A program made the translations under genes and the position numbers. The notes below the pieces were generated by a model. It had not been told where the DNA came from, did not search any database, and worked only from the letters and a program-made list of their open reading frames with translations. Shown in pieces: positions 1 to 39,359 of a stretch of DNA of 39,359 bases; the stretch's first letter is position 1; the number at the start of each line of letters is the position of its first letter. The stretch lies in assembly GCA_020052615.1 (NCBI GenBank), contig JAGVOT010000135.1, positions 1 through 39,359 on the forward strand. The letters are read 5' to 3'. The stretch comes from Nitrospirota bacterium (GTDB lineage: Bacteria; Nitrospirota; UBA9217).

Positions 1-174
1 ACATTCACGGGCGGCGCCATGATCGGATTCGCGGCGCGGCTGGCCCGGGGCTGCACGAGCGGCGTGGCGCTCACGGGCGGCGCCCAACTGGCATTGTCGG
101 GATGGATCTTCGTCCTGGCAATGTTCGCGGCGGGTTTTCTGGTCGCGTCGGTCTTCAGGAGGCTCTGGTCATGA
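1..174 (+). CDS. YeeE/YedE family membrane protein, 3' end only
   Basis: The frame is open from the first base and gives the last 57 residues of a membrane protein ending FRRLWS. It contains a GCTSG motif, the conserved cysteine loop of YeeE/YedE (DUF395, sulfur transport) proteins, followed by a hydrophobic helix. The 3' end overlaps the next start by 4 bases (ATGA), so the two are translationally coupled. The pair resembles the two-part PmpA/PmpB-type transporters, in which two half-size YeeE/YedE proteins work together. The N-terminus lies outside the window. Confidence 0.8.
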   Translation, partial: TFTGGAMIGFAARLARGCTSGVALTGGAQLALSGWIFVLAMFAAGFLVASVFRRLWS

Positions 175-755
175 CGGCGCCGTTCGAAATAAGCGATATG
201 GCCGGTCTCGGGCTGGCCCTGGTGTTCGGGCTGTTCTTCGGCCTGTCCCTTGAACGCGCGGGGCTGGGGGACCCGCACAAGCTGACCGGCGTGTTCTCTT
301 TTCGGGACTTCACGGTACCCAAGGTGATGTTCACGGCGATCCTTGTCGCGGGCAGCGGCCTCTATCTCCTTGCCGATCTTAAGCTCCTTGACCTGGGCAG
401 GGTCTACTTCGTCCCGACCTTTTTCTGGCCCCAGATCGCGGGCGGGCTGCTTTTCGGGGCTGGATTCGTGATAAGCGGGTACTGCCCGGGCACGGCGGTT
501 GCCGGTCTGGCTTCGGGCAGGCTCGACGCGCTGGTCACGATGATCGGGGTCGGCGCGGGGTCTCTCCTGTTCGCGGTGCTCTTTCCCGTCGTGGAAGGAT
601 TCTATCTTTCGTCGGACCGGGGAACGGAAACGCTCCCGCATATATTCGGCGTGAACCACTGGATCGTGCTCGTCGTTCTTGCCGTGCTTGCCGGGGGGAT
701 GTTCCGGTTCTTCAACTGGTACGAGAAGCGGTCGGTTCATCCGTCACATTCCTGA
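171..755 (+). CDS. YeeE/YedE (DUF6691-like) half-transporter, PmpB-like
   Basis: 194 residues, four to five hydrophobic helices, with the signature SGYCPGT (Cys105) that marks the second half of two-part YeeE/YedE sulfur transporters. I chose the ATG at 171, which overlaps the upstream stop codon, rather than the in-frame ATG at 102, which would read through the upstream gene and add an arginine-rich N-terminus unlike the family. Family members are thought to move sulfur compounds such as thiosulfate or sulfane sulfur across the inner membrane through conserved cysteines. The neighbouring TusA and TsuA-like genes support this. The exact substrate is not evident. Confidence 0.85.
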   Translation: MTAPFEISDMAGLGLALVFGLFFGLSLERAGLGDPHKLTGVFSFRDFTVPKVMFTAILVAGSGLYLLADLKLLDLGRVYFVPTFFWPQIAGGLLFGAGFVISGYCPGTAVAGLASGRLDALVTMIGVGAGSLLFAVLFPVVEGFYLSSDRGTETLPHIFGVNHWIVLVVLAVLAGGMFRFFNWYEKRSVHPSHS

Positions 756-824
756 TGCCCGTGCCGGCTCCCTTCATATAAGTGAAACTCAGAGGGCCAT
801 AATTAATGTAAATAACGGGCAGTA

Positions 825-853
825 TTGACAGGGAAGGCCCTTTTTGCTAAGGT
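825..853 (+). promoter_or_regulatory. Candidate sigma70 promoter for the tusA-tsuA unit
   Basis: TTGACA at 825-830, a 17-base spacer and TAAGGT at 848-853. The -35 is perfect and the -10 weak (3 of 6). It leaves a leader of about 110 bases before tusA. The rest of 756-970 shows no gene. Confidence 0.4.
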
Positions 854-970
854 AATGTACTTTTCGCAGCGCCCCCGAACGCATAATATTCACACATACG
901 AAACAGTGGAAATCCGCGACCAAACAGTCATGTAGACTGCATTTTAATCCCTGCAAGGAGGAATAGCACA

Positions 971-1219
971 ATGGCACTCAAAGACGAATCACCGGCACAG
1001 ACGTTGGACACGCTCGGCAGGGTATGTCCCTATCCGTTGCTCCTGACCAAGAAGGCGATGGAGAAGCTCAGCAGCGGCCAGATCCTCAAGGTCCTGTGCG
1101 ATGCTCCGGCATCTGCCGAGGACAGCATTCCGCGTTATGCAGAGAAGAGCGGCTTTTCCCTGGAAACAGTGAAGGTGGAAGACAAGGGAATGTGGGAGAT
1201 CTTCATCAAGAAGCCGTAG
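971..1219 (+). CDS. tusA: TusA/SirA-family sulfur carrier protein
   Basis: 82 residues, the usual TusA size. The family CPxP motif is present as C19-P-Y-P22, at the start of the first helix after an LDTLGRVCP strand. TusA proteins carry a persulfide on this cysteine and hand sulfur to partners such as DsrE or molybdenum-enzyme maturation factors. A strong ribosome site (GCAAGGAGG) precedes the ATG. It sits 67 bases upstream of a full-length YeeE/YedE permease, the same pairing as TsuB-TsuA, where the TusA-like partner takes sulfur from imported thiosulfate. A cytoplasmic sulfur acceptor for that permease is therefore the likely role. Confidence 0.9.
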   Translation: MALKDESPAQTLDTLGRVCPYPLLLTKKAMEKLSSGQILKVLCDAPASAEDSIPRYAEKSGFSLETVKVEDKGMWEIFIKKP

Positions 1220-1286
1220 CGACCGAAGGACCATGCGGCAGTAACCGTGTAGAAATCCAGGGGGCCTAACACAAGGGGGGGGGAGA

Positions 1287-2372
1287 ATGGTATCCACAGC
1301 GATGTTCCTGCTTTCCGGTCTTTTGATCGGCCTGATGATGGGCTGGTCGCTGCAGCGCGGCCGGTTCTGCATCAATTCGGCGTACCGTGAGGTCCTGTTT
1401 CAGGATTACACGATGCTGCGCGCCTATCTGCTTGCCGTGGTCGTGGCAATGGTCGGCGCCAATCTGTTCGAGGATATGGGCTGGCTCATGCAGTCCGATG
1501 GTGCCGGCGGCATGGTCGCCGGCGAGCTCTACCGCCAGGCGTTCGTGCCCTGGGCGAACATCATCGGCGGCTACATCTTCGGCATGGGGATCGTGCTGGC
1601 AGGCGGATGCGGGAGCGGCATTCTCTACCGCGTCGGCGAGGGCAACCTCGCCTATGTTCTCGCGGTCTTCGCGTTCTTCTTCGGCATCGTGGTGACCAAG
1701 TTCGGATTTCTGAAACCGGTCTACGACCTGACCATCTCGCAGGTCGTCTATGTCGGGGAGGAAACGATCCCCACGCTGTACAACGTCATCGGCGTGAACA
1801 AGTGGATCGTGATCGCGGTCCTTGCCGCGGTCATGCTCTATTTCGTGCTTCAGGGCAAGCCCTTCCAGAAGGCCAAGAAAGGCTATTCGTGGTCGCTCGT
1901 CGGGCTTCTGATCGGCGTCATCGCCGTTCTGGCGTTCTGGGCGTCGGCCTATTACGGCGGCAGGGCGCGCGGCCTTTCGTTCACCGGGCCGGTGCGTGAG
2001 TTCTTCCTTGCCGTGCTCTTCAGCGATTCCAAGGTGCCGGCCGGCGAGTCCCTGTCGCTCCTGGGCGTCACGTTCTCGTGGAGCTCGCTCTATGTCTTCG
2101 CCGTGCCGATCGGCGCGTATCTCAGCGGCAAGCTGCTGAAGGAAGTCAAGGTGAAGGTACCTCCGGCCGATGAGCTCATGAAGGTCATGTTCGGCGGCTT
2201 TGTCATGGGCATCGGCGCGCAGATCGGCGGCGGCTGCAACATCGGCCACAGCCTTACGGGCGTGTCGACCCTGGCCGTGTCCAGCTGGGTGGCGAATGCC
2301 TTCATCATCCTCGGCAACTGGACGATGGTGTACTTCATGCTCATCAAGCCGATGAAGGACATGGACGTATAA
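1287..2372 (+). CDS. tsuA: Thiosulfate permease, TsuA-like (YeeE/YedE family)
   Basis: 361 residues, full-length YeeE/YedE with about nine to ten hydrophobic helices in two pseudo-symmetric halves. Three conserved cysteine loops are visible: GRFCINS (C28), GGCGSG (C108) and GGGCNIGHS (C317). In the characterised family member TsuA, cysteines lining the pore relay thiosulfate. The ATG lies three bases after an unbroken run of nine G at 1275-1283 that forms the Shine-Dalgarno, so spacing could shift by slippage. The gene follows tusA and is closed by a strong terminator. Import of thiosulfate or a related sulfane sulfur species is inferred from family and context. Confidence 0.88.
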   Translation: MVSTAMFLLSGLLIGLMMGWSLQRGRFCINSAYREVLFQDYTMLRAYLLAVVVAMVGANLFEDMGWLMQSDGAGGMVAGELYRQAFVPWANIIGGYIFGMGIVLAGGCGSGILYRVGEGNLAYVLAVFAFFFGIVVTKFGFLKPVYDLTISQVVYVGEETIPTLYNVIGVNKWIVIAVLAAVMLYFVLQGKPFQKAKKGYSWSLVGLLIGVIAVLAFWASAYYGGRARGLSFTGPVREFFLAVLFSDSKVPAGESLSLLGVTFSWSSLYVFAVPIGAYLSGKLLKEVKVKVPPADELMKVMFGGFVMGIGAQIGGGCNIGHSLTGVSTLAVSSWVANAFIILGNWTMVYFMLIKPMKDMDV

Positions 2373-2387
2373 CAGACGCATTCAGGG

Positions 2388-2420
2388 AGCCGGGCGGTCC
2401 ATGCCGCCCGGCTTTTTTTT
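2388..2420 (+). terminator. Rho-independent terminator after tsuA
   Basis: Perfect 9-bp stem GCCGGGCGG/CCGCCCGGC around a six-base loop, followed by eight T. It ends the tusA-tsuA unit. Confidence 0.95.
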
Positions 2421-2444
2421 GGCCTTTTCATAATAAAACAGTTG

Positions 2445-2473
2445 TTGCAAAATGGACCGCAGTGCAGTATAAA
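2445..2473 (+). promoter_or_regulatory. Promoter of the DsrE/F/H-like operon
   Basis: TTGCAA (2445-2450), 17-base spacer, TATAAA (2468-2473), about 45 bases before the first gene. Inverted half-sites AACAGTT (2437-2443) and AACTGTT (2487-2493), and GTTGTT/AACAAC inside them, bracket the promoter and could be an operator. Confidence 0.6.
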
Positions 2474-2519
2474 CAACAGGTATTAAAACTGTTAACTATT
2501 CCCGGAAGGAGGTGACCCT

Positions 2520-2825
2520 ATGGCCGACAAGTTGCTGGGCATCATGATCACGAAGTATGAGAACCTCGACCACATCGCCGGCGTGGTGAAGGCCGCCCGT
2601 AAGGCGGGGCATCCGGTGCAGCTCTTCATGACCGACGAAGGCGTGAAGTTCACCCGTGACCCGAAGTTCCTCGAACTGCTGAAGGTTGACGGCGTCGAGA
2701 TCTCCGTCTGCGACCACAGCTGCGAGAAACAGGGCGTCCACGAAAAGACCGACGGCATCAGCTACGGCAGCCAGTACAACAACGCGGGCTTGCTGCATGA
2801 CAGCGAGCGGGTGCTGGTATTCTAA
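2520..2825 (+). CDS. DsrE-family sulfurtransferase-like protein
   Basis: 101 residues with the DsrE/DsrF fold pattern: an N-terminal strand and helix (ITKYENLDHIAGVVKAA), VQLFMTDEGVKF, then a cysteine pair ISVCDHSC (C64, C68) where DsrE-like proteins keep their reactive cysteine. A near-perfect anti-16S match (AAGGAGGTGA) sits just upstream, so high expression is expected. It opens a three-gene operon of small proteins directly after TusA/TsuA. The likely role is accepting persulfide sulfur from TusA in a cytoplasmic relay. Direction (oxidative or biosynthetic) cannot be read from sequence. Confidence 0.8.
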   Translation: MADKLLGIMITKYENLDHIAGVVKAARKAGHPVQLFMTDEGVKFTRDPKFLELLKVDGVEISVCDHSCEKQGVHEKTDGISYGSQYNNAGLLHDSERVLVF

Positions 2826-2849
2826 CGACCACGATACGGGAGTGTGACC

Positions 2850-3128
2850 ATGGCAGATACGAAACGGATAGCGGTAATTGTGAGGGACCGGCAGAGCGAG
2901 GCGCTCCGCGTGGCGGGCGGGCTGACGCTGGCCGACGACACCATCGAGGTGTTCGTCCTGGACCGGAAGCTGGACAAGACGGACAAGGAGATCGCCGGTC
3001 CGCTTGAACTGGTGACCGACCTTGACCTGAAGGTCTATTCGAACAACCCCGAGAACGGCTTTACAACGATCACGGTAGACGAGATGGCGAAGAAGCTCCT
3101 GGAGTACGATCTCGTCGTTCCCTATTAA
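2850..3128 (+). CDS. Small DsrE/DsrF-like protein without cysteine
   Basis: 92 residues from ATG 2850, which has CGGGAG seven bases upstream; an in-frame GTG at 2844 is too close to that site. The pattern IAVIVRDRQSEALRVAGGLT, then IEVFVLDRKL, resembles the DsrE/F alpha-beta fold, but there is no cysteine, so it is probably a structural partner, as one subunit of DsrEFH/TusBCD hexamers can be. It lies 24 bases after the DsrE-like gene and 12 bases before the DsrH-like gene. The family assignment rests on fold pattern and context. Confidence 0.65.
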   Translation: MADTKRIAVIVRDRQSEALRVAGGLTLADDTIEVFVLDRKLDKTDKEIAGPLELVTDLDLKVYSNNPENGFTTITVDEMAKKLLEYDLVVPY

Positions 3129-3140
3129 GAGGAGGCATCC

Positions 3141-3311
3141 ATGAAGATCCTGAACATCATGAAGACGGCGCCCGACGCGTCCACGAAAAAGATCATCGAG
3201 GTCCAGTCCGCGGGGAACCAGGTGACGACCAGCGACCTGACCAAGGGCGGCATATCGTACGACAAGCTGGTTGCCGATGTGTTCAGCCATGACAAGGTAT
3301 TCTGCTGGTAG
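3141..3311 (+). CDS. Short DsrH/TusB-like protein (56 aa)
   Basis: A 56-residue gene with a strong ribosome site (AGAGGAGG) seven bases before ATG 3141. Its end, YDKLVADVFSHDKVFCW, matches the C-terminal pattern of DsrH/TusB proteins (...V-x5-HDKV-x-SW), with a cysteine as the penultimate residue. Normal DsrH proteins are about 95 residues, so this is roughly the C-terminal half plus a short leading strand. With the two upstream genes it completes an EFH-like set. It could be a minimal DsrH or a reduced relic; the intact ribosome site and tight spacing favour a functional gene. Confidence 0.7.
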   Translation: MKILNIMKTAPDASTKKIIEVQSAGNQVTTSDLTKGGISYDKLVADVFSHDKVFCW

Positions 3312-3321
3312 CGGCCCGGAA

Positions 3322-3346
3322 GCAGTCCCGCGGAAGGCGGGACTGC
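3322..3346. repeat. Perfect 10-bp hairpin after the DsrH-like gene
   Basis: GCAGTCCCGC and GCGGGACTGC around a GGAAG loop, flanked by GGCC/GGCC that can extend the stem. There is no T-run, so it may stabilise the mRNA end rather than terminate. Confidence 0.6.
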
Positions 3347-3388
3347 GGCCGTGCCTTGATCGAAGTTCCGCTGCAACGGCCCCGTAGT

Positions 3389-3477
3389 GGAGCCCCCACC
3401 GGCAGGAGCCGGTGGCTCCCTGTAAGAACGCGACCTCCCGCGAATGACCCATTCCTCCCCCGGCGGGAGCCGGGGGA
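3389..3477. repeat. Two related GC-rich palindromes
   Basis: 3389-3419: GGAGC, CACCGGC, AGGA, GCCGGTG, GCTCC (hairpin with a bulge). 3456-3477: TCCCCCGGC, GGGA, GCCGGGGGA. Both have the core CCGGC-RGGA-GCCGG and are 37 bases apart, like a REP doublet. The remainder of the 3312-3629 gap shows no gene. Confidence 0.55.
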
Positions 3478-3629
3478 TTCCTATTCGCAGGGATTGACGG
3501 GCGCCGGCCCGCGTGCGACCCACCTGTGCTTTTTCATGACCGCCCTGTAGCAAATCAAACAACGAATGTTCGCGCCGCCCGACTGAGATCTCCTATCCCG
3601 TTGATATTCCACGCATTAGGAGTATGGCA

Positions 3630-3698
3630 ATGGTTTTGCTTAATATCATCCGATATTTAAATCTCGGGAGGTATGACCATGATCTGCGGGAAGTGTAA
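3630..3698 (+). CDS. Candidate 22-residue leader ORF
   Basis: ATG 3630 has AGGAG seven bases upstream and encodes 22 residues ending DHDLREV. It reads through the ribosome site and first codons of the zinc-ribbon gene and stops at 3696-3698. It could couple or gate translation of that gene. There is no homology argument, so it may be chance. Confidence 0.25.
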   Translation: MVLLNIIRYLNLGRYDHDLREV

Positions 3699-4611
3699 TG
3701 CGATCAACGACGGCGATGCGGTATTTTGCGCGAACTGCGGCAGCGCACTGCGTTGCCTGGCGGAGGGCCCCCGGAGGACGTGGCGGTCCTACTGGTTTGC
3801 GCTGCTGCTGGTACCGGTCCTGCTCGCCGCGGCCGGCATGGGCTATTACAAGTTCATGCTGCCCAGCGGCGTCGCCGCTGTGGTGAACGGCGAGGAGATA
3901 ACGCTGGCGGAACTGGACGCCGCGATACGGTCCGCGCGGGACGGCAGGGATGTGCCGGAGGAGGCGGTCGGCCGCATGCGGTCCGCTGCGCTTTCGGACA
4001 TCATCACCGAACGGATCGCCTTTCAGGACGCGCGCAAGGCCGGGGTCCGCGTTTCTCCCGAGGAAACGGACGATGCCATGGCCCGCATGCGGTCCGCAGC
4101 GGGTCTGGATGCAAAAAGCTTTGATGCCCGGGTGAACGCGATCTACGGCGGCATGGGGAGCTTCCGGAAGGGAATGGAACGACAGCTCGTCATCAGGAAG
4201 TACATCGATGAACGCATCACCGCCGGCGCATCGGACCCAACGATCGCCGGATTCCGCGTGAACCAGTGGCTGCAGGGGATCAGCAGCAAGGCGGCCGTGC
4301 GCGTCTCCCTTGAGGAGCAGATGCAGAGTTCGTCGGGGTGCGCGTGCTGCGGCGGGAGCGGAGCCGGTCCCGGTCCCGCAAAACGCGGCTGTGATCCCAC
4401 AGCGGGCGCGCAAGGGGGCGGCGCCCGGTCGGCCTCGCAGGTAGCGGCTGCCCGCGATGCGGCGATGAACTACTGGAGCAAAACGCACGGCAGCGGGCCC
4501 GTGGAGACGAAGGTAACGGATTTCGGCTGCCACATCCAGGTGGATATCGTGGCAGATAACAAGATAGCAAAATCGCTCCGGTACCAGAACGGTACGATCA
4601 CGGAGATGTAA
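3679..4611 (+). CDS. Membrane-anchored zinc-ribbon protein with SurA-N-like domain
   Basis: 310 residues from ATG 3679; the ATG at 3673 abuts the GGGAGG ribosome site, while 3679 has a seven-base gap. Order: N-terminal zinc ribbon C3-x2-C6 and C17-x2-C20, basic stretch, one membrane helix (about 37-58), then a region starting VAAVVNGEEITLAEL that resembles the N-terminal domain of SurA/peptidyl-prolyl chaperones (about 66-195). The C-terminal part has a Cys-rich, Gly-rich loop GCACCGGSG (C221, C223, C224), C238 and C284. No PPIase domain is seen. It may be an anchored chaperone or metal-handling factor for the downstream DUF2318/ABC genes. The function is inferred. Confidence 0.65.
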   Translation: MICGKCNAINDGDAVFCANCGSALRCLAEGPRRTWRSYWFALLLVPVLLAAAGMGYYKFMLPSGVAAVVNGEEITLAELDAAIRSARDGRDVPEEAVGRMRSAALSDIITERIAFQDARKAGVRVSPEETDDAMARMRSAAGLDAKSFDARVNAIYGGMGSFRKGMERQLVIRKYIDERITAGASDPTIAGFRVNQWLQGISSKAAVRVSLEEQMQSSSGCACCGGSGAGPGPAKRGCDPTAGAQGGGARSASQVAAARDAAMNYWSKTHGSGPVETKVTDFGCHIQVDIVADNKIAKSLRYQNGTITEM

Positions 4612-4647
4612 GAAACAAGGTCGAAGGACAAGATAAGCTTCTGTTTC

Positions 4648-4763
4648 ACCGCAGGGGACGAGAGGAAATCAACGTCAAGAACAGGTTTTTGGACTTTGTC
4701 TTATAACCCAGGCAGTCAGTTTTTGACTTCCTCGCCTGTTTTTCCTCCGCGTCCTCTGCGGTA
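4648..4763. repeat. Compound hairpin, CCGCAGAGGACG family
   Basis: Left arm 4648-4671 (CACCGCAGGGGACGAGAGGA) and right arm 4741-4763 are imperfect reverse complements across a loop of about 70 bases. The right arm is part of a 37-bp module at 4725-4761 that recurs at 6824-6860 and 38941-38977. Confidence 0.75.
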
Positions 4764-4814
4764 AATAATGGTTTTCGTGGTTTTCAAGAGTTCATAATCA
4801 TTAAGGAGGCGGTC

Positions 4815-5456
4815 ATGGCGGCATGTATGAAATGCGGCGGGGAAATGAAGGGCGGCGCGAAGTTCTGCAAGTCCTGCGGGAGCGGCGTCGAGAACGGGAT
4901 GCATGACGAAAAGAAGGCGCGGGTCCTGGCCGGCGAGAAAAAGAACCCGAAGACGCCCATCATCATCAGCGCGGCGTTCGCGGTCGTCGTTGCCGGATGG
5001 CTGATCTACAACAATACCTCGGGGGCGCGTTCCATGGACCGGCTCATGCAGGGCCAGGCCGCCCCGGCACGCGAGGGCAACAAGCATCTGCGATACACGC
5101 CTGTTGCCGCGGAGAACGGCGAGGTGAAGGTCCGGCTCAGCAGCCTCCAGGGGAGCACGGCAAGCTACTTCGTGTACCATGCGAACGGCAAGGACGTCAA
5201 GTTCTTCGTGCTCAAGGCGTCTGACGGCACGGTCCGGATCGCGCTGGATGCCTGCACGGCCTGCAACCATGCGAAGCTGGGCTACCGGCAGAACGGCGAG
5301 GCGATGGTATGCAACAACTGCGGCATGAGCTTCAGATCGACCGACGTCGGCCGCATCTCGGGCGGCTGCAGCCCCATTCCGCTTCAGAACAGCCAGGACG
5401 GAACAACGCTGACCGTGAAGGCGAAGGACTTGGACGAAGGGGCGAAGTACTTTTAA
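4815..5456 (+). CDS. Zinc-ribbon, membrane-anchored DUF2318-like protein
   Basis: 213 residues. Zinc ribbon C4-x2-C7 and C18-x2-C21, one membrane helix (about 49-66), then a periplasmic domain with C147-x2-C150, C166-x2-C169 and C185 (ACTACNHAKLGY, CNNCGMSF, GGCSP). That pattern fits DUF2318, a presumed metal or Fe-S binding domain. DUF2318 proteins occur beside FtsX-like permeases and LolD-like ATPases in the Campylobacter P19/E. coli Fet-type iron uptake loci, and here the same pair follows. FTR1-type permease and P19 are absent. A strong AAGGAGG precedes the ATG. Periplasmic metal handling, probably iron or copper, is the best guess. Confidence 0.72.
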   Translation: MAACMKCGGEMKGGAKFCKSCGSGVENGMHDEKKARVLAGEKKNPKTPIIISAAFAVVVAGWLIYNNTSGARSMDRLMQGQAAPAREGNKHLRYTPVAAENGEVKVRLSSLQGSTASYFVYHANGKDVKFFVLKASDGTVRIALDACTACNHAKLGYRQNGEAMVCNNCGMSFRSTDVGRISGGCSPIPLQNSQDGTTLTVKAKDLDEGAKYF

Positions 5457-5489
5457 TTGCGGATTTCGGATTGCAGATTGCGGATTGAG
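5456..5489. repeat. Single arm of GGATTGC-word repeats
   Basis: Iterations of the word GGATT(T/G)C: GCGGATTTCGGATTGCAG then ATTGCGGATTGAG, starting at the stop codon of the DUF2318 gene. No opposite arm is found nearby. Confidence 0.5.
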
Positions 5490-5513
5490 AAGCAAATGGG
5501 AGCAAAGCACGTA

Positions 5514-5600
5514 ACACGAATTCACGAATAGTACGAATGTCACGAATAAAATCATTGTATTCATTTGTGTAATTCGTCCATTCGTGTCATTCGTGTTCAT
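5514..5600. repeat. Compound hairpin, CACGAAT family
   Basis: Left arm 5514-5548 iterates (T)CACGAAT/GTACGAAT; right arm 5561-5600 iterates ATTCGTG(T). The arms are imperfect reverse complements with a loop of about 12 bases. It lies 50 bases before the permease start. Confidence 0.75.
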
Positions 5601-5649
5601 GTAGTTGTCGTTAATTTGCTTCGACCACAGTATCGCATGAGGGACTGAA

Positions 5650-6813
5650 ATGAAACTGATCGATATAGCCGTGAACAACCTGCGGCGGAAGAAGGGAAGG
5701 ACCTTTTTCCTGGTCTCCGGCCTGGCCCTGGGGATCGGCGCCGCCGTGGCGCTCACCTCGGTGGGCGACGCCATGAACCGCGAGGTGATGCACACGCTCG
5801 ACGAGTTCGGCGCGAACATCCTGGTGCTTCCCGCCACGGAGGACCTGCCCCTGTCCTACGGCGGCATGACCGTTTCGGCCATCAACACCGGCGGCAGGTC
5901 GCTGACCATCGAGGACGCCCGCAGGATCAAGACCATCAGGAACAGCGAGAACGTCAGCACCGTGGCGCCGAAGCTCCTGGTCGTCTCCGAGGTGAAGGGG
6001 ACCAGGGTGATGGTCGCCGGCGTGGACTTCCCGGCGGAGTTCAAGCTGAAGAAGTGGTGGCGCGTCTCGTCGGGCATGAAGCCCGGCGAGGTTTCCGAGG
6101 TGCTTGTCGGGAAGGACGCTGCGTCGAAGCTCTCTATCGCTCCCGGCGACACCGTGAAGCTCAATGGCGGCACGTACCGCGTGTCCGGCGTGCTGGGAGA
6201 CACAGGCTCCCAGGATGACAGCCTGATCTTCGCCGACCTGGCCACGGTCCAGAAACAGTTCAGGAAGGGGAACGCCATCAGCCTCATCGAGCTCGCCGCC
6301 CTCTGCGGCGGCTGTCCTATCGAGGACATGGTGGACCAGGTGAACGGCGCGCTTCCCGGCGCGCGGGCCGTGGCGGTGAAGGAGACGGTGGAGCTCAAGA
6401 TGCAGGCCATGCACTATTTCCACCGGTTCTCCCTCGGCATCTCGCTGCTGCTGCTGATCGTTGCGGGCATGATCATCTTCTTCGCCATGACCGCCTCCGT
6501 GAAGGAGCGGGTGCAGGAGATCGGTCTCTTCCGGGCCATCGGCTTCCGCGCGGGCCACATCATCAGGGTGCTTCTCATCGAGGCCTTCTTCGTGAGCTTC
6601 CTCGCGGGGGTCGTCGGCTACGCGATCGGGACCATCAGCCCGCGGTTCATCGCGCCCTATCTGATGAAGGCTTATACGCTGACGTTCGTTTTCGACCCGG
6701 TCATGGCCGTGGGAGCGGTCGCGGCGTCGGTTGTCGTGGGGCTTTTGGCCAGCGTCTACCCGGCGGTGCGCGCAGGGCGGCTGGACCCGATCGAGGCTTT
6801 AAGAACATTGTAA
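5650..6813 (+). CDS. FtsX/MacB-type ABC transporter permease
   Basis: 387 residues with the MacB/LolC layout: cytoplasmic start, TM1 (about 18-40), a large periplasmic domain, then three TM helices near 258-280, 306-332 and 355-378, and the terminal VRAGRLDPIEALRTL motif that contacts the ATPase. The periplasmic domain carries C219-G-G-C222, a CxxC that could bind metal or act in thiol exchange, unusual for a generic lipoprotein releaser. GAGGGAC precedes ATG 5650. It follows the DUF2318 gene and precedes its ATPase. Metal or cofactor handling at the inner membrane fits better than simple LolCE function, but the substrate is unknown. Confidence 0.85.
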   Translation: MKLIDIAVNNLRRKKGRTFFLVSGLALGIGAAVALTSVGDAMNREVMHTLDEFGANILVLPATEDLPLSYGGMTVSAINTGGRSLTIEDARRIKTIRNSENVSTVAPKLLVVSEVKGTRVMVAGVDFPAEFKLKKWWRVSSGMKPGEVSEVLVGKDAASKLSIAPGDTVKLNGGTYRVSGVLGDTGSQDDSLIFADLATVQKQFRKGNAISLIELAALCGGCPIEDMVDQVNGALPGARAVAVKETVELKMQAMHYFHRFSLGISLLLLIVAGMIIFFAMTASVKERVQEIGLFRAIGFRAGHIIRVLLIEAFFVSFLAGVVGYAIGTISPRFIAPYLMKAYTLTFVFDPVMAVGAVAASVVVGLLASVYPAVRAGRLDPIEALRTL

Positions 6814-6821
6814 AGGCTTTT

Positions 6822-6939
6822 TACCGCAGGGGTCGCAGAGGGAAGACAGGCGAGGAAGTCGAAGACGTTGTATCTGGGTTTTACTGCGAAGATCGGAACA
6901 TCTTTTTGACGCTGATCTCCTCTGCGTCCGCTGCGGTGA
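6822..6939. repeat. Compound hairpin, CCGCAGAGGACG family (second copy)
   Basis: Left arm 6822-6845 and right arm 6914-6939 (CTCCTCTGCGTCCGCTGCGG) are near-perfect reverse complements with a loop of about 70 bases, lying between permease and ATPase. The left side contains the 37-bp module 6824-6860. Confidence 0.8.
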
Positions 6940-6981
6940 GAGATCTGGCTGTGGTTCGAGAATTGTAAGTCAGGAGAAATT

Positions 6982-7653
6982 ATGGCATTCATTGATCTCA
7001 AGGACGTTACCAAGGCTTTTCACGCGGGTGAGGAGGAGTATCCGGCGGTGCGGGGCGTCTCGCTCGGCATCGAGAGCGGAGAGTTCGTCGCGGTCATGGG
7101 GCCGTCGGGCTCGGGGAAAAGCACGCTCCTCTCCCTGGTGGGAGGCCTGAGCCATGCGACGTCGGGCATCGTATCGGTGGACGGGATCGACCTCGGCTCC
7201 CTCGGGCCGAACAAGCTTTCGGATTTCCGGAGGGAGTATCTGGGATTCGTGTTCCAGTCGTTCTACCTGGTGCCCTATCTTACGGCGCTCGAAAACGTCA
7301 TGCTGCCGCTCACGGTCCAGCCGGGGATGAACGGAACGGCAGGCGACGCGGCGCAGGAGGCCCTCCGGAAGGTGGGGCTTGCCGCGAAGTCCCGCCGGCT
7401 CCCGTCCCAGCTTTCGGGCGGCGAGCAGGAACGCGTCGCCATCGCCCGGGCGATCGTGAACAAGCCGCCGGTGATCCTCGCCGACGAACCCACGGGGAAC
7501 CTGGACACGAAGACCGGCGATCAGGTATTGGACATGCTTCAGGACCTGAACCGCGGCGGCCATACCGTCGTCATGGTGACGCACAACGTGGAGAACGCGA
7601 AGCGGGCGGGACGGACCATCGAGATCCGGGACGGGCAGGTCGTGTCAAACTGA
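6982..7653 (+). CDS. ABC transporter ATPase (LolD/MacB type)
   Basis: 223 residues, standard length for this class. Walker [10 protein letters not shown] (40-48), signature [14 protein letters not shown], Walker [12 protein letters not shown] and switch histidine VTHN are all present and intact. A TCAGGAG site precedes ATG 6982. It energises the permease encoded 168 bases upstream. In that gap lies a compound hairpin that could tune the ATPase level or process the transcript. Confidence 0.93.
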
Positions 7654-7891
7654 ACTTCGCCGGGGAAGCATGTGAAGAACGCCGTTGCTGAGACAACTGA
7701 TGCGGGGCAAAGACGGGATACCAGGATCATGAACCACCGGCTGCGGCTCGACAGAGCTCGTCGAGGTCATGGCAGCACACGGTGGGGACTATTCCGACCT
7801 GAAACCGGGACAGCCCGTCGCCCGACCTTATCCGTGCGTCCCGGCAACGTCGGGACCCATGGTTGCAGAACGTTCTTCGATGTAGGTTGGT
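7654..7891. other. Gap between converging genes, no gene supported
   Basis: About 240 bases between the ends of the ATPase and barrel genes. A small palindrome CTCGAC/GTCGAG (about 7746-7764) is the only structure I see. A possible 81-residue frame here is arginine-rich and lacks family features. Confidence 0.5.
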
Positions 7892-8557
7892 TCAGAACTC
7901 GAACAGGAATCCCATGAGGTAGCTGGTCCCGCCGAGGTTCACCTCGGGCGTTCCCACCGTTGCCTTCGTGACCTGGACCTCGCCGAAGAGATAGGTATGC
8001 TCAATGCCGAAATCGGAGGAAAGGTTGTGCGCCGCCCGGGGGTCAAGACCATCCAGGAGGAACTGCAGCCCCGCCCTCCCGTGGTATCCATCGGCTGAAC
8101 CGCGGGTCGTTTCCTGATCTTCGGTCTTCACACGGTAGTACATCCGCGTCCATCCCCCTCCCGCGTAAGGTACGACCCACTGTGTTTCCTTGAACACTCC
8201 TCGAAACAGGACGAAGACGTTGAGCGGCGCAAGCTCGTAGTCCACCCGCCCGGTCAGGACCGTACCGCCGAAAAGCGCGCTGTTCAGGGGAGCCGAGGCC
8301 AGCCCCCGGTCCTTGATATATCCCCCTTCGATGCCCACCTCAACCTGCCTGACCACCTTGTACGCCAGAGATCCCGCATAGTGCCAAGTCTTGTCGTCGC
8401 CATAGTAGGCCTTCCAGTTGTCGATGTCGGGATAGAAATATCCTCCCTTGAACTCGAGGGACCAGTTTGGTGCGGGCTCTGCGGGGTCCGCCGCGGGAAC
8501 GACCGCGGGGACGGCCAGCAGCATGACGAGCAACAGGACGATCGTTCGAACGCTCAT
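7892..8557 (-). CDS. Outer-membrane beta-barrel protein
   Basis: 221 residues: cleavable signal peptide (about 1-22, ending VPAAD), then alternating amphipathic strands (WSLEFKGGYFYP, VEVGIEGGYI, YLMGFLFEF) and a terminal phenylalanine, the usual signature for BAM-inserted barrels. Eight to ten strands would fit its size. Its start overlaps the stop of the upstream CFI-box protein gene by 4 bases (ATGA), so the two are co-translated. A role as an outer-membrane partner of that exported protein is inferred from the coupling. No enzymatic motif is visible. Confidence 0.8.
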   Translation of the reverse strand: MSVRTIVLLLVMLLAVPAVVPAADPAEPAPNWSLEFKGGYFYPDIDNWKAYYGDDKTWHYAGSLAYKVVRQVEVGIEGGYIKDRGLASAPLNSALFGGTVLTGRVDYELAPLNVFVLFRGVFKETQWVVPYAGGGWTRMYYRVKTEDQETTRGSADGYHGRAGLQFLLDGLDPRAAHNLSSDFGIEHTYLFGEVQVTKATVGTPEVNLGGTSYLMGFLFEF

Positions 8558-10482
8558 GATGGATACCCCTCAGGGTGGTGTGCACGCAGGGACCTCTTCC
8601 GGCGTGCGAGAAGCGCCGTCGGCGCGATCAGAAGCATTGCCGCGACGGCAAGCGCCAGGGAAGGCGCGCGGGTGATCACGAGGACAAGGGAGACGACCGG
8701 ATCGAGCGCCGCACGGACGAAAGGCTTCAGGCCGGGGTGCTCATTCAGGTACTGCGCCGCGGCGGGAGAGAACGAGTAATACCAGCGGACAAAGGACCTT
8801 CCCGGCGCATTCGTCTGGAGATGCCGGTCCCGGAACTCCCGGAGGACCTTGACGGCAAAGGCATCGCGGGACCCGTAGGCGGCTGTGGCGATGAAGCATC
8901 CCGTGTTCGGCAGGTTGGGGTAGGGGACGAGCTTCTCGGGAAGGCCCTGTACAGGGTCGGACGGCGGGCTTATTCCCGGCACGCCCACGTACAGGACCAA
9001 CTCTTCGGAATACCTGCTTTCGTCCTGAACTCCCGGATCGCCCGCTGTTGACGAGAGGTCGTACGCCGTCACCGCAAGATAGTACGGGGACTGAGCTTCC
9101 GCGGTTATCGAAATGGTATAGAGCTCTCCATTCACCAGTCCCGACAGGGTGTAGGACGTCGCGTTCGTGACGGTGATGGGAGGGAACGTAAGCGTCGGCG
9201 CGGACGACAGGCTGTAGTTGATGATGTAGCTTGTCGCCCCGGGAACGGCGGCCCAGGAAAGAAGGAGGCCTTCATTGCGGGGCTGCGGGGTGAACAATAC
9301 GGGCTTTGCGGGAGTTGCCGCGGTGGTGGTCAGCCCGGTGAGGACCACGCTGGTAGCGGTGTCCACATCGATGGGCGATGTCCTGGTCACGCCTGATACG
9401 ACGGCGTCGGTACCCGTGTAGCTCCCCCCCGGCGCCTGTCCGGAAGTCTTTCCATAATATACGTTGTAGCCCTTCGTGGAGTAGGCGTTGTTCGGAGACC
9501 ACGAGAGCGTGATGGTGTCGGTGATCGTCCCCGATGATGCCGAGACAACGCCGGAAACGTTGGAAACGATGAACGGTATCCTGTCGGACTGGCCGCCATA
9601 GGCGCCGATGTCGGTCCCTGACAGATTTCCTGTGTTATTGAAGCCCACCGAGGTGTCTCCCGCCGTTATGCACGGCGAACTGGCCAGCAGGTGGAAATCC
9701 AATTGGGTGATGTCGTTCGCTCCGATGAAGACGAAGGACGGGTCGAGCGTGGAAATGTTCCCATTCGCAGTGGTGAAATTAGGGTCAGACGAGAACGGTG
9801 TGGTCGTGACCGTTGTTATCAAAGGGGGACCGATGGTGCCGCCAAAGAAAAGGTTGTTCTTTATGGAGGACAGGGACACGTTCGAAGAGATCGCCGTACT
9901 GCTGGTGCTTTGGTAGAAGATATTGTTGATGATATTAAGATTTGCATCGTTGGATACAATACCGCTGCCGTTCAAATAGAACGTGTTATTGAAGACGCTC
10001 GTTGCCAGCGATCCTGATGTCGTGATCGCTGTACTGCCGGTCCCTACCTCGAATAGGTTGTTCCTGATGACGAGGGACGATGAATTCTGGACCGCGATGC
10101 CGACGTTCGCGCTGAAGAAAGTGATATTTCTGATGCTCATGGATGGGTTCGTCACGCCGCTGATGGTAAGGATCGTACCCGAACCGCCGCCGTTGAAGAT
10201 CGTCCGGCTGGTCTCGATGCCGTAGATCGAAACACTTTTATTCAGCGTTTCGTTCGCTACGGTGTGCGTGCCGGGACGTATTTCTATTGAATCACCCGCA
10301 ATTGCGTTGATGACGGCATCGTGAAACGAGAGATAGCAGATCGTCGTTGTCGTGACCGTGGGGCATTGATCGTTTGTTTCCACCACGACGTGCGTTACGG
10401 CGGCCACGGATGGGGACGAGATCAGCAGCACCGCGGCGGTGAGGAAAGCGGCAGACAGCGATAGCGATGAACAATATTTCAT
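8554..10482 (-). CDS. Exported beta-helix/FN3 protein with CFI-box C-terminal signal
   Basis: 642 residues. Signal peptide about 1-27; parallel beta-helix region (about 60-260) rich in N/S/T/I repeats such as NNLF, NNTFY, NNIFY, typical of NosD/right-handed helix proteins; two fibronectin-III-like modules (about 300-390 and 395-500); then a C-terminal block starting CFIATAAYGS (C529) followed by VKVLREFRDRHL, GRSFVRWYYSFSP, a hydrophobic helix and a basic tail (RRKRS). This is the CFI-box C-terminal domain, thought to be a surface or membrane sorting region. Serine/threonine enrichment suggests a surface protein. It is coupled to the barrel gene and has its own consensus-like promoter. Confidence 0.82.
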   Translation of the reverse strand: MKYCSSLSLSAAFLTAAVLLISSPSVAAVTHVVVETNDQCPTVTTTTICYLSFHDAVINAIAGDSIEIRPGTHTVANETLNKSVSIYGIETSRTIFNGGGSGTILTISGVTNPSMSIRNITFFSANVGIAVQNSSSLVIRNNLFEVGTGSTAITTSGSLATSVFNNTFYLNGSGIVSNDANLNIINNIFYQSTSSTAISSNVSLSSIKNNLFFGGTIGPPLITTVTTTPFSSDPNFTTANGNISTLDPSFVFIGANDITQLDFHLLASSPCITAGDTSVGFNNTGNLSGTDIGAYGGQSDRIPFIVSNVSGVVSASSGTITDTITLSWSPNNAYSTKGYNVYYGKTSGQAPGGSYTGTDAVVSGVTRTSPIDVDTATSVVLTGLTTTAATPAKPVLFTPQPRNEGLLLSWAAVPGATSYIINYSLSSAPTLTFPPITVTNATSYTLSGLVNGELYTISITAEAQSPYYLAVTAYDLSSTAGDPGVQDESRYSEELVLYVGVPGISPPSDPVQGLPEKLVPYPNLPNTGCFIATAAYGSRDAFAVKVLREFRDRHLQTNAPGRSFVRWYYSFSPAAAQYLNEHPGLKPFVRAALDPVVSLVLVITRAPSLALAVAAMLLIAPTALLARRKRSLRAHHPEGYPS

Positions 10483-10505
10483 TGTGAACCCCCGTGATCT
10501 TTTAG

Positions 10506-10534
10506 AAAATACCTAAATAGACGATGAAAGTCAA
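10506..10534 (-). promoter_or_regulatory. Promoter of the CFI-box/barrel operon
   Basis: On the minus strand TTGACT (10534-10529), 17-base spacer, TATTTT (10511-10506). The start codon is at 10482 with a G-rich ribosome site. Confidence 0.6.
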
Positions 10535-10638
10535 TTAAATTGCCGTGGCAGGCGGGCAGCTACGCCGCGACGGCAGGCCGGGATCCGCAATAAGTATTGT
10601 GATAAACTATATTTACTGTTTTTTTCTTCATTGCACTG

Positions 10639-10647
10639 TGTTATAAT
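10639..10647 (+). promoter_or_regulatory. Extended -10 promoter for the NHL gene
   Basis: TGTTATAAT: a perfect TATAAT with upstream TG. No good -35 is present, as expected for extended -10 promoters. The start codon is 72 bases downstream. Confidence 0.5.
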
Positions 10648-10719
10648 CCAACCCATCATTGCAGGCATGCCGCAGGAGGCCGGTCTCCCTTCTTGCGTGT
10701 GTCCTGCCGGGAGGATTCC

Positions 10720-13700
10720 ATGGCCCTGTACCGCTTCGCCGTACGCATTTCAGTTCCGCTCCTGTTCCTTGTTCTCATTGCCTCGTCGTCGCCCGCCTAC
10801 CAGCAGTTCGAGTTCGTACGGGAGATCGGCGAGTCAGGGAAAAAAACTCCCCAGCGTCTGCTGAACGAACCCCGGGCGCTTGCCCTTGCCGGCGACCGCA
10901 TCTACATCGCCGACACCGACGCCCATCGCGTCGTCGTGCTTGACCCGTCGGGAAAGACCGTGCTCACCTGGGGAAGCAGGGGGGACCGGAACGGCCAGTT
11001 CAAGGACCCCTCGGGCATTGCCGTGGACGAGCAGGGGAACGTGTATGTCGCTGACGGGGGGAACGGGCGCATCCAGATATTCGACGGCAACGGCATGTTC
11101 CTCCGGGGCTTCGGCACCGAAGGATTGGGCCCGAAGCAATTCAGCGATCCAGGCGGCATCAGCGTCGGCCAGGGGCTTCTCTATGTTGCCGACGGGGGGA
11201 ACAGCCGCGTTCAGGTTCTCACGACGGGAGGGATATTCCTGGGCCAGATCACCGTGACGACCAAAAAGGACGACATGAAGACCCCGGTGGATGTGGCCGT
11301 TGATGCTCAGAACCGGATCTATGTTCTCGACAGCGACAGGAACAAGGTGCGTGTCTTCAACGGCGGCGGGGTCCAGACGCTTGCGTTCGGTGGAAGCGGA
11401 AAGGGGACCGAAGGATTTGACGAACCGCTGGGGCTTGCCGTTGACGGCGCGGGCAATATCTATGTTGCCGACAGCGGGAACGCCAAGATCAAGAAGTTCG
11501 ATCCCCAGGGCAAACTGCTCGGCTCCATAGGATCGGAAGGACTTGGCCCGGGGCAGTTCAGAAGGCCGTCGGGGATCAAGGTCGACCGCGAGGGAAAGAT
11601 CCATCTCCTGGACCGCGGCAAGCATACGCTCCAGATATTCACCAGCGAGATCGCCGACAAGCCGCTCGTTCCTGTCTCCCCGCCTCCATCGGTCAGCCTG
11701 ATGAAGGAGATCCCGGGCGAGGTCGTCGCCCTTCTGGCGGACAAACAGCTCTGGGGCCTCTCCGGCGACGCTCTGGCCGAGCTGGGGGCCGAGGCCGGGA
11801 AAAGGATCGGGAGCCGGGGGAGCGAGCCGGCCATGCTCAAGGACCCGCGGGGGATGACGGTCGATGCCACCGGGAACTTCTGGGTCGCCGACACGGGCAA
11901 CGACCGTCTGCAGAAGTTCGGGCGTGACGGCGCATTGCTCCAGGTGATCGGCCGGTCCGGGTCGAAGGAGGGAGAGTTCAGCGCTCCTTCCGACGTCGCC
12001 CTGACCCTGAAGGGGAACATCGTCGTCGCCGACACCGGCAACCGCCGGGTGCAGGTCTTCAGCGCAAAGGGCCTGTTCCTCGGCGCCTTCGGCAGGTCGG
12101 GCGGACAGGCTGGGCAGCTCTCAGAGCCTGTCGGGCTTGCCGTTGACGGCAGCGAGAACATCTACGTCGTTGACCGGGGCAACAACCGGATCGCCAAGTA
12201 CGACAATTCCGGCGGACTGCTGTGGGAGGCCGGAAAGGCGGGAAAACAGGACGGCGAGTTCAAGGAGCCGGAATCCATCATCGTGTCGGCGGACGGCGAG
12301 GTATACGTCCTTGACACGGGCAACGGACGGGTGCAGATCTTCGACCGGAACGGTAAATTCCTGCGCAAGTTCGGGAGCGAAGGGAAGGGCCCCGGCGAGT
12401 TCCTGTCGCCTGTCGGGCTTGCCCTGGAAGGTGGCACCCGGCTTTTCGTCGGCGACCGCGGCAACAAGCGGGTGCAGGTCTTCACCCTGCTGCATACCCC
12501 GGCGGTCCCGGCCGAGGTGACGGCCCAGGCGAAGATGAACGAGGTCCAGGTGAGCTGGAAGCCGGGACCCGAGACGTACCTGGAGCACTACAAGGTCTAC
12601 CGCGCCGATGCTCCGGGCGGCGAGTACAAGCTGCTCACCGCCACGGCGGAGCCGTTCTTCGTGGACCGGGGACTGCCGAGCAACCGGTCGTACCACTACC
12701 GCATCAGCAGCCGGGCCAGGGACGGCAATGAGAGCTCATTGTCGGGCACCGTGTCGGCGGTGACGCCGCGCCTCGTGCCCTCGCCGCCGAAAAAGGTGAG
12801 GATCGATGCCGCGGAGAAGCAGATCACCCTTTCATGGCTACCGAACCTGGAGCCCTTCGTGAGCGCCTACCGGGTATACCGGACCACGCAGCTCGGCGCC
12901 GGGTTCGCGCCGGCCGCCACGATCGACCGCACCCTCTATATCGACGGATCGCTGACCGATGACACGCTCTATTACTATCAGGTCACGGCCGTGGGAAAAG
13001 AAGGGGACGAGAGCCAGCCGAGCGAGGTGATCTTCGCCTCCACGCCCAAGGCATCGCTCACCGCGCCGCCCGTGGAGATGGTCACGATCGAGATGCGCGA
13101 GATCTTCGCGTCTTCCTACAAGCACTATGAGTCCCATCCCCTGGGGAAGGTCGTGCTCCGGAACAATACGGACATCCCGTTCCCCGCCGCGAAGCTCACC
13201 TTCTCCATCAAGGACTACATGGACTTCCCGACGGAGATCGCTGTCCCCGAGATCGGCCCGAAGCAGGGGACGGACCTGCTGGTCAAACCGGTGTTCAACA
13301 ACCGCATCCTGGAAGTGACGGAGAACACGCCGCTCCAGAGCGAGATCGCCCTGACCTACTACAGCGCCGGCGAGGCGAAGACCGTGAAACGGAGCTTCCC
13401 GGTCATGCTCTATGAGCGCCATGCCATGACGTGGGACCAGAAAGAGAAGATCGGGGCCTTCGTGACGCCGAAGGACCCGCCGGTGGCGGACTTTGCCCGC
13501 GGCGTGATCCAGCCGTACGTGGACGCCTATCCGAACCTGCATCCGTCCCTCGTCTATGGCCGGACCGTGTACGCCGCCCTCGGGGTGTACGGGCTGTCGT
13601 ACATCGTCGATCCTTCAAGCCCCTTCCAGGAGTTCTCGGAGAAGGCGACGGTCGTCGATTACCTCCAGTATCCCCGCGACACCCTTGCCCGGAAGAGCGG

Positions 13701-14526
13701 CGACTGCGATGACCTCACTGTCCTGTTCGCGTCGGCCCTGGAGAACATCGGCATCGGGACCGCGCTCGTCGACGTTCCGGGCCACGTATTCATCATTTTC
13801 AACACCGGGGTGACGGAAGCGGAGAAGAACACCCTGGGATTCTCCGATTCCCTCCTGGTCGTCCATCGCGGCACGGTCTGGATACCCGTGGAGATGACCC
13901 TGGTGGGTTCGTCGTTCACCCGGGCATGGCAGAAGGGCGCCGAGGAATACCGTGACTGGTCGGCGAAAGGGAAGGTCGAGATCGTCGAGACCCAGAAGGC
14001 ATGGGAGCAGTTCCGGCCGGTAACGCTCCCGACCGTTGACGGGAAGCAGATCAAGATCAGGCAGGAGGAGATCGAGGCGAAGTACAAGGACGAGCTCGAG
14101 GCATTGGGCCGCCAGCGGCTGGCATCGCTCTCGGCCGGATATCTTGCCGCCCTCAAGCAAAGGCCCGACGACGTTTCCGCCCTTGCCCAGCTCGGCATCC
14201 TGTACGGCGAGAACGGCCTGTATACCGAGGCGCTCGAGCAGTTCCAGAAACTGCTTGCCGTGGAGAAGGACAATGCCATGGCGCTGAACAACATCGGGAA
14301 CATCTATTTCCTGCAGGAGCGCCTGGACGAGGCGCGCCAGGCCTATGAGGCGTCGCTCCGGGTCGATCCGGGCGACACGGGCATCATGGTGAACCTGTGC
14401 CGCATCAAGATGCGGGAAGGGAAGAAGGAGGATGCCCGGAAGCTTTTCAAGGAGGCGGCGGCCGCGGACCCGCGGGTCCTGCGCCGGTACGGCGACCTTG
14501 CCGCCGAGCTGGGAGTGACGAAATAA
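10720..14526 (+). CDS. Large exported NHL-FN3-transglutaminase-TPR protein
   Basis: 1268 residues from ATG 10720 (CGGGAGGA six bases upstream); an in-frame upstream ATG at 10693 would add a non-signal extension. Signal peptide about 1-27. NHL beta-propeller repeats fill about 30-590, with recurring VADxGNxRVQxF and GPGQFxxPxGI. Two FN3 modules span about 592-780. A transglutaminase/protease-like domain follows with GDCDDL (C996) and GHVF (H1022). C-terminal TPRs occupy about 1148-1265. NHL and TPR mediate protein binding; the Cys-His pair suggests a peptidase or transamidase. A periplasmic or surface scaffold processing envelope proteins is plausible, but no substrate is visible. Confidence 0.85.
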   Translation: MALYRFAVRISVPLLFLVLIASSSPAYQQFEFVREIGESGKKTPQRLLNEPRALALAGDRIYIADTDAHRVVVLDPSGKTVLTWGSRGDRNGQFKDPSGIAVDEQGNVYVADGGNGRIQIFDGNGMFLRGFGTEGLGPKQFSDPGGISVGQGLLYVADGGNSRVQVLTTGGIFLGQITVTTKKDDMKTPVDVAVDAQNRIYVLDSDRNKVRVFNGGGVQTLAFGGSGKGTEGFDEPLGLAVDGAGNIYVADSGNAKIKKFDPQGKLLGSIGSEGLGPGQFRRPSGIKVDREGKIHLLDRGKHTLQIFTSEIADKPLVPVSPPPSVSLMKEIPGEVVALLADKQLWGLSGDALAELGAEAGKRIGSRGSEPAMLKDPRGMTVDATGNFWVADTGNDRLQKFGRDGALLQVIGRSGSKEGEFSAPSDVALTLKGNIVVADTGNRRVQVFSAKGLFLGAFGRSGGQAGQLSEPVGLAVDGSENIYVVDRGNNRIAKYDNSGGLLWEAGKAGKQDGEFKEPESIIVSADGEVYVLDTGNGRVQIFDRNGKFLRKFGSEGKGPGEFLSPVGLALEGGTRLFVGDRGNKRVQVFTLLHTPAVPAEVTAQAKMNEVQVSWKPGPETYLEHYKVYRADAPGGEYKLLTATAEPFFVDRGLPSNRSYHYRISSRARDGNESSLSGTVSAVTPRLVPSPPKKVRIDAAEKQITLSWLPNLEPFVSAYRVYRTTQLGAGFAPAATIDRTLYIDGSLTDDTLYYYQVTAVGKEGDESQPSEVIFASTPKASLTAPPVEMVTIEMREIFASSYKHYESHPLGKVVLRNNTDIPFPAAKLTFSIKDYMDFPTEIAVPEIGPKQGTDLLVKPVFNNRILEVTENTPLQSEIALTYYSAGEAKTVKRSFPVMLYERHAMTWDQKEKIGAFVTPKDPPVADFARGVIQPYVDAYPNLHPSLVYGRTVYAALGVYGLSYIVDPSSPFQEFSEKATVVDYLQYPRDTLARKSGDCDDLTVLFASALENIGIGTALVDVPGHVFIIFNTGVTEAEKNTLGFSDSLLVVHRGTVWIPVEMTLVGSSFTRAWQKGAEEYRDWSAKGKVEIVETQKAWEQFRPVTLPTVDGKQIKIRQEEIEAKYKDELEALGRQRLASLSAGYLAALKQRPDDVSALAQLGILYGENGLYTEALEQFQKLLAVEKDNAMALNNIGNIYFLQERLDEARQAYEASLRVDPGDTGIMVNLCRIKMREGKKEDARKLFKEAAAADPRVLRRYGDLAAELGVTK

Positions 14527-14530
14527 CAGC

Positions 14531-14630
14531 AGTGCGGAGTGCGGAATTCGGAGTGCGGAGTGAGGATCAACAAGAGGGGAACGTCATGTTTTGGTCTTCA
14601 TTCCGCATTCCACACTCGACACTCCGCACT
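14531..14630. repeat. Compound hairpin, GAGTGCGGA family
   Basis: Left arm 14531-14564 iterates AGTGCGGA; right arm 14599-14630 iterates TCCGCACT/ACTC. The arms are imperfect reverse complements with a loop of about 34 bases, between the NHL gene and the following small gene. Confidence 0.75.
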
Positions 14631-14650
14631 ATAATGAGAGGGAGGTTTAT

Positions 14651-15157
14651 ATGATCAGAATAGCCATCATCGCGTTCAGCATGCTTGCCCTGTGCGCTAC
14701 CATGCCATCGGCCCAGGAGAAGAGGGAGTCGGGGATCTCCTCGTGGTTCAAGGAGCTCCAGAAGAAGATCGACATCATCTCCCCCCGGAAGAGCCTTTCG
14801 GTGAGCACGGGCGTGGCAGGCGTGCGCGGCGCCAGGGATGACAGCAGCAGGAGCAAGCTCTATTGGAAAGGCAAGAAGGGCGATGAGGCGGTGACCGAGG
14901 CGGAGCTGGCCGAGTTCAAGGAAGGCCTCGCGTTCATCGAAGCGGGCAAGAGGACCGAGGCGACCCATGAGTTCGAAGAGTTCATGATGCAGTATCCCGA
15001 CAGCGCGCTCATTCCCGACGCAAAGAAGACCCTGGACATAATGAAGATGGAAGCGAAGGCCGAGCCGGCTGCGGAAGCAAAGGCGGAGCCGAAGGCTGAC
15101 AGGCAGCCGGAGGTCAAGGCTGAGGCAAAGCCGGAACCGAAGGAGGAAGGCAGGTAG
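14651..15157 (+). CDS. Exported small protein with Lys/Glu/Ala/Pro tail
   Basis: 168 residues from ATG 14651 (GGGAGG upstream); an upstream in-frame ATG at 14591 would be encoded by the hairpin element and is rejected. Signal peptide about 1-22 (ends MPSAQ). The middle part AEFKEGLAFIEAGKRTEATHEFEEF...YPDSALIPDAKKTLDIM has the helix pattern of one TPR/YbgF-like outer-membrane assembly repeat. The last 40 residues repeat EAKAEPK, a probably disordered linker. It follows the NHL-TPR protein on the same strand and may be its partner. It is closed by a strong terminator. Confidence 0.75.
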   Translation: MIRIAIIAFSMLALCATMPSAQEKRESGISSWFKELQKKIDIISPRKSLSVSTGVAGVRGARDDSSRSKLYWKGKKGDEAVTEAELAEFKEGLAFIEAGKRTEATHEFEEFMMQYPDSALIPDAKKTLDIMKMEAKAEPAAEAKAEPKADRQPEVKAEAKPEPKEEGR

Positions 15158-15185
15158 CAGTATCGATCAGAAGAAACGATCACGC

Positions 15186-15221
15186 AAAGGCAGGGAAGGC
15201 GCCCTGCCTTTTCTCTTTTTT
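15186..15221 (+). terminator. Rho-independent terminator
   Basis: Stem AAAGGCAGGG/CCCTGCCTTT with a six-base loop and a TTCTCTTTTTT tract. The same AAGGCAGGG stem recurs at 16515-16536 on the other side of the MFS gene. Confidence 0.92.
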
Positions 15222-15261
15222 CCGCTGGACTGTCTCTCGTCAATCTGTTACGCTTTGCCCC

Positions 15262-16527
15262 ATGACCGCTCATCGCGCAGCTACCCGCAATCCCTGGACG
15301 TTCGTTCCCACGCTCTATTTCGCCGAGGGCCTTCCTTACGCCATCATCAACATCGTCTCTACGCTGCTCTACGTGGACATGGGCGTCCCGAACGACACCA
15401 TGACGAAGTGGACGTCCTTGCTCATGTGGCCTTGGATCCTCAAACCGCTGTGGGCGCCCCTGGTGGACGCCTACGCGACAAAGCGCCGCTGGATGCTGGC
15501 CATGCATGCAGCCATGTCCATCTGCTGTATCGCCGCCGGCCTCCTGCTTAGTTCGCACCACTTTTTCCTCCTGACCTTTATGGCATTCTTCATCGGCGCG
15601 TTCATTTCAGCGACCTACGATATTGCAGCCGACGGGTTCTATATGCTGGCGTTGAACGAGCGGGACCAGGCGCTCTACAACGGTTTCCGGGCGGGCTTCT
15701 ACCGGCTGGCGATGGTCTTCGCTTCCGGTGCGCTGGTCTATCTGGCGGGAAAGTTGGAGGTATCGACAGGATCGGCGGCGCAGAGCTGGATGATCGCCCT
15801 GTTTACCGCGGGGGTCATCTTCCTCGCTGCGCTTGGCTATCACAGCGTGATGCTTCCCCGCCCTGTAACGGACCATCCGTCACGGGACGCAACGACGCAG
15901 CGATCGGCGTCATTCCGCGACATCATTCGGGCGTACTTCCAGCAGGAGCGCATCGGCGTCGTGATCGCGTTCATCGTGTTCTATCGCCTGGGCGAGGCCA
16001 TGCTTCTGAAACTGGTCCAGCCGTTCCTGAAACAGGGCCGTGACGTGGGAGGGCTCGGGCTGTCCACGTCGGATGTCGGCATCGTGTATGGAACGGTCGG
16101 TATCCTTGCGCTCATCGGAGGCGGTATCCTGGGCGGATATCTTATTGCAAAGTACGGATTGCGGCGCTGTCTCTGGCCCTTCGTGATCGCGATGCATCTG
16201 CCGGACCTGTTCTTCGTTTACCTCGCCTATGTCCAGCCATCGATCGCCTGGGCATATCCGCTCGTGGCCATGGAACAGTTCGGGTACGGTCTGGGATTCA
16301 CCATTTTCACCGTCTATCTGATGTATTCGGCCGAAGGCGAGTATAAGACCTCCCACTATGCCATCTCGACCGGGATCATGGCGTTCGGCATGTGGTTGGC
16401 GACCTATTGGAGCGGCGACGTGCAGCAGTATCTCGGGTATCAGAAGTTCTTCATCGTTGTCTGCTTCCTTACCATCCCCGGCATGCTGACCATCCCGTTC
16501 CTGCCGAAAAAAGAAAGGCAGGGATGA
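15262..16527 (+). CDS. MFS transporter, AmpG-like
   Basis: 421 residues with twelve predicted helices and the N-terminal YFAEGLPYAIINIVSTLLYVD pattern characteristic of the AmpG/PAT branch of the major facilitator superfamily, which imports muropeptides or related sugars from the periplasm for recycling. There is no ribosome site before ATG 15262; a TGGACT-17-TACGCT promoter ends seven bases before the ATG, so the mRNA may be leaderless. No recycling enzyme is adjacent, though a NagA-like gene lies 3 kb away. The gene is bracketed by two terminators with the same stem. The substrate is inferred from family only. Confidence 0.82.
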   Translation: MTAHRAATRNPWTFVPTLYFAEGLPYAIINIVSTLLYVDMGVPNDTMTKWTSLLMWPWILKPLWAPLVDAYATKRRWMLAMHAAMSICCIAAGLLLSSHHFFLLTFMAFFIGAFISATYDIAADGFYMLALNERDQALYNGFRAGFYRLAMVFASGALVYLAGKLEVSTGSAAQSWMIALFTAGVIFLAALGYHSVMLPRPVTDHPSRDATTQRSASFRDIIRAYFQQERIGVVIAFIVFYRLGEAMLLKLVQPFLKQGRDVGGLGLSTSDVGIVYGTVGILALIGGGILGGYLIAKYGLRRCLWPFVIAMHLPDLFFVYLAYVQPSIAWAYPLVAMEQFGYGLGFTIFTVYLMYSAEGEYKTSHYAISTGIMAFGMWLATYWSGDVQQYLGYQKFFIVVCFLTIPGMLTIPFLPKKERQG

Positions 16528-16536
16528 CCCTGCCTT
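16505..16536 (-). terminator. Terminator for the minus-strand membrane gene, overlapping the MFS stop
   Basis: Stem AAGGCAGGG (16515-16523) and CCCTGCCTT (16528-16536). On the minus strand it is followed by TTCTTTTTTC, so it terminates the gene at 16572-16823. The loop ATGA contains the MFS stop codon, so the stem encodes the last MFS residues. Confidence 0.85.
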
Positions 16537-16571
16537 CGCGATGTTCCTGCTGAGAAGATTTTGCTGCCGAT

Positions 16572-16823
16572 CTACTCGTTCTTCACGCCCCCGGCCAGCA
16601 CGTACCCGACGATGGCCCCGAGCAATGCGGCGGTCGATTCTTTGCCAAGGCTCTGCTCCAGCGACAGGATGAGGATGGCCGGAACGACAATGGCGATCGC
16701 CAGGAACTGGAGCGTCCTGACGCTCAGCGTGATGGTGCCCTTGAAGACGCCGTAGAATATCCCGCCGACACCTCCCAGCATGATCAGCACCGCAACGACC
16801 TCAACAAGGTATCTCCAGGCCAT
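16572..16823 (-). CDS. Small two-to-three-helix membrane protein
   Basis: 83 residues from the ATG at 16823, which has AAGGAGGACGTTC immediately upstream; an earlier ATG at 16844 has no such site. Hydrophobic segments lie near 5-30, 36-55 and 62-78, with a glycine-rich middle (LGGVGGIFYGV). No family is recognised. It is monocistronic, with a consensus promoter upstream and a terminator downstream, which supports it being a real expressed gene. The C-terminal TAALLGAIVGYVLAGG resembles glycine-zipper helices. Confidence 0.75.
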   Translation of the reverse strand: MAWRYLVEVVAVLIMLGGVGGIFYGVFKGTITLSVRTLQFLAIAIVVPAILILSLEQSLGKESTAALLGAIVGYVLAGGVKNE

Positions 16824-16861
16824 GAACGTCCTCCTTGACTGCAAGATGGATAATGCTGCGC

Positions 16862-16890
16862 ATTATAAGAGAAGAGCCGGAAAAAGTCAA
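16862..16890 (-). promoter_or_regulatory. Consensus sigma70 promoter
   Basis: On the minus strand TTGACT (16890-16885), 17-base spacer, TATAAT (16867-16862), about 40 bases before the start of the small membrane protein. Confidence 0.85.
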
Positions 16891-16937
16891 AGCCCCAAGC
16901 TTGACGTAAAATACCTCTTTCGCCGGTCAGGGCATAT

Positions 16938-16946
16938 TGGTATAAT
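16938..16946 (+). promoter_or_regulatory. Extended -10 promoter of the AEC gene
   Basis: TGGTATAAT, perfect -10 with an upstream TG. The expected transcription start is near 16953, giving a leader of only about 15 bases that carries AAGGAG (16956-16961). Confidence 0.65.
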
Positions 16947-16967
16947 GCACACGCGAAGGAGAAAGCC

Positions 16968-17894
16968 ATTAACCGGGTACTCATTTCATTCGGATTGATC
17001 GTAGCATTGGGATACCTCTGGCGGTTCTTTGATCCGGGCGGCTTGGACCGTCATCGCGTCCGGCACGCGCTGAACATGGCGGTCCTGCATTTTTTTCTGC
17101 CGGCGCTGGCCTTTGGCCTTGTGGCCACGGCGAACGTGGACCGCAGCTTCCTCGTCGTGCCGTACACCGCGGTCGTCGTCACGCTGGCCGGCCTGGCTGC
17201 CGGCATTGCCGTGTACCGCTTCCTGCCGCTGTTCCGGGCAACGCCGCGGGCCTCGATCGGCGTGCTTCTGCTCTCGGCGTCCTTCGGGAATGTGACCTAC
17301 CTGGGGCTTCCCGTCATCACCGAGACCCTTGGGGCCCGGTACGGGTACATCGCCATTCTGTATGACCTGCTTGCCTCGACGCCGATCCTGCTGACCATCG
17401 GGATGCTGATCGCGGCCCGGTACGGCAGCGGAGCTGCCGTGTCCCTGGGGGCGTCCCTGAAGCGGGTGCTCAGGCTTCCGCCGCTCTGGGGCGTTGCCGC
17501 GGGCGTCGGGGTCCATGCCCTTCCCGTTGCGGTGCCGCAGGCCCTGCTGGATGCGGCCCAGCTCATGGGCAGGGCGGTGATCCCGGTGATGATCTTCACC
17601 GTCGGCCTTGCACTGGACTTCCGGGATGTCCGGCGGCTTCCCGTTGCGGTGCCGGCGCTGATGCTGAAACTGCTCTTCGCCCCGCTCCTTGCGTGGTGGA
17701 TCGCGAGCGGGGCCGGCCTGGAGGGGGATGTCCTGAAGGCGGTCGTGGTGGAAGGGGCCATGCCGGTCATGGTCCTCTCGCTGGTCGTCGCCGACGAGTT
17801 CGAGCTGGATGTCCCGCTGGCGGCCGCCTGCATCGCGGTCTCGACGATCGCGGTGTTCTTTACGCTGCCGATGATGATGAAACTGCTGTTCTAA
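16968..17894 (+). CDS. AEC-family (auxin efflux carrier-like) transporter, probable ATT start
   Basis: 308 residues if initiated at ATT 16968, with ten predicted helices and the family landmarks LGYLWRF, NMAVLHFFLPALAF and a central SFGNVTYLGLPV. AEC proteins export or import small organic anions. The only canonical-type start in frame is TTG 16995, but that would cut the first helix to a few residues and has no ribosome site. AAGGAG lies six bases before ATT 16968, just after an extended -10. ATT starts are rare (infC is the known example). A sequencing error or genuine AUU initiation are both possible. Confidence 0.8.
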   Translation: MNRVLISFGLIVALGYLWRFFDPGGLDRHRVRHALNMAVLHFFLPALAFGLVATANVDRSFLVVPYTAVVVTLAGLAAGIAVYRFLPLFRATPRASIGVLLLSASFGNVTYLGLPVITETLGARYGYIAILYDLLASTPILLTIGMLIAARYGSGAAVSLGASLKRVLRLPPLWGVAAGVGVHALPVAVPQALLDAAQLMGRAVIPVMIFTVGLALDFRDVRRLPVAVPALMLKLLFAPLLAWWIASGAGLEGDVLKAVVVEGAMPVMVLSLVVADEFELDVPLAAACIAVSTIAVFFTLPMMMKLLF

Positions 17895-17937
17895 CTAATA
17901 CAAATAGATTCACCGGGTAGAGCAAAGGCCGTTTTAT

Positions 17938-18010
17938 TCAAGATTAGAGATTCAAGATTCTAGACCTGAAGCTTCCCTTTGCGTCTTTGCGGCTTTGCGA
18001 GAGAAAGCAG
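17938..18010. repeat. Unpaired arm of ATTCAAGA and CTTTGCG words
   Basis: ATTCAAGATTAGAG repeats twice, followed by CTTTGCGTCTTTGCGGCTTT and GCGAGAGAAAG. This is the right arm of the CTTTGCG family without its partner, just upstream of the His-rich gene. Confidence 0.6.
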
Positions 18011-18052
18011 TTGTTTTTGATTAGTTTGTATTGCAACGGGATGAGGAGCCGT

Positions 18053-18304
18053 ATGAGCGGACATCAGGAGCATAAGCACGACGAACACTGCGGCCATGAA
18101 CATCACGGCCACGGACATGACGACGAGGGGGAGCATGAGCACGGCCTCGTCGAGGTGACGATCCAGCTCGAGGACGAGCACATCCCGGCCCTGGACGAAG
18201 TGGCGGCAGAGCTTACGAAGGAGCTGAAACAGCCCTGGGACCGGGGCGCCGTGGTGCGTCTTGCGTTGTCAGAGTTCTTTTCGCGGCGAGGGAAGATCAC
18301 GTAA
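18053..18304 (+). CDS. His-rich ribbon-helix-helix-like protein
   Basis: 83 residues from ATG 18053 (GAGGAG upstream). The first 31 residues contain eleven histidines and a cysteine (GHEHHGHGHDD), a likely Ni/Zn/Co-binding tail. The rest, VEVTIQLEDEHIPALDEVA...DRGAVVRLALSEFF, has the strand-helix-helix pattern of RHH/CopG-type DNA-binding proteins. A metal-sensing regulator is possible, with the metal sensed through an N-terminal tail rather than the C-terminal ACT domain of NikR. It might instead be a metal store. No metal transporter lies adjacent. Confidence 0.6.
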   Translation: MSGHQEHKHDEHCGHEHHGHGHDDEGEHEHGLVEVTIQLEDEHIPALDEVAAELTKELKQPWDRGAVVRLALSEFFSRRGKIT

Positions 18305-18308
18305 GAAT

Positions 18309-18396
18309 ACAGACAAGGAGACAACGCTACAAGGTGACAAGGCGAAAATGCAATTGAATTCTATCCCTGTCACCTTGTCCCCCTGTCGCTTTTCTG
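18309..18396. repeat. Compound hairpin, ACAAGG family
   Basis: Left arm 18309-18349 iterates ACAAGG(T/A)GACA; right arm 18365-18396 (CCCTGTCACCTTGTCCCCCT then GTCGCTTTTC) is its imperfect complement. The loop is about 15 bases. It ends 25 bases before the NagA-like start. Confidence 0.75.
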
Positions 18397-18421
18397 TCGG
18401 AATTAACGTCGGTGTAAAAAA

Positions 18422-19297
18422 ATGGCCTACGCAGCAGGTACAAAGCCGCAGTTGATCGACATCCACGTCCACGGGGCGGAAAAGTACGACACACTCACCC
18501 GGCGGCAGGACGATATCCTGCGGCTGGCCGACATCCATGGCGGCCGGGGGACCGGCGCGATCCTGCCGACGGTATATCCCGGCACCGTCGAGGACATGCG
18601 GGAGAGCATGAGCGCCATCCAGCGAGCCATGTCCTCCCAGACCTCGGGAGCGCGGGTCCTGGGGGTCCATCTCGAAGGGCCGTTCCTGAACCCTGAATGT
18701 GCCGGTTCCCTGGACGGGAAGAACTTCCGGGAACCGTCGCTGGACATGCTCACGAAGCTCGCCGACGGGTTCGAGGAGCTGATCAGGATCATCACGATCG
18801 CGCCCGAGCTTCCCGGCGCGCTCCGGGTCATCGAGGCCTCGCGGGAAAAGGGATTCCTCGTGCATATGGGCCACAGCGACGCCTCGTTCGAGCAGGCCGA
18901 GGAGGGCAAGCGGTCCGGCGCGACGGGCATCACGCACCTCTTCAACGCCATGCGCGGGTTCCATCACCGCGAGCCGGGCCTCGCCGGGTTCGGCCTGATG
19001 GACGACGACATCTATGTCGAGGTCATCGCCGACATGGCGCACCTTCATCCCCAGAGCCTCAAGATGCTTCTTGAAATGAAGCGGCCCGAACGGATCCTGC
19101 TCATCTCCGACTCGGTGAAGGGGGTCGGCTGGGGGAAGGGGGCCATCCGGGGGCCGGGCGGGGTCCTGCAGGGGAGCGGCATCAGCCTTGCGGACTGCGT
19201 CAGGAACCTGGTCACCCTGGGCGTCTCCCAGGAGCTGGCCCTGCAGTTCGCTTCGGAGAACCCGAGAAGGTACCTGGGATTGGAAACAACCATGTAA
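18422..19297 (+). CDS. NagA-like N-acetylglucosamine-6-phosphate deacetylase, short form
   Basis: 291 residues; NagA is normally about 380. Visible metal and substrate motifs: DIHVHG (H15, H17), GVHLEGPFLN (E85), HMGHSDA (H148, H151), THLFNAM (H172), IADMAHLHP and LISDSVKG (D230). The amidohydrolase barrel is therefore complete, but the flanking beta-sandwich strands are missing at both ends. The reaction would be removal of acetate from GlcNAc-6-P or a relative in amino-sugar recycling. The start has no clear ribosome site and follows a hairpin element. It may be a distinct barrel-only subfamily or a trimmed gene. Confidence 0.78.
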   Translation: MAYAAGTKPQLIDIHVHGAEKYDTLTRRQDDILRLADIHGGRGTGAILPTVYPGTVEDMRESMSAIQRAMSSQTSGARVLGVHLEGPFLNPECAGSLDGKNFREPSLDMLTKLADGFEELIRIITIAPELPGALRVIEASREKGFLVHMGHSDASFEQAEEGKRSGATGITHLFNAMRGFHHREPGLAGFGLMDDDIYVEVIADMAHLHPQSLKMLLEMKRPERILLISDSVKGVGWGKGAIRGPGGVLQGSGISLADCVRNLVTLGVSQELALQFASENPRRYLGLETTM

Positions 19298-19458
19298 CCG
19301 CGGATAATAAACAGAAAGACGGAAAATTTTCGACACAGAAGAGGCGGATCGGTAAAACGATAAGGGCGGCTAAGAGGAAAGAAAAAAGACTATGCCCTGT
19401 CCGCAGTTATCATAAGTACTTTATCAGTGTAAATCAGTGTCAAAGATTTTTCTCCGAG
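19296..19458 (+). repeat. 163-bp dispersed repeat, copy A
   Basis: Starts within the NagA stop codon (AACCGCG). Shared blocks with copy B (36917-37079, opposite strand): TCGACACAGAAGAGGCGGAT, CGGTAA(A/G)ACGATAA, GTTATCATA, ACTTTATC and AAATCAGTGTCAAAG, then TTTTTCT(C/T)CG. Both copies are 163 bp overall, with internal indels. Confidence 0.85.
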
Positions 19459-19484
19459 TCCCTGTGGCAAATTAACGTTTTCCC

Positions 19485-20132
19485 ATGAAACCCATTCGCC
19501 TCATCATCTTCGACCTCGACGGGACCCTCGTGGACACCCTGGAGGACATCGCCCATTCGGTCAACTTCACGCTCGGCCGCCTCGGCAGGCCGCTGCTCCA
19601 TCTCGACACGGTGCGGCAGTACGTGGGCGACGGTCTGGAGAAGCTGCTCTCCCGCGCCCTGGACGGGCATACGGAACTTCTTGCAGATGCAGAAACGATC
19701 TACACGGAGCACCAGAGAAGGTACCTGGTCGTCAACTCGCGCCTGTATCCCGGGGTCGTGGAGACGCTCGATCACTTTCGTTCGCTTTCCATGGCCGTGG
19801 TGACGAACAAGACGCTCGAATTCTCAGAACCGCTCCTGGACAAGCTCGGCATACGTCACTATTTCAGAACGATCATCGGTGCGGACTCGGGGCTGCCGCT
19901 GAAACCCGCGCCCGACGCCTTTCTTACGATCATCCGGGGCCTCGCCGTGCAGAAAGAACGCGCGGTCGTCGTGGGAGACGGCACCACGGACATCCTTGCC
20001 GGCAGGGCAGCAGGGATCACGACCTGCTCCGTGACCTACGGCTTCCGGTCCGAGACTGAGCTGCGCCTTGCGGGACCGGACCATGTGATCCACGAGTTAT
20101 CGGAGATGAGGCAATTGTTCAGGGCGGAATGA
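19485..20132 (+). CDS. gph: HAD-family phosphatase, phosphoglycolate phosphatase-like
   Basis: 215 residues with HAD motif I FDLDGTLVDT (D10, D12), motif II VVTNK, a lysine in the LKPAPDAF stretch and motif III GDGTTDILAGRAAG. A cap domain of about 60 residues sits between motifs I and II. This is the Gph/PGMP-like subclass, acting on phosphoglycolate or small sugar phosphates in the cytoplasm. The classical motif GDxxxD reads GDGTTD here. It stands alone after a 163-bp repeat. Exact substrate cannot be assigned. Confidence 0.82.
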   Translation: MKPIRLIIFDLDGTLVDTLEDIAHSVNFTLGRLGRPLLHLDTVRQYVGDGLEKLLSRALDGHTELLADAETIYTEHQRRYLVVNSRLYPGVVETLDHFRSLSMAVVTNKTLEFSEPLLDKLGIRHYFRTIIGADSGLPLKPAPDAFLTIIRGLAVQKERAVVVGDGTTDILAGRAAGITTCSVTYGFRSETELRLAGPDHVIHELSEMRQLFRAE

Positions 20133-20177
20133 TAAAGTCATGGGTACGTGTGATATTTCTCCTGCAGATCGGTTGAC

Positions 20178-20281
20178 AGCTTGTTAAAAAGGTAATTTCG
20201 CAGGCTAAAGCCTGCGGCTGCCAGATCGTAATGCATTGATCATGCAATCAGGGAGCCGCACCCTTTAGGGTGCGTTTTAGT
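20178..20281 (+). repeat. Paired-hairpin REP/MITE-like element, copy 1
   Basis: Two palindromes, CGCAGGCTAAAGCCTGCG (20199-20216) and CGCACCCTTTAGGGTGCG (20257-20274), joined by a 40-base linker beginning GCTGCCAGATCGTAATGCAT. An inverted copy lies at 35737-35840, with compensatory changes in the first stem. Confidence 0.88.
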
Positions 20282-20320
20282 GTTGAGAGGCAATTTTTAG
20301 CGGCCTGTCAAAAGGTCCTC

Positions 20321-21433
20321 ATGTCAGATCCCGTGCTGAATATAAATCCCGAACGGCTCTCCAGTCTGATCAAGATCGGTTTGCGCCTCACCGCCGAACG
20401 TGACCTCGACCGGCTGCTCGGCACGATCATCGAGGAGACCACCTCGATCATGGACGCCGACCGGAGTTCGCTCTTCCTGATCGACGCCGAACACGGCGAG
20501 ATGTGGGCGAAGATCGCTCAGGGCGTGGGAGTGATCGAGATCCGCTTCCCTGTCGGCGTGGGCATTGCCGGGACCGTGGGGAGGACAGGCACGATCATCA
20601 ACATTCCCGACGCATACGCCGACCGGCGGTTCAATCCCGAGTTCGACCGGAAAACAGGGTACCGGACGAAGAGCATCCTGTGCGCGCCGCTCAGAAACAC
20701 CCAGGGAGAGGTCATCGGCGCCATCCAGGTCCTGAACAAAAGGACGGGCGCTTTCGGCAGCGAGGACGAGTCGCTTCTCGCCGCGCTTTCATCGCACGCA
20801 GCGGTCGCGATCGAGAACGCCGATCTCTACCGGAGGTTGTCGGCGATGAATCTCTCCCTCGAACGAAAGGTGGAGGAGCGGACAGCGGAGCTCTCGGCGG
20901 CGAACGAACGGCTTTCGGCGCTCAACGGGGAACTGAAAGAGATGTCGATCACCGATGCGCTGACGAAGGTCTACAACCGGCGCCATTTCACCGAACGGCT
21001 CAGGCATGAGATAAAACGCGTCGACCGCTACGGCCCGACGGTCTCGCTGCTTATGATCGATATCGATCTTTTCAAGAAGGTGAACGACACCTGGGGCCAC
21101 CAGGCCGGGGACGCCGTCCTTTCAGGGGTGGCGGGACTCATCAAGAGCAGGCTCCGGGAAACGGACCTGATCGCGCGGTACGGCGGAGAGGAGTTCTGCC
21201 TGCTCGCGACCGGAACGGACCGGGCCGGAGCGCAGGTGCTTGCGGAGCGGGTGAGGACGCTCGTGCAGAACGCCGTTTTCGAGCACGGGGGGCAGGCTAT
21301 TGCCGTTACGGTGAGCATCGGCGTCAGCACCTGGGAACCGTCGCTCCGGGACGACCAGGAAGAACTGGTCCGCCGGGCAGACGCGGCGCTCTACCGGGCT
21401 AAAGAGCAGGGAAGGAACCGTGTATGCGTCTGA
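20321..21433 (+). CDS. GAF-GGDEF diguanylate cyclase
   Basis: 370 residues from ATG 20321; a GTG at 20270 would lie inside the repeat element. GAF domain about 20-170, a coiled-coil linker (about 172-208, ERKVEERTAEL), then GGDEF domain about 210-370. The active-site motif is GGEEF (288-292), a functional variant, and an inhibitory I-site RETD (279-282) lies five residues before it. It should synthesise c-di-GMP from two GTP with product inhibition, controlled by a ligand of the GAF domain. It is cytoplasmic with no membrane helix. Confidence 0.92.
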   Translation: MSDPVLNINPERLSSLIKIGLRLTAERDLDRLLGTIIEETTSIMDADRSSLFLIDAEHGEMWAKIAQGVGVIEIRFPVGVGIAGTVGRTGTIINIPDAYADRRFNPEFDRKTGYRTKSILCAPLRNTQGEVIGAIQVLNKRTGAFGSEDESLLAALSSHAAVAIENADLYRRLSAMNLSLERKVEERTAELSAANERLSALNGELKEMSITDALTKVYNRRHFTERLRHEIKRVDRYGPTVSLLMIDIDLFKKVNDTWGHQAGDAVLSGVAGLIKSRLRETDLIARYGGEEFCLLATGTDRAGAQVLAERVRTLVQNAVFEHGGQAIAVTVSIGVSTWEPSLRDDQEELVRRADAALYRAKEQGRNRVCV

Positions 21434-21485
21434 GTTTGGTCTTTACTATTTGAAATCAATTGGTTAATATAGCCCAGGCAGCATG

Positions 21486-21576
21486 ATTGCAAATAACAAA
21501 TTGTAAACAGCAAATAATAAAATTGCTCGTCATCTCCACTTTACAATTTCCAATCTGCAATTTCCAATTTACAATC
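21486..21576. repeat. Compound hairpin, CAAATT family
   Basis: Left arm 21486-21523 iterates GCAAATAACAAATTGTAAAC; right arm 21541-21576 iterates ACAATTTCCAATCTGCAATT. The arms are complementary with a 17-base loop. The ribosome site AAGGAG of ahbD follows directly. Confidence 0.78.
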
Positions 21577-21590
21577 CCAAGGAGTTCTTC

Positions 21591-22712
21591 ATGTCCCACC
21601 CGCATGCAACGAAAGCGCCCCACGGCCAGGGACATCCCGGCGGCCGCCCGGGTGGCGAGAAAAAATACCTTCCCCGGCTCATCGCCTGGGAGGTCACCCG
21701 GAGCTGCGTGCTGAACTGCGTCCACTGCCGGGCCGCGGCCAAGTACGGCCCCTACCCGGGAGAACTGAACACCGAGGAAGCCTTCCGGTTCCTTGACGAC
21801 GTCAAGTCCTTCAGCGATCCCATCATCATCCTGACGGGCGGCGAGCCCATGATGCGGGCCGACATCTATGATATCGCGAAGTACGGCACCAAGATCGGTC
21901 TGCGCATGGTCATGGCGCCCTGCGGCCTGCTGGTGACCGAGGAACTGGCGCAGAAGATGAAGGACTCGGGCATCATGCGCGTTTCGCTGTCCATCGACGG
22001 CCTGACCGCCGAGCAGCACAACAACTTCCGCCGCGTGGAAGGGGCCTTCGAGAGCGTGATGAAGGCCATCGAGAACTTCAAGAAGGTGGGTCTTGAGTTC
22101 CAGGTGAACACGACCATCACGAAGCACAACGTGAAGGACCTGCCGAAGCTCCTCGAAATGGTCATCAAGCTCGGTGCCGTGGCCTATCACCCCTTCCTGC
22201 TCGTGCCCACGGGCCGGGGCAAGGAACTCGTGGACCAGGAGATCCCGCCCGCGGAGTACGAGAGCACGCTCAAGTGGTTCTACGAGATGCGCGACAAGTC
22301 GCCGATCCAGTTCAAGCCCACCTGCGCGCCCCACTATTACCGCATCTTCCGCCAGGGAGAGAAGGAAAAAGGGGTCGCCGTGACGCCCGAGTCCCACGGA
22401 CTCGATGCCATGACCAAGGGCTGCATGGGCGGCCAGAGCTTCGCCTTCGTTTCCCACGTCGGCAAGGTGCAGATCTGCGGATTTCTCGAGGAAGAGGCGG
22501 GCGATATCAAGAAAGAGCCCTTCTCGAAGATATGGAGCGACTCGCAGCTTTTCAAGAAAATGCGCGACCTCGACAACTACCATGGCAAGTGCGGCATCTG
22601 CGAGTACCGCAGGGTCTGCGGCGGCTGCCGCGCCCGGGCCTTCGCCATCTCAGGCGACTACCTTGCCGCCGAGCCGTTCTGCACCTACGAACCGGTGAAG
22701 GCGAAAAAATAA
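21591..22712 (+). CDS. ahbD: Radical SAM heme synthase AhbD-like
   Basis: 373 residues. Radical SAM cluster motif C39-x3-C43-x2-C46 inside RLIAWEVTRSCVLNCVHC, then the GGEP motif (ILTGGEPMMR), and a C-terminal SPASM-type cysteine set: GCMGG, ICGF, CGICEYRRVCGGCRARA and EPFCTYEP. The start and SPASM pattern match AhbD, which decarboxylates two propionates of Fe-coproporphyrin III to give heme b in the siroheme-dependent route of anaerobes. The closely related AhbC and NirJ have different N-termini. The N-terminus here is Gly/His-rich. AhbA/B/C are not in the window. Confidence 0.85.
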   Translation: MSHPHATKAPHGQGHPGGRPGGEKKYLPRLIAWEVTRSCVLNCVHCRAAAKYGPYPGELNTEEAFRFLDDVKSFSDPIIILTGGEPMMRADIYDIAKYGTKIGLRMVMAPCGLLVTEELAQKMKDSGIMRVSLSIDGLTAEQHNNFRRVEGAFESVMKAIENFKKVGLEFQVNTTITKHNVKDLPKLLEMVIKLGAVAYHPFLLVPTGRGKELVDQEIPPAEYESTLKWFYEMRDKSPIQFKPTCAPHYYRIFRQGEKEKGVAVTPESHGLDAMTKGCMGGQSFAFVSHVGKVQICGFLEEEAGDIKKEPFSKIWSDSQLFKKMRDLDNYHGKCGICEYRRVCGGCRARAFAISGDYLAAEPFCTYEPVKAKK

Positions 22713-22716
22713 CCTG

Positions 22717-22802
22717 GCTCAAGGTGTGCGGGATGTCTTGAGCGCGCCTTTCAGAACTTTTTGACTCGCCCTACTAACGAGCGTAGCATAGCGCCAGTAG
22801 GG
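22717..22802. other. Two hairpins between ahbD and the PAS gene
   Basis: GCTCAAG/CTTGAGC (22717-22743) just after the ahbD stop, and CCCTACT/AGTAGGG (22769-22802), whose 3' arm touches the ribosome site GTGCGAGG of the next gene. Confidence 0.45.
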
Positions 22803-22816
22803 GTGCGAGGTTGAGA

Positions 22817-24064
22817 ATGGGCCAGACCTCATTGCTGAAGATCATTCTGCTGATCGCTATCGCCGCGATCATCCTCTTCCCTCTCTACGCGATTTTCATC
22901 GAATACCCCGCCTTTGAAAAGGTCACCACCGAGAACACCTCCCGGGAGGCGGTCCGCATCGCCACCATCCTCTCGTCGGTCCTCATAGACGAGGCCGTGG
23001 AACTGAGGGCCGACCGGCTGCCGAGGGCCTTCCTGCGGCACATCCAGCAGCTGCAGACCGACACGCGCATCATCAAGCTCAAGATATTCAATCCTTCCGG
23101 AACGATCGTCTATTCCACCAATCCCGACGAGATCGGACGGACCAACGTCGAGGAGTATTTTCAGCGGATCGTGACGACGGGCGGCAGCAGGGTCCAGGAA
23201 GTACCGAAGAACACAATGACCCTCGAAAAACAGACACTGCCTGCCGATGTCGTCGAGACCTATGTGCCGATCATGAAGGACGCGAAGATGATCGGCGTGT
23301 TCGAGATCTATTACGATATTTCCGCTGAAAAGAACGAGCTTCGGTCCCTGGCCGGACGCTCGACGGGCGCGCTTATCTTCGTGGCGGCGGTCCTGCTCGT
23401 GGTCGTGGTCATGACGATGCGGAAAGCGAACGCATTGGCGGCAGAACAGAAACGCATGGCGGACATCCTGGCGGAGAGCGAGAAGCGGTACCGGGCGCTG
23501 TTCGAACATGCCGGCGACGCCATCTTCATCCTCGAGAGCGAAGGGGAAAAGGCGGGACGGATCGTCATGGCGAACAGGGCGGCCGCAGCGACGCATGGCT
23601 ATACGGCGGCGGAAATGTCGGGCATGACGATCATGGACCTCGATACTCCCGAGGCCGCAAAGGGGGCGGCGGGAATGATCCGGCGCATCCTCGACGGGGA
23701 GTGGATCAAAACGGAGCTGCAGCACCGCAGGAAGGACGGGACGGAGTTCCCCGTCGAGGTAAGCGCCGGGCTGCTGGAGTACGGCGGCCACAAATACATC
23801 CTGGCCTTCGACCGCGACATCACCGACCGCCGCCAGGTCGAGGAAGGACGGGAGAAGCTCATCCGGGAACTTCGGGAGGCGCTCGACAACATCAAGACCC
23901 TGAAAGGACTTCTCCCCATTTGCGCGTCGTGCAAGAAGATCCGGGATGATACGGGCTACTGGAACCAGATCGAAATCTATGTCGCGACACACTCCGAGGC
24001 CGCGTTCAGTCACAGCCTGTGCCCCGCCTGCGCGGAGAAACTGTATCCGGGATTCAAAAAATAA
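22817..24064 (+). CDS. Membrane PAS sensor with C-terminal CxxC pair
   Basis: 415 residues from ATG 22817 (GCGAGG six bases upstream). TM1 about 7-26, an extracytoplasmic sensor region about 30-180, TM2 about 183-204, PAS domain about 220-350 (YRALFEHAGDAIF...FDRDITDRR), a short coiled coil, and a C-terminal domain ICASCKKIRDDTGYWNQIE...LCPACAEKLYP with C369-x2-C372 and C402-x2-C405, probably a zinc site. That tail is common on signalling proteins of environmental bacteria but its role is not known. No histidine kinase or GGDEF output is present, so how it signals is open. Confidence 0.8.
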   Translation: MGQTSLLKIILLIAIAAIILFPLYAIFIEYPAFEKVTTENTSREAVRIATILSSVLIDEAVELRADRLPRAFLRHIQQLQTDTRIIKLKIFNPSGTIVYSTNPDEIGRTNVEEYFQRIVTTGGSRVQEVPKNTMTLEKQTLPADVVETYVPIMKDAKMIGVFEIYYDISAEKNELRSLAGRSTGALIFVAAVLLVVVVMTMRKANALAAEQKRMADILAESEKRYRALFEHAGDAIFILESEGEKAGRIVMANRAAAATHGYTAAEMSGMTIMDLDTPEAAKGAAGMIRRILDGEWIKTELQHRRKDGTEFPVEVSAGLLEYGGHKYILAFDRDITDRRQVEEGREKLIRELREALDNIKTLKGLLPICASCKKIRDDTGYWNQIEIYVATHSEAAFSHSLCPACAEKLYPGFKK

Positions 24065-24095
24065 GGATCAGTCGTAAAAATACAGCGAGCAGCTG

Positions 24096-24255
24096 TCTCT
24101 CGCAAAGTCGCAAAGCACGCAAAGAAAGAGAGAGGCAAAGGCTGGACGAAGTTGTAGCGAAGATCTTTAGTCAAGTTCTTCTTCGGTCAGTTGATTTATG
24201 GTGAACCGTTCTTATGCGTTTGTCTTTCTTTGCGCCTTTGCGTCTTTGCGAGAGA
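24096..24255. repeat. Compound hairpin, CTTTGCG family
   Basis: Left arm 24096-24129 (TCTCTCGCAAAG, then TCGCAAAG, CACGCAAAG) and right arm 24223-24255 (CTTTGCGCCTTTGCGTCTTT, GCGAGAGA) are almost perfect reverse complements with one indel across a loop of about 93 bases. Confidence 0.85.
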
Positions 24256-24380
24256 AAAGGTTTTATTGAGATTTCGGCATTTTTCTTTGAATGGGAATTG
24301 ATTTCTATATCATCGCTAATACGGTAGAGCCACAAATTAACGAAGAATACCCGCTCCCGCCTTTTCTTCACATCCTTTTC

Positions 24381-24409
24381 TTGCGAAAATCAGACCTACC
24401 GTGTACAAT
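24381..24409 (+). promoter_or_regulatory. Promoter of uup
   Basis: TTGCGA (24381-24386), 17-base spacer, TACAAT (24404-24409), about 55 bases before the start codon. Confidence 0.6.
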
Positions 24410-24464
24410 GCATCCTTCCTTAAGGGAAAATCAATATGATCAAAGGACGTTGACGGGATATCGC

Positions 24465-26363
24465 ATGCCTCTTATCAGTCTTCAAAATATCAGCGTCGGA
24501 TTCGGAGGGCCGCTCCTGCTCGAAGGCATCGACCTCCAGATAGAGCCGGGAGAACGGGTCTGCCTCGTCGGCAGGAACGGCACCGGAAAATCCACGATCA
24601 TGCGCGTCATCACGGGCGAAATAAAGCCCGACCGCGGCATGGTCGTCGCCCAGCAGGGGCTCCGGCCGACGATCCTGACCCAGGAAGTTCCGCAGAACGT
24701 CAAGGGCAGCGTGTTCGACGTCGTGTCGGAGGCCTTCGGCGAACAGGGAAAACTGCTTGCCGCCTATCACCACGTAAGCGCGAAACTCGCCCACGACCAC
24801 AGCGAGAAGCTGATGGCGGAGCTCGAGGACGTCCAGCACAAGTTCGAGGCGGCAGGGGGATGGCAGATGCAGCAGCGCGTCGAGACCATCCTGACGCGGC
24901 TGCAGCTTCCCGAGGACGCGGAATTCTCCGAGCTCTCGGGCGGGCTCAAGCGCAGGGTCCTTCTGGCAAAGGCCCTGGCAGGCGAACCGGACCTGCTGCT
25001 CCTTGACGAGCCCACGAACCATCTGGACATCGAGGCGATCGCCTGGCTCGAGGAGTTCCTGCTCACCTTCGGCGGCACGCTGCTCTTCGTGACCCACGAC
25101 CGGGCGCTGCTCCAGAAGCTGGCGACGCGGATCGTCGATCTCGACCGGGGAAGGCTTACGAGCTGGCCGGGCAGCTACCACGCCTATCTCGAACTGAAGC
25201 AGGCCGCCCTGGATGCCGAGGCCACGGAGAACGCCAAGTTCGACAAGAAGCTTGCGGCCGAGGAGGTCTGGATCCGCCAGGGCGTCAAGGCGCGCAGGAC
25301 GAGGAACGAAGGCCGCGTGCGGGCGCTCAAGGAACTGCGCAGGACCAGGAGCGAACGGCGCGAGAAGATCGGTACGGCGAACATCCAGGTGCAGGAGGCC
25401 GAACGGACCGGCAAGCTCGTGGTCGAGGCGCAGGACGTGAGCTTCGGGTACGGGGGCAGGCCGATCATCAGCGGCCTCTCCACGACGATCATCCGCGGCG
25501 ACAAGATCGGCATCATCGGGCCGAACGGCTCGGGCAAGACCACGCTGCTGAAAATACTGCTCGGCGACCTGAAGCCCCAGCAGGGGAAGGTGAAGACGGG
25601 GACGAACCTCGAGGTCGCCTATCTCGACCAGCACCGGGCCCAGCTGGACGATCAGAAGACCGTTCAGGACAATGTCGCCTACGGCAGCGATCATGTGACC
25701 ATCAACGGAAACCGGCGCCATGTGATCGGCTATCTGCAGGATTTCCTGTTCGCCCCTGCCCGCGCGCGCAGTCCGGTCAAGGTCCTGTCCGGAGGAGAGC
25801 GGAACCGCCTGCTGCTGGCGAAACTGTTCACCCAGCCCTCGAACGTACTGGTTCTCGACGAACCCACGAACGACCTGGACATCGAGACCCTGGACCTCCT
25901 CGAGGAACTGCTGATGGACTATGCCGGCACGGTGCTGCTCGTGAGCCACGACCGGGCCTTCATCAACAACGTCGTGACGAGCACGCTCGTGTTCGAAGGC
26001 GAGGGCAGGGTCAGCGAGTATGTGGGGGGCTATGACGACTGGCTGAGGCAGAGCAGGGCGAAGATCGGCGCACCGGCTGTCCCGGTCAGGGCCGAAGAGC
26101 GGAAGGTCGCGACGCCGGTCCCGCAGCGGGACAAACCCCGGAAACTGAGCTTCAAGGAACAGAAGGAACTGGACGAGCTTCCGAAGCGCATCGAAGAGCT
26201 CGACGCGGAACAGCAGAGGATCATCGCCACCATGGCGGACCCTGCTTTCTATAAAGAGAGCGGAAACAAGGTCGCTTCGACAAAAGCGCGGCTGGAAAAT
26301 CTGGAGAAAGAGCTGGCGGAAGCGTACAAGCGGTGGAATGAACTTGAGGCGCTGAAGGGATAA
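24465..26363 (+). CDS. uup: ABC-F ATPase Uup
   Basis: 632 residues from ATG 24465 (MPLISLQNISVGFGG); an in-frame ATG at 24291 lies upstream of the promoter and is rejected. Two ABC domains: Walker A GRNGTGKST and GPNGSGKTT, signatures LSGGLKRRVLLAKAL and LSGGERNRLLLAKLF, Walker B LLLLDEPTNHLD and VLVLDEPTNDLD, joined by the ABC-F linker rich in R/E, and followed by a C-terminal coiled coil (about 565-632) typical of Uup rather than EttA. No membrane segment: it acts on ribosomes or branched DNA intermediates. A cassette-type attC site starts six bases after its stop. Confidence 0.92.
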   Translation: MPLISLQNISVGFGGPLLLEGIDLQIEPGERVCLVGRNGTGKSTIMRVITGEIKPDRGMVVAQQGLRPTILTQEVPQNVKGSVFDVVSEAFGEQGKLLAAYHHVSAKLAHDHSEKLMAELEDVQHKFEAAGGWQMQQRVETILTRLQLPEDAEFSELSGGLKRRVLLAKALAGEPDLLLLDEPTNHLDIEAIAWLEEFLLTFGGTLLFVTHDRALLQKLATRIVDLDRGRLTSWPGSYHAYLELKQAALDAEATENAKFDKKLAAEEVWIRQGVKARRTRNEGRVRALKELRRTRSERREKIGTANIQVQEAERTGKLVVEAQDVSFGYGGRPIISGLSTTIIRGDKIGIIGPNGSGKTTLLKILLGDLKPQQGKVKTGTNLEVAYLDQHRAQLDDQKTVQDNVAYGSDHVTINGNRRHVIGYLQDFLFAPARARSPVKVLSGGERNRLLLAKLFTQPSNVLVLDEPTNDLDIETLDLLEELLMDYAGTVLLVSHDRAFINNVVTSTLVFEGEGRVSEYVGGYDDWLRQSRAKIGAPAVPVRAEERKVATPVPQRDKPRKLSFKEQKELDELPKRIEELDAEQQRIIATMADPAFYKESGNKVASTKARLENLEKELAEAYKRWNELEALKG

Positions 26364-26368
26364 GGGAG

Positions 26369-26428
26369 AACTAACGCGCGGCTGACCCACCGGGCGAAGC
26401 CCGGACGGAGTCGAGCCGCTTGTTAAGC
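26369..26428 (-). mobile_element. Integron attC recombination site (60 bp)
   Basis: Read on the minus strand: R'' GCTTAAC (26428-26422, fits RYYYAAC), AA, L'' GCGGCT-C-GAC, a 23-base centre that folds on itself (CCGGGC/GCCCGG), L' GTC-AGCCGC, GC, and R' GTTAGTT (26375-26369, one mismatch to GTTRRRY). L'' carries one extra unpaired base (C at 26413), the hallmark extrahelical base of attC. The brnA stop TAA lies inside R'', the usual geometry of a gene cassette with gene and attC in the same orientation. Only one clear attC is found and no integrase is in the window. Confidence 0.82.
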
Positions 26429-26707
26429 CCTCTTTTTTTCTATTAAGTAGCCGGAGACAAATTTGTGAATGACGCTAGAGATCAATGTTTGATAGGGCAC
26501 GCCTTCCTGGGCAGCAATGACCTGGACCTGATCTAAATCTTTTGAAGACATCCGAATATTAATTCTTTTGTCTTTCAAAAGCGTATTTCTAGCATAAGCT
26601 TTCAGCTTATTGATTTCCACCTTCGGATTCCTAACGGTTCTCCATTCGCCACGATCAAAGGATTCCGAAATTTTCTTTTCTTCTTCATTCAAAGTTATTT
26701 TTTTCAT
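26423..26707 (-). CDS. brnA: BrnA-like CopG-family antitoxin
   Basis: 94 residues. An acidic N-terminal segment (NEEEKKISESFDRGEW) that would bind the toxin, then KDKRINIRMSSKDLDQVQVI...VPYQTLISSVIHKFVSG, a ribbon-helix-helix DNA-binding domain. This is the BrnA/CopG antitoxin layout. It overlaps the toxin gene by 4 bases (ATGA), with the toxin first, the standard brnTA order. It neutralises BrnT and represses the operon. Its stop codon lies inside the attC R'' box. Base composition is clearly more AT-rich than the neighbouring uup. Confidence 0.85.
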   Translation of the reverse strand: MKKITLNEEEKKISESFDRGEWRTVRNPKVEINKLKAYARNTLLKDKRINIRMSSKDLDQVQVIAAQEGVPYQTLISSVIHKFVSGYLIEKKRA

Positions 26708-26982
26708 TTCTTTCCCCTCACATATTTATCCGTAGCTTTTCTGCTCGGAATGAGCGTCTTCAGAAAAATCTCATCCCCGTCGTGAACATAAGGAACGAGA
26801 TAAGCGTAATCATCGATCATGACGACTGCCATCCTTTGGCCAGGATACTCATCCTGATTGGGATGCTCGACCACATCGAGAACTTCTCCCCGTTCCATCA
26901 AAAGAACAACCTGCTCGAAACAGACGCCTCGATGCTCTTTCAGCCATTCATTCTTATCGTTGTTCCATCTGAAAAACCTCAT
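26704..26982 (-). CDS. brnT: BrnT-like toxin (ribonuclease)
   Basis: 92 residues beginning MRFFRWNNDKNEWLKEHRGV, containing FEQVV, VVEHPNQDEYPGQRMAVVMIDD and IFLKTLIPSRKATDKY. The length, order and strand pattern fit the BrnT toxin family, RelE-fold ribonucleases that inhibit translation under stress. It is more divergent than typical BrnT, so the exact catalytic residues cannot be pinned. No ribosome site precedes the ATG at 26982; the promoter -10 ends six bases before it, so a leaderless transcript is expected. With brnA it forms the cargo of an integron-type cassette. Confidence 0.78.
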   Translation of the reverse strand: MRFFRWNNDKNEWLKEHRGVCFEQVVLLMERGEVLDVVEHPNQDEYPGQRMAVVMIDDYAYLVPYVHDGDEIFLKTLIPSRKATDKYVRGKK

Positions 26983-27017
26983 ATGGACAATATATGACGT
27001 TGTCTGCCTTTTGTCAA
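26979..27017 (-). promoter_or_regulatory. Leaderless brnTA promoter with overlapping operator
   Basis: Minus strand: TTGACA (27017-27012), 17-base spacer, TATATT (26994-26989), then six bases to the brnT ATG. An inverted repeat TCATAT-N7-ATATGA (26979-26997) covers the -10 and the start codon and is the probable BrnA operator. Confidence 0.8.
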
Positions 27018-27403
27018 CCGGTTTCGTGGTACAACGGATATATAGGGGTGGGCCGATACGTGCAAGAGGTTAATGAGTGGAATAGTTTCGTATAGTCCGA
27101 TTTTTCAATGCCTACAACGATGCTACGGCTATGATTTTGTGATTTTAGAAGCCAAGGAGTCAAACAAGGCGCTCACTGCTTTTGGCAACTCCCAAATGAT
27201 TGTAGACAGTTTGCCTGACAAACCCAAAACAGAACAAACAAGGAGGACAATCTCCATACTTCCCAAAAACGATTGCTCGATCCGAACAGATGATGCCTTA
27301 GCTCTCTGTTGATTGTGAGAACGAATATATGCCTGATTCAAAGCGATGTCAACAATGGCGGAAGGGTATTATAAGGTTAGGCGTCGAAGAATGCGGTTTG
27401 AAC
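27018..27403. other. AT-rich stretch without a convincing gene
   Basis: The segment is poorer in GC than its surroundings. A 70-codon minus-strand frame (27129-27341, TTG start) encodes one hydrophobic segment and could be a cassette ORF, but it lacks a ribosome site. TTAGG/CCTAA inverted words at 27377-27381 and 27410-27414 include one GTTAGGC, which fits an attC R box, but no complete attC can be built. Confidence 0.5.
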
Positions 27404-27745
27404 CTAATGCGTGCTGGTCAAAAGAACCGCCAGTTCTTCGAGGAGCTCGGACGGATTCATGATCTTGCACGGGATGGCCTTCCGGATCCTGGCCTTGTCG
27501 GTGATAATGCCGCTGTGCATGGCGACCTCAGCGGTTGAGGGAAGGGGCGCGATCTCAAGATGCAGCTTGGGTAGATATTCGCTGTAAACGGGGAGGACAG
27601 CCGGCGCCTTCTTCTTGATGTTCCGCTCGATCTCGATGAGGCTGTACCTGCCGGTCAGGCCGATAATGCCGGGCAGGGAAAGGGCGAGGATGTCCAACTG
27701 TCCCCGGGCCATGATGGACGTTGAATAAGGTTTGGCCGCCTGCAC
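27404..27745 (-). pseudogene. PIN-domain nuclease remnant
   Basis: 113 codons. The middle (YSLIEIERNIKKKAP, LPVYSEYLPKLHLEIAPLP, SGIITDKA) and the end (IPCKIMNPSELLEEL) match a toxin-type PIN protein, VapC-like: an acidic residue after the TSxxxxEAxRN helix and the DK motif. The N-terminal strand with the first catalytic aspartate is missing, and DKA joins directly to RIRKAIPCKI, where about 20 residues with the second aspartate should be. It is therefore a deleted, probably inactive gene. It lies in the same orientation as brnTA, so could be an older cassette. Confidence 0.6.
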
Positions 27746-27877
27746 TGGTCCTCCTCCTTGCCCGCCGCACCTGACTTCGGGCTCATTATCTGAATTTAGA
27801 ATATCAGAAATCAGTCAATAGCGACAGCTATCTCGCCGGAGACGGTTTTTTGCCTATCAGGGGGAGACTTTTTTCCC

Positions 27878-27924
27878 TTGACAAAGTGTATTAAATACAC
27901 TATACTCAGTGTCAGATATACACC
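27878..27924 (+). promoter_or_regulatory. Consensus promoter with palindromic NrtR-type operator
   Basis: TTGACA (27878-27883), 17-base spacer, TATACT (27901-27906). The spacer is almost wholly a perfect 17-bp palindrome AGTGTATTAAATACACT (27885-27901). A second weaker half-site pair, GTGT-N7-ACAC, lies at 27909-27923, 23-24 bp (about two helical turns) downstream. Binding would block RNA polymerase; autoregulation by the encoded Nudix regulator is expected. Confidence 0.82.
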
Positions 27925-27942
27925 AAGGTCAGGGAGGTACCG

Positions 27943-28632
27943 ATGGACGACCGGATAAAGTGCAAACAGGCCCATGTTACCGTTGATTGTGTTGTTTTCG
28001 GGCTCGATGAACAGGACCTGAAGATCCTGTTGATCCAGCGGGGCTATGAACCGTTCAAGGGGTCCTGGGCCATCCCGGGCGGGTTCGTCAACGCCGATGA
28101 ATCGCTCGAGGCTGCGGCCCTGCGGGAGCTTAAGGAGGAGACGGGCGTGCAGGACGTGTTCCTCGAACAGCTCTACACCTTTGGCGACGTGCACCGCGAC
28201 CCGCGCAGACGGATCGTTACAGTCGCCTATTACGCACTGGTGAACCTCCGGGACCATACGATCAAGGCGGCGACCGATGCCAGCAACGCGGCGTGGTTCG
28301 GTGTGGACGACATTCCCAAGCTCGCGTTCGACCATGCAAGGATCGTCGAGACGGCGCTCCGGCGGCTCCGGGGGAAGGTGCGGTACGAGCCTATCGGGTT
28401 CGAGCTGCTTCCCGAGAAGTTCACCCTCACCCAGCTCCAGCGCATGTACGAGAAGATCCTGGAGCAGGATATCGACAAACGGAATTTCCGGAAGAAGATC
28501 CTGGGCATGGAGCTGCTCAAGGAGCTCGATGAGGTACAGGTGGATGTGGCGCACCGGGCGGCGCGGCTGTACCGGTTCGATGAGAAGAAATACCGGCAGT
28601 TGAGGGAGAAGGGATTTAATTTCGAAATATAA
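27943..28632 (+). CDS. nrtR: NrtR-like Nudix transcriptional regulator
   Basis: 229 residues: N-terminal Nudix domain (about 8-140) and C-terminal winged helix (about 150-229, [27 protein letters not shown]). This is the NrtR layout, in which an ADP-ribose-binding Nudix fold controls DNA binding to NAD genes. Unlike many NrtR proteins, the Nudix box is complete (G-x5-E-x7-RELKEETGV), so hydrolysis of ADP-ribose or a similar nucleotide remains possible. GGGAGGT precedes the ATG, and the promoter carries a perfect palindrome of the right kind. It sits upstream of NAD-kinase-like and ADP-ribosylglycohydrolase genes. Confidence 0.88.
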
Positions 28633-28720
28633 ATTCACTTCTGCGACGGAGTCACGGAGAATGGAGAAATAACTACAGTCATAATCCGGAAAGCCAGAAC
28701 CAAAAGCAGAAGAAAAAGGC

Positions 28721-28801
28721 GTCTCTCGCAAAGCCGCAAAGGACGCAAAGGAAATCATGAATCCTGTTTCAAAAAAAAGGAATTGTTTTCTTTGCGAGAC
28801 A
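28721..28801. repeat. Compound hairpin, CTTTGCG family
   Basis: Left arm 28721-28756 (GTCTCTCGCAAAG, CCGCAAAG, GACGCAAAG) and a shorter right arm 28785-28800 (TTTTCTTTGCGAGAC). It lies between nrtR and the SPFH gene. Confidence 0.75.
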
Positions 28802-28874
28802 ACAGATCTTAGTTACTGATTCGAATCAGTATCTGTCGCATGGACTTGTTGCTCGAGAACGAAAGGAGGCCATT

Positions 28875-29888
28875 ATGTTCGGCTTACAATTCATAAAAGC
28901 GGATCCCACGGTCTATCTCATGCAGTACCGGAACGGCAGGGCGGTCCGGCAGGGAGCGGGGCTTTCGTTCTTCTACTTCGCGCCCACGACGTCGCTCGTC
29001 GCGGTCCCGGTGGGCAGCGTCGATCTTCCCTTCATATTCAAGGAGGGGACCGTCGATTATCAGGAAGTGACCGTGCAGGGCCAGGTCGTGTACCGCGTCG
29101 GAGACCCGGAAAAGCTGGCTTCGATGCTGAACTTCGCGCTCGATGGAGAAAAGCAGAAGTATGTGTCCGACGATCCCGAGAAGATCCCTGCGCGGATCGT
29201 CAACCATGTCCAGGTGCTCTTTCGCGACGAGGTCCAGGGTCTGGCGCTGCGGGAGGTGCTGAAGGCGTCCGAGGTCCTGGTGAAGAAGGTGCGAGCGGCA
29301 TTGACCGGCTCATCGGTCCTGGCCGCCCTGGGGATCGACGTGCTCGACCTCTCGGTCGTCGCCATCAAGCCGACGCCGGAAACGGCGCGCGCCCTCGAAG
29401 CCGGCATCCGCGAGCAGCTTCTGAAGGAAGCGGACGAAGCCATCTATGGCCGCAGGAACGCGGCGATCGAACAGGAGCGGGCGATCAAGGAGAACGAGCT
29501 GAACACCGAGGTCGCTGTGGAGAACAAGCGGCGCCAGATCAGGGAGACCCAGATGGACGCAGAGCGGGCAGTGCAGGAGAAACAGCGGCTGCTCCGAGAC
29601 GAGAACATGACCGGCAGCATCTCCCTTGAAGAGCGGAACCGCGAGCTGGTGCAGCTCAGCGCGGAGAACGCGCGGGTCGAGGCCGATGCCAAGGCCTACA
29701 GCATGGCGGCGGTGATGGACGCCATGGCGAAGATCGATCCCAAGGTCCTGAACAGCCTGGCGAGCATGGGCATGCAGCCCAACCAGCTGATCGCTGCGTC
29801 TTTCCGGGAACTTGCCGGGAGCGCGGCAAAGATCGGCGAACTGAACATCTCTCCCGATCTGCTCAGAGAACTTGCGAAGAACAGATAA
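28875..29888 (+). CDS. SPFH/band-7 domain protein
   Basis: 337 residues. N-terminal SPFH domain (about 15-200; QYRNGRAVRQGAGLSFFYFAP, VTVQGQVVYRV, a helix-rich QVLFRDEVQGLALREVL) followed by a long charged coiled coil (about 195-260) and a C-terminal tail. No clear transmembrane helix; an N-terminal hydrophobic patch may dip into the membrane. Band-7 proteins oligomerise as membrane-linked scaffolds. AAAGGAGG lies six bases before the ATG. It sits between the NrtR-like regulator and the NAD-kinase-like gene, which suggests it scaffolds the NAD/ADP-ribose enzymes; this is inference from position. Confidence 0.87.
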   Translation: MFGLQFIKADPTVYLMQYRNGRAVRQGAGLSFFYFAPTTSLVAVPVGSVDLPFIFKEGTVDYQEVTVQGQVVYRVGDPEKLASMLNFALDGEKQKYVSDDPEKIPARIVNHVQVLFRDEVQGLALREVLKASEVLVKKVRAALTGSSVLAALGIDVLDLSVVAIKPTPETARALEAGIREQLLKEADEAIYGRRNAAIEQERAIKENELNTEVAVENKRRQIRETQMDAERAVQEKQRLLRDENMTGSISLEERNRELVQLSAENARVEADAKAYSMAAVMDAMAKIDPKVLNSLASMGMQPNQLIAASFRELAGSAAKIGELNISPDLLRELAKNR

Positions 29889-29929
29889 TGGCAGAAGCAA
29901 AAAGAAAGCAGGACAGGACGTTTCTCGCG

Positions 29930-30087
29930 GAGCCCGCAAAGGTCGCGGAGAAAAACAAATGCGGAGATGAAAAAACCGGCCGCATCAGTCTCGTTGTTTT
30001 TTGCGAACCTTGCGCGCTTTGCGAGAACAGTGAATTGTCCTTGGATGTGACCTTAACTCTGCGTTCTCTGCGTCTCTGCGAGATAAC
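29930..30087. repeat. Compound hairpin, CTTTGCG/CTCTGCG family
   Basis: Left arm 29930-29956 (GTTTCTCGCGGAGCCCGCAA region), right arm 29995-30030 (TTTGCGAACC, TTGCGCGCTTTGCGAGAAC), and a further unpaired arm 30056-30087 (CTCTGCGTTCTCTGCGTCTC). It lies between the SPFH and NAD-kinase-like genes. Confidence 0.75.
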
Positions 30088-30156
30088 TGTCCCTGGTGAG
30101 GTATTCTCTGAAAAGTCAGCGCTTCTGTAGCAGTTGTTCAGTGTGTGAGGTCCTGT

Positions 30157-31092
30157 ATGAAACGCCTGACGGAGAACAAGATCATCCTGGTTGTGAGGAC
30201 CACGAGGCTTGAGGAGCTCATTGCCCGCTTCAACACGATGGAACAGGCGAAGTTCTACATCGAGCATCTTGGCGCGGACTTCTCGGACTACGAGGCTGAG
30301 CACCGTCAGTATAAAGAGGCGCTTCGGGACACGGAGATGCAGCTTCGGGAGCTTGGACGCGTCCAGACGCTGGACCGGGTGTTTCTGACGAACTTCCTGT
30401 TCGGGCCGGAAGATATGGTGGTGGTCCTGGGCCAGGACGGCCTGGTTGCCAACACGCTCAAGTATGTCGACGAGCGGCCGGTCGTTGCCGTGAACCCCGA
30501 TCCGCGGCGCTGGGACGGCGTTCTGCTGCCGTTCCGCGTGAACGACGTGAGGCCGATCGTCCTCGAGGTCTTCGGCCGGAGGCGGCAGGTCCGGGAGATC
30601 TCCATGGCCAGGGCCCGCTTGAACAACGGACAGCAGCTGTACGGCGTGAACGACCTGTTCATCGGCCATCGTTCACACGTTTCCGCCCGGTACGAACTGG
30701 CCCTAGGACAGAAGCATGAGCGGCAGTCCTCGAGCGGCATCATCGTCTCCACCGGGCTGGGCTCCACCGGGTGGTTCACCAGCGTGCTGGCGGGGGCGGC
30801 CGGCATCGGCAGGGCGCTGGGAAACTCCATCGAGACGGACATCGTGAAGGATTTCCGGTGGGAGTCGGATTATCTCTACTATACCGTTCGGGAGCCCTTT
30901 CCGAGCAGGACCTCAACTGCGTCCTTCGTGTTCGGCAAGGTGACGTGCAGGGAACCGCTCACCGTGCTCTCCCAGATGCCGGAGAACGGGGTGATCTTCA
31001 GCGACGGCATCGAGTCGGATTTCCTGGATTTCAACTCCGGGACCCGGGCGGTCGTGGACGTAGCGGAGAAAAAGGGGTACCTGGTGGTGTGA
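30157..31092 (+). CDS. Divergent NAD-kinase-fold protein
   Basis: 311 residues from ATG 30157 (GTGAGG six bases upstream). An N-terminal helical extension of about 85 residues (EELIARFNTMEQAKFYIEHLG) precedes an ATP-NAD-kinase core: strand then GQDGL (92-96) where NAD kinases have GGDGT, later GVNDLFIGHR (N165-D166, the NE/D motif) and GIIVSTGLGSTGW (about 194-206, the STPTGST loop). The altered first motif keeps Asp94 and Gly95, so activity could persist with another substrate. It lies 25 bases before the ADP-ribosylglycohydrolase, almost certainly one transcript. It may phosphorylate NAD, ADP-ribose or a relative. Confidence 0.8.
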   Translation: MKRLTENKIILVVRTTRLEELIARFNTMEQAKFYIEHLGADFSDYEAEHRQYKEALRDTEMQLRELGRVQTLDRVFLTNFLFGPEDMVVVLGQDGLVANTLKYVDERPVVAVNPDPRRWDGVLLPFRVNDVRPIVLEVFGRRRQVREISMARARLNNGQQLYGVNDLFIGHRSHVSARYELALGQKHERQSSSGIIVSTGLGSTGWFTSVLAGAAGIGRALGNSIETDIVKDFRWESDYLYYTVREPFPSRTSTASFVFGKVTCREPLTVLSQMPENGVIFSDGIESDFLDFNSGTRAVVDVAEKKGYLVV

Positions 31093-31117
31093 GTCGATGT
31101 TTTGATCGGAGGAAACG

Positions 31118-32182
31118 GTGAGCAAGATCAGGGATAGTATCGTCGGTTGTCTCCTTGGAACCGCTGTCGGTGACGCGCTCGGCCTGCCCTATGAAGGCAT
31201 GACGGGCTCCCGGGGCGGGAGCATGTTCCCGGACCGCTGCCGACTTCACTTCCTTCCCGGTTACGGAATGGTCTCGGATGATACGGAGCACGCCTGCTTC
31301 ACCGCCCGGGCGCTCATTGCGTCAAAGGGCGATCCGGACCGGTTCGAAAAGGAACTGGCCTGGTCGCTTCGCTGGTGGCTCCTCGGAATGCCGGCGGGAA
31401 TAGGATTCGCGACGCTTCGGTCGATCCTGCGGCTTTGGGTCGGGATCCCTCCGGAGAGGTCGGGAGTGTTCTCGGCAGGGAACGGTCCTGCCATGAGAAG
31501 TCCCCTCCTCGGTGTCGCATACGGCAATTCTCCGGAAAGACTCAGGGAATTCGTGCTTCGATCGACGCGGCTTACCCATACTGATCCGAAGGCGTATTAT
31601 GGAGCGCTGGCCGTTGCAGTTGCGGCGCACGCGAGCGCGGAAGGGTCGGTAGCTCCTCATGATTTTCTTAGAGTCCTCAGGGAAACCCTGCATGACGCGC
31701 CGGCGGGGGAACTCCTCGGGCTCATTGACAGGGCATGCAGTTCGGCGGAGAGGGACGAGCCGGTCTCTGCGTTCGCGACAGGCATCGGGAGCAGGAACGG
31801 GATATCAGGTTACATGTATCACACGGTAACCTGTGTTATCCAGGTGTGGCTGCGTCATCAAAAGGATTATTCAGCGGGGATTAAGGAGATCATCACTGCC
31901 GGAGGCGATACGGACACGACTGCCGCGGTCCTTGGGGGGATCATCGGGGCCGGTGTGGGCCATGCAGGCATCCCCCGGAACCTGCTGGCAGGGATCGTGG
32001 AGTGGCCGCGCAGCACAGCCTGGATGGAGCGACTCGGCATAGTTCTCGCGCGATCATTGAAGGAACCTGGCAACGCGGAGGCGCCGGGTTACTTCGTTCC
32101 GGCCATTCCGCTGAGGAACGCTTCTTTTCTGCTGGTGGTTCTTGCCCACGGCGTCAGAAGGCTGTTTCCCCCGTACCGGTAG
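31118..32182 (+). CDS. ADP-ribosylglycohydrolase family protein
   Basis: 354 residues from GTG 31118 (GGAGG upstream). Helical ARH/DraG fold with the two metal motifs: GCLLGTAVGDALG then SDDTEH (53-58) and GGDTDT (262-267), followed by AAVLGGIIGAGVG. These bind two Mg2+ and the ribose of ADP-ribose. Members reverse protein ADP-ribosylation (as DraG does for nitrogenase reductase), or hydrolyse free ADP-ribose derivatives. No DraT or other transferase is nearby; the NrtR-like regulator and NAD-kinase-like gene point to NAD turnover. The ribosome site and short gap indicate coupling to the kinase-like gene. Confidence 0.9.
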   Translation: MSKIRDSIVGCLLGTAVGDALGLPYEGMTGSRGGSMFPDRCRLHFLPGYGMVSDDTEHACFTARALIASKGDPDRFEKELAWSLRWWLLGMPAGIGFATLRSILRLWVGIPPERSGVFSAGNGPAMRSPLLGVAYGNSPERLREFVLRSTRLTHTDPKAYYGALAVAVAAHASAEGSVAPHDFLRVLRETLHDAPAGELLGLIDRACSSAERDEPVSAFATGIGSRNGISGYMYHTVTCVIQVWLRHQKDYSAGIKEIITAGGDTDTTAAVLGGIIGAGVGHAGIPRNLLAGIVEWPRSTAWMERLGIVLARSLKEPGNAEAPGYFVPAIPLRNASFLLVVLAHGVRRLFPPYR

Positions 32183-32210
32183 CGGGGGGGGCAGGCAGAC
32201 AACGTGCGGA

Positions 32211-34349
32211 CTAGGAATTCAATGCCTTGCGCACCCGCGTCAGCAGTTCCGTCGGCGTTATCGGCTTCTGCATCAGATCGAAGCCCTGATCAACCAATCC
32301 TTGTCTGTTGATGACATCCGCCGTGTACCCGCTCATGAAAAGCACCTTGACATCGGGGTGAAGCGCTTTGATGGCGCTCAGGGCCTGCTTTCCGTTCATC
32401 TTCGGCATGATCGTGTCCAGGATGACGAGCTTGATGCCGTCGCCGTTCTCGGAGAACACGCGGACCGCCTGCTCGCCGTCCTGCGCTTCGAGAACCCGGT
32501 AGCCATGCTCCTGGAGCACTGCCCGTATCAGGGCGAGGACCATCTTGTCGTCCTCGGCGACGAGGACGGTCTCCGTGCCGCGCGACCCCGGTGCTTCGCT
32601 CCGGGGCAGCTGCTCTTCCTGTGCCGACCTGTGCAGCAACGGCAGGCAGATCTTGAACGTGGTGCCCTTTCCGATCTCGCTGTAGACGGAGATCGTGCCG
32701 TTGTGCTGCCGGATGATCCCGTAGGCCATGGCCAGGCCGAGACCGGTGCCCCGGCCGACCTCCTTGGTGGTAAAGAAGGGCTCGAAGATCTTGAGCCGCG
32801 TCGACTCGTCCATGCCCGAGCCCGTGTCGGAGACCGAAAGGACCGCGAACGACCCGGCGGATTGGACCCCGTGCATGCGCGCCTGCCGGGCGTCGAAGAC
32901 CGTCTGTTCGCTCCGGATGGAGAAGCGACCGCCCTGCGGCATGGCGTCCCGGGCGTTCGTGGCAAGGTTCATGAGCACCTGTTCGAGCTGGCCCGCGTCG
33001 GCCTGTACGATCAGATCGTCGTCGGACAGCTCCGACGCGAGCTCGATATCCTCGCCGATCAAGGGCAGCAGAAGCTTTTCCACGCGCCGGACGACCGCGT
33101 TCAGGTCCACCGGTACGGGGGTCAGGGGCTGTTTTCTGCCGAAGGTCAGGAGGTTTTTCGTCAGCCGGGCGGCCCGCTGCGCCGATTCGAGGATGTTCGC
33201 CACACCGGTCTTCAGGGGGTCGGCGTCGTCCATCTTCCGCTGAAGGATGCTCCCGTACCCGATGATCGCAGTCAGGATGTTGTTGAAATCGTGGGCGACG
33301 CCTCCCGCGAGCGTTCCGATGGCCTCCATTTTCTGCGACTGGATCAGCTGAGCCTCGAGCTTCTGACGCTCGGTGATGTCGAAGAAGGTCACGACCGCTC
33401 CCGCGACGGTGCCGTTGCTCTCGATAGGGTAGGACCAGTACTCCACCGGGAAGCTGGTGCCGTCGGCCCGCCAGAAGACCTCGGTGTCCGCGTGGCTGCC
33501 CCGGCTTTCCCGGTAGGCACTGTAGATCTTGCAGTCCTGCTCCGGATGGGGAGAACCATCCCGCTTTTTGTGGTGGATCAGCTCGTGCATGTTCCTGCCG
33601 AGGATGTCCGCTTCCTTGCCGTACCCCAGCATCCTGCGGCCCGAAGAATTGCAGAAGGTGCAAGTGCCCCTGGTGTCGATGCCGTAAATGCCCTCGGCCG
33701 TGGATTCGAGCAGCAGCCGGATGCGCTGCTCGCGCTGGGCCAGATCTCCAGTGCGCTCGCGGACCACGTTCTCCAGACCGTCATGGGCGTGCTGCAGCGC
33801 TTCCTCGGCGCGCTGACGGAGTTCGATCTCATGCTCCAGGGGCGCCAACGCCATTCTTCGCTGGGACCTCCACAAGACGACGCCGAGGATGGCGGTGAAG
33901 AGAATAGAGCCGGCGATGAGCCGGTTCCTGAGCTGGGTGACGACCGCGTCGGCCTTGCCGAGGTCCGCCGTGAGCGACAGGAGCATCAGGGGCCGGCTGT
34001 CCTGCGTGATCATCTTGTTCAGCTCGATGGCCCTGGCCTGGCCCTTCGGAGCCCGTTGGAATTCCCCGACAACGAAGCCGTTCGGCGCCGTGGCACGGAG
34101 AAGCAGGAGCTCCGGGTGCACCGACCCCCAGCGCTCGATGAACGTCCGGATGGTCACATAGTCGGACCTGAGCAGCGACTCGTGGAACGCTTCCGCCATC
34201 AGATCGAGTTCAGCGGCCAAATCTGCCTGTGCCATGCCGATAAGCGTCGCATGCTGCTGCCAGGTTACCAGCATGGTCCCGGTGATGAGAAATATGAGCA
34301 GGATGCCGGTGAGGGCGAGGATGGCGCCGGTGTAGCGGAATTTCCTCAC
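32211..34349 (-). CDS. Hybrid sensor histidine kinase with receiver
   Basis: 712 residues. TM1 about 8-30, periplasmic sensor about 31-143, TM2 about 144-160, coiled coil, PAS about 205-328, HisKA with GGVAHDFNN (H353), HATPase with [16 protein letters not shown] and GRGTGLGLA, then a receiver domain about 595-712 (D645 in VILDTIMP, K695). Its start overlaps the stop of the upstream PhnD-like gene by 4 bases. The kinase should autophosphorylate and pass phosphate to its own receiver; a separate output regulator is not adjacent. The binding protein may present ligand to the periplasmic domain. Confidence 0.93.
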
Positions 34350-35212
34350 AGCTCGACCCCCGCCCGCGCCAGATCATTCATGATCGAGCGGAGAGCGTCG
34401 AAATCGCGGTCATCGGCAGGCACGAGAGCGATGACGTCGCTCCGCATGCCGCTGATGATCTTTCGGCCTTCGGCGCTGTCCGCGAGCTGCAGCAACGCCA
34501 TCCGGAGGGCCTGCACGGTCTCCTCCGGCAGATCCTTGCGGGCGATGAAGACGTGGTCGGTGATGGGGGCGCTCCGGACCAGGGACCGCAGTCCCTGGGG
34601 TTCGTAGTGCAGGAAGACCTCTTCTTTCACGGCTCCGGCGTCAAAGGTGCCTGCCAGGATGCCGAGGGCGATATTGTCCTGGTTCGCCACATAGCTGATC
34701 TGGGAAAAGTCATTCACGTCGATGCCCGCCTTGAGCAGCATGTGGCGCGGGACGAAGTGGCTCATGGTGGATGCGCGGTCGCCGAAGACGAACCGTTTGC
34801 CCTTGAGCCGGGCAAGGGAGGCGACGGGGCTGTCCTTTCTCACCATGATGTGGCCGTGGAAGAACTTGCCTTCCTTCGTCTTGAAGGCGGCGAGGAGCGG
34901 GCGCTTTCCGTACTGGCTGGTAAGCTTCAAGTACGACGCGGGCCCCATGAAGGCGATGTCCATGATGCCGTTCCCGATCCTGTGGATGTGGGCCTCGTAG
35001 GAGCTCCCTACTTCGACCGTCACCGGCCGCCCGAGCTGCCTGCCGAGGTATTCGGCGAGAGGGGTGTACCGCTTGATCAGCTCTGATGCGGAGAGATAGG
35101 GGTGGACGCAGAGCTTGAGCGGTTCCCCGGATTGCGCCGGATGGACAGAGAGGAACAGCAGGAACGTCAGTACGATCACGGAAATAACCGCAGGGCTGCT
35201 CTTGGTCGTCAT
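34346..35212 (-). CDS. PhnD-like periplasmic binding protein, kinase partner
   Basis: 288 residues with a signal peptide (about 1-28) and the PhnD/phosphite-type pattern: LCVHPYLSASELIKRYTPLAEYLG, MDIAFMGPASYLKL, then KDSPVASLARLKGKRFVFGDRAS. This family binds phosphonates, phosphite or other small anions. There is no ABC permease or ATPase next to it; instead it is coupled to a hybrid histidine kinase (ATGA overlap), so it probably acts as a ligand sensor rather than an importer. CAGGAG precedes the start. Confidence 0.85.
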   Translation of the reverse strand: MTTKSSPAVISVIVLTFLLFLSVHPAQSGEPLKLCVHPYLSASELIKRYTPLAEYLGRQLGRPVTVEVGSSYEAHIHRIGNGIMDIAFMGPASYLKLTSQYGKRPLLAAFKTKEGKFFHGHIMVRKDSPVASLARLKGKRFVFGDRASTMSHFVPRHMLLKAGIDVNDFSQISYVANQDNIALGILAGTFDAGAVKEEVFLHYEPQGLRSLVRSAPITDHVFIARKDLPEETVQALRMALLQLADSAEGRKIISGMRSDVIALVPADDRDFDALRSIMNDLARAGVEL

Positions 35213-35334
35213 CGGTGCGCTCCTGTTCCGGATGCTACCACATTCTGATTTTATCAGGGAGCCGGGGTGAAATCCAGCGCAATATCTGGAGTCGCGCAGG
35301 ACAGCATGGCCTCCTGCGGCAGGCAGTGTCAGGA

Positions 35335-35706
35335 CTATCTCCCCATCTTTTTAAGCAGGTCCTCGAGGCCGGCGAAGGGCCTATGCGTTGCGGGCTGTTC
35401 CTTTCCGCCTTCCGGACCTGCCGCCTCGCGCGATCCCGCTTCGAGGTACTTCTGGTGTTCGTTGTCGTGACAGTAGAGGCACAGCAGCTCCCAGTTGCCG
35501 CCGTCCTGCGGATTGTTCTCGTGGTTGTGGTCCTTGTGGTGGACCGTCAGCTCGCGGAGCTTCTTTCCCGCGAACTCGCGGCCGCACCTGCCGCAGACCG
35601 GCGGAAACAGCTTCAGCGCCTTCTCGCGGTAGCCCTGCTCCCGAAGCTCGCGGTTCTTTCTGGCTTCGGCGATGATCCGGTCCTGTTCGTTCTTTTCCGA
35701 CGACAT
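35335..35706 (-). CDS. HNH endonuclease, YajD-like
   Basis: 123 residues. C38-x2-C41 (CGRCGREF), LTVHHKDHNHENNP (the His-His-Asn core of the HNH site) and LLCLYCHDNEH with the second cysteine pair, as in YajD-type HNH proteins. Metal-dependent DNA cleavage is the family activity, but the physiological role is unknown. The C-terminus is Gly/Glu-rich, probably disordered. It sits alone between the PhnD-like gene and a paired-hairpin element. Confidence 0.87.
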   Translation of the reverse strand: MSSEKNEQDRIIAEARKNRELREQGYREKALKLFPPVCGRCGREFAGKKLRELTVHHKDHNHENNPQDGGNWELLCLYCHDNEHQKYLEAGSREAAGPEGGKEQPATHRPFAGLEDLLKKMGR

Positions 35707-35736
35707 ATTCCCGTTCCCCGGCTTTCCGGCTTAACG

Positions 35737-35840
35737 TCAAAACGCACCCTAAAGGGTGCGGCTACCAACTACAAATTTAATGCGTTACGATTTGGCAGCC
35801 GCGGGCTTTAGCCCGCGTAATTAATCTTTCAACAGCCTGC
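35737..35840 (-). repeat. Paired-hairpin REP/MITE-like element, copy 2
   Basis: Inverted copy of 20178-20281. Palindromes CGCACCCTAAAGGGTGCG (35743-35760) and CGCGGGCTTTAGCCCGCG (35800-35817). The second differs from copy 1 by an A-T to G-C pair change on both arms. It reaches the dusB stop codon. Confidence 0.88.
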
Positions 35841-36847
35841 TAATAACTGTCCGGCACTGCCTGATGAGACGTCGCGGCTCCGGTCTTCAACACCTGGAAA
35901 TACTCGTTGATCTCCCGCTTCACGTTGCCTACGCCCCACATATGGTTGATGCGCTCCCGGAACTCCGCGCCGCCCTGCAGGCCTTTCGTGTACCACGAGA
36001 GATGTTTGCGCATTTCAAGCACGCCGATGTCCTCGCCCGCCAGTCTCACCATGTCGTTCAGGTGGCGCAGCATGATCGCCCGCCGCTCGTCGAGCGTGGG
36101 GTGCGGCGGAAGGACGCCGGTCTCGAGATACAGCTTTGCCTCACGGAAGATCCAGGGATTGCCTTCGATCGCCCTGCCGATCATCACGCCGTCGCAGCCT
36201 GTCTCGTCGATCATGCGCTTAGCGTCCATGCCGGATCGCACGTCGCCGTTGCCGATCACGGGGATGCCGACGGAGTCCTTCACGATCCTGATCATGCTCC
36301 AGTCCGCGGAGCCGGAGAATCCCTGGGCCTTGGTCCTGCCATGCACGGTCACGGCAGCGATGCCGGTCCGTTCGGCAGCGCGGGCGAAGTCCGTGGCGAT
36401 GATGTTCTGCGCGTCCCAGCCGAGCCGGATCTTCACGGTCACCGGGACACGCGACGCCTCCACGACCGCTGCCATGATCTCCTCTGCGAGGACGATATCG
36501 CGCAGGAGCGCCGATCCCGCGCCGGACCTCAGGACCTTCGGCACCGGGCAGCCCATATTGATGTCGATGAAATCCACTTCGCCGATGGACACGATCTGGG
36601 CGGCCTCTGCCATGGTCTCCGGCGTTGAGCCGAAGATCTGGAACACTACGGGACGCTCGGCAGGGTCGGTGTGGAGCATGCCGAAGGTGCGCTTGTGCTC
36701 GCGCACGAGGGCCTCGACGCTCAGCATTTCCGAGTAAACGAGTCCGGCGCCCATTTCCTTGCAGATCATGCGGAAGGGGAAATCGGTGATCCCGGCCATG
36801 GGCGCCAGTACCAGCGGGTTTTGACGGAGTATTTCTCTGATGTCCAT
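35840..36847 (-). CDS. dusB: tRNA-dihydrouridine synthase DusB-like
   Basis: 335 residues from the ATG at 36847; an upstream in-frame start would lie in the repeat region. FMN-dependent TIM barrel with LAPMAGITDFPFR, SEMLSVEALV, FQIFGSTPE, INMGCPVPKV (catalytic C100), VTVHGRTKAQGFSG and IGNGDVRS. It reduces uridine to dihydrouridine in tRNA; the NMGCPVPK motif fits DusB. The -10 TATAAT ends six bases before the ATG, so the transcript may be leaderless. The gene sits alone. Confidence 0.92.
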   Translation of the reverse strand: MDIREILRQNPLVLAPMAGITDFPFRMICKEMGAGLVYSEMLSVEALVREHKRTFGMLHTDPAERPVVFQIFGSTPETMAEAAQIVSIGEVDFIDINMGCPVPKVLRSGAGSALLRDIVLAEEIMAAVVEASRVPVTVKIRLGWDAQNIIATDFARAAERTGIAAVTVHGRTKAQGFSGSADWSMIRIVKDSVGIPVIGNGDVRSGMDAKRMIDETGCDGVMIGRAIEGNPWIFREAKLYLETGVLPPHPTLDERRAIMLRHLNDMVRLAGEDIGVLEMRKHLSWYTKGLQGGAEFRERINHMWGVGNVKREINEYFQVLKTGAATSHQAVPDSY

Positions 36848-36853
36848 GGAGGC

Positions 36854-36859
36854 ATTATA
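36854..36859 (-). promoter_or_regulatory. -10 element giving a leaderless dusB mRNA
   Basis: TATAAT on the minus strand, six bases before ATG 36847; no ribosome site fits between them. The -35 is weak (TTGTTC, 16 bases upstream). Confidence 0.5.
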
Positions 36860-36916
36860 AGGGATTTTGGCCGAAGAACAAACAGAAAACAGGTCCTCCA
36901 CATAGATACAGGTACA

Positions 36917-37079
36917 CGAAGAAAAACCTTTGACACTGATTTCCACAGATAAAGTGCCTATGATAACTACGGATAGAACCAAGTCTGTTTTCTTCCCTCG
37001 GTCTTGATACTTATCCGTCTTTATCGTCTTACCGATCCGCCTCTTCTGTGTCGAAGATATTTCCTGGTTGTTCGCGGTT
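36917..37079 (-). repeat. 163-bp dispersed repeat, copy B
   Basis: Opposite-strand relative of 19296-19458. From the minus strand it starts AACCGCG, then TTCGACACAGAAGAGGCGGA, and ends AAATCAGTGTCAAAG and TTTTTCTTCG. It fills much of the spacer between dusB and the deacetylase gene; the remaining spacer shows no gene. Confidence 0.85.
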
Positions 37080-37163
37080 ATATGAGGCTGCTATTTTATA
37101 AGCAAGGTGAGATGAAATGAGGCGAACTCCGCTCTCACAATCATTCCTTTTTGACCCTCCCGG

Positions 37164-37172
37164 TGTTATAAT
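37164..37172 (+). promoter_or_regulatory. Extended -10 directly before the deacetylase ATG
   Basis: TGTTATAAT, then CCGCC and the ATG at 37178. Transcription would start at or inside the start codon, a second likely leaderless gene. Confidence 0.55.
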
Positions 37173-37177
37173 CCGCC

Positions 37178-38083
37178 ATGCGATCGAACTCGTTCCTTGC
37201 TATTTTTTTCGCTGTCCTTCTCTCCGTCCCCGTCTACGGAGCAAGCATCGATCTCCTGATCGTTGAACACGGCCCCCGGGACTCGAATATGGTGGCCCTG
37301 ACCTTCGACGCATGCCCCACGGGCCGCGATGACGAATATGACGAGCGGGTCATCGAGGCGCTGATCACGGAGAAGGTCCCGGCCACCCTGTTCATGAGCG
37401 GCCGATGGGTGGAGAAGAACGCCGGGCGGGCGAAATTCCTGGCCGACCAGCCTCAATTCGAGATCGCGAACCACGCCTTCTGGCATCCCCACATGCTGGA
37501 AAAGGACGATGAGCGCATCGTTCGGGAACTGCGGCGTACGCAGGCGGTCATCAAAAAGGCCACCGGCAGGGGACCGAAGTATTTCCGGCCTCCCTTCGGC
37601 GAAGTGGACGAGCGGCTGGCAACGCTTGCGTCCCAGGCCGGGCTGGTCACGATCCAGTATGACATCGCATCGGGCGACCCCGACCCGGGCCTTTCGGCGA
37701 AACGGATCGCCCGTGCCGTAGTGGAGGAGGCAAAAGGCGGCAGCATCGTGGTCCTGCATATGAATAGGAACGGCGTGCGGACCGCGGAGGCGCTGCCCGA
37801 GATCGTCAAGGGATTGCGGGAGAAGGGATTCGATCTGGTGACGGTGGGGGAGATGCTGAAGACGGCGGACACGGGGACGCGGAGACGCGGGGACGGGGGG
37901 ACAGGGCAAGGGAAGGGCAAGACGACGCGGGGGCAGGGCGATGCTGAAATAAAGCCGGCTGCGACTGCTTCGATGGAACCTTCACACCTCGTGTCAACCT
38001 CTTTGCCGAAGGATACGTTGCACAATGCCCTGCATTCTTCCGGTGAGGCGACCATGCCCGATGCTCAGAACGCCGGCAAATAA
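37178..38083 (+). CDS. Exported polysaccharide deacetylase (NodB domain)
   Basis: 301 residues. Signal peptide about 1-22, then the NodB domain (about 37-228): TFDAC (D44), NHAFWHPH (H99 and H103, metal ligands), RPPFGE (R137) and VVLHM (H194). It removes acetyl groups from peptidoglycan, chitin-like or exopolysaccharide N-acetyl-sugars in the periplasm. Residues about 231-301 are a low-complexity tail (TGTRRRGDGGTGQGKGK) whose DNA iterates GGGGACGCGGAGACGCG, the same kind of word repeat found in nearby spacers. That suggests a repeat element ran into the gene and extended it. No neighbouring synthase identifies the substrate. Confidence 0.87.
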   Translation: MRSNSFLAIFFAVLLSVPVYGASIDLLIVEHGPRDSNMVALTFDACPTGRDDEYDERVIEALITEKVPATLFMSGRWVEKNAGRAKFLADQPQFEIANHAFWHPHMLEKDDERIVRELRRTQAVIKKATGRGPKYFRPPFGEVDERLATLASQAGLVTIQYDIASGDPDPGLSAKRIARAVVEEAKGGSIVVLHMNRNGVRTAEALPEIVKGLREKGFDLVTVGEMLKTADTGTRRRGDGGTGQGKGKTTRGQGDAEIKPAATASMEPSHLVSTSLPKDTLHNALHSSGEATMPDAQNAGK

Positions 38084-38158
38084 GCCACTGACCGCAACGG
38101 CTTCAAGGCGAACTCAGCCGAACGTTCTCAGATAACATGCAGCGGCAGAAAAGAGGTA

Positions 38159-38190
38159 AATAAAAAAGGCCCGGAATAATTCCGGGCCTT
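38159..38190 (-). terminator. Terminator of the ferritin-like gene
   Basis: Stem AAGGCCCGGAA (38166-38176) and TTCCGGGCCTT (38180-38190) with a three-base loop. On the minus strand it is followed by TTTTTATTT. It may also stop weaker transcripts from the deacetylase side. Confidence 0.88.
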
Positions 38191-38216
38191 TCGTGTTCTC
38201 AGTGATGTTTTCCGCA

Positions 38217-38684
38217 CTAGGCGTTCTTGAACGCCGCGAGCCACATGATGTGGCTTTTCTCCTCGTTAATGACCTCGTCCATGACCTCTTTTTCTTTCAC
38301 GATCTTGCGAAGCTCCATGAAGTAGAGCAGGGTTTCCTTCTCGAATCCCAGGGCGAACGAGACCGCTTCCTTTTCGGACCTGATGCGGTCCATGGAGGGA
38401 AGGGACTTATGTTTGCCGAGAAAGAACTCCGATTCCACGAACGCGCGCATGTAGTTCGTTACCTCGCCCCATTCCACCGGCTCGGGGCCGGACTTGTCCA
38501 CCATGGCCTTGAGATCGCCGAAGGTCTTTTCGTGGGTCTTTTCCTTTGATGCGAGCGTGGTGAAGAGCTTGACCAACTCGGCGTTCTTTTTGAACTTTTC
38601 AGCGATAGAGGTGTAGAACTGGTATCCGAGCTTTTCGGTCTGCACCGCCATCTCCATGACCTCGTTGACATTGTACTTGTTCAT
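38217..38684 (-). CDS. Ferritin-like (rubrerythrin-type) protein
   Basis: 155 residues from ATG 38684 (AAGGGAG upstream). Four-helix bundle pattern with EKLGYQFYTSIAEKF (E17), KEKTHEKTF (E48, H51), a third helix LGFEKETLLYFMEL and EVINEEKSHIMWL, giving the repeated E-xx-H pairs of a di-iron site. It lacks the C-terminal rubredoxin domain of classic rubrerythrin, so is a ferritin-like protein used for peroxide removal or iron storage. A perfect -35 promoter drives it and a terminator ends it; it is monocistronic. Confidence 0.88.
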   Translation of the reverse strand: MNKYNVNEVMEMAVQTEKLGYQFYTSIAEKFKKNAELVKLFTTLASKEKTHEKTFGDLKAMVDKSGPEPVEWGEVTNYMRAFVESEFFLGKHKSLPSMDRIRSEKEAVSFALGFEKETLLYFMELRKIVKEKEVMDEVINEEKSHIMWLAAFKNA

Positions 38685-38739
38685 AGGTTCTCCCTTGCAT
38701 GGTAAGATGTGATCTGAGCACACAACAGCAACGGTTAAA

Positions 38740-38768
38740 ATAATATCGTGTTAGCGGGCAGGTGTCAA
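38740..38768 (-). promoter_or_regulatory. Promoter of the ferritin-like gene
   Basis: Minus strand: TTGACA (38768-38763), 17-base spacer, TATTAT (38745-38740). Confidence 0.85.
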
Positions 38769-39079
38769 CCCCGAAAACAATGAAGAAAGCATCTCAGCAT
38801 TGCCATGACCTTTTGATGCATACGGAGATGAGGAAAGGATAAAACCTTAGACGACGGTAACATTAAAAACGGTTCGCTTCTTGCGGCTTGAGACCAAAAG
38901 CAAATTCTTGATGGTGGTTTAAAAGCGGGCTAAGGCCGTTGACTTCCTCACCTGACTTTCCCCTGCGTCCCCTGCGGTAACATTTCATATCCTTGTATTG
39001 TTATGGGGTGATCCCGTTAAAAAACGGCTCGTGGTCCCGTTTAAGGTGATATTCCTCTGGTCTGTGCCGTGGTCTGTGT
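38769..39079. other. Gene-free spacer with a 37-bp repeat module
   Basis: No gene is supported. 38941-38977 is the third copy (minus strand) of the module GACTTCCTC(A/G)CCTG...CTGCGG seen at 4725-4761 and 6824-6860. Here its opposite hairpin arm is absent. Confidence 0.65.
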
Positions 39080-39359
39080 CTAAAATCCCAGCGACCGTCT
39101 GAACTTCTGCATCGGTGTTTGTCTTGGCGTGAGCGCCCAGATCAACATGGCCGCGAGCGCGGCCAGCACGACGATGGTCGCGACCTGGACCGTTCGTGAC
39201 CGCCGGACCTCGATCTGCCACCAGGAGAATCCGCGCAGGGACAGGTCCCCTGCTTTTTCCATAAGGCCTCGCGCATGGCGTACCGCAGGCGCAAACGCTT
39301 CGGTCGGAAGGGTCGTGCCGAGGCGTTCGCGGACCGGGTCGAGCGCCCGGCCGCCGAAG
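39080..39359 (-). CDS. Partial membrane-anchored protein, C-terminal 92 residues
   Basis: The frame enters from the window edge (codon phase one base in from 39359) and runs 92 residues to a TAG at 39082-39080. It ends with SWWQIEVRRSRTV, one hydrophobic helix (VATIVVLAALAAMLIWAL) and a short tail TPRQTPMQKFRRSLGF. A C-terminal single-pass anchor is likely. The annotated ATG at 39262 is internal; the open frame extends above it. No family is recognised. Confidence 0.6.
   Translation of the reverse strand, partial: FGGRALDPVRERLGTTLPTEAFAPAVRHARGLMEKAGDLSLRGFSWWQIEVRRSRTVQVATIVVLAALAAMLIWALTPRQTPMQKFRRSLGF

Follow-up and report, generated by a model that had tools for sequence, protein, structure and literature searches.

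A probable one-cassette, integrase-less integron site carrying a BrnT/BrnA-type toxin-antitoxin operon behind uup in a Nitrospirota genome

The site directly behind the uup-like gene described here is very probably a one-cassette integron site without an integrase of its own, in which a BrnT/BrnA-type operon with its own promoter is closed by an attC and cassettes would be exchanged by an integron integrase (IntI) acting in trans. The genome (G000) is a draft Nitrospirota MAG, and the window is the whole of one 39-kb contig (39,359 nucleotides). In the usual picture, an integron consists of one integrase and one array, and integrase-less attC clusters are seen as debris. The present genome, in which about eight of some 21 small attC loci begin with a putative attI and two of those eight correspond to empty sites in relatives of other genera, is a natural system for asking whether a single integrase acts in trans on many chromosomal platforms. 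The features of the uup locus are collected in Table 1.

Table 1. Features of the uup locus, in coordinates of the window.
Feature	Position	Strand	Remarks
uup-like ABC-F gene, fixed flank	24465..26363	+	attC starts 5 bases past its stop
attC (60 bp)	26369..26428	-	match to the R1 covariance model; site outside the training set
attC R' box GTTAGTT	26375-26369	-	one mismatch to GTTRRRY
attC L' box GTC-AGCCGC	26386-26378	-	
attC L'' box GCGGCT-C-GAC	26419-26414, extrahelical C 26413, 26412-26410	-	
attC R'' box GCTTAAC	26428-26422	-	perfect against RYYYAAC
brnA-like CopG-type antitoxin gene, 94 aa	26423..26707	-	PF12441 E 1.4e-5; NF047399 E 5e-4
brnT-like toxin gene, 92 aa	26704..26982	-	PF04365 E 3.7e-5
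Cassette sigma-70-type promoter TTGACA-17-TATATT	26989..27017	-	start of the brnTA unit conserved in 7 other genomes
Likely cassette 5' edge	27017..27035	-	predicted at G|TTGACA (27018/27017) or G|TTGTAC (27035/27034)
Dispersed promoter-like element	27319..27390	-	TTGACA-17-TATATT at 27352-27324, pointing towards the cassette

A preliminary description of this DNA had proposed an attC on the minus strand, and all of the boxes that it claimed are present. L'' and L' form nine paired bases with a C bulge in L'', and the predicted exchange point lies between 26375 and 26374. The TAA stop codon of brnA (26425-26423) falls inside R'', with gene and attC pointing in the same direction, as had also been proposed. 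A covariance model (R1) was built from nine attCs taken from the C66 array, the C74 and C101 integrons and the sister genome G001, with the window site excluded; the model was chosen because home-made scans based on R boxes and folding gave chance matches, the first version being far too permissive and a stricter one still returning scattered hits. In the training attCs, 22 cells were changed on both sides against a shuffled mean of 7.5, and 0 of 500 shuffles scored as high. When the earlier suggestion of a covariance-model check was followed with this home-built model, the window site was matched with its R and L boxes paired at 50.4 bits, with E 7.7e-12 in a search of the whole genome and E 1.5e-13 in a 76-kb search. 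The bottom strand was expected to fold on itself and does so as single-stranded DNA (z = -3.5 against dinucleotide shuffles), but the plus strand folds equally well (z = -3.8), so that folding energy alone assigns no strand. The minus direction is instead indicated by the R1 match and by the position of the extrahelical C, which lies in the 5' arm. Judged by its sequence, 26369-26428 (-) is a true attC of the type found in the integrons of this genome, and its recombination by IntI is predicted. Rfam gave no match within the window.

Alternatively, the hairpin might merely resemble an attC and serve to terminate transcription of uup, or transcription from both sides. The extended stem (AAGGG/CCCTC) does run into TTTTTTT when read on the plus strand, but this T-run is the coding end of brnA and is kept in homologues that lack the hairpin. 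The site is not listed by a terminator scan, the strength of the R1 match argues for an attC, and a terminator would leave the swapping of cassettes at the same point in G001 unexplained. This explanation is regarded as highly improbable, while a side role of the attC hairpin in termination is possible.

The attC is not an isolated chromosomal site, as had been supposed, given that R1 finds 34 attC matches in the genome at E<=1e-3 and at least two IntI genes lie on other contigs. With a joining distance of 4 kb, the 34 sites form 21 loci, of which 12 are single, some of these lying near contig ends; several of the sites are weak by R1. All 30 attCs that were inspected follow the stop codon of a same-strand ORF within about 95 bases. 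The E-values are credible because R1 finds 0 or 1 matches per genome outside the family (G014-G021), as compared to 1 to 36 in family members. In one family member, G008, 25 attC matches were observed, with no IntI found at E<=1e-30 or 1e-25.

The cassette begins with the toxin gene, followed by the antitoxin gene with an overlap of 4 bp. BrnT scores 24.4 bits against PF04365, below the gathering cut-off of 34.5, and BrnA scores 26.2 bits against PF12441, just below the cut-off of 28, and 20.2 bits against NF047399, below the cut-off of 60. All eight members of the BrnT alignment match PF04365 at E<=1e-3 (best 1.9e-7). These weak but consistent family assignments suggest a divergent BrnT/BrnA-type type II toxin-antitoxin pair. 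Profile searches of the PDB with BrnT and with BrnA gave no significant match, and PADLOC gave none. The preliminary description was right that the pair is AT-rich against its surroundings (41.7% GC, compared to 61.5% in uup and 59.7% in the whole window) and that it brings its own promoter, and similarity to the copies elsewhere starts at the -35 box of this promoter (27017). The stretch from 27036 to 27318 has no similarity to any locus compared.

Across the phylum, the toxin-antitoxin operon is found repeatedly as a unit with sharp edges. While brnT is carried by 69 of 296 phylum genomes, it was not found in any other family member searched, which suggests that the window brnTA arrived recently. 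Seven copies, 69-71% identical in protein sequence, have edges like those of the window copy, with similarity beginning at the -35 TTGACA or a few bases before it and ending, in the six complete copies, at GGGCTTAA, while the flanks are unrelated. These sharp edges alone are no proof of cassette movement, because functional constraint on promoter and genes could produce them too. By eye, the 3' ends of two copies (L200 and L202) are attC-like; R1 gave no match to either of these ends, and the fold of L200 is not significant. An attC-like sequence also seems, by eye, to flank the brnTA unit of L202, whose genome (G117) has an IntI above the cut-off.

The attC lies directly behind uup, as had been described, with a gap of five bases rather than six (stop codon 26361-26363). 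In the sister species G001 (CAKKRC010000016, Nitrospiria bacterium Hainich-H41-bin277-1), the C-terminal part of uup is 94% identical, and behind the gene come, in order, an attC of 26 bits, a SnoaL-like gene, another attC of 69 bits and a gene of 127 aa. The 26-bit uup-adjacent attC, which is weaker than that of the window, was outside the R1 training set and the 69-bit attC was inside it. The junctions on the uup side differ by a few bases, reading GTTAGTTCTCCC in G000 and GTCCTCCC in G001. Thus, the position is not private to the brnTA cassette, as had been implied, for in G001 the same point is taken by an attC with two other cassettes. The preliminary description had named the same sequence behind uup in relatives without brnTA as counter-evidence; this was not encountered, since the attC of G001 differs in sequence and closes another cassette. 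In other genera, no attC-like sequence was seen after uup by reading, and R1 gave no significant match in one such locus (L065). In a third genus, an attI-like element (R2, described below) is observed downstream of uup in the opposite direction (L026; G006 C121:4009-4095 +).

The simplest reading of these two loci is a single shared platform with turnover of cassettes in both species, and it is suggested because 5' of the cassettes both loci carry the same dispersed promoter-like element, after which they diverge. In an nhmmer search with 27319-27390, the element matched itself at 1.2e-19 and the G001 uup locus (L051 3796-3725) at 6.2e-19. There are five copies in G000 (in the window and on C73, C103, C61 and C90), and others lie in G001 (C16 and C13) and G002 (C132). 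The element, TTGACATC...CAGGCATATATTCGT, precedes cassettes and also other genes, and is possibly a regulon promoter. It was considered as an attI and rejected, as it also precedes genes without an attC (C103 and C90). Two other repeats are found in the window as inverted copies, namely REP-like repeats GCACCCTTTAGGGTGCG at 20251-20287 and 35730-35766, and a longer element of 52-92 bp at 19323-19465 and 36908-37061.

An alternative possibility is that IntI inserted a single cassette into a genomic attG site of the non-classical type (G|TT just past the uup stop), independently in each species. Insertion of cassettes into genomes via attG is a published mechanism, cited in PMC11023631 and PMC12901181, and in an alignment by eye GTTC is already present at the same position in a relative without the cassette (L023). 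Both sister species, however, use the same spot and share the dispersed promoter element 5' of it, and independent attG insertion is considered possible but rather doubtful.

The attC of the uup locus is probably served in trans by an IntI from elsewhere. Two IntI genes in the genome, on C74 and C101, pass the TIGR02249 cut-off; a third copy, on C53, is broken by a stop, and weaker partial matches occur elsewhere. All of these matches lie on other contigs and none on that of the window, as the preliminary description had noted for the window. The C74 protein is an integron integrase by NCBIfam; two cassettes with their attCs occupy the interval from intI to mfd in this integron, which also has a putative attI. 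The relatives G001-G005 also have an IntI above the cut-off. The sequence GAACGTTCGTTC is found upstream of intI in G001 C15, C101 and C53, and is consistent with a LexA box of the GAAC-N4-GTTC type. In the IntI proteins of the family, the TIGR02249 match is preceded by a long N-terminal extension, as seen in G001 C15 (L242 2925-4376) and C74 (L014 251-1579); in the latter the match begins at residue 132 of 442. Both C101 and C53 (L015 and L016) have a small conserved ORF, of about 110 aa (MAATIKLKPGQKGTK... in C101), that separates intI from the first cassettes.

An IntI encoded by a complete integron at another place in this genome would recombine the folded attC strand in trans, allowing cassettes to be exchanged at the chromosomal spot behind uup, and the toxin-antitoxin pair would make losing its cassette costly. 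The site could, on the other hand, be all that is left of a sedentary integron that has decayed, losing its integrase and ceasing to exchange cassettes. The broken IntI on C53, the lack of an attI in the window and the several weak attCs of the genome are consistent with such decay, but the window attC retains every box and pair, IntI genes above the cut-off persist in the genome, and the absence of brnTA from the rest of the family points to a recent arrival. A relic of this kind is considered unlikely.

Further evidence on how such sites may be organized comes from an element of about 85 bp that was found 5' of the cassettes at two single-attC loci, C110 and C36, and of which most copies end CACTGG|TTRRRY. 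A model of this element (R2) finds eight copies in the genome (three in its training set and five outside it), none of them adjoining intI. All eight have a same-strand attC match 0.3 to 0.95 kb downstream, although for the copy on C69 the nearest attC is sub-threshold (E 0.12) and the next with E<1e-3 lies at 0.9 kb. Across 17 genomes, about 26 of 43 R2 matches were paired by hand with a same-strand attC, several of the others lying at contig ends or outside the examined set. The hairpin of the element is partly covarying; copies include L152 2178-2263(-), L158 2088-2172(-), G001 C15:24083-24167(-) and about 40 others. Two relatives have a copy at intI: that in G001 C15 separates the gene from the first cassette, and that in G002 C81 adjoins the gene. 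Because of this, the element is most simply taken as a putative attI, which it probably is. Rfam gave no match for it. R2 has no match in the window, where no attI is recognisable, while a weak match (19.2 bits, E 0.2) lies where expected in the G001 uup locus.

Empty sites were found for both of the loci at which the element was noticed. The C36 unit is missing in G003, G004, G008 and G010, where its flanks meet within about 60 to 180 bases, and for C110 the clearest empty sites are in G004 and G008 (about 120 and 150 bases). At both places G001 has different content. It is plausible, though judged slightly less likely than not, that the family has dispersed, integrase-less mini-integrons, each composed of a promoter, an attI of about 85 bp, one or two cassettes and an attC, that share a few SOS-controlled IntI in trans, with the uup locus of both species belonging to these platforms and having lost its attI to decay in the window. 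With respect to open PMC text, the eight integrase-less loci that combine an attI-like element, a cassette and an attC may be novel.

The window locus itself belongs to known classes, those of single attCs without integrase and of BrnTA cassettes. It lacks the intI and any recognisable attI that a complete integron would have beside the cassette, and it has the single attC without an integrase. It thus resembles the CALIN or single-attC class of IntegronFinder (PMC9024848) in having an attC-closed cassette with no neighbouring intI, and that source indicates that single-attC cases can be true positives. It differs from a CALIN in that the site is common to two species with different cassettes and is preceded, on the 5' side, by a dispersed promoter element. 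The earlier statement that toxin-antitoxin cassettes are known in integrons is borne out by published BrnT/BrnA cassettes in integrons and CALINs (PMC7370490), including three in a CALIN of Halorhodospira halochloris (PMC7923331). The cargo of the window is of the same kind, but the pair is divergent, falling below the Pfam and NCBIfam cut-offs, and forms a single cassette. Insertion into attG, for which citing papers refer to Loot et al. (2024, Nat Microbiol), likewise places a cassette in a non-integron chromosomal position, and a shared platform with cassette turnover fits the window at least equally well. Sedentary chromosomal integrons such as those of Vibrio have IntI, attI, attC and toxin-antitoxin cassettes in common with this genome, but instead of a single large array the cassettes here are arranged in ones and twos over about 21 loci.

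Follow-up and report, generated by a model that had tools for sequence, protein, structure and literature searches.

The window analysed here is a stretch of 39,359 nucleotides, contig C41 of a 3.99-Mb Nitrospirota assembly in 135 contigs, in which four forward-strand genes, for an NrtR-type regulator, an SPFH/Band-7 protein, an accessory NAD-kinase-like protein and an ADP-ribosylglycohydrolase, follow a promoter region with two GTGT-N7-ACAC sites. The features are, in order:

27878–27883, + strand: -35 hexamer TTGACA of the nrtR promoter (promoter match)
27885–27901, unstranded: predicted operator 1, AGTGTATTAAATACACT, with a GTGT-N7-ACAC core, overlapping the -35/-10 spacer and the first base of the -10 box
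27901–27906, + strand: -10 hexamer TATACT (promoter match)
27907–27925, unstranded: predicted operator 2, CAGTGTCAGATATACACCA, 23 bp downstream of operator 1
27943–28632, + strand: nrtR (P0001), Nudix sensor domain and NrtR winged-helix domain (PF21906, 1.5e-28; PF00293, 1.9e-23)
28633–28874, unstranded: 242-bp gap with dispersed genomic repeats (at least 48 matches in its own genome including itself, with 40 of 72 candidates scored)
28875–29888, + strand: SPFH/Band-7 protein (P0002; PF01145, 7.2e-17), 71% identical in L035
29889–30156, unstranded: second repeat gap, 268 bp (at least 27 matches in its own genome including itself, with 40 of 58 candidates scored)
30157–31092, + strand: accessory NAD-kinase-like protein (P0003), resembling mitochondrial NADK2; a GTG start at 30145 is possible
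31118–32182, + strand: ADP-ribosylglycohydrolase, DraG-like (P0004; PF03747, 5.8e-62)

Palindromic sites at the nrtR promoter

The nrtR promoter, TTGACA-N17-TATACT (27878–27906), is an 11/12 promoter match with a 17-bp spacer at 27884–27900. The original prediction described a perfect 17-bp palindrome exactly filling the spacer of a consensus promoter; the palindrome is present as AGTGTATTAAATACACT at 27885–27901, a central A flanked by two perfect 8-bp arms, and is as long as the spacer, but it is offset by one base, and so occupies spacer positions 2–17 together with the first base of the -10 box. It is the sole match to its own sequence on either strand of the window when up to three mismatches are allowed (shuffle mean 0.01), and one of four odd palindromes there with arms of at least 8 bp. 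A second GTGT-N7-ACAC pair had been placed 23–24 bp further on, and is found as the core of operator 2, GTGTCAGATATACAC at 27909–27923, 23 bp from operator 1 start to start; no other GTGT-N7-ACAC match occurs in the window. Operator 2 probably covers the inferred transcription start, and the two sites have a tandem layout of the kind that cooperative repression would need.

Conservation was assessed across 36 regions upstream of nrtR, comprising the window, 23 of the 52 loci from a first search, L091–L096 from plasmid and phage searches, and six proteobacterial modules (L099–L104), among which L104 is unannotated and its nrtR start approximate. The remaining 29 loci, mostly from Chryseobacterium and Zobellia and including two partial matches, were omitted to thin near-duplicates; near-duplicates still among the 36 are two Rhizobium rows and the pairs L059/L061, L043/L045 and L039/L040. 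The pattern TTAGTGT-N7-ACACTAA is matched at 10 or more of its 14 positions in 26 of the 36 regions with a spacer of 7, against at most 16 with any other spacer from 0 to 14; it exceeds first-order Markov shuffles of the same sequence in 20 regions (P<0.05, uncorrected), and in the other 16 no site significant at that uncorrected threshold was found directly before nrtR. Tandem pairs 22–27 bp apart occur in 12 regions, the spacing being 22 bp in L035, L099 and L103; 23 bp in the window, L036 and L091; 24 bp in L080; 25 bp in L100, L102 and L104; and 27 bp in L044 and L101. Under a loose placement criterion, which admits up to nine promoter matches per region and also yields in-spacer matches in L047–L049, L083 and L091, the site lies inside a 17-bp promoter spacer in the window, L035, L036 and L080, and between the boxes of a promoter that points towards the SPFH gene in L100, L101, L102 and L104.

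Within the 3.99-Mb assembly, AGTGT-N7-ACACT occurs exactly in two places, the window and contig C103 (reversed control, none), the C103 copy lying 72 bp upstream of a 98-aa ORF with no sign of NAD function. The longer TAGTGT-N7-ACACTA, with at most one mismatch, is found at the window site only, but its reversed control pattern gave three matches, so that rarity by itself is no proof. At five places that differ from the full palindrome by three bases, the match falls within an ORF or next to one, and no NAD gene was recognisable there when the ORFs were judged by eye. The search for further copies near NAD genes, proposed as a check, was thus negative in this genome; the C103 copy and the five mismatched places gave no sign of a wider regulon here, and the regulator looks dedicated to one operon. 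Among relatives, such sites do precede NAD or ADP-ribose genes, in L036, L080, L092, L093 and L094.

The regulator and its predicted ligand

The C-terminal winged-helix domain of P0001 scores 99.2 bits against PF21906, above the curated cut-off of 27, and the N-terminal domain is a Nudix domain (PF00293, 1.9e-23); against the NCBIfam equivalog NF050029 (ADPR responsive NtrR) the protein scores 178.8 bits, below the 400-bit cut-off. The closest solved chain is 5bs6 (AraR), followed by 3gz5, which we take to be SoNrtR, the residue numbering in the alignment being in agreement. PADLOC returned one match for P0001 (PDC-S07, 1.3e-11, over the Nudix domain) and none for P0002–P0004, and a pattern-based scan of viral contigs, sensitive to close relatives only, found no relatives of P0001 or P0003.

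The DNA co-crystallised with BtAraR reads AGTGT-TACTTTT-ACACC, the contacts of the protein defining the GTGT motif (PMC4666351, section 15), and the DNA contacts listed in that paper, in the helix and wing, are Lys179, Arg180, Asn181, Lys184, Lys204 and Arg205. P0001 keeps five of these six (Lys179, Arg180, Asn181, Lys184 and Arg205), with His in place of Lys204. Retained contact residues and a shared DNA core tie the palindrome to P0001 by homology and, with the recurrence of the site in relatives, uphold the proposal that it is the regulator's own site: sequence comparison makes it very probable that the palindrome serves as operator for the regulator gene next to it. A chance palindrome, or the site of an unrelated regulator, might be entertained given three further odd palindromes in the window with equal or longer arms; conservation of core, spacing and position in relatives, and the match of the core to the solved BtAraR–DNA complex, leave that reading very little probability, and chance was rejected on these grounds.

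SoNrtR contacts ADP-ribose through Arg41 and Arg98, and the adenine in its N-terminal arm region, whereas in BtAraR the residue equivalent to Arg98 is Gly (PMC4666351, section 14). Arg33 and Arg88 of P0001 align with the two SoNrtR arginines, in accordance with the expectation of an NrtR-type regulator retaining the main arginine contacts to ADP-ribose; at the phosphate-contact positions Asn43 and Lys76 of SoNrtR it has Tyr and Glu66, and the aromatic N-terminal arm of L035–L038 is missing from it. The AraR-type pocket residues Gly89 and Phe36 are absent, P0001 having Arg88 and Tyr35, and the catalytic Nudix box is intact, as had been claimed (RELKEETG). Across the 36 rows, a complete REXXEE box is found in P0001 and 15 others, and the residue at the Arg98 position is Arg in 25, namely all 16 rows with that box, three rows from Bacillota and the six modules from proteobacteria. 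The 11 rows lacking this Arg comprise ten that are near AraR or are without an adjoining recognised NAD gene, and L080, which lies beside nadB and in which Asp takes the Arg98 position, no Arg aligns with Arg41 and the box is degenerate; this loss of the pocket beside nadB indicates that an NAD-gene neighbour and an ADP-ribose pocket are not always paired. From its residues, the ligand of P0001 is likely to be ADP-ribose-like.

The same operator could respond to an effector other than ADP-ribose, either a pentose, as in AraR, or NAD/NADP directly, as in NdnR. BtAraR is the closest solved relative of P0001, reads the same GTGT-N7-ACAC core and shares five of six listed DNA contacts, and its tandem sites are likewise about 24 bp apart (21-bp sites with 3 bp between them in most genomes); NdnR of C. 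glutamicum is cited as NAD-responsive in PMC4666351. AraR, however, senses arabinose, and has a degenerate Nudix box and Gly where P0001 has Arg88; the box of P0001 is intact, and the nine window proteins scanned include no sugar genes, those for arabinose among them. We regard a different effector as unlikely, and the sugar-sensing reading was set aside on Arg88, the intact box and the neighbouring genes.

The preferred ADP-ribose-like inducer raises the question of whether its hydrolysis by the regulator is the release step, as the original prediction had allowed, or the reset step. The complete REXXEE box of P0001 and 15 other rows would suit such a switch, but the box is degenerate (RKLKEKTG, RVLKEKTG) in all six proteobacterial nrtR/SPFH/kinase modules examined, so that hydrolysis is no requirement of the switch, and MsNrtR, which binds an N7 palindrome and is released from it by ADP-ribose (50 mM as printed), showed no apparent hydrolase activity (PMC6800001). 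Release through hydrolysis is accordingly unsupported, and a catalysis-coupled switch of either kind appears improbable.

The nrtR/SPFH/kinase module

The two gaps bear repeats over 242 and 268 bp, so the downstream genes may be uncoupled from the nrtR promoter; an 80-aa ORF in the second gap is probably not a gene. The tandem site could then control nrtR only, the operon being split by the repeats and the SPFH, kinase and glycohydrolase genes expressed separately, and an 18-bp palindrome at 28814–28831 precedes the SPFH gene. Against this stand the absence of any + strand promoter match in 28633–28874, the arrangement in L035, where the nrtR, SPFH and kinase genes either overlap or are at most 14 bp apart, and, under the loose criterion, the site in the SPFH-facing promoter spacer of L100, L101, L102 and L104; a split of this sort is judged unlikely. 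The palindrome itself, TACTGATTCGAATCAGTA, is perfect, lies 43 bp before the SPFH start and is possibly another regulator's site.

Control of the whole operon is the preferred reading, and its parts recur together elsewhere. The nrtR/SPFH/kinase module is found in another Nitrospirota genome (L035, regulator 79%), in Rhizobium and in gammaproteobacteria. A further Nitrospirota genome (L115), in which no NrtR winged-helix match was found, has contiguous SPFH, kinase and ADP-ribosylglycohydrolase genes, the glycohydrolase being 48% identical to P0004; this contiguity makes the glycohydrolase probably a true operon partner and bears out the operon link originally drawn to it. Of 71 plasmid records matching P0003, eight (L099–L106) were examined: SPFH adjoins the kinase in all eight, and a divergent NrtR-type gene is present in six (two Rhizobium, Moraxella, Methylomonas, Providencia and Proteus), with only a partial Nudix match of 70 residues in Streptomyces (L105) and no NrtR-type gene in Roseomonas (L106). 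In the Roseomonas kinase homologue (L106, 4980–6167), inspection by eye shows a hydrophobic segment close to the C-terminus, consistent with a membrane location. On the Moraxella plasmid (L100, 3118–7865) the module adjoins tet(H), and small plasmids of other species carry matches to the C-terminal half of the kinase only.

The kinase was not found in 13 genomes of the same genus or family, some of them incomplete, in which matches to P0001 are absent or weak and confined to part of the Nudix domain, a distribution that suggests horizontal gain. Among 295 Nitrospirota genomes it is matched in 18, strongly in four, counting the window's own genome. P0003 was not found in phage records, and the DNA of the Providencia module has no match in E. 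coli genomes.

P0003 has no Pfam match, NAD_kinase (PF01513) included, and only two of 11 members of its family match PF01513, weakly (best 0.0066). A profile of the 11 members finds mitochondrial NAD kinase 2 in the PDB at 8.4e-18, as the best solved match and with the N-terminal region included, the next NAD kinases following at 2e-5 or weaker; PDB 7r4j is taken here to be human. The loop motif GQDG is invariant in all 11 members, in contrast to GGDG in the printed PDB rows, and the family further differs from mitochondrial NADK2 in being bacterial and tied to an SPFH gene, NAD phosphorylation by it being putative. One canonical NADK, separate from P0003, is encoded elsewhere in the genome, which makes P0003 accessory. 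In NADK trees, a split with support of 100/99 separates the canonical NADKs, among them yeast POS5, from mitochondrial NADK2 and the bacterial family, with NADK2 midway on a long branch; given that branch, the few rows, the partial PDB rows and the unrooted tree, a sister relation can be taken only as a lead. PMC6675116 calls the origin of the mitochondrial NADK clade unknown. The SPFH family gave no match to solved structures at E 0.01.

It is tentatively proposed, with more doubt than confidence, that nrtR, SPFH and NADK2-like kinase, with or without the glycohydrolase, form an undescribed, horizontally moving and membrane-scaffolded accessory NAD kinase module, ADP-ribose-induced and NrtR-repressed, whose kinase belongs to the bacterial family nearest mitochondrial NADK2. 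In that case, bacteria would possess a localised, inducible means of supplying NADP or of responding to NAD damage, and their kinase would be a clue to the origin of mitochondrial NADK2.

Six of nine close loci have an NAD or ADP-ribose gene downstream of nrtR: an NADK2-like kinase in L035; macro domain, nicotinamidase, KptA-type RNA 2'-phosphotransferase and two ADP-ribosylglycohydrolase genes in L036 (Planctomycetota, 74%); nicotinamidase in L038; L-aspartate oxidase (nadB) in L080; NAD synthase in L092 (a Leptospira plasmid); and, with NrtR, a nadM-like gene scoring under the curated cut-off and a nadV-like gene in L093 (6995–11671 of a 636-kb phage record). L037, L078 and L091 have no NAD gene directly downstream. 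The GTGT-N7-ACAC site of L093, at 9078–9096, spans the first ATG of the nadM ORF, the true start of which is probably further in. More distantly, a nicotinate phosphoribosyltransferase is encoded in L079, and in L094 a site at 6659–6677 precedes a PRPP synthase gene and a nadV-type gene; other nrtR neighbourhoods were judged by eye only. The L036 cluster (7001–11422) has the same tandem operator in front, and on Leptospira interrogans plasmid p1 (L092, 6956–14654) TIR-domain and abortive-infection-like genes lie some kb downstream of nrtR and nadE.

Predicted regulation and known systems

Operator identity, tandem layout, promoter overlap and operon partners are strongly indicated, and comparison of sequences makes it likely that the two sites form the tandem operator of the NrtR repressor encoded just downstream, controlling the nrtR, SPFH, kinase and glycohydrolase genes with an ADP-ribose-like inducer. 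Without ligand, two NrtR dimers would bind both sites cooperatively, covering the -35/-10 region together with the transcription start, and would silence all four genes by blocking RNA polymerase. Binding of ADP-ribose or a closely related molecule, for which 2'-phospho-ADP-ribose and NAD(P) are possibilities, in the Nudix pocket would rotate the DNA-binding domains off the DNA; the intact Nudix box may let P0001 slowly clear the inducer, induction itself needing no hydrolysis. The operon would then respond locally to NAD breakdown or an increase in ADP-ribose, with the SPFH protein perhaps holding the glycohydrolase and kinase at a membrane scaffold, and ADP-ribose produced by the glycohydrolase may feed back on the regulator. 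Such a metabolite loop is plausible. The feedback idea is not new: section 3.8 of PMC9503650 proposes that operons controlled by Nudix transcription factors are switched on by ADP-ribose that ADP-ribosylglycohydrolases release, and thus predicts it for other glycohydrolase systems.

The ARG-centric anti-ADP-ribosylation systems of that section share with this locus an ADP-ribosylglycohydrolase and a Nudix transcription factor, but no phosphatase or peptide-binding chaperone was found among the nine window proteins scanned; a phosphatase occurs in a little over 55% of ARG-centric systems according to PMC9503650, so its absence here is not decisive. Neither SPFH nor NAD kinase occurs as a term in the main text of that paper. 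NrtR regulators such as SoNrtR and MsNrtR have the Nudix sensor and winged helix in common with P0001, together with the N7-spaced palindrome of MsNrtR, the Arg41/Arg98 contacts of SoNrtR and an NAD-gene neighbourhood in several relatives; P0001 differs from them in its intact catalytic box and BtAraR-type recognition helix, and its cargo is SPFH, NADK2-like kinase and glycohydrolase in place of NAD synthesis genes. The operator type is known, whereas the cargo looks new: no description of the module was found in open-licence literature, as covered by listings, the starts of abstracts and main texts only, nor is it described in the portions consulted of PMC10434189 and PMC7159879, both of which hold several of the terms. 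A palindrome noticed by eye becomes a concrete, testable predicted operator with a known structural template, and a three-gene module in Nitrospirota and Pseudomonadota would couple an additional NAD kinase and an SPFH scaffold to the sensing of ADP-ribose.

Two further features of the window lie outside these genes. Upstream, on the - strand at 26423–26982, is a BrnT/BrnA-like toxin–antitoxin pair, both members below Pfam cut-offs, with TTGACA-17-TATATT promoter matches at 27352–27324 and 27017–26989. Towards the end of the window, a 27-bp perfect inverted repeat at 38165–38191, AAAGGCCCGGAATAATTCCGGGCCTTT, is terminator-like.
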